From Olleya sp. Bg11-27 (GTDB taxonomy: Bacteria > Bacteroidota > Bacteroidia > Flavobacteriales > Flavobacteriaceae): DNA of 64,000 nucleotides. The DNA is taken from the NCBI RefSeq assembly GCF_002831645.1, contig NZ_CP025117.1, forward strand, positions 1,185,514 to 1,249,513, written 5' to 3'. The stretch's first letter is position 1; each line of letters starts with the position of its first letter. Shown piece by piece: positions 1 through 64,000 of this stretch. The notes beneath the pieces are model-generated. The model did not search any database and was not told the DNA's origin. It saw nothing but the letters and a program-made list of their open reading frames with translations. Made by a program: the position numbers and the translations under genes.

Positions 1-644
1 ATAACGAGTGTTTTGAGCCTTACACGTCTAACATTTATACGCGTCGTGTATTATCAGGAGAGTTTATTGTAGTAAACAAGCATTTATTAGAAGATTTAGT
101 AGACTTAGGATTATGGAATGATGATCTTAAAAATGAAATCATGAGAGCTAATGGTTCTGTGCAAGACGTCGCTATTATTCCTCAAGATATAAAGGATTTA
201 TATAAAACAGTATGGGAGTTAAGCATGAAAGACATTATTGATATGTCTAGACAACGTGGTTACTTTATAGATCAATCACAATCGCTTAACTTATTCTTGG
301 AAGGTGCAACTATGGCTAAACTGACTTCAATGCATTTTTACGCATGGAAAAGTGGTTTAAAAACAGGAATGTACTACTTAAGATCTAAGAGTGCTGTAGA
401 CGCAAAGAAAATGACGGTTACAAAACAAAAGAAAGCCGAACCAGTTGCTGTTAAAGCAACCGTTGAAGTTATAGAGAACGATGGTGTTGCTCAAAAACAA
501 CAAAAAGCAGCTGATACAGCAGTTAAGTTGGCTAATACTTCTAGTAGTGTAGAAGGAGAAGCAATGACACCAGAAGAAATGAAAGCATTAATTGCTCAAG
601 CTAAAGAAGCGGAAGGTGATGATTGCCTAATGTGTGGTTCTTAA
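1..644 (+). CDS. nrdA: Ribonucleoside-diphosphate reductase alpha subunit, C-terminal part (5' end outside window)
   Basis: This is the last 213 codons of the catalytic subunit of class I ribonucleotide reductase, which makes dNDPs from NDPs in the cytoplasm. The reading frame is open from base 3, and the first visible residues are N-E-C-F-E, the Asn/Cys/Glu active-site loop (N437, C439 and E441 in the E. coli enzyme), followed by [16 protein letters not shown]. Further on are [22 protein letters not shown]-type residues of the barrel end. The extreme C-terminus, DDCLMCGS, carries the mobile cysteine pair that re-reduces the active site; here it is a close CxxC. The linker before it (residues about 90-200 of the visible part) is Lys/Ala/Glu rich and variable. 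A terminator follows. The family call is secure; the start lies upstream of the window. Confidence 0.95.
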
Positions 645-694
645 AAAGAATGGATAAGATTGCTGAGCTTATCTAAATTAAAGTGTTATAATCT

Positions 695-730
695 AAAAAA
701 GTGCCTTGATAATTTCGAGGTACTTTTTTT
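695..730 (+). terminator. Intrinsic terminator after nrdA
   Basis: An A-rich tract leads into arms GTGCCTT and AAGGCAC-like (GAGGTAC) with G-U pairing, followed by seven T. It lies about 50 bp after the nrdA stop codon. Confidence 0.75.
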
Positions 731-1131
731 AGCGCCTTTTTTGAAAAATAAAAAAGAGGATAGTTGTCTGTTGTACAGGCTTTTAGGTGTTTAATTGTTG
801 AAAAACAAAAAAATAAAAGAGTATGAGTGTATAATTAGAAATGCTGAAGAATAGTACAAAAAAAAGGGACATCGTGAAATATCCCTCTTGGCTATATATT
901 TTTTACAATAATTGGTTCCGACGCCTATTTTGTAATTATAAAAATATGAGAATTTATATTCTCTTACTTTCTTCTTCAAAGAAACAAAATAAGTTTCTAC
1001 CTGCCAAGTTAAATATTTCTATAAAAAATTTATAATCTCTTAGCGACTGTATTGTATGTAGTTGGAGAGATTAAATAGTTATTAACTAATTCTAGAGTTT
1101 ATTAACAACTAGAATTATAAAAAAGTAGAAT
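731..1131. other. Non-coding gap, nothing recognised
   Basis: About 400 bp, very A+T rich, between the nrdA terminator and the 313-aa gene. Two overlapping short ORFs on opposite strands have low-complexity Phe/Tyr/Lys/Asn translations and no recognisable motif, so I do not call them genes. I saw no tRNA-like fold, no clear repeat and no convincing -33/-7 promoter pair. The promoter of the next gene presumably lies in its last 100 bp. Confidence 0.6.
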
Positions 1132-2073
1132 ATGTATAATTTTGTAATTTATAGAGTGGCACTCTTAAATAAAGCCAAAGAAGAGCAAATATTAAGTCGT
1201 TTTAATGGAGAAACTGATTTGTTAAAAATTTTTAATCAATTTTATAGTGCATACCAGAAGCCGAATGCTGTTTATTTCAATAAGCAAGGGAAGAAAAAAG
1301 CTTTTTCAATAACTTCGGATATTGAATGTAATGACAAGGAAAGGAGTCTAATTTCTTATTTAGATTCAGCTTATAGTGGCGAAAGTCTAGAAATACGAAG
1401 TCCGTTTAATAAACTTAATTATGTAGTTGGAAAAGAAGAACTACAGAGTAGAAAAGTGTTTTCATGCATCCATATTCCAGAAGGTTCAAAATTTGGGTAT
1501 ATAGTGTTTGAAAGTAAAGCGAATCATGGTGTCAAAGTGATTTTTGAAAGACAATTTCAAAAATTTTTAAATGAATTAGGTTTTCAGGATTTTAGAGTTC
1601 AAATAAAACCAAGTTTAAATTTTAATTATTTATCAAATATGATTGATAAAGGGACGCTTAAAAAAGTAAGATTGATTAATTATAAATACACAGAAGGTAG
1701 TCAATATAGTTTATGGAATGTTAAATCAGGTAATCAACATACTGAAGAATGGAAATCTACAAGTAAAACAAACAATGATGTTACTAAACATGAGTTAGGG
1801 CACTTATTTTTCTCAAATGTCAATAAGAACGAGAAGATTTCTTTTTTGGATGAATATCTAGTTGACGAAATTGCTTTTGAGATATGTCATAATGGCTCCT
1901 CTAAAACGTTTTATATCAAAGATAAATCTAAAATGAGATCTAATATTGATGTCTCTAATAGGTTAAGTTTTGAAGGTGGGCAGTCTACTTATTTGTCTCT
2001 GAAACGGGCGGCTTTGGATTTGATTGATGAAATGTTCGATAATAATCGTTTAAGATTAAGTGAAGCAGCTTAA
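1132..2073 (+). CDS. Unrecognised 313-aa protein with an HELGH motif
   Basis: I do not recognise this family. It has no signal peptide or membrane segment, so it should be cytoplasmic. The sequence is Lys/Asn/Phe rich and hydrophilic. One notable motif is H-E-L-G-H at residues 220-224, which fits the HExxH zinc-metalloprotease pattern. It is followed by D-E-Y-L-V-D-E-I-A-F-E about 16 residues later, which could supply a third acidic ligand, but this is only suggestive. The N-terminal half (residues 1-150) looks like mixed alpha/beta with no motif I can name. The gene stands alone: an empty 400 bp precedes it and its own hairpin terminator follows. Codon use is A+T rich even for this genome, so recent acquisition is possible. 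Being a solitary accessory gene, a stress or defence role is conceivable but unsupported. Confidence 0.75.
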   Translation: MYNFVIYRVALLNKAKEEQILSRFNGETDLLKIFNQFYSAYQKPNAVYFNKQGKKKAFSITSDIECNDKERSLISYLDSAYSGESLEIRSPFNKLNYVVGKEELQSRKVFSCIHIPEGSKFGYIVFESKANHGVKVIFERQFQKFLNELGFQDFRVQIKPSLNFNYLSNMIDKGTLKKVRLINYKYTEGSQYSLWNVKSGNQHTEEWKSTSKTNNDVTKHELGHLFFSNVNKNEKISFLDEYLVDEIAFEICHNGSSKTFYIKDKSKMRSNIDVSNRLSFEGGQSTYLSLKRAALDLIDEMFDNNRLRLSEAA

Positions 2074-2078
2074 TCTAA

Positions 2079-2108
2079 AAAAGCATCCAGAAATGGATGC
2101 TTTTTTTA
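2079..2108 (+). terminator. Intrinsic terminator after the 313-aa gene; inverted twin at 3411-3441
   Basis: Perfect stem AGCATCC/GGATGCT with loop AGAAAT, followed by seven T. The same 26-base sequence occurs in reverse complement at 3411-3441. Confidence 0.85.
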
Positions 2109-2158
2109 TTTAAAAATTGCAATAATATAGTATCTTTCTAATCTAAAATTAAGTCCCA

Positions 2159-2665
2159 ATGGAAGCTCCTGAAATTATTACACCTGTGTTAGTATGTAAG
2201 CACTGCGATATGACTATACAAGAAGACGATGCTTTTTGTGAAGAATGTGGGTATCCAATTAAAGGAAGTGAACAAGACGTTGCTAAGTTTTATGCTAAGC
2301 GCGTTATGGATAAAAGAAAAAATAATAATGCAGAAGAAAAAATTAAATCTGCAAGAAACACATTGTATGTAATAGCGGGTGTTGTTTTTCTTTTTGGTCT
2401 GTTTTTGTTTTTTAAAAATGGCGATAATGTCGCGTTGTTAGTTAATTTTATACTAGGTGCTATTTATATGCTGCTAGGTACGTGGTCTAAACAAAAACCT
2501 TTGGTTGCATTGCTTTTAGGGTTGTTACTATATATTACTATTATTGTTATTTCCGCGATAGCAGATCCTCTTTCTTTGGTAGCTGGTGTGATATGGAAAG
2601 TTTTGATTATTGCGTATTTAGGAAAGGGCATTTACTCCGCCTCTTCAATTAATAAAGCGGCTTAA
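2159..2665 (+). CDS. Zinc-ribbon domain membrane protein
   Basis: 168 aa. The N-terminus is a small zinc ribbon with two knuckles, C13-x2-C16 and C27-x2-C30, followed by a charged linker (DKRKNNNAEEKIKSARN) and three or four hydrophobic segments between about residues 62 and 158. The ribbon should face the cytoplasm. The stop codon overlaps the start of the next gene by one base (TAATG), so the two are translationally coupled and probably work together. The partner has the same kind of ribbon fused to a CPBP protease domain. The function of this one is unknown; it may be a membrane partner or regulator of the protease. The start is the only Met before the ribbon. Confidence 0.85.
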   Translation: MEAPEIITPVLVCKHCDMTIQEDDAFCEECGYPIKGSEQDVAKFYAKRVMDKRKNNNAEEKIKSARNTLYVIAGVVFLFGLFLFFKNGDNVALLVNFILGAIYMLLGTWSKQKPLVALLLGLLLYITIIVISAIADPLSLVAGVIWKVLIIAYLGKGIYSASSINKAA

Positions 2666-3411
2666 TGAGTTTTTTATGTAGGCAATGCAATTATAGTTTT
2701 GAAACTAAAGTTAAATTTTGTTCGCAATGCGGAGCATCTGTAGCAATAACCACGACAACTAAAAAGATAAAAAATGTAAATATTATCATTAGTTTTTATG
2801 TCGCTATGTTAGTGTTTATAGTGTCGGCATATTATGTGGATATTACATTTCCTTTTAATTTAGAAGCAGAGCTCATTGTAGAAATAGGTTTTGCTTGTAT
2901 TGTTATTGGCTTTGCTTCTTTGGATTTGCAGCCCATTTTAAAACTTTATAGTTTTAAAACTATAAAGCTTAAGCTTATTGTTTTTTCAATTATAACACCG
3001 ATCGTAACCAGTTTATTTGTTTATTTTTTTATTGAATTTATTAATTATGTGTTTTTATTATCTAATGATACAAACTACTATCAGAGTTATTTGTATCTAG
3101 ATTATCCTTTGTTTTGGGCTATTGTATTTATCGCTATTTTGCCTCCAATTATTGAGGAGTTAGCGTTTAGAGGTGTGCTTTTTAATCAATTGCAAAAAGT
3201 GACTAGTAATAAGGTTACAATAATAGCGACCGCCTTTCTGTTTGCTTTAATACATTTCTCTATACTCTCTTTTTTATGGATTTTTCCTTTTGGATTGTTG
3301 TTAGGGTATTTGAGAAGTCGTTATAGTACTTTGTGGTTAGGTATTATAATTCATTTTATTCATAATTTGAGCATAGTCTTGTTGGATTACTATAATTTCT
3401 ATGCTTTTTAA
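2665..3411 (+). CDS. Zinc-ribbon CPBP-family intramembrane metalloprotease
   Basis: 248 aa. The N-terminal zinc ribbon uses C5, C8, C19 and C22. The rest is a multi-pass membrane domain carrying the three CPBP (CAAX protease/Abi) motifs: EExxxR at E164-E165-R169, a conserved His at H197 (FALIHFS) and HxxxN-type H230/N234 near the end. These are the expected glutamate-dependent intramembrane protease residues, so the enzyme should be active. CPBP proteins act on prenylated or other membrane substrates and include bacteriocin self-immunity proteins; the substrate here is unknown. It overlaps the previous zinc-ribbon gene by one base and is presumably co-translated with it. The pair is flanked by inverted copies of one terminator hairpin. 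Confidence 0.88.
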   Translation: MSFLCRQCNYSFETKVKFCSQCGASVAITTTTKKIKNVNIIISFYVAMLVFIVSAYYVDITFPFNLEAELIVEIGFACIVIGFASLDLQPILKLYSFKTIKLKLIVFSIITPIVTSLFVYFFIEFINYVFLLSNDTNYYQSYLYLDYPLFWAIVFIAILPPIIEELAFRGVLFNQLQKVTSNKVTIIATAFLFALIHFSILSFLWIFPFGLLLGYLRSRYSTLWLGIIIHFIHNLSIVLLDYYNFYAF

Positions 3412-3441
3412 AACAAAAAAAAGCATCCATTTCTGGATGCT
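3411..3441 (-). terminator. Intrinsic terminator of the OmpA-like gene (minus strand)
   Basis: Read on the minus strand: AGCATCC, loop AGAAAT, GGATGCT, then eight T. It sits between the convergent CPBP and OmpA-like genes. It is an exact inverted twin of the terminator at 2079-2108. Confidence 0.8.
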
Positions 3442-3463
3442 CTTGATATAAACTATTTTTTAG

Positions 3464-4321
3464 TTACTCTTGGTTTGATCCCATTAAAGCAAAAAACTTG
3501 TCAATATTTGGTAATAAAACGATACGCGTACGTCTGTTTCTAGAACGTCCTTCTTTAGTATCATTATCCGTAAGCGGTTGGTAGCTACTTCTTCCAGATG
3601 CAATTAATTTTTCTGGAGCAACATCAAACTCTTTTTGAAGCTTTCTAACGACAGAAGTTGCGCGTAATACACTTAAGTCCCAGTTGTCAGTTACTTTTGC
3701 TGTACTTATTGTTCTAGCATCTGTATGACCTTCTATCATAACATCAATACTTGGTTCTGAATTGATAACATCAGCAAGTTTTTGTAAGATCTTGTCAGCT
3801 TTGTTGCTTATTCTATAACTTCCACTGTTAAATAACATTTTGTCAGAAATTGAAATCATAACAACAGTCTCATCAATACTGATTGCTATATCATCACTTT
3901 CGTCTAAATCTGTAGTGTCTACAAAACGTTTTAAATTTAGTGATAATGCTAGGTTCATAGAGTCTTCAAGAGTAGTGTAATATTGCATCACATCAGGACT
4001 TACTTTGCTTAAAGTTTCGCGCATCTCAACTTTCATTTTTTCAGAAACGACCGCTTTGTTACCAACTGCATCAAATTTAGTTTGATTCTCTTCTGTTAAG
4101 ACTCCTACTTCATCAGTAAGATTGTTGATTTTTGAATTATACTCAGTTACTCTAGCTTCAATTTGCGAAAATTTAGTCTGCAAGTCTTCATTTTCGACTT
4201 GAGTCTTTTGTAATTGACTAGCTAATTCAGATTTTTGTTCTTCAAGTGCAACATATTTCTTTTTTGATACACAAGATGTAAGTAAAACTACAGTAATTAG
4301 TACTATTGATATTTTTCTCAT
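3464..4321 (-). CDS. OmpA-family peptidoglycan-binding lipoprotein
   Basis: 285 aa. The signal sequence ends in a lipobox (VVLLTSC, Cys17), so the protein is a lipoprotein. Residues 20-85 form a Leu/Gln/Glu-rich heptad pattern typical of a coiled coil. The C-terminal OmpA/MotB domain (about 160-275) contains the peptidoglycan-binding signature around EGHTDAR and the later RSRNRRTRIVL stretch, whose Asp and Arg bind diaminopimelate. It would tether the outer membrane to the cell wall. The architecture (lipobox, coiled coil, OmpA domain) is common in Flavobacteria. It is transcribed alone and has its own terminator. The start gives a compact signal peptide directly. Confidence 0.92.
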   Translation of the reverse strand: MRKISIVLITVVLLTSCVSKKKYVALEEQKSELASQLQKTQVENEDLQTKFSQIEARVTEYNSKINNLTDEVGVLTEENQTKFDAVGNKAVVSEKMKVEMRETLSKVSPDVMQYYTTLEDSMNLALSLNLKRFVDTTDLDESDDIAISIDETVVMISISDKMLFNSGSYRISNKADKILQKLADVINSEPSIDVMIEGHTDARTISTAKVTDNWDLSVLRATSVVRKLQKEFDVAPEKLIASGRSSYQPLTDNDTKEGRSRNRRTRIVLLPNIDKFFALMGSNQE

Positions 4322-4385
4322 AAAGTCATTAATTTATTTAGTTACTGTATTTACGTTAATTAATATTATTTGGATGTTTTGTTCC

Positions 4386-5114
4386 TCATTTTTTTAAAAT
4401 ATCTGTACCTAAATATGTGTTGTCCTTATTATAATACCAAGCACGAATCTTAGGAATCTTTATTTTACTGACCTCCTCGGTTTCTGCTAACAAAATATAT
4501 TCTCCAGTGTCAGTTTTGATCTTTCCGCTTGTATCTGTCTTGTAAAATTGATACACTTCCAGCGCATAGGTTTTTGGGTCAAAATAAAAAAACCAAACAT
4601 CACTACCTATACTTATATCATATGATACTTGTAGTACTAAATATGATTTTCCTTTTAATTTTTTCTGTTCTACCTTTTGGTTTATAATCGTTCCGTCGTC
4701 TTTTAACTTCATTGGTAAGCCATAAAGATAGGTGTAGTAATTTTTAAATAAAACGGCTCTGTCACAGTTTAAATTATTTGCTTTAGCAATCGCTTCAGGT
4801 AGTTTTGATTGTCCATTAAAAATAATCTTACAGGTGTCTTTTAGAACTGTATATTCTGTAATAGTAGTGTCTTTTGTTGTTTTAAGATAGAAGGTTTCTT
4901 TTGGTAAGTTGATAATAATTTGGCTATCTCTATTTGGACTTTTAGGAGTTTCCATAGTGACTAATAATGTGTCATTAAAGGTGTTCCAATGGTTGTAAGG
5001 ATCATGATGGCTAATCGCTTTGTTTAATAAGTCATCACCGGTGATGGTTTGTGCAGATATAATATTAAAGCTAGTTAGTGTAAGTAATAATAAGGTTAGG
5101 TGTAATTGTTTCAT
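4386..5114 (-). CDS. Secreted DUF6503-like protein
   Basis: 242 aa with a clear Sec signal peptide (LLLLTLTSFNIISAQ, cleavage after about residue 21). The mature part is beta-rich, starting with a D-x-L-L-N-K-A-I-x-x-H-D motif followed by a W-N-T-F pattern. This resembles the DUF6503 family of Bacteroidetes secreted proteins, which may have a lipoprotein-carrier-like fold. The function is unknown. Two cysteines (in KDTCKII and LNCDRAV) could form a disulfide. It lies 64 bp upstream of the OmpA-like lipoprotein on the same strand and could be co-transcribed with it, so an envelope role is likely. Confidence 0.8.
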   Translation of the reverse strand: MKQLHLTLLLLTLTSFNIISAQTITGDDLLNKAISHHDPYNHWNTFNDTLLVTMETPKSPNRDSQIIINLPKETFYLKTTKDTTITEYTVLKDTCKIIFNGQSKLPEAIAKANNLNCDRAVLFKNYYTYLYGLPMKLKDDGTIINQKVEQKKLKGKSYLVLQVSYDISIGSDVWFFYFDPKTYALEVYQFYKTDTSGKIKTDTGEYILLAETEEVSKIKIPKIRAWYYNKDNTYLGTDILKK

Positions 5115-5194
5115 GACTAATTAATTAAGGACTAAAAATACAAAAGAAACTATAGGTCGGTTTACTTTAGTTAGGAGTGTTAGTTGGATTAAAA

Positions 5195-5226
5195 CAAAAA
5201 ACCATCAGTAAGACTGATGGTTTTTA
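5195..5226 (-). terminator. Intrinsic terminator after the PiT transporter gene
   Basis: Perfect stem ACCATCAGT/ACTGATGGT with a 3-base loop. On the minus strand it is followed by a T-rich tract, 25 bp past the transporter stop codon. The T run on the other side makes it potentially bidirectional. Confidence 0.85.
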
Positions 5227-5249
5227 TAGGTAATATAATTTTTAATTTA

Positions 5250-7535
5250 TTACGATTCTTCAATAGAGGCAGGTGTTACAGAGCTATCATGTGCATTATG
5301 ATATTCTTCCAGAAGATTCATTGTAGCACTTAATAAATCTTTAGTTTCTGATAATAAATTAAAGTATAATGTGGTGTTTTTCGGACTAGATTCTTCTGTT
5401 CTAGTACGTTCTACTTGTTTTAGTATTTTAGAAGATACAAGTTCCATTATTTCTTTCTTTCTTCCTAAGATGTCTCCAATTTGCTCGAAAGAACCGGAAT
5501 TAAATGCATTTTGTACATTGTTAAATAAAAGGTCAAAACGACTATCAATTTCTTTTAACTCTTTAATCTGGCTAAATTTTAGCTTCTTATGATTGTTGTT
5601 CACATGCTTATGACTCATTTTAGTGATGTAGTCTAAAGATTGTGTCATATCCTGAAGAGATCCTAAAATGTTGATGTAGAAATTACTAGCGTTTAAACTA
5701 GATTCGTCTAAATTTTTAATAAAATAGAAGATATTATCTCTAAGTGAATCTACTTCATCAGATAATTTAATGACTTGTTTTTTGTTTTTCTTTAAAAGCA
5801 CGCTGTCTTGTTTGGCTAAACCGTTGATAGCATTGGTGTAAATTTTGTTTCCTCTTTTTACAACATTCGCAATGTTTTTTGCACTTTCGTGAATGACACC
5901 TTGAACAGAGCTACTTTCTGAATCTGTTAAACTATCTTCTGCTATAGTCTTGTTAGATGATTCTTTATGTGCTAAAAAGTTTCTTACTAATAAAATAGCG
6001 GTTAATAATAATAAGATTGGAGCCATTACTTTCGGGTTCCAGTTTATTAAAAATACAACTGTTCCTGCAGCAAAAAAGGCTCCAAAAGCAGTTCCAAACC
6101 AACCACCAATAACATTTAGTACACCAGCAACTCTGTATACAGCACTTTCACGACCCCAAGCGCGATCGGCAAAAGAAGTTCCCATAGCGACCATAAAAGT
6201 CACATAAGTTGTAGATAAAGGTAATTTCATAGAAGTCGCAACAGATATTAATACTCCAGCAACCATTAAGTTTACAGAGGCTCTAATCATATCAAAAGCT
6301 GGTAGGTCTTTGCTTTGTGATTTTGTTAGCGCTTTTCCTGTTGGCTTTTCAAAACTTCTTCCTATTTTTTCTTGTGTAGATTTTGGTACAATAGCACTAA
6401 AATAATCTGATAACGCAGAGGTTCCTTTAACGATACCTCTTGATAGCATGTTTGGTTCAAATTTTTCGTGTGTATCACCTTGGCTCGATAGGCTTAGTTC
6501 TGTTTCTGCAACCGTTTTTGCCTTTTTAGAAAACCATAAGGTTAATACCATGATGGCCCCAGCAATAAATAATAATAATGGCTCGGCTGGTACTTTCTTA
6601 TCTAGTACAGCCATTGAGAAATCTGCAGGTAATGTTCCAAAAGTAGAAAAAGCATGTTGCATGGCTTCAAAAGAATGGTAAGCAGCCATAGGGACACCAA
6701 TAAAGTTAACTAAGTCATTTCCTGAAAAGGCTAATGCTAGTCCAAATGTACCGACTGCAATTACAATGATAAGGACACTTTTATTAGTTAGTTTTTGGAA
6801 GGCATAAGAAAATAATGTCCATAGCACTATACTGGCTAGTATAATGTAAAGTTCGTTACCATCAATAACGCCGCTTATATTCTTATAGTATGGTGTTCCT
6901 TTTAATCCTTTTAGGAAGATAAAATAGGTTATGGCAGCTAATGAGACACCACCAAATATAGCACCAAAGTATTTTGATTTATTTTCGTATTGAAACGTAA
7001 ATATTAAACGCGAGACCCATTGCACTAAAGCTCCAATGGTAAACGCTATAAAAACAGACATGACTATACCTGATATTATTTCGATGGCTTTTTCAGTGTT
7101 TATATACTTGCCTAAATCTGCAAAAGTTTGACTGTCTGAAGCGCTAATTTTAATTAAAGACATCACTACAGCTGCACCTAATAAGTTAAATACAATAGAT
7201 ACTGTTGTAGATGTTGGTAAACCTAAAGTGTTAAAAAAGTCTAATAGTAAAATATCGGTAATCATAACAGCCATGAAGATGTACATAATCTCTTCAAAGT
7301 TAAACATGGTCGGTACAAAAATTCCTTTTCTTGCAACTTCCATCATTCCGCTTGAAAACACGGCTCCGATAAAAATACCTAAACTGGCCACTATCATAAT
7401 AGTACGCATAGAAATGGCTTTGGAACCAATAGCAGAGTTTAAGAAGTTGATAGCATCATTACTGACTCCAACAACAATATCAACTACCGCTAATACGATG
7501 ATGGCAATCAACATAAATAAATAAATATTATCCAT
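5250..7535 (-). CDS. PiT-family inorganic phosphate transporter with fused PhoU-like C-terminal domain
   Basis: 761 aa inner-membrane transporter. Residues 1-520 hold two PiT half-repeats with the signature G-V-S-N-D-A-x-N-F near residue 25 and a second, degenerate copy GNDLVNFIGVP near 270. These Asn/Asp residues form the phosphate and cation site. About 12 hydrophobic segments are visible. Residues about 550-750 are soluble and helical with repeated Leu/Lys heptads, resembling a PhoU-like regulatory domain (DUF47-type), fused here in one chain. The upstream gene on the same strand is a phosphate-selective porin 77 bp away, so outer- and inner-membrane phosphate import are encoded together. 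An 11-bp direct repeat before the gene may be a PhoB site. Confidence 0.93.
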   Translation of the reverse strand: MDNIYLFMLIAIIVLAVVDIVVGVSNDAINFLNSAIGSKAISMRTIMIVASLGIFIGAVFSSGMMEVARKGIFVPTMFNFEEIMYIFMAVMITDILLLDFFNTLGLPTSTTVSIVFNLLGAAVVMSLIKISASDSQTFADLGKYINTEKAIEIISGIVMSVFIAFTIGALVQWVSRLIFTFQYENKSKYFGAIFGGVSLAAITYFIFLKGLKGTPYYKNISGVIDGNELYIILASIVLWTLFSYAFQKLTNKSVLIIVIAVGTFGLALAFSGNDLVNFIGVPMAAYHSFEAMQHAFSTFGTLPADFSMAVLDKKVPAEPLLLFIAGAIMVLTLWFSKKAKTVAETELSLSSQGDTHEKFEPNMLSRGIVKGTSALSDYFSAIVPKSTQEKIGRSFEKPTGKALTKSQSKDLPAFDMIRASVNLMVAGVLISVATSMKLPLSTTYVTFMVAMGTSFADRAWGRESAVYRVAGVLNVIGGWFGTAFGAFFAAGTVVFLINWNPKVMAPILLLLTAILLVRNFLAHKESSNKTIAEDSLTDSESSSVQGVIHESAKNIANVVKRGNKIYTNAINGLAKQDSVLLKKNKKQVIKLSDEVDSLRDNIFYFIKNLDESSLNASNFYINILGSLQDMTQSLDYITKMSHKHVNNNHKKLKFSQIKELKEIDSRFDLLFNNVQNAFNSGSFEQIGDILGRKKEIMELVSSKILKQVERTRTEESSPKNTTLYFNLLSETKDLLSATMNLLEEYHNAHDSSVTPASIEES

Positions 7536-7582
7536 AAGTTTTAATTAAAATAAGTTTGCAAATATCTTTACTGTTTTCGATT

Positions 7583-7604
7583 GCAATGTTATGACAATGT
7601 TATG
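7583..7604 (-). promoter_or_regulatory. 11-bp direct repeat, candidate PhoB box before the PiT gene
   Basis: On the coding strand two perfect copies of CATAACATTG occur exactly 11 bp apart. They lie about 48 bp before the start codon and just upstream of a near-consensus -7 box (GATATTTG). The 11-bp spacing matches PhoB half-site spacing. The repeat faces opposite to the one at 9132-9175. Confidence 0.5.
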
Positions 7605-7612
7605 TTTTTTAC

Positions 7613-8815
7613 TTAAAAATGGATGTCAAATCCAAGTCTAAAGGTAATATTATCTTCGCTACCATTAACTGTTGTATAGCTTAAATCTGTTTGTACTTTT
7701 AATTTGTGTCCTACTACGTATTTAGAACCACCTAAGGTGTATTGTTTTGTTGGAAGACTTCCTGTGATATCTTTATAAGTTAAAGATGTAAAACGACCGG
7801 CTATTTCATAATTACTTTTAAATAAGTACCCTGCTTGAAAATTTACGGCGTTTCCTGTTAAAACTATGTCTCCTGTTGGGGTGATACCATCACTATCTAT
7901 TGCGATAGGTTGATCAGCATCTCTTTTTGCATATTCGCCCATAAAAGAAAAACCTTTGTATTTAAACATGGCATCTGCAAATAGTGTGGTGACGTTTGTT
8001 TCATATAATGTACCATCGCTTTTAAACATGTAGTCGCCTAACCCACTACGTTCTCTAACAGCATTTTGGTTGTAGTTGTAAGTAAACCCAACCATTAGTT
8101 TAGGGCTTGCTTCCCGTTTTAAATCTGCTTGTACATAATCGCCTTTAGACTTAAAGTTTCCTAGAGGTAAAAATTCTAATCGTGCAGTGTATTGTAAACC
8201 ACCTTCGTTACCTTCTGAAACGTTACGTCCTTCTCCTTGAGAAATGGCTATTTTTTCTCGCATCAAAAACCCTCCTCCTAAATCAGATTTATGTCTAAGT
8301 TGGAGACCTAAATCGCGATCAAGATTAAAACGACTGTTTAGTAAAGAACGGTCTATAAGTTGAAGGTTTGCAGAGGATACTACACGTTCTATGTTTCCTG
8401 GTAATTTTGTTTGCCCTGCCCAGAGTTCAAAATTTTCTGCAAAATGCCACATGACAACAGCGTCGAGAATAATTCGAGGGGTGTTTCTATTAAAGTCATT
8501 AGCGCCAGAAATATCTCTATTGGATAATCCTAACTCTATTTTGTATTTTAATTTTGGACTGTATGCAAAACCATCAAATTTTAGACGTGCGCGACGGACT
8601 ATAAAATTGTGTTCTGGGTTAGTGTACTGCGAACCGTCATGGTCCCAGGAAGATACCGATCTAACTTGAAAGCGAGGCGCGAATCTTACGCTAAAAGAAC
8701 TGTCTTTTGCAGTAAAGTTAATTAAACCTTTGCCAAAAGAGGTGTCACTAATTTCTTGGGCATTTACAGAGAATGTGATGCACAGTAAAAGTGCAATACT
8801 TAGAGTAAGTTTCAT
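7613..8815 (-). CDS. Phosphate-selective porin (OprO/OprP family)
   Basis: 400 aa from the chosen start. An upstream in-frame Met would add ten residues before the signal peptide, so I start at M-K-L-T-L-S-I-A, giving cleavage after SVNAQ. The mature chain is an outer-membrane beta-barrel with the family features: an early VRRARLKFDG motif, aromatic-rich alternating strands, and a C-terminal LGFDIHF ending in Phe, as needed for Bam-dependent insertion. It should conduct phosphate or polyphosphate across the outer membrane. It precedes the PiT gene on the same strand and probably shares a transcript. The upstream region contains 11-bp repeats and an unusual nested inverted repeat that reaches to 10 bp before the start codon. 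Confidence 0.92.
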   Translation of the reverse strand: MKLTLSIALLLCITFSVNAQEISDTSFGKGLINFTAKDSSFSVRFAPRFQVRSVSSWDHDGSQYTNPEHNFIVRRARLKFDGFAYSPKLKYKIELGLSNRDISGANDFNRNTPRIILDAVVMWHFAENFELWAGQTKLPGNIERVVSSANLQLIDRSLLNSRFNLDRDLGLQLRHKSDLGGGFLMREKIAISQGEGRNVSEGNEGGLQYTARLEFLPLGNFKSKGDYVQADLKREASPKLMVGFTYNYNQNAVRERSGLGDYMFKSDGTLYETNVTTLFADAMFKYKGFSFMGEYAKRDADQPIAIDSDGITPTGDIVLTGNAVNFQAGYLFKSNYEIAGRFTSLTYKDITGSLPTKQYTLGGSKYVVGHKLKVQTDLSYTTVNGSEDNITFRLGFDIHF

Positions 8816-8858
8816 GTAATCATTTATTAGTTTTTGTCGCTGCAAATAACTAAAACTG

Positions 8859-8880
8859 ATGTTAACTTAATGTTTCCTAA
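8859..8880 (+). promoter_or_regulatory. 11-bp repeat, candidate PhoB box before the porin gene
   Basis: ATGTTAACTTA followed directly by ATGTTTCCTAA, two 11-bp units sharing ATGTT. The same 16 bases (ATGTTAACTTAATGTT) recur before the TonB-dependent receptor at 13777-13792. The site is 44 bp upstream of the porin start codon. Confidence 0.5.
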
Positions 8881-8904
8881 ATATTATTGTTTTATGATTT
8901 TTTT

Positions 8905-8940
8905 AACAAAAAAAGACTGCTTCGGCCAAAAGCAGTCTCA
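8905..8940 (-). terminator. Terminator-like hairpin with no known upstream gene
   Basis: Perfect stem AGACTGCTT/AAGCAGTCT with an 8-base GC-containing loop, followed on the minus strand by seven T. No minus-strand gene lies upstream, so it would end an unannotated short transcript, or act in a long leader of the porin mRNA. Confidence 0.6.
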
Positions 8941-9131
8941 CTAGAAATCATAATAATGTAGTCGACAAAAACTAATAGATTATATGATATACTAATTGTG
9001 TTGTCTTAAGACAGTAACAAATATGGTGATGTAAAGTGATTTTAATATTATGCTAATATTATCTAATTATTAAGGATTTTGATTGCGGATAAATAATCTA
9101 AAAGACTGTATAATAACCGATTAAAAAGTCA

Positions 9132-9187
9132 ATGTTAATTTAATGTTACGTAAATGTTGCATAATTGTTATCTAATCTGTATCTTTG
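9132..9187 (+). promoter_or_regulatory. Four tandem 11-bp repeats plus -7 box, candidate PhoB-activated promoter
   Basis: ATGTTAATTTA, ATGTTACGTAA, ATGTTGCATAA and TTGTTATCTAA start at 9132, 9143, 9154 and 9165, exactly 11 bp apart. They end 4 bp before a perfect Bacteroidetes -7 box, TATCTTTG, at 9180-9187. Repeats that replace the -33 element are the normal layout of a PhoB-activated promoter. The match to PhoB is inferred from spacing and gene context. Confidence 0.65.
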
Positions 9188-9212
9188 AGATATAATGTTA
9201 AAACCCATAATT

Positions 9213-9572
9213 ATGAAGAAATCAATTTTAGTTTCAATTGCTTTTTTATTTACTGTGGTTTCTTTTGCTCAAGACAAAAGAGATTTAAAGCTTAATGAAA
9301 ACACTAATTTAATAGACGTTGTTTATTATCACGACAATGGAGCTGTAAGCCAAACAGGTGCTTATACTACAGATGGTAAATTGCAAGGTGAATGGTTAAG
9401 TTTTGATGCAGAAGGCAAAAAACAAGTTTCAGCAAATTATGATAATGGTAAAAAAGTCGGCAAGTGGTTCTTTTGGAATGATACCACTCTTAAAGAAGTA
9501 GATTATAGTAATAATAAAATTGCTAATGTTAGCGAATGGGAAGTTAAAAACTCAATAGCAACCAGGAATTAG
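9213..9572 (+). CDS. Small secreted MORN-like (YwqK-type) protein
   Basis: 119 aa. I start at the second Met (M-K-K-S-I-L-V-S), which gives a clean signal peptide ending VVSFAQ and lies 26 bp after the -7 box. The mature part has three YwqK/MORN-variant repeats, seen as YYHDNGAVSQTGAY, GKLQGEWLSFDAEGKKQ and NGKKVGKWFFWNDTTLKEVDY. Such repeats form beta-hairpin solenoids; some family members are labelled toxin-antitoxin antitoxins, but nothing here supports that role. The strong 11-bp repeat promoter and the neighbouring phosphate genes suggest a role in the phosphate-starved cell envelope. Its actual function is unknown. Confidence 0.85.
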   Translation: MKKSILVSIAFLFTVVSFAQDKRDLKLNENTNLIDVVYYHDNGAVSQTGAYTTDGKLQGEWLSFDAEGKKQVSANYDNGKKVGKWFFWNDTTLKEVDYSNNKIANVSEWEVKNSIATRN

Positions 9573-9582
9573 ATTATTAAAC

Positions 9583-9618
9583 AAAAAAAAGCCTTGCAAT
9601 TGCAAGGCTTTTTTTTTG
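9583..9618. terminator. Bidirectional intrinsic terminator
   Basis: Perfect stem GCCTTGCAA/TTGCAAGGC with eight A before it and nine T after it. It serves the MORN-like gene on the plus strand and the beta-helix lipoprotein gene on the minus strand. Confidence 0.92.
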
Positions 9619-9629
9619 TTATTTTGGTT

Positions 9630-10799
9630 TTAGTTGATTGTCCAACCTGCTCCCCAAGTAGAGTAGTCGGTACCAGTAGCCGTGCCTTCTGCAGTAAAAA
9701 AGTCAGCATCTGTAAATGATACGGTTGTGTCGTTTTTGACTTTATCTGTTACGTCTACAAAAGTAACTCCTGTTACTTGTAGATCGTCACTTACAACACC
9801 GTTACCAGTATCTAAATCGTCTAAGTCAAAACCTTCACCGTATCCTGTAATCATTATATTACTAAATAGACCTTGTGTTCCAGCTCTTAATCTTACCGCT
9901 TCAGAAGAATTAGCAGATCCTGCTCCAACAATAGTTACATTGTTTACTGTTGGCTTAGAGAATATACCAGTTGCATTACTAAAATCTGTATTGTAACCAT
10001 CTGCTTCAATCGCTTTATCATCAGAAGCTCTGTTTGAGATATATACGTTGTTTAAAGTTCCAGAGAAACCTTCTGTCCAGTCTACAGAATCATCTTCTGC
10101 ATTGATAACTGAAATGTAACTAGCGTTAACTGTACCTCCGAAAAACTCGATACCATCATCTTTTCCAGCGTAAGCTTGAATGTAGTTTACAGACGTTGCA
10201 TTTCCAACGCCGTAAAAAGAAAATCCATTATTTTCAGATTGTCCATCAGCAGCACCACCAGAATACTCTACACGTACATAACTTAAAGAACCAGAATTAT
10301 CATTTGCAGTATTACCACCATAAGGTAAACTAGCAATTTCTGAAGTAGCCGTATTTGTTCCGGTAACAGAATTTATTGGTGCTTTACCTAATAAAATTAG
10401 TCCACCCCAATCTCCAGCAGCAGGACTTGAAGCGTCAGAAGTAAATACTATAGGGCAATCAGCAGTACCATTTGCTATTATTTTAGCACCTTGAGATATT
10501 GCGATGTAAACATCAGCTCCAGAAGATAATGCCTTAATAGTCATACAGGGTGGAATCGTTAATGTTGTACCACTAGTCATAATTAGAGACCCATTAAGTT
10601 TGTATGTATTGTTAGCATCTAAAGTTAAGTCTTCAGTATACGTACCAGATAAGTAAATAGTAGCAGGGTCTGTTGTACCTCCTCCAGAGTTGTTGTTTGT
10701 TACGCTATTGTCGTTTATTACAATATCAGACGTGTCGTCTGTAGAGCATGAGAATACCATAGATACTAATGCTAAGCCTAAAATTATTTGTTTTTTCAT
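9630..10799 (-). CDS. Beta-helix surface lipoprotein of the phosphate cluster
   Basis: 389 aa. The signal sequence ends in a lipobox (LVSMVFSC, Cys18), followed by an Asp/Ser/Asn/Gly-rich flexible stretch that suggests surface export. The remaining part consists of short beta-strand repeats rich in Gly, Asn, Thr and Asp (for instance YAGKDDGIEFFGGTV and NAEDDSVDWTEGF), consistent with a right-handed parallel beta-helix, with many acidic turns that could bind Ca2+. It follows the TonB-dependent receptor by only 43 bp on the same strand, so the two likely form a receptor plus surface-lipoprotein pair, loosely like SusC/SusD but not homologous to SusD. Similar proteins are often left as hypothetical in Flavobacteria. 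Binding of a phosphate-containing ligand is an inference from context. Confidence 0.82.
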   Translation of the reverse strand: MKKQIILGLALVSMVFSCSTDDTSDIVINDNSVTNNNSGGGTTDPATIYLSGTYTEDLTLDANNTYKLNGSLIMTSGTTLTIPPCMTIKALSSGADVYIAISQGAKIIANGTADCPIVFTSDASSPAAGDWGGLILLGKAPINSVTGTNTATSEIASLPYGGNTANDNSGSLSYVRVEYSGGAADGQSENNGFSFYGVGNATSVNYIQAYAGKDDGIEFFGGTVNASYISVINAEDDSVDWTEGFSGTLNNVYISNRASDDKAIEADGYNTDFSNATGIFSKPTVNNVTIVGAGSANSSEAVRLRAGTQGLFSNIMITGYGEGFDLDDLDTGNGVVSDDLQVTGVTFVDVTDKVKNDTTVSFTDADFFTAEGTATGTDYSTWGAGWTIN

Positions 10800-10842
10800 T
10801 GTTTTTTTGTTTTAGTTGTATTTTTTAATTTTGTTTAGTTTA

Positions 10843-13647
10843 TTAAAATTTATATTTAAGTTGTAATCCTATATTTAATCCTCTTTTATAATCTGTTACT
10901 CCTTTTCCGTTAGCTGAGACAACTAAAACATCTCCTTGATTTTGATCTTCTCTTACGTATTGTATTGCTGGGTTTAGTAAGTTTTTAGCACTAAGGTTGA
11001 TTTCAAAATTATCGCTGATAGTGTTTTTCCAGATGAAGTCTAATGTTGGGACGCTTTTTTCAACAATGTTTCCAAGGTCTCCAGAACCTAAAGCGTCGAT
11101 TCTATCAGAAAAATATGAAAACACTAAGTTGGCAACAGGTTTGTAGTTCTCAAAAACTGGAGAGTAGCTGATATCTGCATTTAAAATAAATGGAGAGGCA
11201 CCTTGTAGTTCGTCTTCTGTTTTATTAAAAGCCAGATCAAAAGTTCCATCTATAGTTGTATATAAATCTTGTTGTGTGTGCATGTAAGTCGCATTAACAC
11301 CAAAAGATAGATTAGTATTGTCATTGTCATCTATTAAAATATTTTTTCTTAATTCGACTTCGACACCATACACTGTTGCTTTGTCACCTGTTCTTACATA
11401 GCGTTGTGTTCCTGTCGCATCTCCTACAACGACTAAGTTAATTGGGTCTTCAATCTGTTTTGTAAATGCACCTAGCGAAAAGACTTCACTTCTGCTAAAA
11501 AACCATTCGTACTTTAAGTCTAAATTCAAAACATTAGAATAACCAAGCACATCAGGATTCCCTCCAATACGTGTGGATACATCTTCGTATACAAATGGTG
11601 CTATTTCTTTAAACTCAGGAGTCGAAACCGTTTTACTTGCTGAGAATCTAAGATTTTGATCTTCGGTTAAGCTGTATTTGATGTTAATGCTTGGTAGTAC
11701 AAATGTCTCTTTAGATATTTTAGAGTCTTCTCCGTTATTACCTAAGTTAATAACATTGTAATCTATACTTTGTTCAAAGCTTTCTAATCTTACACCTGGT
11801 ACAAATAGCCATTTTTCTCCAGCTTTAATTTCTGCGTCAACATAGCCTGCGTAAATATTTAACGCTCCGTTATAGGTGTTTTCATTAAGTCCAGGTCTGT
11901 TGGTGTTAGATAATGTAGGATATGGTTTTAAAACTTTGATTTCATATAATCCAGAATCACCAGTATTTAAATTTAAGTTGCTTAAGTTAAATACTGAGTC
12001 GAAGTTATTGACATCTGTAATTTGATAACCATTTTCCACGATATCGTAACCATATCTAACATTACTAAATTGTCTTGTTTTATTACGACCATTATATCCA
12101 AAGTTTAATTTTAGATTATCATTAACTGCATAAGCTAGATTTACACGTCCATTGTATTCGTCATCCTCAATTTTTTGGAAGTAGCGTTGGTTATCAAAAA
12201 CCACATTACTGTAAAATGTTGGATTTGTTGTTGGGTCATTATCTAGGGCGTAATCATAATTTTCTACACTAAAACGTTTTCTGTCTGGTTGGTCAGAAAA
12301 TACTTTGTTGTAACCAAACCCCCAGTCTAACTCAAAATCGCCAGATTTGTGGTTTCCTATTAATTGGTTTACAAATATTTTTGTTTGGTCAAACTGTATG
12401 TTTTGTTGGTAAAATCCTTTGTCAGTATTAAGAATAGCATCTCTGTTTCTACCGTTTCCGTCTGTACCAAAATAACCGACTTCGTCTGAAGAGCTGTTAA
12501 TGAATATAGAGTTAAAACTTAAGCGGTTGTCACTATTTATCTTATAGTTTAAGTTGGCCATAGCAGTTGTGGTTGTAGAGTACTCATATTCTTCTGCTGC
12601 TTCAAAAGCTTTTTTCTCTACAGTCGAAAAATCTACAGATTTACCTTCTCTATATTCGTAATTATTTTCAAAACCTCCAGTTAAAAAGAAACTTAATCTT
12701 GATCCATTTTCAAAATTGAAAGAACTACCTCCTGAGGCACCGTAAGATACATTAATAGGAGTGTCTACATTTACGGGATCTACGCCATGTGATAAAACGA
12801 TAGCAAAAGGATTGTGCTCTCCTCTTCCATAAAATCCGAAGTAACCAGTACCTTCGCTTCTGACAAAATTTTTGTCAATAGCGTTAGTGTTTATGCCTGT
12901 GCCTGAAAAAGCCTCTGCAAAAGATCTGCCTTTATGCTCTTTTGAGGTTATATCAACATTACCTGCAGCGAAATCTCCATAAAATTGAGAAGCGTAAGCT
13001 TTGCTTATTGATACATTTTGAATAACGTCTGACGAAAATAAATTTAAATCAATATTCTTTTTGTTAACATCGTTAGATGGTAATGATAGACCATTCATGG
13101 TAGTGTTTAAGTATCTGTCACCAAGACCACGGACATATACATTACTAGAACCTTCTTGTTTAGAGACCCCAGATATTTTTGCAACCGCACCAGCAGCATC
13201 GCTGACCCCTTTTCTTGATAACTCTTCAGCTCCGATGATTTGTTTGATTTCTACTGCTTTTTTTTGTTCTAATAAAAGCGCCGTTTCACTTTCTCGTTTT
13301 GTTGTTACAGTTTCAAGTATAACTTCGTCTAAAGCAGCAGCACTTGCACTCATAACAACATTAATTTCTGTGACTTGGCCTGCTTGCACAGTTGCAGAGA
13401 TCGTTTGTGTTTCGTAACCAACAAAACTAAACTCGACATTATACGTTCCTGGATTTAGGTCTGAGAATGTATATTGACCAGCATTGTCGGATGTTGTGCC
13501 TTTAGTGGTTCCTTTTAGTAATATGTTAGCATAAGCTAAAGATTCGTTGTTAAACTCCTTGTCTGTTAGAGTTCCAGAGATAGATCCTGTTTGAGCGAAA
13601 GTAATTGCGCTGAATAGAGTAAAAAATAGGTATGTAAGTTTTTTCAT
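10843..13647 (-). CDS. TonB-dependent outer-membrane receptor with N-terminal carboxypeptidase-like domain
   Basis: 934 aa from the chosen start. The longer in-frame start lacks a signal-like N-terminus, whereas M-K-K-L-T-Y-L-F-F begins a standard signal peptide ending AITFAQ. Next come a carboxypeptidase-regulatory-like beta-sandwich (about residues 20-105), a plug domain (about 120-235, with VYVRGLGDRYLNTTMNG) and a long 22-strand barrel ending in QLKYKF with a terminal Phe. It imports a substrate through the outer membrane using TonB energy. The substrate is not readable, but the candidate PhoB site upstream, the downstream beta-helix lipoprotein and the adjacent phosphate porin point to a phosphorus compound. 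Confidence 0.92.
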   Translation of the reverse strand: MKKLTYLFFTLFSAITFAQTGSISGTLTDKEFNNESLAYANILLKGTTKGTTSDNAGQYTFSDLNPGTYNVEFSFVGYETQTISATVQAGQVTEINVVMSASAAALDEVILETVTTKRESETALLLEQKKAVEIKQIIGAEELSRKGVSDAAGAVAKISGVSKQEGSSNVYVRGLGDRYLNTTMNGLSLPSNDVNKKNIDLNLFSSDVIQNVSISKAYASQFYGDFAAGNVDITSKEHKGRSFAEAFSGTGINTNAIDKNFVRSEGTGYFGFYGRGEHNPFAIVLSHGVDPVNVDTPINVSYGASGGSSFNFENGSRLSFFLTGGFENNYEYREGKSVDFSTVEKKAFEAAEEYEYSTTTTAMANLNYKINSDNRLSFNSIFINSSSDEVGYFGTDGNGRNRDAILNTDKGFYQQNIQFDQTKIFVNQLIGNHKSGDFELDWGFGYNKVFSDQPDRKRFSVENYDYALDNDPTTNPTFYSNVVFDNQRYFQKIEDDEYNGRVNLAYAVNDNLKLNFGYNGRNKTRQFSNVRYGYDIVENGYQITDVNNFDSVFNLSNLNLNTGDSGLYEIKVLKPYPTLSNTNRPGLNENTYNGALNIYAGYVDAEIKAGEKWLFVPGVRLESFEQSIDYNVINLGNNGEDSKISKETFVLPSINIKYSLTEDQNLRFSASKTVSTPEFKEIAPFVYEDVSTRIGGNPDVLGYSNVLNLDLKYEWFFSRSEVFSLGAFTKQIEDPINLVVVGDATGTQRYVRTGDKATVYGVEVELRKNILIDDNDNTNLSFGVNATYMHTQQDLYTTIDGTFDLAFNKTEDELQGASPFILNADISYSPVFENYKPVANLVFSYFSDRIDALGSGDLGNIVEKSVPTLDFIWKNTISDNFEINLSAKNLLNPAIQYVREDQNQGDVLVVSANGKGVTDYKRGLNIGLQLKYKF

Positions 13648-13770
13648 TTTGACTATTAAAATTCTTGATGCAAAGAAACCTCCATATTGTAAAGTCAAGG
13701 TTAACTAGAGATTAATAGTTGGTGACTAAAAAGTTAGCTAAAGGTTATCGGATAAGTTTGATTATTGTGT

Positions 13771-13792
13771 TGGCTAAACATTAAGTTAACAT
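13771..13792 (-). promoter_or_regulatory. 11-bp repeat, candidate PhoB box before the TonB-dependent receptor
   Basis: On the receptor's coding strand: ATGTTAACTTA followed by ATGTTTAGCCA, about 125 bp upstream of the start codon. Its first 16 bases are identical to the porin site at 8859-8874. It also lies upstream of the divergent dgt gene. Confidence 0.5.
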
Positions 13793-13849
13793 TAGCAATT
13801 GCTTTTGGTTATCTTACAAATAGTTATCTTGCATTTCAAAATTTTGATT

Positions 13850-15193
13850 ATGAATTGGGAACAGTTACTCTCTTTAAAGCGCTTTGGCGATACTAATAAA
13901 AGATTAAGAAAAGAAGAAGATGAAACACGTTTAGGGTTTGAAGTTGATTATGATCGTGTTATCTTTTCTTCGGAGTTTAGAAGTCTACAGGACAAAACAC
14001 AAGTAATACCATTATCTAATACCGATTTTGTACATACTAGATTAACACACAGTTTAGAGGTTAGTGTTGTTGGACGCTCTTTAGGGAGAAAAGTAGGTCA
14101 GAAGATTTTAGAAAAGCACCCACATCTTCAAAATATTCATGGTTATTTACCAAATGACTTTGGTGCTATTGTTGCATCTGCTGCTTTAGCACATGATATT
14201 GGTAATCCTCCTTTTGGACATTCTGGTGAAAAAGCTATTGGCGAATTTTTTATTTCAGGAGAGGGACAGCATTATAAAGAGCAGTTAACGGATAAGGAAT
14301 ATCAGGATCTTTGCGATTTTGAAGGTAATGCCAATGGTTTTAAAATTGCGACACAGAGCAGAGCTGGGCGTGAAGGAGGTCTTAGATTGACGTATGCAAC
14401 ATTAGGTGCTTTTACAAAGTACCCTAAAGAGTCTTTGCCTAAAAAACCAACAAAGCATATAGCAGATAAGAAATATGGTTTTTTTCAAACAGAAAAAGAG
14501 GCGTTTAAAGATGTGGCTGAAGAATTAGGTTTGGTTAAGCGAGGTAGTGAAGACGATTTTAGTTTTTCTCGTCATCCATTAGCTTTTTTAGTTGAAGCAG
14601 CGGATGATATATGTTATACTATAATAGATTTTGAAGACGGAATTAATTTAGGATTGATTCAAGAAGAATATGCCTTAGAGTATCTTATTAATTTAGTTAG
14701 ACATTCAATTAATACTGAAAAATATCATAAACTTACTAATACCAAAGACAGAGTAAGTTATTTGAGGGCTTTAGCAATTAATACGTTAATTAATGAAGCG
14801 GTATCTATTTTTATGGATAATGAAGAGTTAATTTTAAATGGTGAGTTTAGTATCGGTCTTTTGGATAAGAGTAAATATGAAGCTCAAATTAATGATATTA
14901 TTAAATTAAGTATTGATAAGGTATATCAGTCTAAAGATGTTGTAGATAAAGAAATTGCAGGATACCAAATTTTAAACACATTATTACAGACGTATAGTAA
15001 GGCAGTGAATAACAATTATACAGGTAAGGTTTCGAACTACGATAAGTTAATATTAAAGGGGTTACCTTCAACTTCAGACTTTAAAACGGATAGATTATAT
15101 GTTAGGTTACTTAATGTTTGTCATTTTGTGTCACTGATGAGTGATAGTCAGGCTATTATCGAATATAAGAAAATTAAAGGGTTTAGTTTATGA
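13850..15193 (+). CDS. dgt: Deoxyguanosinetriphosphate triphosphohydrolase
   Basis: 447 aa cytoplasmic HD-domain enzyme that hydrolyses dGTP to deoxyguanosine and triphosphate, adjusting dNTP pools. I chose the start at M-N-W-E-Q-L-L-S-L because the upstream extension is hydrophobic and non-conserved. Metal ligands are visible: H67 (HTRLTHSLEV), H115-D116 (AHDIGNPPFGH) and a later Asp in LVEAADDICY. The N-terminal substrate-binding stretch SSEFRSLQDKTQV is typical of the family. The length is normal for Bacteroidetes dGTPases. It is divergent from the TonB-dependent receptor and monocistronic. A weak promoter (TTTG at 13804, TATCTTG near 13823) lies just upstream. Confidence 0.93.
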   Translation: MNWEQLLSLKRFGDTNKRLRKEEDETRLGFEVDYDRVIFSSEFRSLQDKTQVIPLSNTDFVHTRLTHSLEVSVVGRSLGRKVGQKILEKHPHLQNIHGYLPNDFGAIVASAALAHDIGNPPFGHSGEKAIGEFFISGEGQHYKEQLTDKEYQDLCDFEGNANGFKIATQSRAGREGGLRLTYATLGAFTKYPKESLPKKPTKHIADKKYGFFQTEKEAFKDVAEELGLVKRGSEDDFSFSRHPLAFLVEAADDICYTIIDFEDGINLGLIQEEYALEYLINLVRHSINTEKYHKLTNTKDRVSYLRALAINTLINEAVSIFMDNEELILNGEFSIGLLDKSKYEAQINDIIKLSIDKVYQSKDVVDKEIAGYQILNTLLQTYSKAVNNNYTGKVSNYDKLILKGLPSTSDFKTDRLYVRLLNVCHFVSLMSDSQAIIEYKKIKGFSL

Positions 15194-15284
15194 TAGTTTT
15201 ATAGCTGTATAAATGAATTTTTAACAATAAAACTCTTAAAATTGTATTAAAAACCACTATTTTTAATGTCTTAAAAAACATTAA

Positions 15285-18200
15285 ATGAAAAAGAAAATTA
15301 CTATCCTAACGTTATGCGTTTTAGGTTGTGTTGCTTTATTTACTTTATCTGGGATAGATGATGTTGAAATAATAGAGCAGACAGAGACTAGAAACATACA
15401 CAAACAGAACCTAGAAAGCAGTCCGTTTAAAGACGTTCTTAAATTAAGTAAGCCCGAAAGAAGAGCAGCAGGTCTTACGCCTAATAAGTATTACGAACAA
15501 GAGTGGGAGTTGACAATGAATCCTATTTTAGGAAGGCCAACTGCAGAAAATTTAAAACAAATTAAGGCTGACCAACAATTAAAGAGGCAAGCTTTCTTAG
15601 CATCAGGTAGAGTGCCTGGTGATGGTATTGATACCGATTGGTTGGAAAGAGGTCCTAATAATGTAGGAGGAAGGACAAGAGCGATAATGTTTGATCCCAA
15701 TGACACAACTAATGAAACACTTTTTGCTGGGGGAGTTAGTGGAGGTTTATGGAAAAATACAAATATTTCAAATGAAGATTCAAGTTGGATTAGAGTTGAT
15801 ATTGATGGAAATTTAGCTGTTAGTTGTATTACTTATGATCCAAATAATACAAATGTATTTTATTTAGGTACGGGAGAGTCGTATGTTTCGGGAGACGTCA
15901 ACGGTGATGGTGTATGGAAGTCGGAAGATGCTGGTGTTTCTTGGACTAAAGTGTTTGGAGGTATATCTGGTCCAACAACTTTTGAATCTGCATCAAACAT
16001 TACAATAAATTCACCTGCTAGTATCGCAGGAGATTTCTTGTCCTATCCAACAGTAGCTTTTGGGACAGAGACATTAGTAGTATTAACTGCAGACTTAATT
16101 TTAGCGAATGATACTTCTCTTGCTGATCCAGTTTTAGGATGTACGACCTTTGGAGGAGATGCTACAGGTAAGATAGCTGTAATAAGAAGGGGGGATTGTA
16201 ACTTTGATGATAAAGTGAGATTTGCAGAAGATGCTGGAGCAATCGGTGTAATAATGATGAATAATGTTGCTGGTACACCAATTCCAATGGGTGGAGATGA
16301 TGCAACAATTACAATACCATCCGTAATGATTTCTAAAGAGGATGGTGATTTACTTGAGGCTGCAATTTTATCAGGAGTAACTAATGGGGCTTTAAACCCA
16401 TCTACAGATACTTTTACAGGTAATTTAGTGCCAGGGATTCAATTTGTAAATGATATAAAAGTAAGAGATAATGCAGGAGTTTCAGAGGTGTTTGTAGCGG
16501 CAGGAGATAGTTTTTACAGTGCAGCAAATGCAACAACTTATTTAACAGGGCCTGAATTTGGATTGTATAAATCTACTGATGAGGGAGTTAGTTGGAGTGA
16601 ATTGAGTTTGCCATTAACAGTAGATGGTAATAAACACTGTCCTAATGATATTGAAATTGGAGCCGATAATAAGCTATGGGTATCCACAACTAATAGTACT
16701 ATTTTTGGTGATGGAGGAGGAGAGGTCTTAAGTTCTATGGATGGTAGTACTTTTACTATGAGCCATACGGTTACTGATGCTTCAAGAACTCAAATCGCTG
16801 TTTCTCAATCGGACCCAAGTATTCTTTATATATTAGCTCAGGGTAGTGGTACTGATCCTGTTATCATGGAAAAGACTATTGATGGTTTTGTAACTACGAC
16901 TTCAATGAGTCTTCCTAATGATGTCGATACGGGTATCGATGCTAATGATTTTACAAGAGGTCAAGCTTATTACGATTTAATGCTAGAAGTTGATCCTAAT
17001 AATGATCAAATCATTTATGCTGGGGGTATTGATTTATTTAAATCTTCAGATGCAGGGGATGCTTGGGACCAGATATCTAAATGGTCTAACAATAATATTC
17101 TTTCAGGATTAAATAAACCACTCGTACATGCTGATCAACACGCAATGACTTTTGCGAATGGGTCATCAACAATAATGGCATTTGGTAATGATGGAGGTGT
17201 GTACTATTCCGGTAATGATGGTGTTGCTATAGGTAGTAGAAATAAGGATTTTAATACTTCGCAATTTTACTCGGTTGGTGTAGCACCAACAACTGCCTTT
17301 GCTGGGGATTATTTTGCAGGTGGACTGCAGGATAATGGAACACAATTATTTGAAGACGCTAATACAACTCAGGCCGATGCTTCACAGGAAGCTTATGGAG
17401 GAGATGGTGCATATACCTTTTTTGATCAAGATGGTACAGATCAATATTTTGTAAGAAACTATGTTTATAATTCAGGAGTAAATGTATATAACTTTGCAAC
17501 AAATACAAACGTGGTTATTAATAATGAAACGGAGTCTAATGGCGCTTTTATTAATCCACAAGCGCTAGATTCGAACTTAGATATTTTGTATTCTAATTAT
17601 TCGTCAGGTGCAAACAGTATCATTAGACGATATTCTGGGATTAAATCTTCTTCAACTTTAGAAGAAACAGACATAACGGATCCAGAAATGGATTCTACAC
17701 CTACAGCATTTACAGTTTCGCCTTATACAACGACAACTTCCACTCTTTTAGTCGGGACAATTTTAGGGGACATATTTCTTGTAGAAAATGCAGATGGAGC
17801 AACACCAACGTTTACGGAGTTGGATTTGAGTAATGTTATCGTAGGTAGTGTTTCTGATTTAGAATTTGGTACATCAGAGGATGAGATATTTTTAACTATT
17901 CACAATTATGGTGTTCAAAGTATTTGGTATACTAATGATGGAGGTGCTGTTTGGCAAGAAAAAGAAGGTGATTTACCTGATATGCCAGTCAAAACTATTT
18001 TACAAAACCCATTAAATACAAATGAAGTTATTATAGGGACAGATTTAGGTGTTTGGTCTACTAATAATTTTGCAGATGCTAGTCCAAACTGGAATCAAGC
18101 TTTTAATGGAATGACAAATGTTAAAGTAACAGATTTAGATTTACGAGATGATAATATGGTGTTTGCAGCAACTTATGGTCGCGGTATTTTCTCTGGTGAG

Positions 18201-19271
18201 TTTAAACAGGATAACAATGGAGATGAAGATGGTGATGGTGTCTTAAATGGTGTAGATAATTGTATTTATACCGCTAATGCCGATCAAGCTGATGCGGATG
18301 GTGATGGTGTTGGGGATGTTTGTCAAGACACAGATAATGATGGTGTTTTGGATAGTGAAGATAATTGTATCAATACCGCTAATGCTGATCAAGCTGATGC
18401 AGATGGAAATGGTGTGGGAGATGTGTGTCAAGATGATGATGGTGATGGTGTGTTTGCAGATGTAGATAATTGTTTAGACATTGCTAATCCAGGCCAAGAA
18501 GACGTAAATGGTAATGGGATTGGAGATACTTGTGACACAAGTTATGCAAATGTTGATAATATTTCTTTAGAAATTATTTCAGAAACTTGTCAAGATCAAG
18601 ACAATGGAGTTGTTATCGTTCGTGTTAATGAAACTTTTGTAACATATATTGCTACTGTTGTTGGAAATGGAGTGAATTTGTCAGAGGTATTTACAACAAG
18701 CTCATTCACTTTTGAAGATCTTGCAGTAGGTTCTTATACTGTTTGCGTAACAGTGGATGGTACAACTTATGAGCAATGTTTTGAAATTAATATTGAGGAA
18801 GCAGATGTTATTGACTTACAAATTGTAAATAACAATAATGATTCTGGTATTACTTATATAGAAGTTAGTAGAGGTACCGCACCTTATACAGTTGTTTTTA
18901 ACGGAGAAGTAGTACAAATTACTAGTACTCCTAATTTTGAATTAGAACTTATTGGTTCTGGTGAATTAGAAATTAAAACAGCAAAAGCTTGTGAGGGAAC
19001 TTATAAAACATCGATTGAAAACACGTTTAATATAATAGCAAGTCCAAACCCAGTAATTAATAATCTTAAAATTACCTTACCAAACTCTGTTACTCAGTCA
19101 GAAATAGGGGTTCATGTTTTTGATGTCAATGGTAGATTGGTAATTGATAAAAATTACATGAGAGGTGGAGCGAATTTCATTGAGGTGCCTTTTTCGAATT
19201 TAAATAAAGGAATTTATTTTATTAAATTAGATGTCGATACTTCAGAGGTTTTTAAAATTATAAAAAAATAA
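15285..19271 (+). CDS. Large T9SS-secreted surface protein with beta-propeller, PA domain and thrombospondin type 3 repeats
   Basis: 1328 aa. A signal peptide or anchor (residues 1-25) is followed by a propeller region with BNR/sortilin-type repeats (W-x-x-x-x, GGVSGGLWKN, GDGVWKSEDAGVSW), interrupted at about 230-370 by a protease-associated (PA) insert containing GKIAVIRRGDCNFDDKV. Three Ca2+-binding thrombospondin type 3 repeats (DxDxDGxxDxxDNC type) span about 980-1085. A C-terminal T9SS type A sorting domain (about 1252-1328) begins SPNPVINNLKI and ends KGIYFIKLDVDTSEVFKIIKK-like. The sorting domain predicts secretion by PorSS and surface attachment. No catalytic residues are obvious, so it may be an adhesin or a protein-binding partner. 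A downstream lipoprotein starts 7 bp later. Confidence 0.9.
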   Translation: MKKKITILTLCVLGCVALFTLSGIDDVEIIEQTETRNIHKQNLESSPFKDVLKLSKPERRAAGLTPNKYYEQEWELTMNPILGRPTAENLKQIKADQQLKRQAFLASGRVPGDGIDTDWLERGPNNVGGRTRAIMFDPNDTTNETLFAGGVSGGLWKNTNISNEDSSWIRVDIDGNLAVSCITYDPNNTNVFYLGTGESYVSGDVNGDGVWKSEDAGVSWTKVFGGISGPTTFESASNITINSPASIAGDFLSYPTVAFGTETLVVLTADLILANDTSLADPVLGCTTFGGDATGKIAVIRRGDCNFDDKVRFAEDAGAIGVIMMNNVAGTPIPMGGDDATITIPSVMISKEDGDLLEAAILSGVTNGALNPSTDTFTGNLVPGIQFVNDIKVRDNAGVSEVFVAAGDSFYSAANATTYLTGPEFGLYKSTDEGVSWSELSLPLTVDGNKHCPNDIEIGADNKLWVSTTNSTIFGDGGGEVLSSMDGSTFTMSHTVTDASRTQIAVSQSDPSILYILAQGSGTDPVIMEKTIDGFVTTTSMSLPNDVDTGIDANDFTRGQAYYDLMLEVDPNNDQIIYAGGIDLFKSSDAGDAWDQISKWSNNNILSGLNKPLVHADQHAMTFANGSSTIMAFGNDGGVYYSGNDGVAIGSRNKDFNTSQFYSVGVAPTTAFAGDYFAGGLQDNGTQLFEDANTTQADASQEAYGGDGAYTFFDQDGTDQYFVRNYVYNSGVNVYNFATNTNVVINNETESNGAFINPQALDSNLDILYSNYSSGANSIIRRYSGIKSSSTLEETDITDPEMDSTPTAFTVSPYTTTTSTLLVGTILGDIFLVENADGATPTFTELDLSNVIVGSVSDLEFGTSEDEIFLTIHNYGVQSIWYTNDGGAVWQEKEGDLPDMPVKTILQNPLNTNEVIIGTDLGVWSTNNFADASPNWNQAFNGMTNVKVTDLDLRDDNMVFAATYGRGIFSGEFKQDNNGDEDGDGVLNGVDNCIYTANADQADADGDGVGDVCQDTDNDGVLDSEDNCINTANADQADADGNGVGDVCQDDDGDGVFADVDNCLDIANPGQEDVNGNGIGDTCDTSYANVDNISLEIISETCQDQDNGVVIVRVNETFVTYIATVVGNGVNLSEVFTTSSFTFEDLAVGSYTVCVTVDGTTYEQCFEINIEEADVIDLQIVNNNNDSGITYIEVSRGTAPYTVVFNGEVVQITSTPNFELELIGSGELEIKTAKACEGTYKTSIENTFNIIASPNPVINNLKITLPNSVTQSEIGVHVFDVNGRLVIDKNYMRGGANFIEVPFSNLNKGIYFIKLDVDTSEVFKIIKK
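18222..18540 (+). repeat. Internal coding repeats (thrombospondin type 3)
   Basis: Three successive units of about 105 bp. The first two share nearly identical DNA around GCTAATGC-GATCAAGCTGATGC (18273 and 18379), showing a recent internal duplication. The encoded motif is DxDxDGVxDxxDNCxxxANxDQxDxDxDGxGD, a Ca2+-binding stalk. Confidence 0.85.
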
Positions 19272-19278
19272 AAAAAAT

Positions 19279-19983
19279 ATGAATAAGTTAATAAAAGTAA
19301 TACCTATAGTATTATCCGCATTAGTGTTTGTGGCTTGTGGCGGAAGTGATGATGGAGGCGGTGAGGCAGCTCCTGTCCCTAATACAGCACCAACAGCTGT
19401 ATCAAATTTAGTTTATCCTAGTTCGAATTTATTATGTATCGATACTACTATTTTATTTGATTGGTCCGCCGCTAACGATGTTGATAATGATGTTGTGAAT
19501 TATAGATTGACAGTAGCGAGAGATAGAAATCAAACTGATATTGTTGAGCAAATAACGACAACCAGCACGACAAGGTCAATAACATTAGATCCAGCAACAG
19601 CTTATTATTGGAATGTCGTTGCGTTTGATGGCGAAGATGAAGCGGAAGCATCGCCAACCCTGGCGTTTTATACGGAGGGTGCAGGAGTTGTAAATTATGC
19701 GCCATTTGCGGCCTCTATAAATGCACCAGCATTAGATGTTTTTTTAGATTCAGGACTAACTACATTAGATTGGACTGGGAGTGATGTTGATACTAATGAT
19801 ACGTTAACATACGATTTGTTTTTTGGAGAGACTGCTGATCCTGTTTTAGTGCAATCAGGTCTAACAACCTCTACCTTTGATGTTACAACAGTAGCTGCTA
19901 CAACATATTATTGGAGAGTAGATACAACAGATGATAGTGATGTAAAAAGTATTGGACAAGTTTGGTCGTTTAGCACAAACTAA
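19279..19983 (+). CDS. Lipoprotein with two fibronectin type III-like domains
   Basis: 234 aa. The lipobox ALVFVACGG puts the lipidated Cys at residue 20, followed by SDDGGGE, an acidic surface-export type signal common in Bacteroidetes. Two fibronectin-III-like domains follow (about 38-130 and 140-232). Each has a T-x-L-x-W or FDWSAANDVDNDV strand and an AYYWNVVAFDG / TYYWRVDTTDD strand, so they look like a tandem duplication. It starts 7 bp after the T9SS protein, so the two are co-transcribed and probably associate at the cell surface. Its terminator extends into the end of the convergent dxs gene. No enzymatic motif is present. Confidence 0.85.
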   Translation: MNKLIKVIPIVLSALVFVACGGSDDGGGEAAPVPNTAPTAVSNLVYPSSNLLCIDTTILFDWSAANDVDNDVVNYRLTVARDRNQTDIVEQITTTSTTRSITLDPATAYYWNVVAFDGEDEAEASPTLAFYTEGAGVVNYAPFAASINAPALDVFLDSGLTTLDWTGSDVDTNDTLTYDLFFGETADPVLVQSGLTTSTFDVTTVAATTYYWRVDTTDDSDVKSIGQVWSFSTN

Positions 19984-20008
19984 GAACATGTTAAGTTATA
20001 AATATAAA

Positions 20009-20042
20009 TGGCAGACTAATTTTTTAGTCTGTCATTTTTTTT
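20009..20042 (+). terminator. Terminator overlapping the 3' end of dxs
   Basis: Stem GCAGACTAA/TTAGTCTGT with eight T after it on the plus strand ends the lipoprotein transcript. The hairpin contains the last codons and the stop codon of the convergent dxs gene. Confidence 0.8.
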
Positions 20043-21796
20043 AGAAATAAACCCAAACTTATTGGGTCTAACCCCATAGATTCCTGTAACTCTAGGACAG
20101 TACCATGTTCTATAAATTGATCCGAAATACCTTTTCTAATCAACTTATTCTTATAGTTGTGTGTCGCTGAAAATTCAGCAATAGCACTACCAAAACCACC
20201 AATAATTGAAGCGTCTTCAATGGTGATTATAGTATCATGAGATTTAAAGACCTCATGAAGCATTGCTATGTCCAAAGGCTTTATAAAACGTAGGTCATAG
20301 TGTGAGAAAGCAGTCATGTCTTCCAATAAATCAAAAGCTTCCGTTATATTTTTAGCAATACTTCCTATAGATACTATTGCGATTTTAGTTCCTTTTTTAA
20401 GACGTTGACCTTTTCCTATTTCAATTTTAGAAAATGGTTGCTGCCAATCTAAAGTTGTACCACGTCCTCTAGGATATCTAATAGCGATAGGTTGTTCTAA
20501 TCCCAATTGTGCAGTATACATAATGTTTCGTAGCTCAATTTCATTTCTGGGTGCAAACAAGATGAGGTTTGGTACGCATCGTAAATAAGCGATGTCGTAA
20601 ACACCATGATGTGTTGCACCATCTTCTCCTACTAAACCAGCGCGATCTAAACAGAATATAACAGACAGGTTTTGTAAAGCAACATCATGTATAACTTGGT
20701 CGTAAGCACGTTGTAAAAAGGTGGAGTAGATATTGCAAAAAGGAATCATGCCTTGAGTGGCTAATCCAGCAGCAAAAGTAACCGCATGTTGTTCTGCAAT
20801 ACCGACATCAAAAGCACGCTCAGGCATTTGCTCCATCATATATTTTAAAGAACTACCTGTCGGCATGGCAGGAGTAATTCCAATAATTTTTTCGTTTTGT
20901 TTTGCTAACTCAACGATGGTGTGCCCAAAAACATCTTGATATTTAGGTGGTTGTTTTATGTCTGATTTTGGGTTTAGTTCCCCTGTGTCTTTATTAAATT
21001 TTCCAGGCGCATGGTAAGTAACTTGATTTTCTTCTGCTTGACGTAACCCTTTGCCTTTAGTTGTAATAACGTGCAGGAATTTTGGTCCTTTAACCTTTTT
21101 TAGTCGTTCAAGTTCTGAAATTAAAAGCGGTAAATCATGACCATCTATTGGTCCAGAATAATCAAAATTTAAAGCTTCAAAAATATTGTCTTGCTTTTCT
21201 GTGCCTTTTTTTACGTTAGTTAAATATTGTTTTAACGCACCAACACTTGGGTCAATACCAATAGCATTGTCGTTTAAAATAACCAAGAGGTTGGCATCTG
21301 TAACTCCTGCGTGATTTAAGCCTTCAAAAGCCATTCCGCTAGCTATAGAGGCATCTCCAATTACAGCAATATGTTGTGTGTCAAAATCACCTTTTAAATT
21401 AGAAGCAATTGCCATACCTAAGGCAGCCGAAATAGAGGTAGAGGAGTGACCAACACCAAAAGTGTCAAACGGACTCTCTGATCTGTTAGGAAAACCACTT
21501 AGGCCTCCAAGTTGTCTATTACTTTCAAAATTATCGCGTCTACCGGTTAATATTTTATGCCCATAGGCTTGATGTCCAACGTCCCAAACGAGTTGGTCTT
21601 TTGGTGTGTTGAATACATAATGTAAAGCAATAGTTAGTTCGATTACGCCAAGACTAGCACCTAAATGCCCTTCTTTAGTGGCGACGATATTAATTATAAA
21701 AGCACGTAGCTCTATAGCCAGAATAGGTAAATCGTCTTGTTTTAATAAGCGAAGTTGTTCTGGAGAATCAATGGTATGTAAGAGTTTGTTTTGCAC
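20024..21796 (-). CDS. dxs: 1-deoxy-D-xylulose-5-phosphate synthase
   Basis: 590 aa cytoplasmic enzyme, the first step of the MEP isoprenoid pathway: pyruvate plus glyceraldehyde-3-phosphate to DXP, using thiamine diphosphate. Features include the N-terminal GHLGASLG and WDVGHQAYGHK, the thiamine-binding GDASIASGMAFEGLNHAG with a later NDN (about 147-177), and the transketolase-like DVGIAEQHAVTFAAGLA with its catalytic Glu. The length fits the shorter Bacteroidetes form (E. coli has 620). The start codon is GTG at 21796, with a perfect -7 box only 4 bp upstream, which suggests a leaderless mRNA. A polyprenyl synthetase of the same broad pathway is encoded at 34.7 kb. Confidence 0.96.
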   Translation of the reverse strand: MQNKLLHTIDSPEQLRLLKQDDLPILAIELRAFIINIVATKEGHLGASLGVIELTIALHYVFNTPKDQLVWDVGHQAYGHKILTGRRDNFESNRQLGGLSGFPNRSESPFDTFGVGHSSTSISAALGMAIASNLKGDFDTQHIAVIGDASIASGMAFEGLNHAGVTDANLLVILNDNAIGIDPSVGALKQYLTNVKKGTEKQDNIFEALNFDYSGPIDGHDLPLLISELERLKKVKGPKFLHVITTKGKGLRQAEENQVTYHAPGKFNKDTGELNPKSDIKQPPKYQDVFGHTIVELAKQNEKIIGITPAMPTGSSLKYMMEQMPERAFDVGIAEQHAVTFAAGLATQGMIPFCNIYSTFLQRAYDQVIHDVALQNLSVIFCLDRAGLVGEDGATHHGVYDIAYLRCVPNLILFAPRNEIELRNIMYTAQLGLEQPIAIRYPRGRGTTLDWQQPFSKIEIGKGQRLKKGTKIAIVSIGSIAKNITEAFDLLEDMTAFSHYDLRFIKPLDIAMLHEVFKSHDTIITIEDASIIGGFGSAIAEFSATHNYKNKLIRKGISDQFIEHGTVLELQESMGLDPISLGLFLKKMTD

Positions 21797-21800
21797 TTAG

Positions 21801-21808
21801 CAAAAATA
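21801..21808 (-). promoter_or_regulatory. -7 promoter box immediately before the dxs GTG start
   Basis: TATTTTTG on the minus strand matches TAnnTTTG exactly and ends 4 bp before the GTG start. No clear -33 TTG is seen at the usual distance. Confidence 0.5.
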
Positions 21809-21815
21809 CAAGATT

Positions 21816-22814
21816 TTATTCTTCTTCTGTATTAAATATTATGGGTAAAGCATATAGTGAAGCAACGGTTTGACCATCTTTTTTAGCAGGAATAAGTTTT
21901 GGTAGTTTTTGTATTACTCGAGCTACTTCTAAGTCTAAAGATTTATGATGAGATTTGATATTAATTATTTTTATTTCTCCATTTTTTTGAATTTCGAAAT
22001 TCACATAAATGCGCTGCTTTCCTTTTAGTTCAAGATCAACCTTTGATGGATTGATAAAATTGGTTTTTACAAATTGATTTAATTCTGATTCAAAACGTTT
22101 TCTACCATCTTCTTTTGATAGTGTATCCAGTGTTTCTTGAAATGCAGGGTATTGGTCAACATTGACTAAAGTATAGGCTTTAGTAGTGGTGTGATCTATA
22201 ATTGATATCTCTCCTTCAATATCTAAAGCGTGGGCTTCAGTTTTTATTGAGTCTATTTTTACTGGGTCGGGAGGACTTATTAGTTCTCCAGTAGTTACCA
22301 TATTGGCAATCATGACACCAGTAATAGGACGACGTCGTGTAGGAAGAACTGTTGTTGGTTTTAATATTTTCTTTTTACTACTAGTACTATCTGAATTTTT
22401 TGGCGGGGCTAAATCACCTACTATATCAATAACTCTATTGTTTAACGTGTCTACAATTTCAATACTATCAATCTTTTGTGGTGTTCCGTTTTTTGAAGAA
22501 CAACTAAAAAGAGATGTTCCCATGATTATCAAAGTAGCTAAAAAGAATGATTTATAAACACTATGTTTTTGATGAATTAAGCTTAGCGGAATTCTTAAGT
22601 TTATTGAGTCCAATTGTGTTTGCTTAATATGCCCACAAATACGTTGGTCTTTGTTTTCTTGTAAAAAATCTTGAATTTGATAGCTGTCCATTTTAGTGAA
22701 ATCAACAACCGTTTTGTTGCAAGAGCCACAAAAACGACCTTTGTCCTGCGGTGTCATGGTATCCCAACCTTCATGACAAGGTTTTGGAATTTTAATTGAA
22801 TAATAGTTACCCAT
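21816..22814 (-). CDS. TonB-like energy transducer family protein with N-terminal Cys motif
   Basis: 332 aa. Residues 1-60 are cytoplasmic and carry a conserved Bacteroidetes Cys motif: C-x3-W-x2-M in PKPCHEGWDTM, then GRFCGSCNKTVVDFT and a later RICGH, which could bind a metal. One hydrophobic segment (about 85-105, ending in SLFSCSS) anchors it. A Pro/Lys/Asp-rich periplasmic linker leads to a TonB C-terminal domain (about 235-325) with GEIKIINIKSHHKSLDLEVARVIQKLPK. The C-terminal domain should contact TonB boxes of outer-membrane receptors. The mixture of Cys motif and TonB domain is seen in other Flavobacteria. It ends 19 bp before the dxs start on the same strand. Which receptor it serves is unknown. 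Confidence 0.85.
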   Translation of the reverse strand: MGNYYSIKIPKPCHEGWDTMTPQDKGRFCGSCNKTVVDFTKMDSYQIQDFLQENKDQRICGHIKQTQLDSINLRIPLSLIHQKHSVYKSFFLATLIIMGTSLFSCSSKNGTPQKIDSIEIVDTLNNRVIDIVGDLAPPKNSDSTSSKKKILKPTTVLPTRRRPITGVMIANMVTTGELISPPDPVKIDSIKTEAHALDIEGEISIIDHTTTKAYTLVNVDQYPAFQETLDTLSKEDGRKRFESELNQFVKTNFINPSKVDLELKGKQRIYVNFEIQKNGEIKIINIKSHHKSLDLEVARVIQKLPKLIPAKKDGQTVASLYALPIIFNTEEE

Positions 22815-22879
22815 CGTGTCGGTTTTATTGATAGTATCAAAAGTCTTGCCGAATTGGTTGTAAGCAAGCGTTTTATAAT

Positions 22880-22919
22880 AAAAAAAAGGAAACTATTTGT
22901 AAAAAAATAATTTCCTTTA
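22880..22919 (-). terminator. Intrinsic terminator after the 109-aa lipoprotein gene
   Basis: Stem AAAGGAAA/TTTCCTTT around an 18-base A+T-rich loop with a T run on the minus strand, 22 bp after the stop codon. Confidence 0.7.
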
Positions 22920-22941
22920 AAGATATTTTGTAGTCTGAAAT

Positions 22942-23271
22942 TTACTCCATTCCCATAGCTTTTGCCACATCTGGGCAAGAAGCTGTAACTAAAGCTTTCA
23001 TTTTTTCTCCGAATGCTTTTTTTTCTTCAGCAGTCATTGCATCTTCTTTCTTTTTCATTTCTCCATCTGGATCGATACACTTCTGGAACTCTTCCATTGC
23101 TTTTGTGTATGCTGCGATATCCATTGAAGCAGGGTCTTCTTTCATTTTTTTTGTTAATTCAGTAATGTCAGAAGAACAGTCGCAAAAACGTTTTGCTGTT
23201 TCTTCTTCAGGTGTACCTGCACAAGACATAATAGTTACTGCTATTCCTGCTAATAATAATTTGATTTTCAT
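22942..23271 (-). CDS. Small helical lipoprotein of unknown function
   Basis: 109 aa. The lipobox AVTIMSC puts the lipidated Cys at residue 17. The mature part is short and charged, predicted helical, with four further cysteines (RFCDCSSD, FQKCIDP and TASCPDV) that could form two disulfides in the periplasm. Lys, Glu and Met are abundant. It is transcribed alone, divergent from tadA, with a -7 box TATATTTG at 23294-23301 and its own terminator. I do not recognise a named family. Similar small Cys-containing lipoproteins are common in marine Flavobacteria. Confidence 0.8.
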   Translation of the reverse strand: MKIKLLLAGIAVTIMSCAGTPEEETAKRFCDCSSDITELTKKMKEDPASMDIAAYTKAMEEFQKCIDPDGEMKKKEDAMTAEEKKAFGEKMKALVTASCPDVAKAMGME

Positions 23272-23293
23272 TTATTTGAAATTTAAGTTGGAA

Positions 23294-23301
23294 TCAAATA
23301 T
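23294..23301 (-). promoter_or_regulatory. -7 promoter box of the small lipoprotein gene
   Basis: TATATTTG on the minus strand matches TAnnTTTG, leaving a conventional leader of about 20 bases before the ATG at 23271. Confidence 0.5.
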
Positions 23302-23321
23302 ATGATTTTCTTAATTAGTTG

Positions 23322-23329
23322 TAAGTTTG
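23322..23329 (+). promoter_or_regulatory. -7 promoter box immediately before tadA
   Basis: TAAGTTTG matches TAnnTTTG and ends 5 bp before the chosen ATG at 23335. It supports that start over the upstream in-frame ATG at 23302 and predicts a leaderless mRNA. Confidence 0.5.
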
Positions 23330-23334
23330 AAATT

Positions 23335-23784
23335 ATGATAAATCCATTCGACGATACTTATTTTATGAAAAAAGCACTTCAGGAAGCTGAAGAAGCTTTT
23401 GATAAAGGCGAAATTCCAGTAGGTGCTGTAATTGTTATTAAAGACCGTATTATTGCTAGAGCGCATAATTTAACAGAGCTTCTAAATGATGTGACTGCAC
23501 ATGCCGAAATGCAAGCGATTACTGCTGCTGCTAATTTTTTAGGTGGTAAATATTTAAAAGATTGTACGTTATATGTGACTTTAGAACCTTGTCAAATGTG
23601 TGCTGGTGCTTTGTATTGGAGTCAGATTTCTAAAATAATATATGGGGCAAGAGATGACGAACGAGGTTGTATTGCGTTAAATACTAAACTACATCCTAAA
23701 ACTAAAATGAAAGGTGGTGTGCTGGCAGAAGAAGCGTCAGCATTATTAAAACGTTTTTTTATCCAAAAACGAAACTTGAATTAG
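23335..23784 (+). CDS. tadA: tRNA-specific adenosine deaminase
   Basis: 149 aa cytoplasmic enzyme that converts adenosine 34 of tRNA-Arg(ACG) to inosine. The zinc site is clear: H56-A-E58 and P-C86-x2-C89. The ALYWSQISKIIYGARDDERGC block is typical of TadA rather than other cytidine-deaminase-fold enzymes. I start at M-I-N-P-F-D-D-T-Y-F; the upstream extension is hydrophobic and unlike TadA, and a -7 box lies right before this ATG. It is divergent from the small lipoprotein gene. A conserved-looking structured element follows at 23806-23912. Confidence 0.95.
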   Translation: MINPFDDTYFMKKALQEAEEAFDKGEIPVGAVIVIKDRIIARAHNLTELLNDVTAHAEMQAITAAANFLGGKYLKDCTLYVTLEPCQMCAGALYWSQISKIIYGARDDERGCIALNTKLHPKTKMKGGVLAEEASALLKRFFIQKRNLN

Positions 23785-23805
23785 GAGACTGTTTTTTAGC
23801 ATAGT

Positions 23806-23912
23806 GCATTAGGGATAGTAACGACATCCTTTTTGTTTTATTAAAAAAACAAAATGATACAGTGGATAGCGCGACGTTTTGTAGCGTTTTGCGGAAAAGG
23901 GGAATGCCCAAA
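23806..23912 (+). ncRNA. Structured element downstream of tadA, resembling a recurrent flavobacterial non-coding element
   Basis: This stretch contains GGGATAGTAACGACATCC, a hairpin TTTTGTTTT/AAAACAAAA, then GATACAGTGGATAGCGCGACG, a second small hairpin GCGCGACG/CGTTTTGCG-like, and a final GGGGAATGCCCA. The block pattern (gggat.gtaacg.catcc, agtggatagc.cgac, gcccaaa) is one I recall from many Flavobacteria intergenic regions, usually without annotation, and it may correspond to the Flavo-1 RNA family. That match is from memory and unverified. The strand is assigned by the recalled orientation. Confidence 0.45.
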
Positions 23913-23918
23913 CCTAAA

Positions 23919-24158
23919 TTAAAGTTTACGTCTATCGCCTTCTTTTTTACGCATGTCCTCTATCTTTTCTTTTGTTAAAATGTATTCATTAGCATCGCGA
24001 TCTTTCCATCTGTGGTAAGTGAATAATGGGATAACCACAAAAAACAAACCTAGCACACCAAAACCTATTAATTTTTGTGCATAATCTACATTTAACCAAT
24101 AGCCACAAATAATACTAGTAACTGAAGCGATAAAAGCAAGCGCGATAAGGTATTTCAT
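23919..24158 (-). CDS. Small two-helix membrane protein
   Basis: 79 aa. Two hydrophobic segments (about residues 2-22 and 31-49) are followed by a strongly charged C-terminal tail (TKEKIEDMRKKEGDRRKL) that should face the cytoplasm. No family is recognised; small proteins of this shape are widespread in Flavobacteria. It starts 14 bp after the ClC channel stop codon on the same strand, so the two are almost certainly co-transcribed. Its stop codon is only about 6 bp from the structured element on its 3' side. Confidence 0.75.
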   Translation of the reverse strand: MKYLIALAFIASVTSIICGYWLNVDYAQKLIGFGVLGLFFVVIPLFTYHRWKDRDANEYILTKEKIEDMRKKEGDRRKL

Positions 24159-24172
24159 TTTTGATATGTTTT

Positions 24173-25963
24173 TTAAGATTTTGTAAAATTAATTAATTGC
24201 CGCCTGTAAGCGGTTAATAATTTAGATTTTGATATAAACCCAACATACTTCCCGTTTTGTACAACCGGTAAATTCCAAGCACTACTATCTTGAAATTTTT
24301 TCATGATATCTACCATTTTATCATGTTCTAGGTCAATTATTTCTGGCGGGTTTTGCATGACGTCCATGGCAAGAACTTCTTTATATAACGTTTGATCAAA
24401 CATTATAGGACGAATATCATCTAATAAGATGATCCCTTTTAATGTTTTAAACTCTTCGTCAATGACAGGGAAAATGTTTCGACTAGATTTGACAACTGCT
24501 TTATGTACAATTTGTCCTAAATCCATGGTTTGATAAATGGGAACAAAATTAGTCTCGATAACTTTATCTATATCCATTAAAGTTAGTACGGCGTGGTCTT
24601 TGTCATGTGTGATAAGTTCTCCTCTACGTCCTAATTCCATGGTATATACAGAATGCAAGTTGAAATATTTTGTGATACTAAATGAAATAGTAGCGGTTAA
24701 CATTAACGGAATAAACAATTCGTAGCCGCCTGTTACTTCTGCTATCAAGAAAATGGCTGTTAATGGAGCGTGTAATACTCCAGCCATTAATCCTGCCATT
24801 CCTACTAATGTGAAATTACTTTCTGAAACTTGATTTTTAAAGAAACCTATGTTGTTTATTATTTTTGCAATACAGTTTCCCATAATACTTCCCATAAATA
24901 GTGTTGGTGCAAAAATACCTCCAACACCTCCTGCTCCAAATGTAAGGGCGCTAGCAATAATTTTAAAAAAGACTAAGCCTGCTAATAATGCGATAACGAC
25001 CCAAATGTTTGTAAGGTCCATTTGTAGGAAGTTGTTTTCTAAAGCTTTTTCTGGGTTTCCGGCAATTAGGTTGTTAATGACAGAAAAACCTTCTCCATAT
25101 AAAGGAGGTATGAAATATACTAGAATTCCGATGCAAGATCCGCCAACTACTATTTTTTTGAAAGGTGAATTTAATCGGTCGAATAATTTTTGAATCCGTT
25201 CGTAGATTTCTGTAAAATATATAGAAGTTATTGCTGAACAAATACCTAAAATAGCATAGAAAGGGACATCTGAAATAGTAAACTTATCCTCTATTCTAAA
25301 AGGCAATAGTACATCACCTCCAAGAAAAAAGTAAGAGGTTAAAATAGCCGATAATGACGCTAATAAAAGTGGCAGCATGGAGGCGATAGTTAAGTCTAAA
25401 CTAAAGACCTCAATCGCGAAAATTATTGCTGCAATAGGGGCTTTAAATATGGAGGACAATGCTCCTGCTGCTGCACAACCAATTAATAAACTTCTGGTTG
25501 TTTGGTTCATGTGAAACATTCGGGCAATGTTTGAGCTAATTGCAGCGCCTGTTGCTACCGATGGGCCTTCTAACCCGACTGAGCCTCCAAAACCTATAGT
25601 AATGGGAGCTGTTAGAAGCGAACCAAACATTTGATAACGTTTCATAATCCCTTTTCGTTTTGAAATAGAAAAAAGTGTCGAAGGAATCCCGTGACTTACT
25701 TTGCCTTTAACGACATATTTTATGACCAGATGCACAAGGGTAAACCCTACAATGGGAAATAAAAAATAAAATGCAGTATGATAATATTTAACTAATCGAC
25801 CTTCTAATAAATGTTGTATAAAATGCGTGAGATTTTTTAATACAACAGCGCCAATACCAGAAGTGAAACCAACCAGTATGCTAAGCATATATACAAATTG
25901 TCTTTGTGATATATGCTTAGCTCTCCAGATTAAAATACGTTTTAATATAGTATGTTTTGGCAT
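24173..25963 (-). CDS. ClC-family chloride channel or transporter with CBS domains
   Basis: 596 aa inner-membrane protein. Conserved anion-path motifs are present: SHGIP (89-93 region), GSVGLEGPSVATG with the gating glutamate E132, and GAGGVGGIFAPTLFMGS later. The gating Glu is what makes many bacterial ClCs H+/Cl- exchangers, so exchange is likely. After about 11 hydrophobic segments, residues about 455-585 form two CBS domains (LVTHDKDHAVLTLMD... and VLAMDVMQNPPEIIDLEHD) that may sense adenine nucleotides. A small membrane protein gene follows 14 bp downstream. A -7 box lies 4 bp before the ATG. Confidence 0.93.
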   Translation of the reverse strand: MPKHTILKRILIWRAKHISQRQFVYMLSILVGFTSGIGAVVLKNLTHFIQHLLEGRLVKYYHTAFYFLFPIVGFTLVHLVIKYVVKGKVSHGIPSTLFSISKRKGIMKRYQMFGSLLTAPITIGFGGSVGLEGPSVATGAAISSNIARMFHMNQTTRSLLIGCAAAGALSSIFKAPIAAIIFAIEVFSLDLTIASMLPLLLASLSAILTSYFFLGGDVLLPFRIEDKFTISDVPFYAILGICSAITSIYFTEIYERIQKLFDRLNSPFKKIVVGGSCIGILVYFIPPLYGEGFSVINNLIAGNPEKALENNFLQMDLTNIWVVIALLAGLVFFKIIASALTFGAGGVGGIFAPTLFMGSIMGNCIAKIINNIGFFKNQVSESNFTLVGMAGLMAGVLHAPLTAIFLIAEVTGGYELFIPLMLTATISFSITKYFNLHSVYTMELGRRGELITHDKDHAVLTLMDIDKVIETNFVPIYQTMDLGQIVHKAVVKSSRNIFPVIDEEFKTLKGIILLDDIRPIMFDQTLYKEVLAMDVMQNPPEIIDLEHDKMVDIMKKFQDSSAWNLPVVQNGKYVGFISKSKLLTAYRRQLINFTKS

Positions 25964-25967
25964 ACCC

Positions 25968-25975
25968 CAAAATTA
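25968..25975 (-). promoter_or_regulatory. -7 promoter box immediately before the ClC gene
   Basis: TAATTTTG on the minus strand ends 4 bp before the ATG. A second match, TAGATTTG, lies 2 bp further upstream, so the true start site needs mapping. Confidence 0.45.
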
Positions 25976-26033
25976 GTCAAATCTATAGTATGTTTTATAT
26001 TATTGTAAGGATTGTTTTAAGTCTTTTCCTAAA

Positions 26034-26064
26034 TAAAAAATCCCACATTAAGTGGGATTTTATT
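26034..26064 (-). terminator. Intrinsic terminator after aspS
   Basis: Perfect stem AATCCCAC/GTGGGATT with a 5-base loop and six T on the minus strand, 25 bp after the aspS stop codon. Confidence 0.88.
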
Positions 26065-26090
26065 ATAAATAGTAAACTTGAAGGTGCAAA

Positions 26091-27839
26091 CTACAAATCA
26101 AGCTTTAAATTTAATTCTTTTAATTGCGCCTCGTCAATTGGAGCAGGGGCGTCAATCATGACGTCTCTACCAGAATTGTTTTTTGGGAACGCAATAAAGT
26201 CTCTAATCGTTTCTTGGCCTCCTAAAATAGAGACTAATCTATCAAGACCAAAAGCTAAACCACCATGTGGCGGTGCACCATATTCAAAAGCATCCATTAA
26301 GAATCCAAATTGAGCTTTAGCTTCTGCTTCACTAAATCCTAAATGTTTAAGCATGATCGCTTGTGTAGCTTTGTCGTGAATACGTATTGATCCACCACCA
26401 ATTTCATTTCCGTTAAGGACTAAATCGTATGCATTTGCTTTTACTTCTCCCGGGTTAGTGTCTAATAATTCTATTTGACCAGGTTTAGGTGATGTAAATG
26501 GGTGGTGCATAGCATGGTAATGCCCAGTTTCTTCATCCAGTTCTAATAAAGGGAAGTCAATGACCCATAATGGAGCAAATACTTTAGGATCACGTAAGCC
26601 TAAGCGTGTTGCTAATTCCATACGTAAAGCACTTAATTGTGCACGTACTTTATTAGTGTCTCCAGATAGCACACAGACTAAATCTCCTGCTTTTGCGCCA
26701 GTTTTTTCTGCCCATTTAGCTAAATCCTCTTGGTCGAAAAATTTATCTACAGATGATTTGAATGTCCCATCCTCGTTTACACGACAATAAATCATACCTA
26801 AAGCACCAACTTGTGGACGCTTTACCCAATCAATTAATTTATCTATTTCTTTACGGGTGTATGCGTTTCCGCCAGGAACAGCAATACCAACGACTAATTC
26901 TGCCGAGTTGAATACGCTGAAGTCTTTGTGTTGTGCAACTTCATTTAATTCGCCAAACTCCATTCCAAATCTAATATCTGGTTTGTCGTTTCCGTATAAA
27001 CGCATCGCATCGTCGTATAACATACGTGGGAATTTGTCAACCTCTACACCATTAACCTCTTTAAGTAAGTGGCGCGTCAGGTTTTCAAAAACGTTTAAAA
27101 TATCTTCTTGCTCTACAAACGCCATTTCGCAGTCAATTTGCGTAAATTCTGGTTGTCTATCTGCACGTAAATCTTCGTCTCTAAAACATTTTACAATCTG
27201 GAAGTATTTGTCCATTCCACCAACCATAAGCAATTGCTTAAAGGTTTGAGGAGATTGTGGCAACGCATAAAATTCACCTTCATTCATTCTAGAAGGTACT
27301 ACAAAATCTCTAGCGCCTTCTGGAGTCGATTTGATTAAGTATGGTGTTTCAACTTCAATAAAAGCATTGTTTGACAAAAAGTTTCTGACTTCTTGCGTTA
27401 CTTTAGCTCTAAAAATTAAGTTGTTTTTTACAGGATTACGTCTAATATCAAGGTAACGATATTTCATTCTAATATCTTCCCCACCATCGGTTTTGTCTTC
27501 GATAGTAAAAGGAGGAAGTAAAGATTCATTTAAAATAGTTAATTCTTTTACTAAAACTTCAATCTCACCTGTTGGGATATTTTTGTTTTTAGATTCACGT
27601 TCTATAACGGTACCTTTAATTTGAATAACAAATTCGCGACCAAGCTTTTGTGCTTGTTCTAGTATGACTTTAGATGTACGTTCCTCATCAAAAATAAGTT
27701 GCGTGATTCCGTAACGATCGCGAAGATCGACCCAAATCATAAATCCTTTGTCTCTTGATTTTTGAACCCAACCTGAAAGGGTTACTTCTGTATTTATATG
27801 TGATGCTGTTAACTCACCACAGTTGTGACTTCTGTACAT
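26091..27839 (-). CDS. aspS: Aspartate--tRNA ligase
   Basis: 582 aa class II aminoacyl-tRNA synthetase that charges tRNA-Asp. The N-terminal OB-fold anticodon-binding domain (1-105) begins [19 protein letters not shown]. The catalytic core carries motif 2 ([18 protein letters not shown]) and motif 3 ([15 protein letters not shown]), with the bacterial GAD insertion between about 285 and 415. The length is normal for the bacterial type. It is transcribed alone between two terminators, with a -7 box TACTTTTG at 27858-27865 that overlaps the T run of the RND operon terminator. Neighbouring genes are functionally unrelated. Confidence 0.97.
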
Positions 27840-27857
27840 AGTTATTTATTAGAAATG

Positions 27858-27865
27858 CAAAAGTA
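27858..27865 (-). promoter_or_regulatory. -7 promoter box of aspS
   Basis: TACTTTTG on the minus strand fits TAnnTTTG and lies 18 bp before the ATG, touching the T run of the preceding terminator. Confidence 0.5.
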
Positions 27866-27898
27866 AAAAATCCGAAGTAAAGACTTCGGATTTTTTGT
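27864..27898 (-). terminator. Intrinsic terminator of the RND efflux operon
   Basis: Perfect stem AATCCGAAGT/ACTTCGGATT with a 4-base loop and six T on the minus strand, about 35 bp after the RND stop codon. Confidence 0.9.
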
Positions 27899-27933
27899 TT
27901 AAATCATTTGCACTATTTAGTTGAAATAGAAGA

Positions 27934-30900
27934 TTACTCTTCAAACGTACTTTCAATTGCTATTATGTCTTCTTTTTCTTCAGATGAAAACTTATTTCTT
28001 AACCACATTTTGAATTTTACGGATAAGAAAAATAATATTGGTACCACAATTAAGGTTAAGAATGTTGCGATTAATAGACCATAAATAACAGTCCATGCTA
28101 ATGGTCCCCAAAAGACAACGTTATCTCCTCCCATATATATGTTTGGATTAAAATCTGCAAAAAGAGTAAAGAAGTTAATGTTTAAACCAATGGCTAATGG
28201 TATAAGACCAAATATGGTTGTAATTGCCGTAAGCAATACAGGTCTTAAACGGGCTTTACCTGCTCTAACAATACTTTCAAAAAGATCCTGGTTAGTTAGG
28301 TAGTCTTCTTTTTCTAAATCTAATTCGGCTTTCTTTCTATCAATAAGTAATTGTGCATAATCTAAAAGTACCACACCGTTATTTACTACAATTCCGGCCA
28401 GTGATATAATACCAACCATAGTCATCATGATAACAAAAGAACTTCCTGAAATTACTATACCACCAAAGACACCAATAAAACTAAGGAAAATAGCAATCAT
28501 TATTATTGTTGGTTTTGAAACGGAATTAAATTGGAATATCAATATAAAAAAGATTAATCCTAGTCCTGTAAAAAAGGCACCAACAAGGAATAACATTTGC
28601 TTGTTTTGCTCTTCAATTTGACCGGTGTAATCAATTTTAATTCCGTTAGGTATATCCTCATAACTTTTCATTTCGTTTTGAATCTGAGTTACAATGGCAG
28701 AGGCATCTGTAAAACCAGGTGATAATGCGGAATACACGGTAACTACTCGTCTTGTGTCTTTATGCTTAATAGCACTAAAACCAGAATTGTTTTCGTATTT
28801 AATAACAGCAGAGATAGGAATACTTTTTATTTGTCCTGTATTATCTCTAAACGTAATGTTTTGATTAAACAAGGCACTTTTGTTGTATCTGTTTTCTGCA
28901 TTAAAACGCACGTAAATATCATAATCGTCACCATCTTCTTTATAGACACCCGCCTTAGATCCAAAGACCGAACTACGTAGTTGTTGTCCCACTTGTGCAG
29001 CACTAATACCTAATTCTCCAGCTTTTTCTCTGTCAATAGTAACACGCATGGTTGGCTTGTCTTTATTAACATCTATTTTAAGTTCGTCAATACCAGCAAT
29101 GTTTTTAGTATTAATAAACTCACGCATGTTTTCTGCGGTAGCAATAAGCTCATTGTAGTCGTTACCTTCAATTTCAATATTAATTGGTGATCCAGCAGGC
29201 GGTCCATTAGCATCTTTTTCTACAGAAATTAATACACCAGGGTAAATACCAACTAATGCAGCTTGTACTTCTTGACGTAGTAACTCACTATCTTCTCCAC
29301 GTCTAAATTTAAACTCACGCATGGATGCTGTAATCTTACCTTTATGAGGCATCTCTGCAGCAGACCCACCATCTGTTTGTGGATTTCCGGCACCTTCGCC
29401 AATTTGAGCAACGGTACTTTCTACTAAGTAGTTTTCACCATCAAACATGTATTTTTCTTGGTTTACAACTGTAAAGACACGTTTTTCGATTTCTTTAGTA
29501 ATAGCATTTGTTTTCTCGATTGCTGTACCTTGAGGATACTCGATATAAACAATAATCTGATTTGGTTTGTTATCTGGAAAAAACTCAACTTTAGTTCTTT
29601 TAGCACTTAATGATATACCAAAAGCGATAAACGACGCAATTAATAGTAAAAAAGTACCAATACTTAAAACATAAGGTCTCCATCCAGAAAGTGCACCACG
29701 TAATTTACGCTCGTACCAGTTTTCTAAATTTACTAATGCTTTATTTTGAAAGCTATTTGCCCATTTACGGATAAAGAAACGGTAAGCCCATAACATTACA
29801 GCTGTAAAAATCATAACGGTACCTAAACCTTTGTAAGTCCCACCAAATAATAGAATAAGTATCCCAAAAGTAGCCACTATTAGTGTTGTTCTGATTATTT
29901 GCTTTAGAGGCATGTCTTTATCTTCAATAGTCATGAATTTTGACACCAATACCGAGTTAAAAAAGATGGCCACAAATAGGGACGATCCTAATACTACAGA
30001 CAATGTTATTGGTAAAATCTTCATAAACTCTCCCATAATTCCTGGCCAGAAGGCTAATGGTGTAAAGGCTGCAACAGTTGTTGCTGTAGAGATGATAATA
30101 GGAAACGCAATTTCTCCAATACCTTTCTTGGCAGCTTCAATCCTGCCCATTCCTTCGTCTTCCATTAAACGGTACACGTTTTCGACTACCACAATACCAT
30201 TATCAACCAACATACCAAGTCCCATAATAAGACCAAAAAGCACCATGGTATTTAAACTTTGTCCAAGTAATTCTAATATCATAAGTGACATAAACATGGA
30301 CATTGGTATTGCAAAACCAACAAATAGGGCATTTTTAAATCCTAAAAAGAACATTAAAACCGCAACGACTAGTATTACACCAAAAATAATGTTGTTTACT
30401 AAATCGTCTACTTGGCCAATAGTTTTAGACGATTGGTCGTTAACAATATTTACCGTTAAATCTGGTGGGAATACATTAGCAATAGCGTCGGCAACAATAA
30501 CCTGAATTTGCTCTGCAGCAGCAACCATGTTTTTTCCAGCACGTTTTTTAACGTCTAGCATCACTACAGGATGACCATACTCTCTAGCAAAGGTTGTTTT
30601 ATCTTCTTCTTTAAAAGAAACAGTTGCTAAATCTTTAAGATAAATAGATTTTCCTTTTTCAGATTTTACAACAAAATTTTCAAGTTCTGATGGTTCCTCA
30701 ATTTCACCTAAAACTCTAATAGTACGTCGTTGTCCACTAGCTTTTAAATTACCTGCAGACATGGTAAGGTTTCCGTTGTTAATAGCGCCAATAATATCGT
30801 TAAAAGTAACTTCGGCAGCCATCATTTTGTAAATGTCTACAGCAACTTCAACTTCTTTTTCTTGTGCACCACGGATGTCCGCTTTTTTAATTTCTTGTAA

Positions 30901-31446
30901 ATCTTCAATTTCATCTTGAAGAAACTCAGCAAATTCTTTTAACTTTTGAATAGGGTAATCTCCTGAAATATTAATGTTCAAGATTGGCATTTCTTCCGAA
31001 AGGCTTAATTCAAAAACATCAGGTTCTACTTTAGCACCATTAAAAGTTGGCCAGTCTTCTCCAGAAGTTTCAGTATCAATTTCATCCTTTACTTTTTGCT
31101 TAGCTTGATCGACTGTAATCCCATCATCAAACTCTACAATTAACATAGAGTAATCTTCTTGAGAGGTTGAGGTGATTTCTACCACATTACTAACCGTTTT
31201 TAGTTTGTCTTCTAAAGGGTCAGAGATTAGTTTTTCTATATCTTCTGCAGTGTTTCCTGGGTAAATAGAACTAACATAAATTTTAGTTTCATTAACTTCT
31301 GGGAAATTTTCTCTAGGCATACTAAAGAATGAAGAAATCCCTAAATAAAAGATAACTGCAATTAGGACATACATTGTGGTCTTATTGTTAATCGCCCACG
31401 ATGATAAACCAAATTCGGTATCGACTTGTTTTTTCTTTTTAGTCAT
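27934..31446 (-). CDS. RND efflux pump, inner-membrane transporter
   Basis: 1170 aa, long for the RND family (usually about 1050). It is the proton-driven subunit of a tripartite pump. It has the standard plan: TM1, a large periplasmic loop, TM2-7, a second periplasmic loop, TM8-12. In TM4 the usual Asp-Asp proton relay of AcrB-type pumps reads D425-N426 (GMLVDNGIVVVEN), so one acidic residue is replaced by Asn, as in some other RND branches. Extra hydrophobic sequence after TM6 (about 515-560) accounts for part of the added length. It follows the adaptor gene by 10 bp in a TetR-TolC-adaptor-RND operon. Substrates cannot be read from sequence; drug or toxic-compound export is likely. Confidence 0.93.
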   Translation of the reverse strand: MTKKKKQVDTEFGLSSWAINNKTTMYVLIAVIFYLGISSFFSMPRENFPEVNETKIYVSSIYPGNTAEDIEKLISDPLEDKLKTVSNVVEITSTSQEDYSMLIVEFDDGITVDQAKQKVKDEIDTETSGEDWPTFNGAKVEPDVFELSLSEEMPILNINISGDYPIQKLKEFAEFLQDEIEDLQEIKKADIRGAQEKEVEVAVDIYKMMAAEVTFNDIIGAINNGNLTMSAGNLKASGQRRTIRVLGEIEEPSELENFVVKSEKGKSIYLKDLATVSFKEEDKTTFAREYGHPVVMLDVKKRAGKNMVAAAEQIQVIVADAIANVFPPDLTVNIVNDQSSKTIGQVDDLVNNIIFGVILVVAVLMFFLGFKNALFVGFAIPMSMFMSLMILELLGQSLNTMVLFGLIMGLGMLVDNGIVVVENVYRLMEDEGMGRIEAAKKGIGEIAFPIIISTATTVAAFTPLAFWPGIMGEFMKILPITLSVVLGSSLFVAIFFNSVLVSKFMTIEDKDMPLKQIIRTTLIVATFGILILLFGGTYKGLGTVMIFTAVMLWAYRFFIRKWANSFQNKALVNLENWYERKLRGALSGWRPYVLSIGTFLLLIASFIAFGISLSAKRTKVEFFPDNKPNQIIVYIEYPQGTAIEKTNAITKEIEKRVFTVVNQEKYMFDGENYLVESTVAQIGEGAGNPQTDGGSAAEMPHKGKITASMREFKFRRGEDSELLRQEVQAALVGIYPGVLISVEKDANGPPAGSPINIEIEGNDYNELIATAENMREFINTKNIAGIDELKIDVNKDKPTMRVTIDREKAGELGISAAQVGQQLRSSVFGSKAGVYKEDGDDYDIYVRFNAENRYNKSALFNQNITFRDNTGQIKSIPISAVIKYENNSGFSAIKHKDTRRVVTVYSALSPGFTDASAIVTQIQNEMKSYEDIPNGIKIDYTGQIEEQNKQMLFLVGAFFTGLGLIFFILIFQFNSVSKPTIIMIAIFLSFIGVFGGIVISGSSFVIMMTMVGIISLAGIVVNNGVVLLDYAQLLIDRKKAELDLEKEDYLTNQDLFESIVRAGKARLRPVLLTAITTIFGLIPLAIGLNINFFTLFADFNPNIYMGGDNVVFWGPLAWTVIYGLLIATFLTLIVVPILFFLSVKFKMWLRNKFSSEEKEDIIAIESTFEE

Positions 31447-31456
31447 ATTGCTTGGT

Positions 31457-32626
31457 TTAGTAGTTTATTACCTTAACAGTTTGCCCGTCCTTTACACTAC
31501 GCGCTCCTTCTAAAATTAATTCTGCGCCATTAGGGATACCGTCTAAAACTTCAATAACATCGCCTTGTGTCTTTCCTGTTTTAATAATGACTTTGTTTAC
31601 AACACCTTCATTATTCTCTTTTTTGTCTGAAACAATATAGACGTACTGTTCACCTTCTGCATTTTCAGAAATAATACTTTGTGGTACTAAAATGGCTTTT
31701 TCGTTGGTGTAATCGTTAATTTTAAGTCTAGCCGTTAAGTTGGGCTTGATGCTTTTATCTTTATTTGGTACACCAATTTCGACTTTAAAGGTTCTATTAG
31801 CTGGATTAATTACGTCTCCCGCTTGGCGTACTTTAGTGTCTATTGTTTTTCCTAAAACTGCAAATTCTACATTTACATTTTTACCTTTTATAACAGAAGA
31901 AACATAACTTTCTGGAACATCTGTTTCAATATACATATTGTCTAAGTTTACAATTTGCATAAGTGGTGTTTGTCCAGCACTAACAACACTTCCTTTTTCT
32001 GTAATAACATCGTCAATCGTTCCGCTAAAAGGCGCTCTAACTGTCGTTTTGTTTAGTTGTTGTTGTATTTGATTGATTGCTTCTTGTTGAGATTGGTAAG
32101 ATGATTGCGCTTGCAAAAACTGAATTTCGCTACCAATTTTTTGATCCCATAATCTTTTCTGACGTTCAAAAGTTGTTTTTGCTAAATCAGATTGTATTTT
32201 ATATTGTGCTAATTGTTGACTTAATCCACCATCATCAATTTTTGCTAAAACTTGCCCTTTAGAGACACGTTGCCCTTCTTTAACATATACATTAGTTAGT
32301 ATACCGTTGTATTCTGGTGTAATGATTAATAGATTTTTAGTCGTTACGTTACCTTGTAATTCTAAAACATGATTAAACACTTCTTCTTTAGCTTCAAAAG
32401 TGGTAATTAAAGGTGTGTTTTGTGTTTTATCTAATGTTTTAATTCTGTCGTCTAATAATTTTATTTTAGAGTGAATAGCATCTTGTTCTGTTACTAATTC
32501 TGCTCTTTTAGTTCGTATCTCTTTTAGATCGTTTTTTTCTAAAACTTTTTCGACTGTATTTTTTTTATCTCCATTGCAAGAGGCTAATAAAATAGCTAAA
32601 AAAGAGAGTGTTATTATATGTTTCAT
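31457..32626 (-). CDS. RND efflux pump, periplasmic adaptor lipoprotein
   Basis: 389 aa. The lipobox LAILLASC (Cys16) anchors it to the inner membrane. It continues with a helical hairpin (coiled-coil Lys/Glu-rich residues 20-65 and about 130-190), a lipoyl-like domain split around it (ILTNVYVKEGQRVSKGQVLAKID, and TVRAPFSGTIDDVITEKGS), a beta-barrel domain and a membrane-proximal domain ending GARSVKDGQTVKVINY. This is the membrane fusion protein that links the RND pump to TolC. It lies 22 bp after the TolC gene and 10 bp before the RND gene. Confidence 0.93.
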   Translation of the reverse strand: MKHIITLSFLAILLASCNGDKKNTVEKVLEKNDLKEIRTKRAELVTEQDAIHSKIKLLDDRIKTLDKTQNTPLITTFEAKEEVFNHVLELQGNVTTKNLLIITPEYNGILTNVYVKEGQRVSKGQVLAKIDDGGLSQQLAQYKIQSDLAKTTFERQKRLWDQKIGSEIQFLQAQSSYQSQQEAINQIQQQLNKTTVRAPFSGTIDDVITEKGSVVSAGQTPLMQIVNLDNMYIETDVPESYVSSVIKGKNVNVEFAVLGKTIDTKVRQAGDVINPANRTFKVEIGVPNKDKSIKPNLTARLKINDYTNEKAILVPQSIISENAEGEQYVYIVSDKKENNEGVVNKVIIKTGKTQGDVIEVLDGIPNGAELILEGARSVKDGQTVKVINY

Positions 32627-32648
32627 AAGTAGTGTTTTGTAAAGTTGA

Positions 32649-33959
32649 TTAGTTAGTCGTGTTTAGTAAAGTCTCTAGTTCTGCTTTTTTTGTAATTACA
32701 TCTAACATGGTTTGAAGTAAATCTTGTTGAGCAGTATATAATTGAGTTTGTGCTTGTCTTAAATCGAAACTTGACCCAATACCTTCAAAAAATTTAGTTT
32801 GATTTTTTTGTTCGATTCGCTCAGCAAGCGTTAGGTTATCTTTTTTGTTTTGGTACTCTTCAATTGCAAATTGGTAATCACTTTTAGCAGAATGTATTTG
32901 TAGGTTTAGCATTTGTTCCGTTTCCGTAAGGTTTATTTCTGCTTTTTCTAAATTGATTTTTGCACGTTGCGTTGCTGCGCTTCTCATACCAGAACTAAAA
33001 ATCGGGACATTTAAACTGACACCAAAGATAGAAGAGCCAAACCATTTTTCTCCAGTGTTTGTAAAGTTAAAGGACTCTCTGTTTCCCGCGTAAGCGCCAT
33101 TAATAAAAGCGTTTAAGCTTGGTAAAGCTTTGCTTTTTTCCAATTTTACTAATAACTCTTTTGATGTTTTATCGTTTTCAGCGATTTTGTAATCTATTGT
33201 GTTTTCTACATTGTTATCAGTGTTTAATAATTCCAACTGAATGTTTTGGAGTGTTAACGCGTCTAGATTTTCAGTTAATACGGTTTGCTCGTCAATAGGT
33301 TTCCCTATAGTTAAGTTTAGCATTTGATAGGCTAGTATCTTTAGTCGATTAGTATTGTTTAATCTACTTTGAATACTAGATAGTGTGATTTTTAATTGTT
33401 CTACACTTTCTTCTTCTTCTAAACCGTTTTCAAAAATTTTAGTAATTTCATTTAGGTTTTTTTCTAAAACAGTTATGTTTTTTTCTATTATAGAAACACT
33501 CTCTTCTGCTAAAAGAACATTTCCATAAGCATTAATAACGGCTTTTCTAACCTCTAAGTCCGTCTTTGTTTTTGCGTTTTTAGAAATCTCTAAGTACACT
33601 TTTGCAGATTGTAAACCCACAATATAAGAACCGTCAAAAAGTAGTTGACTTAGGGTAGCAGTACCTGTTAATGTGTGTCTTGATCCAACTTGGATGATTT
33701 GATCTCCAAAAACAAAAATATTACGTTTTAATGCATTTTGATAATCTACTGCAGCACTAAGTTGAGGCAAACCTGTTGCGGTTGTTTCCCATTTTTGTTT
33801 GACAGCAGCATCAATATCTAGAGCAGCATTTTTTACTGATCTATTGTTTTCTAAAGCATAATCAATTGCTTCTTGTAAAGAAAACTCGGTTGGAGTAGTT
33901 TCTTGAGAATAAGCAAAAGTGCTAAGAATAAAACTAAAAATTATTAGTATGTTTCTCAT
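32649..33959 (-). CDS. TolC-family outer-membrane efflux protein
   Basis: 436 aa with a signal peptide ending STFAYSQ. The mature chain has the twofold TolC plan: long helices rich in Ala, Lys, Glu and Asn with repeated LQEAIDYALENNRSVKNAALD-like starts, and short beta segments such as LFDGSYIVGLQSAKVYLEIS and GVSLNVPIFSSG. It would form the trimeric outer-membrane duct of the pump. The gene starts only 4 bp after the regulator's stop codon, so the regulator is the first gene of the operon. Confidence 0.92.
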   Translation of the reverse strand: MRNILIIFSFILSTFAYSQETTPTEFSLQEAIDYALENNRSVKNAALDIDAAVKQKWETTATGLPQLSAAVDYQNALKRNIFVFGDQIIQVGSRHTLTGTATLSQLLFDGSYIVGLQSAKVYLEISKNAKTKTDLEVRKAVINAYGNVLLAEESVSIIEKNITVLEKNLNEITKIFENGLEEEESVEQLKITLSSIQSRLNNTNRLKILAYQMLNLTIGKPIDEQTVLTENLDALTLQNIQLELLNTDNNVENTIDYKIAENDKTSKELLVKLEKSKALPSLNAFINGAYAGNRESFNFTNTGEKWFGSSIFGVSLNVPIFSSGMRSAATQRAKINLEKAEINLTETEQMLNLQIHSAKSDYQFAIEEYQNKKDNLTLAERIEQKNQTKFFEGIGSSFDLRQAQTQLYTAQQDLLQTMLDVITKKAELETLLNTTN

Positions 33960-33963
33960 TGAT

Positions 33964-34569
33964 TTAGGATTGATGGTTAGTTATAAATTTGTTTAATGTT
34001 TGTAGCCCTTTATCATTACATATAGCTCTTAAATGGTATTCTAAGTAGCTTTCCATTAAGTAGTCCATTGTAAATAAATTTGAAGGAAAAATAGTTTCAT
34101 CCTTAATACCAGACATACCATTAAAGTACATTCTAGAAATAAAGTCAACGTCAATATTTTCTCTAAATAATTTGGTGTCAACTCCTTTTTGGATACTTTC
34201 TTTTACGGAAACATGCATTTTTTCGAATTGTTTCATGTGTAATTGTAAATGTATTTTCGGGTAGTATTTTTTTAGCTGAAATTGTGGTGATGTTTTTTCG
34301 TTTTTAAGATAATTCATAACAAACATCTTAATATCGTACAATTCCTCTATTGGATTATGTGATGCTTCGGAAATACAGTCTATACCATCACAAATATTAT
34401 TGAACAGATTTAGTGTGGTCGCTTCAACCAATTTTGTTTTATTATCAAAATGCTGATATATTGTTTTTTTAGATATCCCTAGCTCATTGGCGATATCGTC
34501 CATTGTAACACTTTTAAAACCAAGTGTTAAAAACAATTCTGCGGATTTATTTATAATTTTTTCTCTCAT
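33964..34569 (-). CDS. TetR/AcrR-family repressor of the efflux operon
   Basis: 201 aa. I start at M-R-E-K-I-I-N-K-S, which opens the typical TetR DNA-binding domain; the upstream in-frame Met adds an unlikely 13-residue extension. The helix-turn-helix is clear at residues 20-45 (VTMDDIANELGISKKTIYQHFDNK). The rest is an all-helical ligand and dimer domain. It is the first gene of its own operon, and a perfect 9-bp inverted repeat 22 bp upstream of its ATG is the obvious operator, so autoregulation and repression of the pump are likely. The inducing ligand is unknown. Confidence 0.92.
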   Translation of the reverse strand: MREKIINKSAELFLTLGFKSVTMDDIANELGISKKTIYQHFDNKTKLVEATTLNLFNNICDGIDCISEASHNPIEELYDIKMFVMNYLKNEKTSPQFQLKKYYPKIHLQLHMKQFEKMHVSVKESIQKGVDTKLFRENIDVDFISRMYFNGMSGIKDETIFPSNLFTMDYLMESYLEYHLRAICNDKGLQTLNKFITNHQS

Positions 34570-34591
34570 ATTTGATTGCAAATATACAACA

Positions 34592-34619
34592 GGAAACTTT
34601 AAAAACAATAAAAGTTTCC
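34592..34619. promoter_or_regulatory. Perfect inverted repeat, candidate TetR operator
   Basis: GGAAACTTT, a 10-base A+T-rich spacer, and AAAGTTTCC. The 28-bp size and position before the TetR gene suit a TetR dimer site. It also lies between this operon and the divergent polyprenyl synthetase gene. Confidence 0.7.
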
Positions 34620-34664
34620 AAAGTATTAATGATTTTTTAACATGGGAGTTTTACTAGAGTTTAG

Positions 34665-34692
34665 TTTGTTAGTACTATTTACTTTATTTTTG
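34665..34692 (+). promoter_or_regulatory. Promoter ending 4 bp before the polyprenyl synthetase ATG
   Basis: TTTG at 34665-34668 and TATTTTTG at 34685-34692, separated by 16 bp, form a good Bacteroidetes -33/-7 pair. The ATG is at 34697, so transcription should begin at or next to the start codon. Confidence 0.6.
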
Positions 34693-34696
34693 TCTG

Positions 34697-35671
34697 ATGC
34701 AAAATATTTTATCATACCAGTCTGCTTTTACAGATTATTTAAAAGGTTACTCGTCACCAAAAGAACCAGAAAATTTATATAGTCCTATTCATTATATATT
34801 AGGGTTAGGGGGTAAGCGTTTACGTCCCGTACTAACTTTAATGACTGCGGATATTTTTGGTAGTGATTATAACAAAGCTTTAGATGCTGCTTTAAGTATT
34901 GAGGTGTTTCATAATTTTTCTTTAGTACATGATGATATTATGGATGATGCACCTTTAAGAAGAGGACAGCAAACAGTGCATGAAAAATGGGATCTTAATA
35001 CTGGTATTTTATCGGGAGATGCGATGTTGATTATGGCTTATCAGTTGTTTGAAAACTATAACCCAAATACATTTCAGGCATTAGCAAAGTTATTTAGTAA
35101 AACAGCTTTAGAGGTTTGCGAAGGTCAACAATACGATGTTGATTTTGAAACTCGAGATGATGTCACTATCCCAGAGTATTTAACAATGATTGAGTACAAA
35201 ACAGCGGTTTTAGTGGGAGCAGCCATGAAAATGGGCGCTATTGTGGCAGAGACTTCAGAGGAAAATCAAAATAGTATCTATCAATTTGGTCGTTTATTAG
35301 GTATAGCTTTTCAGTTACAAGACGATTATTTAGATGCTTTTGGTGATCCAGAAACATTTGGTAAACAGGTGGGAGGTGATATCATAGAAAATAAAAAAAC
35401 GTACTTATATTTAAAGGCTTTAGATTTTTTAGGGGCTAAAGATAAAATACAGTTGGAACAGTTGTTTTCTGTTCAATTAGATGATAATTCAGATAAGATA
35501 GAAACGGTAAAACAGTACTTTATTAGTTCGGGTTCTGCAAAAGCAACACAAGATGCTATAAAGGAATACACAGAAGAAGCCTTTAAAGTTTTAGATACAC
35601 TTAGTATTGCTGAAGAGAAGAAACATTTACTAAAAGCTTTTGGAACTAATTTAATGACAAGAAGTGTGTAA
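34697..35671 (+). CDS. Polyprenyl (isoprenyl) diphosphate synthase
   Basis: 324 aa, all-helical cytoplasmic prenyltransferase that condenses isopentenyl diphosphate units. Both aspartate-rich motifs are present: the first is D79-D80-x2-D83-D84 within LVHDDIMDDAPLRRG, the second is QLQDDYLDAFGD (about 205-215). The GGKRLRP substrate-binding segment is at 38-44. Small residues before the first motif suggest a medium to long product (geranylgeranyl or longer, such as a quinone side chain), but the chain length cannot be fixed by eye. A small conserved-looking gene follows 5 bp later. The start is the only Met before residue 46 and fits the promoter spacing of a leaderless mRNA. Confidence 0.93.
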   Translation: MQNILSYQSAFTDYLKGYSSPKEPENLYSPIHYILGLGGKRLRPVLTLMTADIFGSDYNKALDAALSIEVFHNFSLVHDDIMDDAPLRRGQQTVHEKWDLNTGILSGDAMLIMAYQLFENYNPNTFQALAKLFSKTALEVCEGQQYDVDFETRDDVTIPEYLTMIEYKTAVLVGAAMKMGAIVAETSEENQNSIYQFGRLLGIAFQLQDDYLDAFGDPETFGKQVGGDIIENKKTYLYLKALDFLGAKDKIQLEQLFSVQLDDNSDKIETVKQYFISSGSAKATQDAIKEYTEEAFKVLDTLSIAEEKKHLLKAFGTNLMTRSV

Positions 35672-35676
35672 CTAAT

Positions 35677-36027
35677 ATGGAAACACCTTCAAATTTTAAT
35701 CAATTAATAGAAGAAGCAAATGGGCTTCATCTTTATAAAAGTTTAGTCAAACAATTAAACAAAGATTTTTTGTACGCTAATATTGATTTAGATTTTGCTG
35801 AGGATATCTTACCAGCAAGTTTAAAGATCATGTTGCATGAAACGGTCTATAAACTGATTCAAGAAAAATTTGCAGAGTACTTAAACCTCCTCTATATCAT
35901 AGATGTTTCGGAAGAGGCTATTAAAAAATTGGATGGTAGTGATACGTTACAATTGTCTGATGAGGTTTCTTTTTTAATATTGAAAAGAGAATGGCAAAAG
36001 GTTTGGTTTAGACATAAATATTCTTAA
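35677..36027 (+). CDS. Small acidic cytoplasmic protein of unknown function
   Basis: 116 aa with no signal peptide or membrane segment. The middle (FLYANIDLDFAEDILPASLK) and the C-terminal end (LSDEVSFLILKREWQKVWFRHKYS) look structured and conserved, and the protein is Leu/Asp/Glu rich. I do not recognise a named family. It follows the polyprenyl synthetase by 5 bp and is surely co-transcribed with it, so a link to isoprenoid or quinone synthesis is possible but unproven. Its stop codon overlaps the palindrome before the Rrf2 gene. Confidence 0.75.
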   Translation: METPSNFNQLIEEANGLHLYKSLVKQLNKDFLYANIDLDFAEDILPASLKIMLHETVYKLIQEKFAEYLNLLYIIDVSEEAIKKLDGSDTLQLSDEVSFLILKREWQKVWFRHKYS

Positions 36028-36047
36028 TAGGATAGAATAGTCCTATT
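36026..36047. promoter_or_regulatory. Palindrome before the Rrf2 gene, candidate NsrR-type operator
   Basis: AATAGGA, 8 bases, TCCTATT. The left half, AATAGGATA, also occurs before the Ric gene at 36541. It lies just upstream of the -7 box, so binding should block transcription. Confidence 0.6.
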
Positions 36048-36060
36048 TAAAAATATTAAT

Positions 36061-36068
36061 TATCTTTG
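36061..36068 (+). promoter_or_regulatory. -7 box of the Rrf2 gene
   Basis: TATCTTTG fits TAnnTTTG and lies 21 bp before the ATG at 36090, immediately after the palindrome. Confidence 0.6.
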
Positions 36069-36089
36069 TGTAACTAATTAAAAAATATA

Positions 36090-36524
36090 ATGTTTTCAAA
36101 AGCTTGCGAATACGGAATTAGAGCCTCGATTTTTATTGCTAAAAACTCGTTTGAAGGCAAACGCGTTAGCCCTAAGGAGATTGCAGCAGAAATTGATTCG
36201 CCTCAAGCTTTTACAGCTAAAATTTTACAGGCTTTAGTTAAAAATAACATTGTTAACTCTGTAAAAGGGGCATACGGTGGTTTTGAAATTGATAAAAAAG
36301 ACATTGCATTAATTAAGTTATCTCAAGTGGTTGAGGCTATAGATGGCGATGCTGTTTATAGTGGTTGTGGTTTGGGCTTAAGTAAGTGTGACGAAAACCA
36401 TCCTTGTCCGGTACATGATAAATTTAAGGTTATAAGAGATGGACTTAAAGTGATGTTAGAAACTACTAATTTAGAAGAATTGGCACTGGGTATAAAATCT
36501 GGAGTCTCGTTTTTAAAGACCTAA
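36090..36524 (+). CDS. Rrf2-family regulator, NsrR/RsrR-like
   Basis: 144 aa dimeric DNA-binding protein. The N-terminal winged helix (about residues 1-75) includes VSPKEIAAEIDSPQAFTAKILQ and VNSVKGAYGGFEI. Three cysteines, C93, C100 and C106, occupy the iron-sulfur positions of NsrR, a nitric-oxide-sensing [2Fe-2S] or [4Fe-4S] repressor. The gene is 48 bp upstream of an Ric-type repair protein, a classic NsrR target, and both are preceded by similar AATAGGATA palindromes. So autoregulation and control of NO damage repair are likely. It could instead sense redox or iron-sulfur status like RsrR or IscR. Confidence 0.88.
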   Translation: MFSKACEYGIRASIFIAKNSFEGKRVSPKEIAAEIDSPQAFTAKILQALVKNNIVNSVKGAYGGFEIDKKDIALIKLSQVVEAIDGDAVYSGCGLGLSKCDENHPCPVHDKFKVIRDGLKVMLETTNLEELALGIKSGVSFLKT

Positions 36525-36540
36525 AAAAAATTTAAACATA

Positions 36541-36564
36541 AATAGGATAATTTTATCCGAAATA
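36541..36564. promoter_or_regulatory. Palindrome before the Ric gene, candidate NsrR-type operator
   Basis: AATAGGATAATTTTATCCGAAATA contains GGATAA-TT-TTATCC. It shares AATAGGATA with the site at 36026 and lies 9 bp before the Ric ATG. Confidence 0.6.
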
Positions 36565-36572
36565 GAATTGAT

Positions 36573-37307
36573 ATGCAAACATTACATGAAAATAGTCAAA
36601 AAGAGATCGGGCAATTTGTAGCCGAAGATTTTAGAACAGCAGCGCTTTTTAATAAGTATAAAATAGATTTTTGTTGTAGAGGAAACAGGACGGTAGAGGA
36701 GGTATGTACTAAAAATAATATTGATAGTAATTTATTGTTAGATGAGTTGGATGCTATTATGCGAAGCAGTAGTGGTCAAAATATAGATTATCAATCTTGG
36801 CCTTTAGATTTGTTAGTGGACTATATCGAAAAGAAACACCACCGTTATGTTGAAGAAAAAACACCTATACTACGTCAATTTTTAGATAAATTATGCAAAG
36901 TGCATGGTGCAAATCATCCAGAATTATTTAAAATAAACGACTTGTTTACTGCGTCTGCTGGCGAATTAGCATCACACATGAAAAAAGAGGAATTGATCTT
37001 GTTTCCGTTTATAAAGAAAATGGTTAAAGTTAAATTAAGCAATGGTGTTTTACAAACGCCGGCTTTTGGTAGTGTAGAGAGTCCTATTGCTATGATGATG
37101 CATGAGCATGATAATGAAGGTGTCCGATTTAGAGAAATAGCTAAATTAACAGCAGATTACACGCCACCTGCAGATGCTTGTAATACTTATAAAGTAACGT
37201 ATGCTATGTTAGATGAATTTGAAAAAGATTTACATCTACATATTCATTTAGAAAATAATATTTTATTTCCAAAAGCTAAAGCGTTGGAAGCTCAGTTTGA
37301 GAACTAG
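36573..37307 (+). CDS. ric: Iron-sulfur cluster repair di-iron protein (RIC/YtfE/ScdA family)
   Basis: 244 aa cytoplasmic protein that repairs iron-sulfur clusters damaged by nitric oxide or oxidants. The N-terminal ScdA_N domain carries the redox pair C34-C35 in KYKIDFCCRGNRTVEEVC. The C-terminal hemerythrin-like four-helix bundle contains the di-iron ligands in KKHHRYVEEK, ELASHMKKEELILF, MMMHEHDNEG and HLHIHLENNILFP. The length is normal. It follows the Rrf2 regulator and is likely controlled by it. With the nos cluster nearby, the region handles nitrogen oxides. Confidence 0.94.
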   Translation: MQTLHENSQKEIGQFVAEDFRTAALFNKYKIDFCCRGNRTVEEVCTKNNIDSNLLLDELDAIMRSSSGQNIDYQSWPLDLLVDYIEKKHHRYVEEKTPILRQFLDKLCKVHGANHPELFKINDLFTASAGELASHMKKEELILFPFIKKMVKVKLSNGVLQTPAFGSVESPIAMMMHEHDNEGVRFREIAKLTADYTPPADACNTYKVTYAMLDEFEKDLHLHIHLENNILFPKAKALEAQFEN

Positions 37308-37324
37308 TAGTCTACTGTAACACC

Positions 37325-37361
37325 GAAAAAACCCATAACGCGTAATTTTATGGGCTTTTTT
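37325..37361. terminator. Bidirectional terminator between ric and the copper receptor
   Basis: Stem GCCCATAA-like/TTATGGGC with A and T runs at both ends (AAAAAACCCATAA and TTATGGGCTTTTTT). It serves the two convergent genes. Confidence 0.82.
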
Positions 37362-37378
37362 AATGGTGTTTGTTGAAA

Positions 37379-39376
37379 TTAGAAGACTACAGATACATTC
37401 ATATAAAAATTGCGTCCTTGTCTTTGTATGTTATTCCAATCTGCGTAGGTAGAATATGTCGTGTCTAAAATGTTTTCTACACCATATTTTAGTATAAACT
37501 TGTTGGTGTCAAGGAAAAACACATGTCCTAAGTTGAGGTTTAAAACAGAGTATGACGGTGTTTCGTCTTCGCCATAAAAATTACTGTAATTACTTTGGTT
37601 TCCATTACCCTCTAATTGTAAAGCTGCATTAAAGGTTTTAATGTTATAGTTTAATTCAGTTAAATAAGAAAACGGTTTTATTAATGGTAAATTCTTGTTA
37701 TTACTACCTTTTCCATAATTATAACCAACACTTGCATTTGCCGAGATGGTATTGCTGAATTTGTACGATGTATTGACATACACATCAAAAATAGAAGCGT
37801 TTGGTAACGCATTATAAACACGTACGCCATTGGCTCCAATAGTCATTGGATTTAATGTTGTGTCTATGTCTCCTATGATATAATCCATTAAATAGAAGTA
37901 AGACGATTCTAATCCAATAGTAAGTTTGTTAAAATTATAATCAGCTTTAAAATTAGCTTCAATAGCTTTTTCGTTTTTTAAGGTTGGGTTTCCTATGTTA
38001 TCATAATTATCAAAGCTATTATATAAGAAAAAGCCATAACCTTCGCTAACAGAAGGCGCTCTTTCTCCGTAGCCTAATCCAAATGAATAGTTTGATTTTT
38101 CTTTTTTTAAAGTATAATTTGAAGAAAAGCTAGTTAGAAATCGACTGTTGGTAGCGTCTATTTCTGGGTGAAAAATCTGTAAACTTTCTAATCCAACCGC
38201 TTTTGCTATTTTGTTGTGGTGGTATCCTAATCTTAGTGATGCTGAAATTGTTTCTTGATTATTTAACGCATAGCTATCCTTTGCATATATACCAGTGTAC
38301 AATGTTCTAATATCTGGCCAAGTATACATAAACATGGCAGGTTGGTCAGAGTCGTTTGGATACATGGTCATTTCTGCTAAAGCCCGGTTGTAAAACCCGT
38401 TAAAATTAAATGCTAATTGGTGTTTATTAACCTGTGCGGTTGCTTTGCTATAAAACCCATAGGTATCACTCCAACCTGGCATATCCATTCTAATTGGGAC
38501 ATCAGGACGTTTTGAGTCGTCCATTATATGTGTAATAGTATTAAAATATAGCTTGGTTTCTAAGGTTTTAATAAACGTAGAGTCGTTGCTGTAATTATGG
38601 GTTATAGATGTAATTAAAGCTTCAGCCAACGATACATCCATTGGTAATGCAGGATAACCAACGTCTGTTGCTTTATCGTAAATTATGTGAGCATCAAAAG
38701 ATTGGTTTTCGGATAGTTTGTAGCCTGTTTGAAGCGAGATATTAAATTTTTCGAATTGAGAATATAATATTTCCTTACTATTTCCGGTATCATAATTATC
38801 CGATTTACGGTAAATTCCGTCAGCATTAATATAAAATTTGTTTCCAGAATATTCTACGTCTAAGCCTCCGGTTTTATAGTTTCCATTAGTTTCATAACCT
38901 ACATCAGCACTCGTTTTTAGTCCAGATTCAAAGTATTTAGATTTTGGAATTTGTAAATCAATGTTCCCTCCAACACAATGTCCATTTTCTGTGCCTTCTT
39001 GTCCTGATCCAACACTAACTTTTTCTAAGTTAGAGACATCTACGTAAGATGTAATCGGATCCATTTTATCTGTACAAGCACCAAATATTTGCATACCATC
39101 AATGGTAACACTTAAGCGATCACTTGTCATATTATTGATGGAAGGCTCCCAAGCATAATTACCACGTTTAATCATGGTTATTTTGTTTGATTTTTCTAGA
39201 AACTCATCAATACTGGATAATGTTTTTTCTTGACGGTAGTTACTTAGTTTTCGTCTCCCTAAAACAATAACCTCTTCTAATTTTGTAGTATCTTTTTTTG
39301 TAAAAGTGGTGTCTTCTTGAGCAAATGTAAATCCGCTAAAAAATAAGCTGATACTAAATATTATAAACTTTTTCAT
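37379..39376 (-). CDS. TonB-dependent receptor, OprC/NosA-like copper importer
   Basis: 665 aa outer-membrane receptor with a signal peptide ending FSGFTFAQ. The plug domain (about 40-160) contains IDGMQIFGACTDKMDP, where C101 and M105 have exactly the spacing of the Cys/Met pair that binds copper in Pseudomonas OprC. The related NosA receptor supplies copper for nitrous-oxide reductase. The barrel ends in FYMNVSVVF with a terminal Phe. The gene is the last of a three-gene unit with a Met/His-rich lipoprotein and a small Cys-rich protein, and the nos operon lies just upstream. A hairpin at 39391-39421 separates it from the lipoprotein gene and may tune expression. Confidence 0.88.
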   Translation of the reverse strand: MKKFIIFSISLFFSGFTFAQEDTTFTKKDTTKLEEVIVLGRRKLSNYRQEKTLSSIDEFLEKSNKITMIKRGNYAWEPSINNMTSDRLSVTIDGMQIFGACTDKMDPITSYVDVSNLEKVSVGSGQEGTENGHCVGGNIDLQIPKSKYFESGLKTSADVGYETNGNYKTGGLDVEYSGNKFYINADGIYRKSDNYDTGNSKEILYSQFEKFNISLQTGYKLSENQSFDAHIIYDKATDVGYPALPMDVSLAEALITSITHNYSNDSTFIKTLETKLYFNTITHIMDDSKRPDVPIRMDMPGWSDTYGFYSKATAQVNKHQLAFNFNGFYNRALAEMTMYPNDSDQPAMFMYTWPDIRTLYTGIYAKDSYALNNQETISASLRLGYHHNKIAKAVGLESLQIFHPEIDATNSRFLTSFSSNYTLKKEKSNYSFGLGYGERAPSVSEGYGFFLYNSFDNYDNIGNPTLKNEKAIEANFKADYNFNKLTIGLESSYFYLMDYIIGDIDTTLNPMTIGANGVRVYNALPNASIFDVYVNTSYKFSNTISANASVGYNYGKGSNNKNLPLIKPFSYLTELNYNIKTFNAALQLEGNGNQSNYSNFYGEDETPSYSVLNLNLGHVFFLDTNKFILKYGVENILDTTYSTYADWNNIQRQGRNFYMNVSVVF

Positions 39377-39390
39377 TAGTATTTTATTTA

Positions 39391-39421
39391 AACAGACACA
39401 CTACAAACTAATGTGTCTGTT
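39391..39421 (-). other. Hairpin between the lipoprotein and copper receptor genes
   Basis: Perfect stem AACAGACACA/TGTGTCTGTT with an 11-base loop. On the minus strand it is followed by TTAAATAAAAT, a poor T run, so it may be an attenuator or an mRNA-stability element instead of a full terminator. Confidence 0.55.
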
Positions 39422-39445
39422 ATCATTTTTGAAGTCGGTTTTGAG

Positions 39446-40297
39446 TTAAAACTCTAGCTCTAAGTATAATGAGCTTTGTGTGTTTTCTTCGGTAACATCT
39501 TCACCTTTTAAAACCTCACCGTTGGTGTTTAGTAGTTTTAAATTAAGTACCCAATAGCCGGTCATTGTTAATGCTAAATCAGCATTGTACATTTGTTCTG
39601 CACTGTTATAAGTTAAATCCGTGTTGTTAGGCGATGTGTGATTACCCATACCTGGCATTCTTGGATCTAGTGTTATTGTAAAGTCTTCTACCACTGGAAA
39701 TGTCATCATGTTTTCCATTTTGAAAATCCCAACTTTTAGATCGTTAATCGCAATTTTAGGATTGTTAGGCTCTACTAAAGCAACAATGTATCTGCTATCA
39801 TCACTTCCCATAAAACTTGCAGAATTTTGATTGTCATTTTGCAGTACTGTAATCGCATCTGTAACAGTATAATCTATTCCGTTAATGGTGTAGTTTACTG
39901 TTAGAGACCATCCAGAGCCATCAAGATTAGTCATTTGGTAGATTATAAAACCATCGTAAACCGTATCTTTTCCTAACGTTTTGGTTATAGTAGATTTAGG
40001 TGAAGAATGTTCCATGGTTGGCATCTGCATCATTGGTATCCAAGATAAATTAGCATCTTCAACATAGCTGTTTGTTGTATTGTCAATAACTCTTAGGCTT
40101 ATAGCGTTATAACCGGTTTTAAATTGACCAGTCGTATTAAATAACTCAATGGTATGAGTGTCATTAATTAGATCCTGAATTTTTGTTAGTCCAGTAACTT
40201 CGTTTGTGATTCCGGAGTCATCGTCGTCATTGTCTGAAGAACAAGAGACGTTTAATAATGCGATAAAAAGGATTGGAAATATATATTTAAGTTTCAT
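39446..40297 (-). CDS. Met/His-rich surface lipoprotein, probable copper-binding protein
   Basis: 283 aa. The lipobox LLNVSC (Cys19) is followed by SSDNDDDDSG, an acidic export-type signal for surface lipoproteins. Two beta-sandwich domains (about 35-150 and 155-280) look like FixH/YtkA-type repeats. Each has a matching loop rich in Met and His: PMMQMPTMEHSSP in the first and DPRMPGMGNHTSP in the second, which are good Cu(I) ligands. It sits between a small Cys-rich protein and the OprC-like receptor on one strand, so it may hand copper to the receptor. The ligand role is inferred from composition and context. Confidence 0.82.
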   Translation of the reverse strand: MKLKYIFPILFIALLNVSCSSDNDDDDSGITNEVTGLTKIQDLINDTHTIELFNTTGQFKTGYNAISLRVIDNTTNSYVEDANLSWIPMMQMPTMEHSSPKSTITKTLGKDTVYDGFIIYQMTNLDGSGWSLTVNYTINGIDYTVTDAITVLQNDNQNSASFMGSDDSRYIVALVEPNNPKIAINDLKVGIFKMENMMTFPVVEDFTITLDPRMPGMGNHTSPNNTDLTYNSAEQMYNADLALTMTGYWVLNLKLLNTNGEVLKGEDVTEENTQSSLYLELEF

Positions 40298-40401
40298 TTT
40301 TTTTCTTTTTTGTATTTAAAATTATGCTAAAAACTTCCTGCTAACGTCATAAAATGAGTTAGAATGAGAGTAAAATCAAAATGATTTTTAATCGAAAAAA
40401 A

Positions 40402-40797
40402 TTAACTAAAATTTGGTGGAGGTGTGTCTATGTCTAGATACATTTTTGAGACTTTTAAATCAGAAAAATGAATATTTTGTTTTAATACGATTGGTTCTAT
40501 TGGCTCTGTTTCCAAAGTAAAAATACTTGCAGGACAATACACATCTAGACTGATGCGCTTAGTCTCTTGTAATGGTATGTCAGGGTCAGACTCAGGGTTG
40601 TTTTCTGTAAGATTTTTACGTAATTGGCATTTTCCATTACACCCTTTTTGATCTTCTTTTTGGACGCAAAGTGTTTTTGCAATTTGGTCTTGATTTATCA
40701 CAAAATCAGCAACAATAACCATAGTATTTATATTATTAGTTAATAATATAAATACTAAAACAAACGTGGTTATTTTTGCTGTTATAGCTGAAATCAT
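40402..40797 (-). CDS. Small Cys-rich membrane-associated protein of the copper unit
   Basis: 131 aa. An N-terminal hydrophobic segment (about residues 5-30) acts as a signal anchor, followed by a periplasmic part with LCVQKEDQKGCNGKCQLRKNL, a cluster of three cysteines that could bind metal or form a disulfide, and a further Cys at CPASIF. Proteins of this kind are common in Bacteroidetes next to copper or metal receptors but have no agreed name. It is the first gene of the unit with the Met/His-rich lipoprotein and the OprC-like receptor. The function is probably in copper acquisition, by context only. Confidence 0.75.
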   Translation of the reverse strand: MISAITAKITTFVLVFILLTNNINTMVIVADFVINQDQIAKTLCVQKEDQKGCNGKCQLRKNLTENNPESDPDIPLQETKRISLDVYCPASIFTLETEPIEPIVLKQNIHFSDLKVSKMYLDIDTPPPNFS

Positions 40798-40879
40798 AGT
40801 ACAAATTTAGAAATTGTTATGTGATTTAAACATGATTATTGTCATAGAACCATTTAGGTTTATGATGAGTATTTGAAGC

Positions 40880-41662
40880 TTAGAAATCTTTCTTTTTAGA
40901 TTTGTATATAATTCTAGAAACGGGTAATACAACCCAAACAGAAAGCATTACAAAGGATACTATTAATCCTACATTAGTCCCGAAAAATTGTTTGAAAACT
41001 GCGCCAGTATAGCCTAGTAAAGCAGAGATGTCTAGTTTTAAAAGTATTAAGGTTCTTGATAAATCTATAGGATTTAACATGGTGCCTATTAGTGATAGTT
41101 TATCTAAAGGATAGTCTTCAAACATAATAAGTGTCATTAAAAATAAGCCATCGTAAATTACTGCTAGAAATAACCAAAGTAAAATAGCATAACCAAACCC
41201 TTTAATCTTGTTCTCGTTAGATAGTGCAATATTAAAAGCTAATGCAGTAAAAATTAGAGTTAAAAATGTACCGGTAATTATTAATAATGAAAAATCCCAG
41301 ATAGCACTACTTTGAAACAGTCCGTAAAACACAAACGGAATCCCTAATCCTAAAATTAAACTCATAGATAACGATAAAGCAACACCTAAATATTGTCCCA
41401 TAAAAATGGAAGATCGTTTTAATGGTTGTGCTAATAATAGTTCCGTAAATTCTTTATTGTTGTAGTAATACATGACTCCAAAAATGGTTCCAATTAGTGG
41501 TACTAAAACAATGATAACATTCATTAATGTAATGACGGCTTTTGATAAGTCGTTATTTAAAAACAATAACACAATACCAAGTAGTAAATAAAATGCAAAG
41601 TAGACGTAACTCCAGCGACTACGCATTAAGTCGTAAAAACTATATTTTAATATTTTAAGCAT
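40880..41662 (-). CDS. nosY: Nitrous-oxide reductase maturation ABC transporter permease
   Basis: 260 aa with six hydrophobic segments (for instance VYFAFYLLLGIVLLF, IIVLVPLIGTIFGVMYYY, LSLSMSLILGLGIPFVF and VSFVMLSVWVVLPVS). It is the membrane half of the NosFY transporter that, with NosD, matures the CuZ centre of NosZ, probably by moving a sulfur species. Its start overlaps the end of nosF by 8 bp, as expected for a transporter pair. It is the last gene of the nos operon; no clear terminator follows. Confidence 0.92.
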   Translation of the reverse strand: MLKILKYSFYDLMRSRWSYVYFAFYLLLGIVLLFLNNDLSKAVITLMNVIIVLVPLIGTIFGVMYYYNNKEFTELLLAQPLKRSSIFMGQYLGVALSLSMSLILGLGIPFVFYGLFQSSAIWDFSLLIITGTFLTLIFTALAFNIALSNENKIKGFGYAILLWLFLAVIYDGLFLMTLIMFEDYPLDKLSLIGTMLNPIDLSRTLILLKLDISALLGYTGAVFKQFFGTNVGLIVSFVMLSVWVVLPVSRIIYKSKKKDF

Positions 41663-42362
41663 GATTATCGGTTAATATAGACGCAATTGCATGCTCAAAA
41701 TCGGGCTGCTGTGTCTTGGTTTTTAATTCTGAAATTGAGCCTTTAAAGTATATTTTACCTTCTAGAATAAATACAATTTCATCTGATATTTCTTCAACAA
41801 AACTCATAATGTGTGAGGTGATAAGTATTGTTTTTCCTTTGGCTTTTTCGGCTTTAATTAAATCTTTTAATCGTATTAATGATATTGGATCTAAACCTGT
41901 AGTGGGTTCGTCTAAAATAATTAATGGACTATTAAACATAAACGTTAATACTAGATTAACTTTTTGCTTTGTTCCTCCAGATAAATTACCTAGTTTTTTA
42001 TCTAAAAAAGGGTCTAATTTAAACAGTTCTATCAGACGTTGGTCTTCTGAAGTTGGTTTACGTAAATCCTTAATCATTTTGATTAATTCTTTTACTTTTA
42101 AATTACTGGGGAAGTTTGCTATTTGTGGTAGATAGTCAATTTTATGCCTGTATTCTGGATTTTTTTTAATGTTTTCTCCAAGGACTGTAATGTCACCTTT
42201 ATTAGGGATTACCATTCCCAAAATGGCTTTAATCAATGTTGTTTTTCCTGAACCATTTGGTCCCAGTACAGCAAAAATTCCGCCTTCACTAATGCTTAAG
42301 TCTACGCCACTTAATACTTGGTTTTTTCCGAACTTTTTATGTAAATTTTGAATGGTTACCAT
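41655..42362 (-). CDS. nosF: Nitrous-oxide reductase maturation ABC transporter ATPase
   Basis: 235 aa cytoplasmic ATPase. Walker A is GPNGSGKTT (about residues 34-42), the Q-loop is in IDYLPQIANFP, the signature is LSGGTKQK, Walker B is LIILDEPTTGLD, and a switch His is in ILITSHIMS. It overlaps nosD by 7 bp upstream and nosY by 8 bp downstream, so it is translationally coupled to both. It powers the NosFY system that supports CuZ assembly in NosZ. Confidence 0.95.
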   Translation of the reverse strand: MVTIQNLHKKFGKNQVLSGVDLSISEGGIFAVLGPNGSGKTTLIKAILGMVIPNKGDITVLGENIKKNPEYRHKIDYLPQIANFPSNLKVKELIKMIKDLRKPTSEDQRLIELFKLDPFLDKKLGNLSGGTKQKVNLVLTFMFNSPLIILDEPTTGLDPISLIRLKDLIKAEKAKGKTILITSHIMSFVEEISDEIVFILEGKIYFKGSISELKTKTQQPDFEHAIASILTDNHA

Positions 42363-43591
42363 GTTATTTTTTTTATTAGTGGGTTATTGTCTAGTAAATT
42401 GTCTGGCGTAAATACTGGTGACACTTTTTCTGAAAAGTCAATAATATCTATAAACATACTACGCAGTAAAATGATAGTTTCTGGTGTGCGATTCACGATG
42501 TAAGAAAACAGTTTTACAGGTCTGTAAGGAACGTCTCCAATACCATTTTTGTCTAAGTCATAACCGGTGTAGTTACTCCAGTAATTTTTATCAAAAACAT
42601 TATCGTTAACATTGCTGTTGTAAGCAATATCAAAGGAGTTGTATAAAAAATTGTTTTCCGTAAATGTATTAGTATAACAGGCGCCTTTTACTTTGATGGC
42701 CCATCCGTTATTTGAAAAATTATTGTGTTTATAAATAATACGGTTAGAACCCTCTATGTTGATTCCGATGGTATTGTCTTCAAAAGTATTACCTATGATT
42801 TCGGCATCATTTATTTCTTTTAAAAGCATGCCGTAAGAAGCTGTTCCCCAGTTTTCTTTAAAAAGATTATTGTACATTTTTATGCGCTTTGAAAACATAA
42901 CAGCGACACCTGCACCATTATTTTCAAAGGTGTTGTCTTGGTAGATGTCATCGTTAGAAAACATAAAGTGTAAACCATAACGTACATTTAGGGTGCTCGT
43001 GTTGTTTTTGATAAGGCATCCGTCAGAAAATTCTAAATAAATACCATCTCTAACATGCTCTACATAATTATGTTCAATTTGGATGTTTTTACTATACCAT
43101 AATTGGATTCCGTTTCCGGAATTGTACTCTTCAACAGCATCACCAATAATTTTGTTATGATACACTTTACCATCTCTTGACTTTTCAATGTAAATACCAA
43201 AAAATAATTTTTCAAGAACTAGATTCTGAATCACGAAATTTTTGCTATTTCTTACTCTAATAGCAGCATAATCTTCCGTATAACTAGTACCTACGTTTAT
43301 TATAAATAATCCATCAACTGTAACATTGTCTGCTTTTATGGTGATGATTTCACCTTTAGATTCTCCATCAATCACAGGGTAGTTTTTACCAATAATAGTC
43401 AGTGGTTTGTCTATAACAATAGCATGCTCTTTATACGTCCCTTTTTTTATAATAATAGTATCAAAGTCTTTTGCTTGACTTATGGCTTCTTTTACAGTGC
43501 GAATAGGACATGTTTTACACACTTCAATAGTTTGAGCAATAGCGGTGTTAACCATAAATAGGGCTAACAAAATAAGGCTTGAATATTTCAT
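42356..43591 (-). CDS. nosD: Periplasmic nitrous-oxide reductase maturation protein
   Basis: 411 aa with a signal peptide ending NTAIAQ. The mature protein is a right-handed parallel beta-helix of the CASH/NosD type, seen as repeated short units such as GIYIEKSRDGKVYHNKII and GIQLWYSKNIQIEHNYV. Family members bind copper and work with NosFY to build the CuZ site. C-x2-C near residue 25 (VCKTCPI) is an extra feature that may matter for metal handling. It is 4 bp after nosL and overlaps nosF by 7 bp. Confidence 0.94.
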   Translation of the reverse strand: MKYSSLILLALFMVNTAIAQTIEVCKTCPIRTVKEAISQAKDFDTIIIKKGTYKEHAIVIDKPLTIIGKNYPVIDGESKGEIITIKADNVTVDGLFIINVGTSYTEDYAAIRVRNSKNFVIQNLVLEKLFFGIYIEKSRDGKVYHNKIIGDAVEEYNSGNGIQLWYSKNIQIEHNYVEHVRDGIYLEFSDGCLIKNNTSTLNVRYGLHFMFSNDDIYQDNTFENNGAGVAVMFSKRIKMYNNLFKENWGTASYGMLLKEINDAEIIGNTFEDNTIGINIEGSNRIIYKHNNFSNNGWAIKVKGACYTNTFTENNFLYNSFDIAYNSNVNDNVFDKNYWSNYTGYDLDKNGIGDVPYRPVKLFSYIVNRTPETIILLRSMFIDIIDFSEKVSPVFTPDNLLDNNPLIKKITW

Positions 43592-43595
43592 GCGC

Positions 43596-44033
43596 CTAGT
43601 TTTTTAAATGCGCTAATACTTGAGTCCAAGAATATAACTCACCGCCTTTCTGAGCTTTTATTTTTTCGGCTTCTCCCTTATTTTCAAAAGCAGTCAAAAA
43701 TGCGCCCATTGGGCTTGGAATACTTTTACTAATTAAAAAAGTGGCTTGTGTAGCATCGGTAAGAGCTTCTGGTTCTGAGAAATGATTCGTTAAGTATAAT
43801 TCAATTTCTGAAGTATCAAATTCATCAAAGTAATTAACCATACACTCAGTTGCATCAAATTTGTATGTTTTACCTTTTTTGGTAACAAACTCTGCAGCGT
43901 GCACTTTATCTACGATGGTCATTTTACAAAAGTGACAACCATCGCTACCATATGCTATGGCTTTTGGAGAGACATTACAACTTGTAATAACAAGAAGTAA
44001 TAAGACTGGTAAATAGTGTTTTAGTGTTTTCAT
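43596..44033 (-). CDS. nosL: Copper chaperone lipoprotein of nitrous-oxide reductase
   Basis: 145 aa. I start at M-K-T-L-K-H-Y-L-P-V, since the upstream extension is polar and would ruin the signal peptide. The lipobox VITSC gives Cys19. The Cu(I)-binding motif is C33-x2-C36-K-M38 in GCHFCKM, plus a later ECMVNYF. NosL delivers copper to apo-NosZ or to the NosD complex. It lies between a membrane protein gene and nosD, 4 bp before nosD. Confidence 0.94.
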   Translation of the reverse strand: MKTLKHYLPVLLLLVITSCNVSPKAIAYGSDGCHFCKMTIVDKVHAAEFVTKKGKTYKFDATECMVNYFDEFDTSEIELYLTNHFSEPEALTDATQATFLISKSIPSPMGAFLTAFENKGEAEKIKAQKGGELYSWTQVLAHLKN

Positions 44034-44062
44034 TGTTTTAGTGTTTTGAAAATATAAAATTA

Positions 44063-44680
44063 CTATGTTGTTTTCTTGACACTTGTTTTTCGGCCTAACC
44101 AAAAAGCAACAAGTGTTAAGGACATACCTACAAACATTAGATATCCTCCTGTATGTGGTAAAGAAGTAACATCAAAGTTTAATAGTTTTTTAAAACCAAT
44201 TAGTGGTGGTTTATATGACATTGGTGAGCCATCAGGATTGGTAACTTTTATAATAGCGTGTGGATCTAGATTACCACCGTAATCCACTAGCCAATTATTA
44301 AAGTCATACATACCCAATATGCCTAGGACAGACATTAAAATAAACCACCCTAAAAAAAACTTGTAGCTTACTTTGTCTAAAAATCCTAAAACACCAATTA
44401 TAATACCTAAAAGTGCCATTCCAAATATTACTTTTGGAAACATGGAGAACTCCCACATTTCGCCAGCTTTAGGTATAGTTTTCATACCTATGTAGTGATT
44501 TAATCCGTCAATGTTTTGTAAATCAAATTCTGATACGCCTTTAATACCATCAATATAAATATTCATCCCTAACGGATCTGGATATTGAGGTGCTCCAAGC
44601 ATAATGTTCCATAACGGAAATTTAAAAAGCCCTAATAACAGTAATGAACCTATAATCATTATAATGCTAGCCTTTTTCAT
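44063..44680 (-). CDS. Four-helix membrane protein of the nos operon (NosB-like candidate)
   Basis: 205 aa with four hydrophobic segments (about residues 5-20, 85-103, 108-125 and 178-197) and a long periplasmic loop between the first two. It sits after nosZ and before nosL, the position of the membrane protein NosB in other clade II nos clusters, so it may be that protein or an unrelated membrane partner. A His and several Met residues (for example LPHTGGYLMF) could contact copper or quinol, but no haem motif is present. A terminator-like double hairpin separates it from nosZ. Confidence 0.75.
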   Translation of the reverse strand: MKKASIIMIIGSLLLLGLFKFPLWNIMLGAPQYPDPLGMNIYIDGIKGVSEFDLQNIDGLNHYIGMKTIPKAGEMWEFSMFPKVIFGMALLGIIIGVLGFLDKVSYKFFLGWFILMSVLGILGMYDFNNWLVDYGGNLDPHAIIKVTNPDGSPMSYKPPLIGFKKLLNFDVTSLPHTGGYLMFVGMSLTLVAFWLGRKTSVKKTT

Positions 44681-44748
44681 GATAAGTTGTATTTAATGTA
44701 GTAATCAGTGAGGTTTCTGTGTAAACAGAATAAAGTGTTTTAAAAAAG

Positions 44749-44819
44749 AAAGGCGAGAGCGAAAATTCAACTCTCGCCTTAATTAGAGAAATAAACACTA
44801 AAACAAAATCTCTCTAATT
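44749..44819 (-). terminator. Double hairpin after nosZ
   Basis: On the minus strand a first hairpin (AATTAGAGA/TCTCTAATT, 44781-44819) is followed by a GC-rich second one (AGGCGAGAG/CTCTCGCCT, 44751-44779) and a T-rich tract. It probably ends much of the nosZ transcript, or protects it, before the accessory genes. Confidence 0.7.
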
Positions 44820-44830
44820 TTTAATATTAG

Positions 44831-46801
44831 TTATTCGATATCTTCACCTAGAGACCACTTAATTGGTGTGTCTGAATCAGCTGCAGAGACTCTTATGTAA
44901 CCTTGCATTTCTTGGTGTAATGCAGAACAGAAATCTGTACAGTAAAATGGCCATACACCAACTTGTTTAGGTTCCCAAACAGATGTTTTTGTTTGTCCTG
45001 GCATTACTAGTAACTCTGAATTGTTTTGTCCTATTACCGCAAATCCGTGTGGGACATCAAAATCTTGTTCTAAGTTAGTTACGTGGAAGTATACTTTATC
45101 TCCAACTTTTATTCCTTCAATATTGTCAGGTGAGAAGTGACTTCTAATAGTTGTTAAGTATATGTGTACCTCTTTACCTTCTCTAACAACCTTAGTGTCT
45201 GCATCAGATTTTGCAGCATATGGATGCTTATTATCTGCTAGTTTATAGATTTTTTGAGATTGCTCCTTTATAATACTTGCTTCCATTGCAGCAGCGTAAT
45301 GTGGCTCTCCATGCGTTGGGAAATCTAATAATAGCTCCATTTTGTCTCCAGAGATATCATATAATTGTGCTGAGTGTTCCATCTCTGGACCCGTTGGTAG
45401 GTATCTGTCTTTAGTAATCTTATTCATGGCAAACATGTATTTACCTTGTGGTTTTCCAGAGTTTCCTCCAGGGATTGTTAAGTGACCAACAGAGTAATAA
45501 GTAGGTTTTCTGTCGATAACTTCCCATGTTCCTAGTTTCCATTTTACAACTTCAGAAGAAATAAAGAATGTCGTATATGCATTTCCTTTTCCATCAAACT
45601 CAGTGTGTAATGGTCCTAAACCTGGTTGCTCCACAACGCCTGCTAACACATCTTCAAAGTTTAATATTGGAATTCCGTAAGCTTCACCAGCAAATTTTTC
45701 TTTTTCAATAGCATCTAGCATTTTTGTGAAAGAATGCACTGTTAAGTTTGCCGATAACTTACCATTACCAACAATATATTCTCCAGAAGGATCTACATCA
45801 CAACCGTGAGGTGATTTTGGTGTTGGAATAAAGTAAACAGCTCCAGGAACATCAATTGGATTTACAACACGGACCTCTTTTTTCATAGTAGATGTCGCTG
45901 TGTGTGTTTCGTCGTCATATACGTTATGTGCATAATTAGCAGGAATCATTGTTCCACCGCCATTATTTACATAGTCTTCAATCTTTTTCCAGTTTATAGC
46001 TGCAATAAAATCTTTATCATTTTGTGATGCATTAACCTCTAAAAGTGTGCTTGCTTCTTCAGTATTATACGTTGTAAAGAAGAACCAACCATGAGATTTG
46101 CCACGTCCAGGATGCGATAAATCGTAGTTAAAACCTGGCATTAGGATTTGGAATTTAATATCCATGTTACCTGTTTCTGGTGCTACGCTAATAAAAGATA
46201 AGGCCCCTTGAAAGTTTCCTTTGTAGTCCTTAATAGGCATATCACGTTGTGGAATTGGTACAGAAAAACGTGTTCCTGCAACAACATACTCTGTGTTTTC
46301 TGTTACAAAAGAAGAACTGTGGTTACCTGCACTATTGGGTACTTCAATAATTTCTTCGGTTTCAAATGTGGTAAGACTAAGTCTTGCAATACGAGGCGTG
46401 TTGTTTTCATTTATAAATAACCAACGACCATCTAATTCTCCTTTTGATTGAGAGATATCTGGATGGTGCGCATCTCCCCAAGGGATAAATCCGTGAGAGG
46501 TGTTTAACATTGGTTTTGTTTCTTCAGAATACCCATAACCAGAGGTTGGAAATTGAGAAAAGACAGGGATTTCTTTAAACATTCTACCAGAAGGTAAACC
46601 GTACACTGTTACGTTACCACTGTATCCACCTGATAAGAAGGCGTAATGCGAGTCGTACTCTCCAGGAGCAACATAGACGCGTTCGGCTACGTTACTAGCT
46701 AATGCACCAGATTTACCACCTGAGTTATTACCTTTGTTACAACTTGTAAATCCTATTAGGATAACTAGCATTGCAATACTTGACGTTATTATATTTTTCA
46801 T
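44831..46801 (-). CDS. nosZ: Nitrous-oxide reductase, Sec-type (clade II), predicted lipoprotein
   Basis: 656 aa. It reduces N2O to N2, the last step of denitrification, in the periplasm. The N-terminal seven-bladed propeller holds the CuZ histidines, seen in GDAHHPDIS, GKSHGWFFF, PKSPHGCDVD, LGPLHTEFD and GEPHYAAAM. The C-terminal cupredoxin domain carries the CuA site C621-x3-C625-x3-H629-x2-M632 (in FYCTDFCSALHQEM) and an earlier HGF. The N-terminus is not a Tat signal but a Sec lipobox (LVILIGFTSC, Cys21), so it should be exported unfolded and lipid-anchored. These are clade II features. It follows the cytochrome c and fasciclin genes and precedes NosL, D, F and Y. Confidence 0.97.
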   Translation of the reverse strand: MKNIITSSIAMLVILIGFTSCNKGNNSGGKSGALASNVAERVYVAPGEYDSHYAFLSGGYSGNVTVYGLPSGRMFKEIPVFSQFPTSGYGYSEETKPMLNTSHGFIPWGDAHHPDISQSKGELDGRWLFINENNTPRIARLSLTTFETEEIIEVPNSAGNHSSSFVTENTEYVVAGTRFSVPIPQRDMPIKDYKGNFQGALSFISVAPETGNMDIKFQILMPGFNYDLSHPGRGKSHGWFFFTTYNTEEASTLLEVNASQNDKDFIAAINWKKIEDYVNNGGGTMIPANYAHNVYDDETHTATSTMKKEVRVVNPIDVPGAVYFIPTPKSPHGCDVDPSGEYIVGNGKLSANLTVHSFTKMLDAIEKEKFAGEAYGIPILNFEDVLAGVVEQPGLGPLHTEFDGKGNAYTTFFISSEVVKWKLGTWEVIDRKPTYYSVGHLTIPGGNSGKPQGKYMFAMNKITKDRYLPTGPEMEHSAQLYDISGDKMELLLDFPTHGEPHYAAAMEASIIKEQSQKIYKLADNKHPYAAKSDADTKVVREGKEVHIYLTTIRSHFSPDNIEGIKVGDKVYFHVTNLEQDFDVPHGFAVIGQNNSELLVMPGQTKTSVWEPKQVGVWPFYCTDFCSALHQEMQGYIRVSAADSDTPIKWSLGEDIE

Positions 46802-46830
46802 TGTTTAAGCTGTTTTAGTTAGTGTTTTTA

Positions 46831-47403
46831 TTATTCTGTTGGCGGTAATAAAACTTTATCTATGATGTGTACTATTCCGTTTCCGGCTTTTACACTACCT
46901 AGTATTTTAGCGCCTCCAATCATTGGTTCTCCATCGACTACTTCTACTTTTACATAGTCATTATTAGCTTGACCTAATTTTTTAAACTTCTTTAAGAAAT
47001 CTTTGGAGTAGTTTCCTGGTGTCACATGGTATTTTAAAATATTTGCTAAAGCCGCTTTGTTTTCTGGCTTCAATAAATTGTCTACAGTGCCTTCAGGTAA
47101 TGCTGCGAAAGCAGCGTTAGTTGGAGCAAAAACCATTAATGGTCCTGCATTAACTAAAGCGTTTTCTAATTGTGCAGCTTGAACAGCAGCGACTAAAGTG
47201 GTGTGGTCTTTAGAGCCCATTGCTATGCTTAAAACCGTTGTGCTTCCGTCGTCTTTAATAAAGGCTTGCCCTGTTCTTTCTTTATTTTCACTTTTAGTTT
47301 CTTGGTCTGTTGCTGTTTCGGTCGTACCGTTAGTTTCGTTTTTGCACGCGTATAAGGTTAGCGTGATAGCAAAAACAAAGAGCAATTGTTTTATTAGTTT
47401 CAT
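46831..47403 (-). CDS. Fasciclin-domain lipoprotein in the nos operon
   Basis: 190 aa. The lipobox ITLTLYAC (Cys20) is followed by a Thr/Glu/Lys-rich linker and one fasciclin (FAS1) domain, about 55-188. Its two conserved boxes are visible: LMVFAPTNAAFAALPEGTVD and the C-terminal GNGIVHIIDKVLLPP. FAS1 domains usually mediate protein or surface contacts and have no catalytic site. The gene is 7 bp after the cytochrome c gene and 30 bp before nosZ, so it is part of the nos transcript. A role as scaffold for the cytochrome-NosZ complex is a reasonable inference but unproven. Confidence 0.88.
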   Translation of the reverse strand: MKLIKQLLFVFAITLTLYACKNETNGTTETATDQETKSENKERTGQAFIKDDGSTTVLSIAMGSKDHTTLVAAVQAAQLENALVNAGPLMVFAPTNAAFAALPEGTVDNLLKPENKAALANILKYHVTPGNYSKDFLKKFKKLGQANNDYVKVEVVDGEPMIGGAKILGSVKAGNGIVHIIDKVLLPPTE

Positions 47404-47409
47404 AATAGA

Positions 47410-47913
47410 TTATTTAAGTGTTCTGAAATATTCTAAGACCGCTCTTGCTTCTTTTTCAGTAAGGCCTTGATTTGCCATAGGAGAACCATTAAATTCCATT
47501 AATAATTCTTTAGCTAACGGATCTTCTTTTACCATTTGCTCTGGATTTAAAATCATATTCATAATCCATTCTGGAGTACGACGACTTAATATTCCTGTTG
47601 GTGGTGGTCCTATAAATTTTTTGTTTGTTCTGTGACAAGCAGTACACATTTTTTTATAAACGTCAGCGCCAAGAGTAACCATCGTTTGATCTATTTCTGC
47701 CGCAAGTGTTACCGATTTTATAGGGCCGAGACCTTTGTTAGTTAAGTCTATTTGTTTAGAAGGTGGTGTTTTTTCTGCTTTTGGTGCAGTCGTCTTTTCT
47801 GTAGTTTCCTTTTTCTTGTAAGAGAATTCTTCTTTTTTCTTTTCTTCTTTACCACCACAACTAATTAGCATGGTTATAAATAATACGGTCATTAATTTTA
47901 GTGTTGTTTTCAT
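47410..47913 (-). CDS. c-type cytochrome lipoprotein of the nos operon
   Basis: 167 aa. The lipobox FITMLISC (Cys19) is followed by a long Lys/Glu-rich linker and one cytochrome c domain with the haem motif C90-x2-C93-H94 and a distal region rich in Met (NPEQMVKEDPLAKELLMEFNGSPMANQGL). It would sit on the outer leaflet of a membrane and pass electrons to the CuA site of NosZ, replacing the quinol-linked NosR or other donors. It is the first gene of the nos operon, and an FNR-like palindrome lies 49 bp upstream of its ATG. Confidence 0.9.
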   Translation of the reverse strand: MKTTLKLMTVLFITMLISCGGKEEKKKEEFSYKKKETTEKTTAPKAEKTPPSKQIDLTNKGLGPIKSVTLAAEIDQTMVTLGADVYKKMCTACHRTNKKFIGPPPTGILSRRTPEWIMNMILNPEQMVKEDPLAKELLMEFNGSPMANQGLTEKEARAVLEYFRTLK

Positions 47914-47961
47914 AATATCTTAGTTTTATTCGACAAAAATACTGTCATAATAAAACTTATA

Positions 47962-47979
47962 ATATGATATAAATCATAT
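47962..47979. promoter_or_regulatory. FNR/CRP-type palindrome before the nos operon
   Basis: ATATGATATAAATCATAT contains TGAT-N4-ATCA, the core of FNR/CRP-family sites. It lies about 50 bp upstream of the cytochrome ATG, where an activator of anaerobic genes would bind. Confidence 0.65.
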
Positions 47980-48024
47980 TTAGGATAAAAATGTCTTAAT
48001 TAAAAAAAGAGCGTAGCGGTCCAT

Positions 48025-48064
48025 AAAAAAAACCTTCTTACAAGATTGTAAAAAGGTTTTTTTT
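48025..48064 (-). terminator. Intrinsic terminator after the small outer-membrane protein gene
   Basis: Stem AAACCTT/AAGGTTT with an inner TTACA/TGTAA extension and A and T runs on both sides. It lies 19 bp past the stop codon on the minus strand. Confidence 0.75.
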
Positions 48065-48082
48065 AGGTTATGCGTTTTTTAT

Positions 48083-48622
48083 TTAAAAGAACACTCTTAC
48101 AAAAGGGACCCAAGCATTAGCGTATATACTTTTAGTGTCGTCATAAAGAACATCGTAACGTATCCCAATGGTTATATTATTGGTAGTGTATCCTGCACCG
48201 ATAAATAAAGAAGGGACCCAATAGGTGTCATCAATAAAAGCTGGGTTGTCAAAATTTCTATTCACATGATTTTGCTCAAATTCACCAGAAATTTGTATGT
48301 CTCTGATAGGCGTGTAGATTCCAATTATGCTTGCTCCTAGAATTGTCGATTTGTAAAAATTTTTACTCTTATTGTAGGTTGCATTCAAACCAACCCCTAG
48401 AGCAAATGAGTCATCAAATTGGTAAATAGCGGTTGGCGCTAATGTTGCACTAAAAAAGTTGCTTCCGGTGCTTAATCCTAATCCACCACCAAAACGAACA
48501 TTTTTCCAAAATTCACTTTTTTGCTGTGGTAAATTATCTTGTGCATTACCAAAAGTTACAAAAAAACAAGCAATCATTGATAATATGATAATTTTAGAGC
48601 TGTTAATTGATTTGATTTTCAT
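48083..48622 (-). CDS. Small outer-membrane beta-barrel protein
   Basis: 179 aa with a signal peptide ending FVTFGNAQ. The mature chain alternates hydrophobic and polar residues in about eight strands (GGGLGLSTGSNFFSATLAP, AIYQFDDSFALGVGLNATY and so on) and ends in PFVRVFF with a terminal Phe, so it is a small barrel. Its homologues in Flavobacteria are sometimes mislabelled alpha-ketoglutarate decarboxylase, apparently because they sit next to sucA; nothing in this sequence supports an enzyme. It is divergent from sucA and transcribed alone. Confidence 0.82.
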   Translation of the reverse strand: MKIKSINSSKIIILSMIACFFVTFGNAQDNLPQQKSEFWKNVRFGGGLGLSTGSNFFSATLAPTAIYQFDDSFALGVGLNATYNKSKNFYKSTILGASIIGIYTPIRDIQISGEFEQNHVNRNFDNPAFIDDTYWVPSLFIGAGYTTNNITIGIRYDVLYDDTKSIYANAWVPFVRVFF

Positions 48623-48691
48623 AATAATTAATTTAGATGTTTTAGAATGTTATAAATATAATAAAACCATCTCTATATATAGTAAAAGTTG

Positions 48692-48699
48692 TATTTTTG
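48692..48699 (+). promoter_or_regulatory. -7 promoter box of the sucA operon
   Basis: TATTTTTG fits TAnnTTTG and leaves a leader of about 35 bases before the sucA ATG at 48739. Confidence 0.5.
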
Positions 48700-48738
48700 A
48701 TAAAATTTTGTTGAAGCGAACACGTCTTAAAGAAAATA

Positions 48739-51504
48739 ATGGATAAATACTCCTTTTTAAACGCAGCACATACAGCATACTTTGCTGACTTATACGATCA
48801 ATACTTAGAAAACCCTGACTCTGTAGAGCCTAGTTGGAGAGCCTTTTTTCAAGGTTACGACTTTGGTTCGGAAAATTACGGATTAGATGGAGAAATAGCA
48901 GAGGGTGTTTCCACCCAAATGCCTGAGCATGTTCAAAAAGAATTTCAAGTAGTAAAATTAATAGATGGTTATCGTAACAGAGGGCATTTATTTACTAAAA
49001 CAAACCCGGTAAGGGATCGTCGTAAGTACGAGCCTAGTTTGGCATTGGAAAATTTTGGTTTGACACAAGCCGATTTGGATACCAATTTTAATGCTGGTGA
49101 TATTTTAGGTATAGGTGCACAAACACTTAGAGAAATTGTTAAACATTTAAATAGTATTTATTGCGATGCTATTGGAGTGGAATACATGTATATCAGAAAA
49201 CCTGACGAAATACAGTGGATTCAGAGCAAATTAAATATAAACGACAATCAGCCTAATTTTTCTGGAGCGCAAAAAAAGCACATCCTAAAAAAATTAAATG
49301 AGGCCGTATCGTTTGAAAGTTTTCTACATACTAAATATGTAGGACAAAAACGGTTCTCTCTGGAAGGAGGGGAGTCTTTAATCCCAGGATTAGATGCCGT
49401 AATTGAAAAAGCAGCAGAACTTGGTGTTCAAGAATTTGTAATGGGAATGGCGCACAGAGGGCGTTTGAGTACCTTAACAAATATTTTTGGAAAGTCTGCA
49501 AAAGACATTTTTAGCGAGTTTGATGGAAAGGATTACGAGCAAGAAGTTTTTGATGGAGATGTCAAGTATCATTTAGGTTGGACTAGTAATCGTCAGACTA
49601 ATAGTGGGAAAAAAATAAACCTAAGTATTGCACCAAACCCATCACACTTAGAGACGGTTGGAGCAGTTGTTGAAGGTATTGTTAGAGCAAAACAAGATAA
49701 TTTTTATAGCGATAACTTTAGTAAAGTTTTACCAATCGTAGTTCACGGAGATGCAGCAATAGCAGGTCAAGGATTAGTGTACGAAGTGGTACAAATGGCA
49801 CAGTTAGATGGTTATAAAACTAACGGGACAATTCACGTCGTTGTTAATAATCAAGTCGGATTTACAACTAACTATTTAGACGCTAGATCTAGTACGTATT
49901 GTACAGATATTGCCAAAGTAACGTTATCTCCAGTGTTACATGTTAATGCAGACGATGCAGAAGCAGTAGTGCATGCGATGTTATTTGCATTAGATTTTAG
50001 AATGAATTTTAAGCGTGACGTATTTATTGACCTTTTAGGATATAGAAAATACGGGCATAATGAAGGTGATGAACCAAGATTTACGCAACCAAAATTGTAT
50101 AAAGCAATTTCTAAACATGCCAATCCAAGAGATATCTATGCTGCCAAACTAATTGAGCAAGGTATTATTGATAAAGACCATGTTAAGACATTAGAAAACG
50201 AGTACAAATCTAGCTTAGAAGAAAAGTTAGAAGATTCTCGTAAAGAAGATAAAACGGTCATCACCCCATTTATGGAGGATCAATGGAAAGATTTTACTCA
50301 GGTAGATGAAACTATTATGATGCAACCAATTGATACAACTACTTCTATTGAGAAGTTAGCAGCTATTACCAAAGTAATCTCTAACTTACCAAAAGATAAA
50401 AAGTTTATCAGAAAAATAGAACGTCTAATCAATGAGCGTCAAAATATGTTTGACGAAAATAGATTGGATTGGGCTATGGCAGAACATTTAGCATACGGAA
50501 CACTTTTAGACGAAGGTTATAATGTGCGTATGTCAGGTCAAGATGTAGAACGTGGTACGTTTTCTCACAGACACGCAGTTGTGAAAGTTGAGGATAGTGA
50601 AGAAGAAATTTTATTATTAAACCAAATAAATGATAAGCAAGGTCAATTTTATATCTATAACTCTTTACTTTCAGAGTATGGCGTAGTAGGATTTGATTAT
50701 GGGTACGCTATGGCAAGTCCAAATACTTTAACTATTTGGGAAGCGCAGTTTGGAGATTTTAGTAATGGTGCTCAAATCATGCTAGATCAATATATTTCTG
50801 CTGGTGAAGATAAGTGGAAAACTCAAAACGGATTAGTCATGTTATTACCACATGGTTATGAAGGACAAGGAGCAGAGCACTCTTCCGCACGTATGGAACG
50901 TTATTTACAGTTGTGTGCAAAAGATAATATGTTTGTTGCAGATTGTACAACACCAGCTAACTTCTTTCACTTGTTAAGACGTCAAATGAAGGTTAACTTT
51001 CGTAAGCCATTAATCGTGTTTACGCCAAAAAGTTTATTACGTCATCCAAAATGTGTTAGCACAGTAGATGAGTTTGCAAACGGAAGCTTCCAAACATTGA
51101 TAGATGATGCCTCTGTAAAAGTAGATAAAGTTAAGACTCTTGTCTTTTTAACAGGTAAATTTTATTACGATTTAGACGAAGAGCGTGATAACTTAAATAG
51201 AGATGATATCGCTTTTGTTAGAATAGAGCAGTTATTTCCATTGCCAACTATAGCTATAAAAGATATATTAGGAAAGTATACAAATGCGGAAGATATCGTT
51301 TGGGCGCAAGAAGAACCAAGAAATATGGGAGCCTATTCGCACATGTTGATGAATTTGGACGAAGCAAGAGATTTTAGACTGGCTTCTAGAAGACCTTATG
51401 GTGCGCCAGCAGCGGGTAGCTCTGTGCGTTCTAAAAAACGTCATAAAGAAGTTATCGACTTTGTATTTGATAAGACTAAAAATAACCAGCGTCAAGCTAA
51501 ATAA
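48739..51504 (+). CDS. sucA: 2-oxoglutarate dehydrogenase E1 component
   Basis: 921 aa thiamine-diphosphate enzyme of the TCA cycle; it decarboxylates 2-oxoglutarate and passes the succinyl group to SucB. The N-terminal FLNAAHTAYFADLYDQYLENP helix is the E2-contact signature. The active region includes FSLEGGESLIPGLD, GMAHRGRLSTL, NPSHLETVG, HGDAAIAGQGLVYE and YRKYGHNEGDEPRFTQP. The length is normal for the bacterial enzyme. It heads an operon with a small secreted protein and sucB. The start follows a -7 box at 48692. Confidence 0.97.
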   Translation: MDKYSFLNAAHTAYFADLYDQYLENPDSVEPSWRAFFQGYDFGSENYGLDGEIAEGVSTQMPEHVQKEFQVVKLIDGYRNRGHLFTKTNPVRDRRKYEPSLALENFGLTQADLDTNFNAGDILGIGAQTLREIVKHLNSIYCDAIGVEYMYIRKPDEIQWIQSKLNINDNQPNFSGAQKKHILKKLNEAVSFESFLHTKYVGQKRFSLEGGESLIPGLDAVIEKAAELGVQEFVMGMAHRGRLSTLTNIFGKSAKDIFSEFDGKDYEQEVFDGDVKYHLGWTSNRQTNSGKKINLSIAPNPSHLETVGAVVEGIVRAKQDNFYSDNFSKVLPIVVHGDAAIAGQGLVYEVVQMAQLDGYKTNGTIHVVVNNQVGFTTNYLDARSSTYCTDIAKVTLSPVLHVNADDAEAVVHAMLFALDFRMNFKRDVFIDLLGYRKYGHNEGDEPRFTQPKLYKAISKHANPRDIYAAKLIEQGIIDKDHVKTLENEYKSSLEEKLEDSRKEDKTVITPFMEDQWKDFTQVDETIMMQPIDTTTSIEKLAAITKVISNLPKDKKFIRKIERLINERQNMFDENRLDWAMAEHLAYGTLLDEGYNVRMSGQDVERGTFSHRHAVVKVEDSEEEILLLNQINDKQGQFYIYNSLLSEYGVVGFDYGYAMASPNTLTIWEAQFGDFSNGAQIMLDQYISAGEDKWKTQNGLVMLLPHGYEGQGAEHSSARMERYLQLCAKDNMFVADCTTPANFFHLLRRQMKVNFRKPLIVFTPKSLLRHPKCVSTVDEFANGSFQTLIDDASVKVDKVKTLVFLTGKFYYDLDEERDNLNRDDIAFVRIEQLFPLPTIAIKDILGKYTNAEDIVWAQEEPRNMGAYSHMLMNLDEARDFRLASRRPYGAPAAGSSVRSKKRHKEVIDFVFDKTKNNQRQAK

Positions 51505-51512
51505 GTATAAAT

Positions 51513-51878
51513 ATGAAAAAAGTACTATTAATTTTATCACTTTTGATTAGTTCAATTGGGATTGCTCAAGACAGCGATAATTATAAACAAGCAACTTCTA
51601 GCTTTCAAAGTCATTATAATAATGGTGATGTCGTTGGCTTATTTAATATGTTTGATGATGATTTTAAAAAAGTTTCAACTTTAGAAAAAACAAAGACGTT
51701 TTTCAAAGACGAAGTTGATATGAGTGCCTTGGGTAAAATAGAATCAATGGAATATGTTAATACTGTTAGAAAAGGTAATAATTACATTGTGAATTTTGAA
51801 AACGGAGTTTATAATCTGTATTTAATGTTAGGAGCAGATAATAAACTTGAATTTTTTGAAATGAATTCAGTAAACTAA
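51513..51878 (+). CDS. Small secreted protein between sucA and sucB (DUF3887-like)
   Basis: 121 aa with a signal peptide ending SSIGIAQ. The mature part resembles the DUF3887 or NTF2-like fold: an alpha helix (YKQATSSFQSHYNNGDVVGLFNMF), then four beta strands ending in YNLYLMLGADNKLEFFEMNSVN. There is no catalytic motif. It is encoded 8 bp after sucA and 35 bp before sucB, so a periplasmic protein is embedded in a TCA-cycle operon. The functional link is not apparent; it may simply be a hitchhiker in the transcript. Confidence 0.82.
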   Translation: MKKVLLILSLLISSIGIAQDSDNYKQATSSFQSHYNNGDVVGLFNMFDDDFKKVSTLEKTKTFFKDEVDMSALGKIESMEYVNTVRKGNNYIVNFENGVYNLYLMLGADNKLEFFEMNSVN

Positions 51879-51913
51879 TAAACAATAACACAACAATATA
51901 AAATTACATTACG

Positions 51914-53125
51914 ATGATTTTAGAAATGAAAGTGCCTTCTCCAGGCGAATCTATAACAGAAGTTGAAATAGCAGAATGGTTAGTTCAAGATGGTGATTAT
52001 GTAGAAAAAGACCAACCAATAGCTGAGGTTGATAGTGATAAAGCAACTTTAGAATTACCAGCAGAGGCTAGTGGTACTATTACGCTTAAAGCAGAAGAAG
52101 GTGATGCAGTAGCAGTTGGACAAGTGGTATGTTTAATAGATACTAGTGCAAAAGCTCCAGAAGGAGATGCACCAGCAAAAGCAGATAAAAAAGTAGAAGC
52201 AGCACCAAAAAAAGAAACAAAAGTAGAAACCCCAAAAGCAGATACTTATGCTTCTGGAACAGCAAGTCCTGCGGCTAAAAAGATTTTAGCAGAAAAAGGG
52301 ATGGATACAAGTACTATATCTGGGACAGGAAAAGATGGACGTGTCACTAAAAATGATGCCGTAAATGCTGTGCCATCTATGGGAACACCAACAGGTGGAG
52401 ACCGTAGTGCTTCAAATTCTAAAATGTCAATGTTACGTCGTAAAGTAGCAGAGCGTTTAGTAGAAGCTAAAAACACGACAGCAATGTTAACTACTTTTAA
52501 CGAGGTAAACATGTCTCCTGTTTTTGCATTACGTAAAGAATATAAGGAAACTTTTAAGTCTAAACATGGTGTTGGTTTAGGGTTTATGTCATTTTTCTCA
52601 TTAGCAGTTGTGCGTGCATTACAAATGTATCCTGCTGTTAATTCTATGATAGATGGTAAGGAAATGAAAACATTTAACTTCGTAGATATTAGTATAGCAG
52701 TTTCTGGACCAAAAGGATTAATGGTACCAGTGATTAGAAATGCTGAAAACTTAACCTTTAGAGGTGTCGAGTCAGAAGTTAAAAGATTAGCACTTAGAGC
52801 TAGAGATGGTCAAATCACTGTAGATGAAATGACAGGAGGTACTTTTACAATTACAAACGGAGGTGTTTTTGGTAGTATGTTATCTACTCCAATTATAAAT
52901 CCACCTCAAAGTGGAATTTTAGGAATGCATAATATTATAGAGCGCCCAATAGCTGTAGATGGAAAAGTAGAAATTCATCCTATGATGTATGTTGCATTAT
53001 CTTATGACCATAGAATAATTGATGGTAAAGAAAGTGTAGGCTTTTTAGTTGCTATTAAAGAGGCATTAGAGAATCCAATTGAATTACTTATGGGTAATGA
53101 TATTAAGAAAGCTTTAGAGCTTTAA
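51914..53125 (+). CDS. sucB: Dihydrolipoyllysine-residue succinyltransferase (2-oxoglutarate dehydrogenase E2)
   Basis: 403 aa core of the 2-oxoglutarate dehydrogenase complex. Residues 1-75 form the lipoyl domain, with the modified lysine K43 in [11 protein letters not shown]. An Ala/Pro/Lys-rich linker (about 80-115) leads to the E1/E3-binding domain (about 118-155, [22 protein letters not shown]-like) and the catalytic domain, whose active site HRxxDG appears in [13 protein letters not shown]. Only one lipoyl domain is present, as is usual for SucB. It is the last gene of the operon, with a strong terminator at 53146. Confidence 0.97.
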
Positions 53126-53145
53126 TAATCGTTTATATAAAATTA

Positions 53146-53177
53146 AAAGGGAGCAACATAGATGCTCCCTTTTTTTG
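53146..53177 (+). terminator. Intrinsic terminator after sucB
   Basis: Stem AAGGGAGCA/TGCTCCCTT with a 6-base loop and seven T, 21 bp after the sucB stop codon. Confidence 0.92.
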
Positions 53178-53180
53178 TGT

Positions 53181-53291
53181 TTATTTGTCAAAAAATATGA
53201 CGACATTAAATGCGATAATAAGTAATGTTAGTATTACAAGACATGCAATGATGATCCTGTTTTGTTCCCTTGTTCTCTTTTCTAAATCCAT
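53181..53291 (-). CDS. 36-aa single-pass membrane protein
   Basis: A short ORF on the minus strand encodes M-D-L-E-K-R-T-R-E-Q-N-R-I-I-I-A, then a 20-residue hydrophobic segment (ACLVILTLLIIAFNVVIFF) and D-K at the end. The charged, Arg-rich N-terminus followed by one transmembrane helix is a plausible small membrane protein with its N-terminus inside, and the composition is not that of a random frame. It lies downstream of a terminator-like hairpin (53304) and converges on the sucB terminator. No family is recognised. Translation is not proven. Confidence 0.6.
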   Translation of the reverse strand: MDLEKRTREQNRIIIACLVILTLLIIAFNVVIFFDK

Positions 53292-53303
53292 ACTGTAGTT
53301 TTA

Positions 53304-53337
53304 AATAAAAACTCTGCACCACTACAGTGCAGAGTCT
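53304..53337 (-). terminator. Intrinsic terminator between the tandem array and the 36-aa gene
   Basis: Perfect stem ACTCTGCAC/GTGCAGAGT with a 7-base loop. On the minus strand it is followed by TTTTATTT. It would stop minus-strand transcripts leaving the array. Confidence 0.75.
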
Positions 53338-53345
53338 TCTTAAAT

Positions 53346-54560
53346 AATTCTCCCTAAGAACTAATTTAATAGCACTGTAAAGGTATAAGATATATACGAC
53401 CTGTGAAATACGTAGAACTACGTATTTTTATTTGGATATTGACCAAAAAAAAAGCTCCAAAACAGTTTAACGTTTTAGAGCTTTATCAATTCTCCCAAAA
53501 TTGATTAATAGCACTGTAAAGGTATAAGATATATACGACCTGTGAAATACGTAGAACTACGTATTTTTATTTGGGTGTGCTCAAAAAAAAAGCTCCAAAA
53601 CAGTTTAACGTTTTAGAGCTTTATCAATTCTCCCAAAATTGATTAATAGCAAGGTAAAGGTATAGGATATATATGACGTGTGAAATACGTAGAACTACGT
53701 ATTTTTATTTGGGTGTGCTCAAAAAAAAAGCTCCAAAACAGTTTAACGTTTTAGAGCTTTATCAATTCTCCCAAAATTGATTAATAGCAAGGTAAAGGTA
53801 TAGGATATATATGACGTGTGAAATACGTAGAACTACGTATTTTTATTTGGGTGTGCTCAAAAAAAAAGCTCCAAAACAGTTTAACGTTTTAGAGCTTTAT
53901 CAATTCTCCCAAAATTGATTAATAGCAAGGTAAAGGTATAGGATATATATGACGTGTGAAATACGTAGAACTACGTATTTTTATTTGGGTGTGCTCAAAA
54001 AAAAAGCTCCAAAACAGTTTAACGTTTTAGAGCTTTATCAATTCTCCCAAAATTGATTAATAGCAAGGTAAAGGTATAGGATATATATGACGTGTGAAAT
54101 ACGTAGAACTACGTATTTTTATTTGGGTGTGCTCAAAAAAAAAGCTCCAAAACAGTTTAACGTTTTAGAGCTTCATTAATTCTCCCTAAGAACTAATTAA
54201 TAGCATGGTAAAGATATAAGATATATATGACGTGTGAAATACGTAGAACTACGTATTTTTATTTGGGTGTGCTCAAAAAAAAAGCTCTAAAACAGTTTAA
54301 CGTTTTAGAGCTTCATTAATTCTCCCTAAGAACTAATTAATAGCATGGTAAAGATATAAGATATATATGACGTGTGAAATACGTAGAACTACGTATTTTT
54401 ATTTGGATGACCTCAAAAAAAAAGCTCCAAAACAGTTTAACGTTTTAGAGCTTCATTAATTCTCCCTAAGAACTAATTAATAGCACCGTAAAGGTATAAG
54501 ATATATATGACCTGTGAAATACGTAGAACTACGTATTTTTTTTATAGGTATGGTGTGTGC
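53346..54560. repeat. Tandem array of 138-140 bp non-coding units
   Basis: Nine copies of a half-unit that begins TAATAGCA (53367, 53506, 53644, 53782, 53920, 54058, 54198, 54338, 54478) alternate with eight copies of a hairpin half-unit that begins AGCTC (53453, 53591, 53729, 53867, 54005, 54143, 54283, 54423). Each unit has three inverted repeats: AAATACGTAG-AA-CTACGTATTT; AAGCTCcAAAAC/GTTTTAGAGCTT; and ATCAATT/AATTGAT or ATTAATT/AATTAAT. On the minus strand the AGCTC hairpin is followed by eight or nine T, a perfect intrinsic terminator. There is no ORF. Units 3-6 are almost identical; units 1-2 and 7-9 are diverged variants. Each unit could be a small RNA gene with operator, promoter and terminator. 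Confidence 0.9.
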
Positions 54561-54582
54561 AAAAAAAAGCGAGCTTATATTG

Positions 54583-55230
54583 CTATAACGATATATTTGC
54601 TATAATGTCTTTATTCATATTTGCCCAAAGCATCAATTCGTTATGTGATTTTTTTAAGCCTAATTTTTTTACAATATTACTTCTGTGCTTTTCTACTGTT
54701 CTTGGAGAGCTCATTAGTTGTTTTGCTATCTCGGTTGAGGTTAATTTCTCAGATAAGAACTTAACGACCTTGACTTCTGTTGGAGTTAGCATTTCTAAAA
54801 GATTAGAGCTAGAGTAAGAGACTTTAGCATTAAGGTAAGACGCTATTTCTTCACTAAAATAAGCTTCTCCTTTTAAGACATGTGCTATACAAGTTTCAAT
54901 TTCTTCAACTGCAAATTCTTTTAAAATGTATCCAAAGACATTATATGCTTTTGCTTTGTCAAACAAGTGCTCTTCATTATCAAATGTAATTAGGATGATT
55001 TTAGTCTCTAATTCATTTTTAAAACAAGCACCAGCAACTTCTAAGCCTGTCATTTTTGGCATTCTAATATCTAATAATGCTAAGTCTGGTTTAAGCTTAA
55101 CAATTAAATTATAAGCGGTTTGACCATCTTCCGCGCTACCTATTATATTAAAACCTTTAGAGGTAATAAAGTCAGAAAGTCCTCTTAACATTAAAGGGTG
55201 GTCATCTGCTATTACAATTGAAGTACTCAT
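54583..55230 (-). CDS. LuxR/NarL-type response regulator
   Basis: 215 aa. The receiver domain (1-120) has the acidic pocket D9-D10, phospho-acceptor D54 (LALLDIRMPKMTG) and a Lys near 105. The C-terminal HTH (about 150-205) reads MLTPTEVKVVKFLSEKLTSTEIAKQL and RTVEKHRSNIVKKLGL, typical of NarL/FixJ regulators that bind palindromes as dimers. No histidine kinase is encoded in the window, so it is an orphan here. It lies 58 bp after a retropepsin-like gene on the same strand, and the TACGTA array starts just past its stop codon. Control of the array's palindromes is a natural hypothesis. Confidence 0.93.
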   Translation of the reverse strand: MSTSIVIADDHPLMLRGLSDFITSKGFNIIGSAEDGQTAYNLIVKLKPDLALLDIRMPKMTGLEVAGACFKNELETKIILITFDNEEHLFDKAKAYNVFGYILKEFAVEEIETCIAHVLKGEAYFSEEIASYLNAKVSYSSSNLLEMLTPTEVKVVKFLSEKLTSTEIAKQLMSSPRTVEKHRSNIVKKLGLKKSHNELMLWANMNKDIIANISL

Positions 55231-55288
55231 AAAGTGATTGGTCTTTTGGAAGATTGATTTGCAGCTAAAATTAAATAAAAATTAGACA

Positions 55289-55741
55289 TTAGACTAATTT
55301 TTTTAAATACAAATATTTTTTATCGTAATCAATAATGCCTTTAACTTTTTTTAAAATATCAGCACCAATAATACCATCAACTGGTTGCGCGTCATGATTG
55401 ATTAATGCTGTGTTGACATGGCTCAAGTCGAATAAAACTAAAGCCGCTTTCGCTATTTTTAATCGCCCAATTTTTAATGTATTGTTTTTGGAAACTTGAG
55501 TTTTCATGTTAGTTGCTCCAGCACCTGCAGCCAATACCTTTGAATCTTTTACTTTTTTTAAAGAAAATTTACTTGTAGCTTCAAAACCGACACAACTATT
55601 GGACGCACCTGTATCTAAGATAAATAAGCCTTTAACTCCGTTTATTGAGGCTTTAATCTCAAAATGATTGGTTTTAGTTAATTTTAATTTGACTCTAATG
55701 TAGTCCTTGGCAAATAAAAAGTCTTTAAGCGTGTTTTCCAT
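55289..55741 (-). CDS. Retropepsin-like aspartic protease
   Basis: 150 aa, the size of a one-domain retropepsin monomer. The catalytic motif is D43-T-G-A-S in GLFILDTGASNSC, and the flap-like and later AALVLFDLSH and DGIIGADIL segments fit the fold; the I-I-G-A-D motif near residue 128 is the usual second signature. It would work as a homodimer. No signal peptide is present, so it should be cytoplasmic. The start overlaps the end of the CHAT protease gene by 17 bp, so the two are coupled. Bacterial members often process a single partner; here the CHAT protein or the response regulator are candidates. Confidence 0.88.
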   Translation of the reverse strand: MENTLKDFLFAKDYIRVKLKLTKTNHFEIKASINGVKGLFILDTGASNSCVGFEATSKFSLKKVKDSKVLAAGAGATNMKTQVSKNNTLKIGRLKIAKAALVLFDLSHVNTALINHDAQPVDGIIGADILKKVKGIIDYDKKYLYLKKLV

Positions 55742-58313
55742 TGTGACGTCTTCGTATTATAAACCATAAAAGTAAAGCAATAGCTAATCCAATAATAGTA
55801 AAAACAATATATTTTGAATAATTGGAAACTGTTATAGGGGTTAAATCGCCATAATAGGTGAAAGCACTCCAATAATACGGTGATTTTTTAATGTTTGAGA
55901 TTTCTGGATTATTTAAGTAGTCTATTTTTGATAAATGGTTAGCAATAAAAACCGAATGTGTTTTGCTATAATTTTTGTAAAAGGAAGCCATCAATTTTGA
56001 GGTTGATAAGTCATTGATTTTCCAAAGTGAAAATAATAAGTTTTCTACACCAGCATATTGAAAACCTCTAGCCATATTCATGCTTCCTTCTCCTTTTTGA
56101 AGTTTTCCAATGCCCGTTTCGCAAGCACTTAACACGACTAGTTTGTTGCTTAGATTGACGCTATATAATTCATTTAAAAATAATTTTTCATCTATAAAAT
56201 CGATGTTTGAAGGAACTCTAAATGTTCCGCTACTAGCATGTGTGGATAAATGTAATATACCATAGTTTTTAGCTTGAAGGAGTGCGTCTTTTTTAGTGGC
56301 ACTATCATACATTAAAAATTTTACATCAATATGTTTTGCAATACTTTCTGCCTCGTTTATGGAGTACGTTAACTTTGAATTACTGTTGTCAAATACCGGG
56401 AAAACACCTAAAACAGATGCGTCGTATTCAAAAGGGTGTGTGTTTAAATATAAAAATGCACTGGTATTATAAGCTAAAATCTGCTTTTTAGCTACAAAGG
56501 GCATTTTAGAATAACTTGTTGTTGATGTATTTAAGGATAAAAGACTTTCAAAAGGAATAAAATTTAAAAAACCATCTGGTATAATTACAACGTTTTTATA
56601 CGCAGAAGTATTTTTAAAATGTAATAATTGATACAGTTGAAAAGCATCGGTTGTAAATGCTGATATGTTATTATTTATTGCAGAAGAATTATCGAAGTAA
56701 TTAATATAATCATTTATTGCATTATCTAAATCAGTTGTCTTTTTAATCTTAATAAAATCAATGGATTCCGCGGAAATTATAAATTGAAAAATAGCTGTAT
56801 TTCCATAAAAGTATTCCGCTAGAATAGCCTTGTTTTTATCTAGTTTGTATTGAAGTTTTTTGATTGAAATATTGGAAGTATTAGACTTAGGATATACTTT
56901 ATCTATTTTAATTTTTAATTGCTTTAAAGCAGAACTTGCAGTTGTAAGATCTTGGCTTAGTGTATTAATTTGATTAGCATCTTTCTGGTATTGTGCTTTT
57001 ATCAAACTATTGGTTAAGCGTTCTTGTTTGCGTAATAGTGATTGTTCGTTAATTAATAAACTATCATTGGGGTGTAATTGTAATAATGTTTTTTTACTAA
57101 TAGTTTCTTTTAAAATAGTGCTTTTATTTTTTTCAGCGTAGATAAAAGCCTGTATTGCAATAGTAGAGTCTTTTGTCGATTGATAGACGTCAAATAGTAA
57201 GTTTATACAAGATTCGCTTCGTCTTCTATTAGCTGTTAAGTGCAATAGTTTAGAGTCTTGAGAGGTTAGATTTTCAGTTAATAAATCAGAGACGTAAAAG
57301 CTCAGGTTGTAATAGGCTAAAGCGGTATTGTAGTTTGGTTGCATTTCTGCTAATAAATCAAATATATCTATAAATGTATTTTCGGGATATAAGTCTTCTT
57401 TTATTGGGAGTTGTTGCTGTTTAGTGTTTGGAAGTAATAATTTAATAGCACTCTTTAACGCTTTTAGGCTTGTTTCAAAATCATTTAATTTATAATTAAG
57501 TTGTGCATTTTTAACATGTAATTTAGCTAGATTTCTAGCGTTAATAGCACTGTTCTTCGAAGCTTTATCAATTAGTTTTGTGGAATATTTTAGGGCTTCT
57601 TCAAAATTTTTATTGTTTACAGCAATATTATATTTGGTCTCTAATGAAGTCACATCATAAGAGTCTATTTGACTTTTTGTAGGGATATCTTTATTGCTGG
57701 TTGTTTGTTTTAATGCTATTTGACTATTGGTATTTATTTGAATTAGTTTTTGTTTCTGCACATTTGTAATACCTTTAATTTCTAAGCCTTTTTTTACAAT
57801 TGATTTTGAAGATTCAAATTTTCCGACCGTGTAATATAGTTGTGCTAAATTAATAGCTCCACTAATTCTGTGTTTGGCATTTTGTTGTTTTTCGGCTAGA
57901 AAAGTATATTGTTTAATCGTATTTTCTGCGTTAGTGTAATCACCAATTTTATTATATAAAACACCTAAAGGCTTTAGGCAGTATTCAGTAATGTCATATT
58001 CAAAAACGGTACTGAGTTTTTGAGAATTATAAAGGTTTAAAGCGTCTTCATAAACACTAATAGCACTTGTTTGTTGATTTTTGCTATCTAGATAATTTGC
58101 TTTACTTACTAAGAAAAATAGATACGCAAAATAGTCATCTTTTGTTTTACTATTAGATTTGAAATATGTTTCGTTTTTTAAGAAAGCGTTATACGTTTCA
58201 GATGTCCTTTTTGCATTAAATGTTTCGGTTGCTATATAAATAGTTTCTTCTAGCTCTTGCGAAAGCAAACTCCCAAAGACCAAAAAGAATAATATGATAA
58301 GGTTATATTTCAT
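55725..58313 (-). CDS. TPR-CHAT domain protease, predicted periplasmic and membrane-anchored
   Basis: 862 aa. The signal peptide ends FGSLLSQ. TPR-like helical repeats cover about 25-340 and a coiled region about 410-490. The CHAT caspase-like domain (about 550-815) has catalytic H692 (ILHLSTHASSG) and C731 (VLSACETGIG), followed by the conserved GEGSMNMARGFQYAG. One TM helix (about 835-853) and a basic tail (RRRHNGKHA) follow. The signal peptide and tail place the TPR and protease domains in the periplasm. CHAT domains are proteases in TPR-linked signalling and in type III-E CRISPR systems. It is preceded by a PKD/barrel gene and overlaps a retropepsin gene. The substrate is unknown. Confidence 0.9.
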   Translation of the reverse strand: MKYNLIILFFLVFGSLLSQELEETIYIATETFNAKRTSETYNAFLKNETYFKSNSKTKDDYFAYLFFLVSKANYLDSKNQQTSAISVYEDALNLYNSQKLSTVFEYDITEYCLKPLGVLYNKIGDYTNAENTIKQYTFLAEKQQNAKHRISGAINLAQLYYTVGKFESSKSIVKKGLEIKGITNVQKQKLIQINTNSQIALKQTTSNKDIPTKSQIDSYDVTSLETKYNIAVNNKNFEEALKYSTKLIDKASKNSAINARNLAKLHVKNAQLNYKLNDFETSLKALKSAIKLLLPNTKQQQLPIKEDLYPENTFIDIFDLLAEMQPNYNTALAYYNLSFYVSDLLTENLTSQDSKLLHLTANRRRSESCINLLFDVYQSTKDSTIAIQAFIYAEKNKSTILKETISKKTLLQLHPNDSLLINEQSLLRKQERLTNSLIKAQYQKDANQINTLSQDLTTASSALKQLKIKIDKVYPKSNTSNISIKKLQYKLDKNKAILAEYFYGNTAIFQFIISAESIDFIKIKKTTDLDNAINDYINYFDNSSAINNNISAFTTDAFQLYQLLHFKNTSAYKNVVIIPDGFLNFIPFESLLSLNTSTTSYSKMPFVAKKQILAYNTSAFLYLNTHPFEYDASVLGVFPVFDNSNSKLTYSINEAESIAKHIDVKFLMYDSATKKDALLQAKNYGILHLSTHASSGTFRVPSNIDFIDEKLFLNELYSVNLSNKLVVLSACETGIGKLQKGEGSMNMARGFQYAGVENLLFSLWKINDLSTSKLMASFYKNYSKTHSVFIANHLSKIDYLNNPEISNIKKSPYYWSAFTYYGDLTPITVSNYSKYIVFTIIGLAIALLLWFIIRRRHNGKHA

Positions 58314-58360
58314 TTAAAATAATCGAGGTATACTTTACTCGGGATAGGCTTGCTTTTTAG

Positions 58361-60319
58361 TTAAAATTTCCAAATTGCGTACAATTGCATGTAGTTATAA
58401 TTCTCTTTAAAATTAAAAACGTAACGCGCGCCAATGCTAGGACCAATTCTTGCAAAACCAGCTGTGGCTTCCACTAAAAATCCCGTTCTGAAGTTTGTAA
58501 AACTAGACGTTTCCGTACTGTTCGTTGTGGTCGTCTCTAAATTAGGAACTTCAAATGTACCAGCTTCATCTTCAAAATAGGCGGTTGTTGCTGTTGTTTC
58601 ACTTTTTTCGCTAAGAGAAAACATACCTTGTAGTCCAGCACCTAAACCAATATAATTATTGATGTTATATCTCGCTAAAACAGGAAGTTCCCAATCTACG
58701 TTGTTGTAGTTTTTTGAAGTGGTTTTACGTTCGTAATACGGAAAACCTACTGGTGTATTTTCAATTAAAGTATTGGTAAAATTGGATTGTCCGTCATAAC
58801 TATGAAAACTGTTTAAAAGCTCCACTTGCCAATACCATTTGTAAGATTTGTAAGGGGATAGTGTAGCACCAACAAAATAACTTTTAGAATTATCTAAATC
58901 TGAAAACGAATTATAACCTGCTTTTGCACCAATCGAAATTCCTGGTAAAAACCTTGTGGTAGAGTAGTTTGTTATAATCGGATCATTTTTGTCAAAAATG
59001 ATAGCAGTACGCGATTTTGTCTTTTGTTTATGAAAGTCCTTTCCGAATTTAATGTTGTATTGTACAAATCCTTTAGTGGAGTCGTAAACTTTTACGTTTT
59101 TTTGCTCGCTTCCGGGAAGGTAAATATTTTTGAATGTAAAAATGGCTTGTTTTTCTGTATAAGTGGTATCTAAACAACTGTATGTAACCTGATATTTAGG
59201 ACAGATTTTGACTTTTGGATACATGTCTAAAACGGTAATGGAAGTTTTGTCAAACATATCGGGAATGTCCGTTTCTAACCTAATCGTATTTGCTGGACCT
59301 TCTCCATTATTTTGAAATCTAATTTTAAATTTAGGTGTTTTAAATCGAACTAATCTATAGTTTAAAAATGTTGCATTTGAAGACATTTTGTTTGGATCAT
59401 GTGAGGTGACAATTTCCATCTCCATGTCTTTTACATTATGATTGTCATAATTTTCATCTGGAATATATATTCCTCTAACCGAAATGATAGCACTAGTATC
59501 TTTTAGCATTTCGGGGGTTGTTTTTAAAGTATAAAACACATTACGCTCTTCATTAGGTTGCATGTTGTTAAAGCTTAGTGTACTAGCGTTTTTGTAATTG
59601 GCTTTAGCGTCTTCGAGCGTTAGCGGTAAGTTTTGTCTTTCGGTTGAATCCTGTGGACTAAGATAAGCACGCAAGTTTTGAGTTTCCGCGGAAGCGTAAA
59701 ATGCATTATTTTTAGGTTTGGAGATGTAAACTAAATTGTCATTTTCTATTTTAGTCTCACCATGATGTGTTCTGGTGTCTGTTAGTTGAAAGTTGTTATC
59801 GTTATAAATAGTTTCGTTGTAAAATAAATACAACTGTCCATTGGTAGTATAGTCTTTTGTATTTTTATATTTAAGAATTATCACTATTTCTTCTTCAGGC
59901 ATCGGTTCGCGGTTACGTTGTAAATCAATAGCTTCTTCCATAGACGCTTGTTCCTGAAAAGTGTCATCTGCAGAATCTATTCTTATTTTTTTTGGCCTTG
60001 TTGTTGGAGGTTTCCCTGTGTCGTAGTTGTTGGTAGCCCAAAGTCTCACTTCGTAATCGCCAGTATTTTTATAAACCTTTATTGGATTGTTTTCTTTACT
60101 GTAAGTCCCGTCTCCAAATTCCCAATAATTGGTATAAAATGCTTTTGGTGCTCCTGCAATCTGATTTAATATAGGTGCTTTTGGAGAGAATAATGTTTGA
60201 TTACCACTAGTTTTATACTCTATTGTAGCGGAGCGTCTTGTTGTGTCTATTACAGTATCTTGTCCAAAACTGAGTGTTGTAATACTTAAGGTAAAAATTA
60301 TAGCGATTATAGTTTTCAT
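58361..60319 (-). CDS. PKD-domain outer-membrane beta-barrel protein
   Basis: 652 aa with a signal peptide ending TTLSFGQ. A PKD domain (about 30-115) shows WEFGDGTYSKENNP and YEVRLWATN. The middle part (about 150-440) has immunoglobulin-like beta-sandwich modules of the DUF11/conserved-repeat type, including a MSSNATFLNYRLVRFKTPKFK strand set. The C-terminal 190 residues form an outer-membrane barrel (FLPGISIGAKAGYN, GPSIGARYVFNF) ending in LYAIWKF with a terminal Phe. It begins a probable operon with the CHAT protease 47 bp downstream. It may be the outer-membrane sensor or substrate of that protease. Confidence 0.85.
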   Translation of the reverse strand: MKTIIAIIFTLSITTLSFGQDTVIDTTRRSATIEYKTSGNQTLFSPKAPILNQIAGAPKAFYTNYWEFGDGTYSKENNPIKVYKNTGDYEVRLWATNNYDTGKPPTTRPKKIRIDSADDTFQEQASMEEAIDLQRNREPMPEEEIVIILKYKNTKDYTTNGQLYLFYNETIYNDNNFQLTDTRTHHGETKIENDNLVYISKPKNNAFYASAETQNLRAYLSPQDSTERQNLPLTLEDAKANYKNASTLSFNNMQPNEERNVFYTLKTTPEMLKDTSAIISVRGIYIPDENYDNHNVKDMEMEIVTSHDPNKMSSNATFLNYRLVRFKTPKFKIRFQNNGEGPANTIRLETDIPDMFDKTSITVLDMYPKVKICPKYQVTYSCLDTTYTEKQAIFTFKNIYLPGSEQKNVKVYDSTKGFVQYNIKFGKDFHKQKTKSRTAIIFDKNDPIITNYSTTRFLPGISIGAKAGYNSFSDLDNSKSYFVGATLSPYKSYKWYWQVELLNSFHSYDGQSNFTNTLIENTPVGFPYYERKTTSKNYNNVDWELPVLARYNINNYIGLGAGLQGMFSLSEKSETTATTAYFEDEAGTFEVPNLETTTTNSTETSSFTNFRTGFLVEATAGFARIGPSIGARYVFNFKENYNYMQLYAIWKF

Positions 60320-60382
60320 TACGGTTTGGTTTAGAGATTAAATTTAGTGATAAAATTATTGATATAAGTTGACCAACCGACA

Positions 60383-60389
60383 AGAGGGT
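60383..60389 (-). promoter_or_regulatory. AGGGT motif before the PKD/CHAT operon
   Basis: On the minus strand AAACTACCCTCTTGTC, 64 bp before the PKD protein ATG. The ACCCTCT core matches the motif before the lipoprotein gene at 61566-61574. Confidence 0.4.
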
Positions 60390-60431
60390 AGTTTTAATGA
60401 ATGAACGACACATTTGAGGTCATATTTAAAA

Positions 60432-60467
60432 TGGGGAAAAGCCAGAAAAATTAATTTCCAGCTTTTT
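60432..60467. terminator. Weak hairpin after the lipoprotein gene
   Basis: AGCTGGAAA and TTTCTGGCT pair with G-U wobbles on the minus strand, but the T run there is only four bases; on the plus strand it is six. Possible terminator of the lipoprotein gene. Confidence 0.4.
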
Positions 60468-60489
60468 TAAAATTCAAATAAGTTAATCG

Positions 60490-61527
60490 TTATGGTAAAC
60501 CATTTATAAGAAGGGTTAATTCTGCTTCGGTAGCTACTATCGTTTCGCTATACTCAAAGGTGTAAGTTTGATCTTCTGCAATTGTGACACTTTTAATAGC
60601 GTATCTCCAGTTGCCATTATGTGCTGTAGCAAATATCATTTGACATTCTAATCCAATAGGTATTTGTCCGTAATGTTCCGTGAATAAACCAGTAACGGGG
60701 TCGTATTGATCTAAATTTGCTAACCCAGTATCTTCGCCGTCATAAGATAAGTATACATTTGAATTTAGATTGTCATAACCCTCAGGGACACTTACTAGTA
60801 GTGTTGTTTTTGGTCTTGGATCCGAATAAAAACGATCTACATTGTTCCATCCAAAGGAGGCAAAAAACACATTGTATAGTGTGCCGTCAAGAAAGACCCC
60901 GTTTTGACCTGCCGCATCGTTGTTTTCTTGCCATGTAAGATTATCGTTTTCATCTATTGTCCCTTCCCAAAGTGTCATATCGAAGTCATCTCCACCTGTT
61001 AAACTTGTCGGTATGGTTACTTGAAGTGGGCAATTAGTGTCTAAAAGGATACCGTTTTGTGTCGCTTCAATAAAAAATTCGCCTCCCGAAATTAATAGAC
61101 TCTTATCACCATTTGGTAACACGCCCATAGTTGGTTTGTTGGTCGTTAACATACTACCTTTATCAAAAAGTTCTGCATATTCTAGATCAACTTGGCCGGT
61201 TATAGCATTTCCATTTAATGTTAAGCAATTTCCGTCAATATGAATCTGTGATCCGTTTGTAGTTGTAAACATTATACTACCATCTTCTGCATTAAAATTG
61301 AAGTGTTGCGTATGATTTGCTAGTGCCTGTTCTTTGATGTTTTTATATTCTTGGGGAGTAGTAACTTCAATTTCAGAATTGGAAGTTGTGTCTTCATTGT
61401 TATCTTTTGGGTCACAACTTGTAACTAACAGAGCGGTCATAAAAAGTGTTCCAAAAATTGTTTTTAAAGACTGGTTTACACCGTGTTTATGACCTAAATG
61501 GGCGTGTAAAGGTGAGCAATTTTTCAT
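60490..61527 (-). CDS. Lipoprotein of unknown function next to the sigma factor
   Basis: 345 aa from the chosen start. I start at M-K-N-C-S-P-L-H-A; the upstream in-frame extension has no leader character. A His-rich N-terminal segment (PLHAHLGHKHG) precedes the hydrophobic stretch and lipobox MTALLVTSC, so the signal sequence is unusually long. The mature part is beta-rich with a G-x-Q-I-H-I-D-G-N-C-L-T-L-N-G start and no known catalytic motif; the fold may be a carboxypeptidase-like or jelly-roll sandwich. It is divergent from the sigma factor gene, and both promoter regions share an AGGGT motif, so it may be a target of that sigma factor. Confidence 0.78.
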   Translation of the reverse strand: MKNCSPLHAHLGHKHGVNQSLKTIFGTLFMTALLVTSCDPKDNNEDTTSNSEIEVTTPQEYKNIKEQALANHTQHFNFNAEDGSIMFTTTNGSQIHIDGNCLTLNGNAITGQVDLEYAELFDKGSMLTTNKPTMGVLPNGDKSLLISGGEFFIEATQNGILLDTNCPLQVTIPTSLTGGDDFDMTLWEGTIDENDNLTWQENNDAAGQNGVFLDGTLYNVFFASFGWNNVDRFYSDPRPKTTLLVSVPEGYDNLNSNVYLSYDGEDTGLANLDQYDPVTGLFTEHYGQIPIGLECQMIFATAHNGNWRYAIKSVTIAEDQTYTFEYSETIVATEAELTLLINGLP

Positions 61528-61565
61528 AATTAATGTTTTAATTGATTTATATTTTTTAGATAAAC

Positions 61566-61574
61566 AGAGGGTTA
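61566..61574 (-). promoter_or_regulatory. AGGGTTA motif before the lipoprotein gene
   Basis: On the minus strand GTGACAAAAATAACCCTCTG lies about 40 bp before the lipoprotein ATG. The ATAACCCTCT core resembles sites before the PKD gene and the sigma factor gene and may be an ECF-type -35 element. Confidence 0.4.
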
Positions 61575-61666
61575 TTTTTGTCACGCTGTTTTGTGTTGTT
61601 TATTACTGTTTTTGTGTTGTCAAATTCTGACTGTTACACTCTTATATCAAAACCATTTAAAATTTG

Positions 61667-61674
61667 TTACCCTT
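61667..61674 (+). promoter_or_regulatory. TTACCCTT motif before the sigma factor gene
   Basis: TGTTACCCTTATTTT lies about 45 bp before the sigma factor ATG, and TGTTACACTCTTAT occurs 38 bp further upstream. The repeated TGTTAC and the shared ACCCT core suggest an ECF-type promoter, possibly autoregulated. Confidence 0.4.
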
Positions 61675-61716
61675 ATTTTATTTAGTTTTTTTACATTCGT
61701 TGTAAACAAAGGGTTT

Positions 61717-62298
61717 ATGAGTGCAAAAAAAATACACGAAGACCAGAAGTATGTTGATGGATTAGTGGCCAACAACTCCTTTATTATACAAGCTATATAT
61801 GATAAGTTTGCACCTAAGGTGATTAATTATATAAAGCAGAATAGTGGTGATGTGGATAGTGCACAAGACATTATACAAGAAACGATTATAACAATTTATA
61901 ATCAAGGGAGTCAAAAAAAGTTACAGTTAACGTGTCCTTTTGATGCTTACTTTTTTTTACTGTGTAAACGTAAGTGGTTAAACTATTTGAAAAAAAATAA
62001 TAAAAAGGAGGTAACAATTAACGAAGAGGTGTTATCTAAGGATGACGACGCACAAGAATTGTCTTTTGAAACTTCTGTATTTGAAGGTAAACAAGTTTTG
62101 TTTAATGAGATGTTTCAAAAACTTGGTGATGCCTGCAAAGATTTACTGAAAGCTACATTTAAAATAAAATCGATGGAAGAAGTAGCCAAAAGTCTGAATG
62201 TGAGTTATGCTTACGCTAGAAAGAAAAAATCACTGTGTATTGGGCAATTAACCAAGTTAGTGCAAGAGTCGCCAACATTTAATCAACTTAATCATTAG
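61717..62298 (+). CDS. ECF-type sigma-70 factor
   Basis: 193 aa. I start at M-S-A-K-K-I-H-E-D-Q, since the upstream in-frame part is a hydrophobic Cys/Leu stretch unlike any sigma factor. Region 2 reads AIYDKFAPKVINYIKQNSGDVDSAQDIIQETIITIY with the D-A-Q-D-I-I-Q-E core-binding signature; region 4 (about 140-185) contains SMEEVAKSLNVSYAYARKKKSLC, its HTH. The next gene, 4 bp on, encodes a membrane protein with TPR repeats that resembles an anti-sigma factor. The divergent lipoprotein and the CHAT operon are the obvious candidate regulon. Confidence 0.9.
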   Translation: MSAKKIHEDQKYVDGLVANNSFIIQAIYDKFAPKVINYIKQNSGDVDSAQDIIQETIITIYNQGSQKKLQLTCPFDAYFFLLCKRKWLNYLKKNNKKEVTINEEVLSKDDDAQELSFETSVFEGKQVLFNEMFQKLGDACKDLLKATFKIKSMEEVAKSLNVSYAYARKKKSLCIGQLTKLVQESPTFNQLNH

Positions 62299-62302
62299 TG
62301 TT

Positions 62303-63058
62303 ATGGAAGAACAAGATTACATCCTTTTTGAAAACTATTTATCAGACAACTTAAGCAAAGAGGAACATATTGCTTTTGAGTCAAGATTAAGTTCTGATCC
62401 TTTATTCAGAAAAACATTTGCAGTCTACAAAGAGTTTTCTGAAAATTTGGAATACGAAATTGGAAATGAGAGTAAAACTGTTGATTTTAAGGCTAATTTA
62501 GATAATATATCACTTCAATATTTTAATAGAGAAGGCGTTAAGGTAGAAGCAGTAGCGACTAAGAAACCGTTTAAATTTTATAAGTATGTAGTAGCTGCAA
62601 GTATTGCATTATTGATGGGGTTTTTTGTTTATAATCAATTTTCTGGAGGCGTTAGTTATTCCGATTTTAATACACATGAAACTGTAGATTTTTCGGTGCG
62701 AAGCGGAGAAGGAAATGTTGGTTTGTTAATTAAAACAACTAAAGCTTTTAATGATAAAGACTATGAAAAAGCGAATACATATTTAGAAGAATTATTGGTT
62801 ACTGATCCTGAGAATATTGAGTATAATTTTTATTATGCCATCACTAATATTGAGTTAGATAATTTCGCTAAAGCAGAAACTATTTTAATTTCAATTATAA
62901 AAGGAAGTTCTGCTTATAATAACAGAGCTAAATGGTATCTGGCATTAAGTAAGTTAAAACAAGATGAAAATGAAGCGTGTATTGCGATTTTAAAAACGAT
63001 ACCAGAAGATGCAGATGATTATGGTCAAGCCTTGCGATTATTAAATAAACTTAATTAA
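62303..63058 (+). CDS. TPR membrane protein, probable anti-sigma factor
   Basis: 251 aa. The cytoplasmic N-terminus (1-90) starts MEEQDYILFENYLSDNLSKEEH, an anti-sigma-like helical region. One TM helix covers about 95-113 (VVAASIALLMGFFVYNQF). The periplasmic part (about 115-250) has two or three TPR repeats (KAFNDKDYEKANTYLEELLVTDPENIEYN and IELDNFAKAETILISIIKG). It lies 4 bp after the sigma factor gene, the standard place for an anti-sigma factor in Bacteroidetes. The TPR half could sense the periplasm, where the CHAT protein also has TPRs. It lacks the zinc-binding HxxxCxxC motif of classical ZAS anti-sigmas. Confidence 0.82.
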   Translation: MEEQDYILFENYLSDNLSKEEHIAFESRLSSDPLFRKTFAVYKEFSENLEYEIGNESKTVDFKANLDNISLQYFNREGVKVEAVATKKPFKFYKYVVAASIALLMGFFVYNQFSGGVSYSDFNTHETVDFSVRSGEGNVGLLIKTTKAFNDKDYEKANTYLEELLVTDPENIEYNFYYAITNIELDNFAKAETILISIIKGSSAYNNRAKWYLALSKLKQDENEACIAILKTIPEDADDYGQALRLLNKLN

Positions 63059-63067
63059 TAAACTAGT

Positions 63068-63081
63068 CCTTATATATAAGG
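63068..63081. other. Perfect 14-bp palindrome
   Basis: CCTTATATATAAGG, just after the TPR anti-sigma-like gene and before the terminator at 63098. It may be a protein-binding site or a minor hairpin. Confidence 0.4.
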
Positions 63082-63097
63082 TCCATAAAAAACTTAT

Positions 63098-63131
63098 CCA
63101 AAAGTCATCATAACCATGATGACTTTTTTAT
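63098..63131 (+). terminator. Intrinsic terminator of the sigma operon
   Basis: Perfect stem AAGTCATCA/TGATGACTT with a 6-base loop and six T, about 40 bp after the stop codon. Its T run merges with the -7 box of the next gene. Confidence 0.85.
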
Positions 63132-63136
63132 TTTTG
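63129..63136 (+). promoter_or_regulatory. -7 promoter box immediately before the TatD gene
   Basis: TATTTTTG fits TAnnTTTG, begins within the T tract of the terminator and ends 4 bp before the ATG at 63141. No clear -33 element is seen. Confidence 0.45.
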
Positions 63137-63140
63137 TGCC

Positions 63141-63908
63141 ATGATAATTACAGACACACACACACATTTATATAGTGACGCTTTTGATGAGGACAGAGCA
63201 GAAGTGATGCAACGCACATTAGATGCCGGCGTTTCTAGATTGTTTATTCCCGCAATAGATAGCACGTATACAGCAAGTATGCTACAATTGGAAAAAGATT
63301 ATCCTAAACATGTTTTTTTAATGATGGGTTTACATCCAACACATGTTAAGGAGAATTACAAAGAAGAATTAGAGCATGTCGTAAAAATGTTGGCTTCTCA
63401 TAAGTTTTATGCGGTAGGAGAGATAGGTATCGATTTATATTGGGATAAAAGCACATTAGCAATACAACAGGACGCCTTTAGACAACAAATTAAATTAGCA
63501 AAAGCGTGTAAACTGCCCATAGTAATACACTGTCGGGAAGCTTTCGATGAGATTTTTCAAATTTTAGAAGAAGAGAAAGCAAACGATTTACATGGGATTT
63601 TTCATTGTTTTTCGGGTACTTTGGAACAGGCACACCAAGCCATCTCTTATAATATGAAACTTGGTATTGGTGGCGTTGCAACTTTTAAAAATGGAAAGAT
63701 TGATCAGTTTTTAAAAGCAATAGATTTAAAACATATCGTTTTAGAAACAGATTCACCATATTTGGCACCTAAACCTTATAGAGGAAAGCGTAATGAAAGT
63801 AGCTATATTTTAAATGTTGTAGAAAAGTTGTCAGAGATTTACAAAGTGTCAGAACAGAAAATTGCCGACATTACAACAGAGAATTCAAAAGCGGTATTTG
63901 GGATTTAA
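63141..63908 (+). CDS. TatD-family metal-dependent hydrolase
   Basis: 255 aa TIM-barrel metallo-hydrolase with DNase-like activity in the family. Metal ligands are in place: H7-x-H9 (DTHTHLY), the Glu in AVGEIGIDLYWD, His in IVIHCREAF and HGIFHCFSG, and Asp in LETDSPYLAPKPYRGKRN. Family roles include DNA repair and quality control of exported proteins or tRNA; the substrate here is not fixed. The length is normal. It sits between the sigma operon terminator and an L-asparaginase gene. The ATG lies 4 bp after a -7 box. Confidence 0.93.
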   Translation: MIITDTHTHLYSDAFDEDRAEVMQRTLDAGVSRLFIPAIDSTYTASMLQLEKDYPKHVFLMMGLHPTHVKENYKEELEHVVKMLASHKFYAVGEIGIDLYWDKSTLAIQQDAFRQQIKLAKACKLPIVIHCREAFDEIFQILEEEKANDLHGIFHCFSGTLEQAHQAISYNMKLGIGGVATFKNGKIDQFLKAIDLKHIVLETDSPYLAPKPYRGKRNESSYILNVVEKLSEIYKVSEQKIADITTENSKAVFGI

Positions 63909-63931
63909 CTTAAAGCTAAGTACTATATAAT

Positions 63932-64000
63932 ATGACTAAAATGATCCCGAATATACTCCTTATATATACAGGAGGAACTATAGGTATGATAAAGGACCCG
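63932..64000 (+). CDS. L-asparaginase (type I), N-terminal part (3' end outside window)
   Basis: The visible 23 codons read M-T-K-M-I-P-N-I-L-L-I-Y-T-G-G-T-I-G-M-I-K-D-P. The Y-T-G-G-T-I-G-M segment is the asparaginase active-site motif, with the nucleophilic Thr in TGGTIG. The lack of a signal peptide suggests the cytoplasmic (type I) enzyme. It begins 23 bp after the TatD-family stop codon, so the two may be co-transcribed. The start could be either of the two early ATG codons. Confidence 0.85.
   Translation, partial: MTKMIPNILLIYTGGTIGMIKDP

Follow-up and report, generated by a model that had tools for sequence, protein, structure and literature searches.

GacA is a response regulator of the LuxR/NarL type, and CsgD is likewise a LuxR-type regulator. 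In the Gac-Rsm system of Pseudomonas, the small RNA (sRNA) genes RsmX/Y/Z lie behind a palindrome that serves the response regulator as an upstream activating sequence (PMC2375449, PMC7911923); the rsm genes vary in copy number, with rsmX arranged in tandem in some strains (PMC7911923), and the Rsm RNAs, which present several GGA motifs in unpaired form, sequester RsmA/CsrA (PMC2375449). The E. coli CsgD-curli circuit includes sRNAs that target the csgD mRNA, with the involvement of Hfq (PMC5745457). Two sRNAs are described from Bacteroides and Flavobacterium: FopS of Bacteroides thetaiotaomicron, which is present in 14 copies per genome at separate loci with canonical promoters, is bound by RbpB and has susC-like mRNA targets (PMC11697453), and Rfp18 of Flavobacterium psychrophilum, the deletion of which affects protease mRNAs and which pairs through its third stem-loop (PMC9723704).

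The locus described here lies in the window (the whole stretch of Olleya sp. Bg11-27 DNA that was analysed, 64,000 nucleotides) and is an array of units, all on the minus strand, located between the gene for a LuxR/NarL-type response regulator (RR) and, on the opposite flank and on the plus strand, sucB (named from its translation). The RR protein consists of a receiver domain and a LuxR-type HTH domain, and its best named match, at 87%, comes from an uncultured Olleya. The repeats, their fixed geometry, conservation, covariation with a strand bias, synteny, a second module and a set of curli sites can all be read from the DNA; on these grounds, we consider it probable that the locus encodes many copies of an sRNA that belongs to a new family, is activated by the RR and acts in trans on surface and curli functions, in a genome without detectable CsrA or Hfq. 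The features of the locus, with E-values from the RNA covariance model described below, are:

54583..55230, minus strand: LuxR/NarL-type RR gene, likely an activator; Pfam Response_reg 2.2e-23, GerE 7.7e-11; the same units follow the orthologue in 95 of 99 distinct loci
54409..54541, minus strand: unit 1 (RR-proximal); palindrome 54520-54535, −7 box 54489-54496, core from 54484; RNA model match at genome positions 1239926-1240001, E 1.1e-7
54269..54401, minus strand: unit 2; palindrome 54380-54395, box 54349-54356, core from 54344; RNA model E 4.8e-8
54129..54261, minus strand: unit 3; palindrome 54240-54255, box 54209-54216, core from 54204; RNA model E 1.0e-7
53990..54121, minus strand: unit 4; palindrome 54100-54115, box 54069-54076, core from 54064; RNA model E 1.5e-6
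53852..53983, minus strand: unit 5; palindrome 53962-53977, box 53931-53938, core from 53926; RNA model E 1.5e-6
53714..53845, minus strand: unit 6; palindrome 53824-53839, box 53793-53800, core from 53788; RNA model E 1.5e-6
53576..53707, minus strand: unit 7; palindrome 53686-53701, box 53655-53662, core from 53650; RNA model E 1.5e-6
53438..53569, minus strand: unit 8; palindrome 53548-53563, box 53517-53524, core from 53512; RNA model E 6.9e-7
53300..53430, minus strand: unit 9; palindrome 53409-53424, box 53378-53385, core from 53373 (GCTATTAAA), different hairpin, runs into the small ORF; RNA model match at genome positions 1238813-1238890, E 2.0e-8
53181..53291, minus strand: ORF for a hydrophobic 36-aa product, MDLEKRTREQNRIIIACLVILTLLIIAFNVVIFFDK (from translation)

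Tandem Repeats Finder delineates positions 53366-54540 as a tandem repeat with a period of 138, 8.5 copies and 97% matches. Exact copies of the palindrome TACGTAGAACTACGTA start at nine positions (53409, 53548, 53686, 53824, 53962, 54100, 54240, 54380 and 54520), with steps of 138-140 bp between them; when up to 3 mismatches are allowed, the whole window yields the same nine sites against an expectation of 1.7, and none of 100 shuffles reaches nine. The minus strand of the array contains eight near-identical terminator-like hairpins followed by a T-run, and the region 53100-54700 includes 11 terminator-like sites compared to 0.6 in shuffles; of the three sites beyond the main eight, one is the plus-strand reading of a unit. 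The Tandem Repeats Finder result and the shuffle counts of palindromes and terminator-like sites rule out chance repeats, and both the tandem array of 138-140 bp units with nine TACGTA palindromes and the minus-strand terminators with T-runs, reported in an earlier note on this DNA, are confirmed. The same note counted eight hairpins, which is correct for the near-identical ones on the minus strand; given that the leftmost, ninth unit also has a hairpin, albeit of a different sequence (ACTCTGCAC...GTGCAGAGT), the array consists of nine units.

In each unit, a perfect palindrome is followed at a fixed distance by a −7 box of the Bacteroidota type; the 5′ element, GCTATTAA(T/A), and a hairpin resembling a terminator complete the unit. 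The 5′ sequence reads GCUAUUAAUCAAUUUUGGGAGAAUUGAU in five of the nine units, GCUAUUAAUUAGUUCUUAGGGAGAAUUA being the commonest form family-wide. With the core as its start and the last T of the T-run as its end, the predicted RNA is about 70 nt long, that is, small as previously proposed but somewhat shorter than the 75–100 nt given then. Eight of the units are near-identical copies, each equipped with its own operator, −7 box, core, terminator and T-run, as would be expected of multicopy sibling sRNAs. The RNA covariance model detects no tenth unit in the genome below an E-value of 0.1; three of the next-best matches (E 0.13 and worse) were inspected and read like plain terminators.

The RR orthologue was sought in 60 relatives, and TACGTA units were found behind the RR gene in all nine other members of the genus, in agreement with the expectation of similar arrays in related genomes, and also in several other genera. 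The exact palindrome is present in 11 of the 60 relatives, and elsewhere it varies as TACGYR-N4-YRCGTA. Named genomes were scanned as well, with the best 80 of 549 RR loci taken, a choice biased to near relatives. Of the 103 loci in all, 99 have units behind the RR gene (259 units, 1-9 per locus); after the removal of four duplicates (L034/L061, L040/L062, L042/L112 and L043/L121), they are present in 95 of the 99 distinct RR loci (250 units), nearly all from Flavobacteriaceae. The distance from the operator start to GCTATTAAT is exactly 51 in 236 of the 259 units (227 of 250 without duplicates), three palindrome-anchor pairs with a spacing of 61-71 having been dropped before the counts. The −7 consensus of Bacteroidota is TAnnTTTG, and TAnnTTT occupies a single fixed position in 225 of the 259 units (220 of 250 without duplicates). 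Of the four loci without units, L045 and L049 retain the palindrome and the small ORF and are missing the RNA, and loci L051 and L052 encode distant RRs, with neither units nor sucB alongside.

Upstream of the RR gene and on the same strand (55289-60319), genes for a PKD/DUF7849 protein, a CHAT-TPR protein and a retropepsin-like protease are arranged in a row; the retropepsin gene accompanies the RR in most loci and the CHAT gene in part of them. A search of the open-access literature found no paper on the CHAT-retropepsin-RR combination. A GCTATTAAT leader on the PKD gene that heads this row was identified in one of 30 loci (L071), is absent from the window and, therefore, is not conserved.

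Selection at the RNA level is visible in the 3′ stem. Alignment A2 includes 150 units, 11 of the 161 non-redundant units having been dropped by eye because they lacked the hairpin or ran into ORFs, which favours the covariation count; alignment A1 was built without L042. In the 150-unit alignment, all 12 pairs of the 3′ stem changed on both sides; 95.1% of the stem cells are paired compared to 77.0% after shuffling, with none of 500 shuffles as good, and shifting the partner by 1-3 columns lowers the pairing to 25–56%. The stem includes 223 G-U cells versus 12 A-C cells; because a G-U pair tolerated on one strand reads as A-C on the other, this excess points to the minus strand as the RNA strand. 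The folding of whole units (mean z −4.1 across 161 units; −4.0 to −4.7 for three units of the window) leaves the strand undecided when taken alone because the plus strand also folds better than its shuffles (for one unit, z −3.65 versus −4.02 for the minus strand, both beyond the shuffles). Plus-strand transcription, entertained as an alternative in the earlier note, can be rejected: the array has a single plus-strand terminator-like site with a poor tail, against eight minus-strand T-runs, and the G-U bias favours the minus strand. Thus, the proposal of small non-coding units on the minus strand, each behind a palindromic operator, is supported by the spacing, the 3′ stem covariation, the G-U bias, the T-runs and the synteny.

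The 5′ part of the RNA behaves differently. The first 38 nt have a mean fold z of −0.95, slightly better than shuffles, and the outer six pairs of the 5′ hairpin are standard in 167 of 288 cases compared to 163.2 ± 4.3 after shuffling (48 distinct 25-mers from 132 units), so that covariation is not supported here. GGGAG occurs once per array unit and is partly paired in the predicted fold, in which the loop is not an open GGGAG, as originally suggested, but an AGG or GGG triloop; the small hairpin itself is weakly supported, its outer pairs being at the level of shuffles. The 5′ part is kept as sequence, not as structure, the hairpin shape being without covariation support.

Matches to the RNA are also found dispersed; 20 regions, with 21 matches, were chosen by eye among the matches listed. 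In 14 of these 21 units, TACTCAA-N-TTGAGTA (with at most one mismatch) replaces TACGTA, with the same core and a different terminator. The operator centre is located 42.5 bp from the core in all 14 units of this second module, which comes from other genera, compared to 43 in the first; a gene for a PAS-LuxR regulator (Pfam GerE, PAS_3) lies upstream in 13 of the 14, and murF is convergent in 12. Because each of the two palindromes lies beside its own LuxR-type regulator, one RNA core seems to be wired to two regulators; if so, at least two regulators of the LuxR type share a single RNA core. The Olleya genome itself yielded no match to the PAS-LuxR regulator at E ≤1e-20 in a search run without a positive control. 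In two further loci (L161, with two units, and L170), a TACGG-N4-CCGTA-like palindrome is found at a similar distance, perhaps the site of a third regulator. In L167 and L168, which come from two related genomes, RNA units without a clear palindrome lie close to a gene that, by the look of its translation, we take to be moeA.

The product of the 36-aa ORF has a polar N-terminus and a single hydrophobic stretch, and no Pfam family matched it. By the same rule throughout, a TM-like small ORF follows the last unit in 98 of the 103 loci (a few are doubtful, for example, L050 and L123), including L045 and L049, which have no RNA. This association, along with the 12 of the 99 unit-bearing loci that have one unit only, would fit an alternative under which the units are duplicated leaders of a small membrane protein gene, so that the last unit works together with the ORF, its hairpin attenuates, and the other copies are by-products. 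We deem this alternative unlikely inasmuch as the upstream units have terminators of their own and retain the core and the compensatory changes, and the second module carries the RNA without the small ORF. A type I toxin-antitoxin arrangement was not found: the nine units and the 36-aa ORF are on one strand, and there is no match to the array RNA model opposite the ORF.

The RR palindrome is present in more than 30 additional copies across the Olleya genome. Among 35 such dispersed sites, many of which are copies of each other, 33 have a box (agreeing with TAnnTTTG at five or all of its six fixed letters) at the same distance as in the array; in other genomes, this is the case for 11 of 20 palindrome sites. 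The genes behind the dispersed palindromes are mixed accessory genes, including those for bSEFIR- and PD-Lambda-1-like defence proteins and TssD; interpretation of these sites as defence islands was rejected, with two strong and one weak PADLOC matches among 10 first genes and any Pfam match for 7 of 20. These 35 sites of the Olleya genome (L005-L022) have a cassette-like look: the palindrome, with the promoter geometry of the array, precedes rows of accessory genes that are unrelated to one another, and the intergenic stretches are repeated. In other members of the genus, RR palindromes precede a reverse transcriptase gene and a gene that matches RNA polymerase alpha-CTD and sigma region 4 (L202, L207). 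The abundance of the palindrome, with nine perfect copies in the array alone, could suggest an operator array functioning at the DNA level, in which the palindromes would titrate the regulator or bind it co-operatively, with no role for the transcripts. Such a role is decidedly improbable: selection is visible on RNA pairs, with a strand bias, as well as on the −7 box and the core, and the same core is driven by a second palindrome.

A possible connection to function comes from the genes for curli, which are sticky fibres on the cell surface. The Olleya genome has a curli operon with genes for CsgA/B-type proteins, CsgE, CsgF and CsgG, and in three relatives, the RR palindrome is found upstream of curlin genes. 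In all six curlin genes with a leader (L203, three in L205, L213 and L219; these come from the Olleya genome and the three relatives, and a seventh gene, inside the L219 operon, is outside the count), a perfect palindrome is located 185-195 bp upstream of GCTATTAAT, which itself follows a TAnnTTTR box and lies 24-27 nt before the start codon, at the predicted mRNA start. These sites were reached via the palindrome and represent one genus only; the palindrome is distal in them, and the −7 box is off the array distance. Across 699,038 strand-bases of Olleya DNA, GCTATTAAT occurs 24 times, nine of these behind a TAnnTTTR box, namely, in eight array units and the curlin gene; the ninth array unit reads GCTATTAAA. 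Because curlin genes share both the operator and the predicted mRNA start GCUAUUAAU, we place the RNA in curli control, and its arena would most likely be curli and surface functions. A search for an extended, near-complementary target, with TTCTTAGGGAGAA and one mismatch, found none: of the six genome sites, four are in the array and two are at the control level. The start shared with curli mRNAs provides a concrete hypothesis on the control of surface life, one that is testable given that this genome has a curli operon of its own.

The units might also be taken for genes of a leaderless micro-peptide rather than non-coding RNA: an in-frame start codon precedes CTATTAAT in 185 of the 259 units, and the commonest peptide, MLLISS, is encoded 63 times. 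We regard this possibility as highly improbable because in 15 of the 99 loci not one unit has this start, the peptides vary in length and sequence, and the core DNA varies little at third positions.

The covariance model search in other Flavobacteriaceae that the earlier note had suggested as a check found the RNA in 98 of 299 genomes of the family at E ≤0.01 and in 81 of 236 genera; it is shared by a large number of marine relatives. The RR orthologue (profile E ≤1e-75) is present in 122 of the 299 genomes, and the two tend strongly to co-occur: 73 of the 82 genomes with the RNA at E ≤1e-4 carry the RR orthologue (Fisher 1.5e-26), and nine have the RNA alone; 49 of the 122 genomes with the RR orthologue have no RNA at this threshold (39 have none at 0.01), and neither was found in 168 of the 299. 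In an order-wide draw, the RNA was detected in five of 296 genomes at E ≤0.001, all five from Flavobacteriaceae. Copy numbers from 1 to 9 across loci could be expected of a functionless tandem repeat that is selfish or mobile, but the constant place beside the RR across genera, the compensatory evolution and the lack of a match to a 151-base query among 50,697 phage and 72,556 plasmid records make this scarcely credible; the database result also led us to reject a phage or plasmid origin.

When the 53-55 kb part of the window was searched against Rfam 15 (E ≤5), the best hit on the units was NsiR1, at 22.3 bits versus a cut-off of 39, and at Rfam gathering scores, nine loci from other genera and the second module yielded only tRNAs. 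Searches of an open-access library brought up no description of the RNA; no paper was found there with the letters of the core and palindrome, and TACGTA together with Flavobacter retrieved only seemingly unrelated papers. These comparisons define a conserved RNA family for which no Rfam 15 model reaches its cut-off and for which the likely regulators, the operator code and the promoter geometry are readable from sequence.

Transcription, activation, RR binding, trans action and the target are the parts of the following model that we infer. The RR (54583-55230) would bind the TACGTAG-N2-CTACGTA palindromes as a dimer and activate minus-strand transcription from nine promoters with the −7 box TA(C/T)CTTTA; the operator centre would lie about 40 bp upstream of the start, and a position near −40 suits an activator. 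Eight of the promoters would give RNAs of about 70 nt that end at an intrinsic terminator, the ninth transcript would also lead into the gene for the 36-aa membrane protein, and the unit copies would supply RNA dosage. The RNA would work in trans via its conserved 5′ sequence, without CsrA or Hfq, either by base pairing or by titration of a leader-binding factor. Neither CsrA (PF02599; control positive in 3 of 14 genomes) nor Hfq (PF17209; control positive in 5 of 14 genomes) was found in the Olleya genome, which makes a CsrA sponge or an Hfq-dependent sRNA unlikely; CsrA titration is further disfavoured in that the RNA does not have several unpaired GGA motifs. A more far-reaching version, which we advance as a rather doubtful speculation, is that the array RNAs mimic the 5′ end of curli mRNA and titrate a leader-binding factor, with several LuxR-type regulators (acting through TACGTA, TACTCAA and perhaps TACGG palindromes) firing the copies, so that RNA dosage would set curli and surface behaviour, a Csr-like logic that would have arisen separately in Bacteroidota and would do without CsrA or Hfq.

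Compared to the described systems, the RR-activated sRNA array proposed here resembles FopS in being a multicopy paralogous sRNA family of Bacteroidota and differs in that the copies are in tandem, with a dedicated regulator alongside and an operator each; the two are set apart by description. Classical chaperones are not known from the organisms of either family. With Rfp18, the array RNA has in common that it is a conserved structured flavobacterial sRNA, whereas it consists of two predicted hairpins, a distinction that is made by description and not by sequence. The likeness to the CsgD-curli circuit is that curli are there under the control of a dedicated regulator and small RNAs; unlike in that circuit, the array RNA shares the curlin mRNA start, and no Hfq was found in the genome. 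In comparison with Gac-Rsm, the array RNA differs in sequence and usually has one GGA-containing site, in a stem-triloop, and no CsrA was found. The overall plan would be like that of Gac-Rsm, with an RR, a palindromic upstream site and a variable copy number, for which the predicted counterparts are the palindrome, the fixed spacing and the adjacent RR gene of the array; unlike in Gac-Rsm, the gene for the regulator adjoins the RNA genes.
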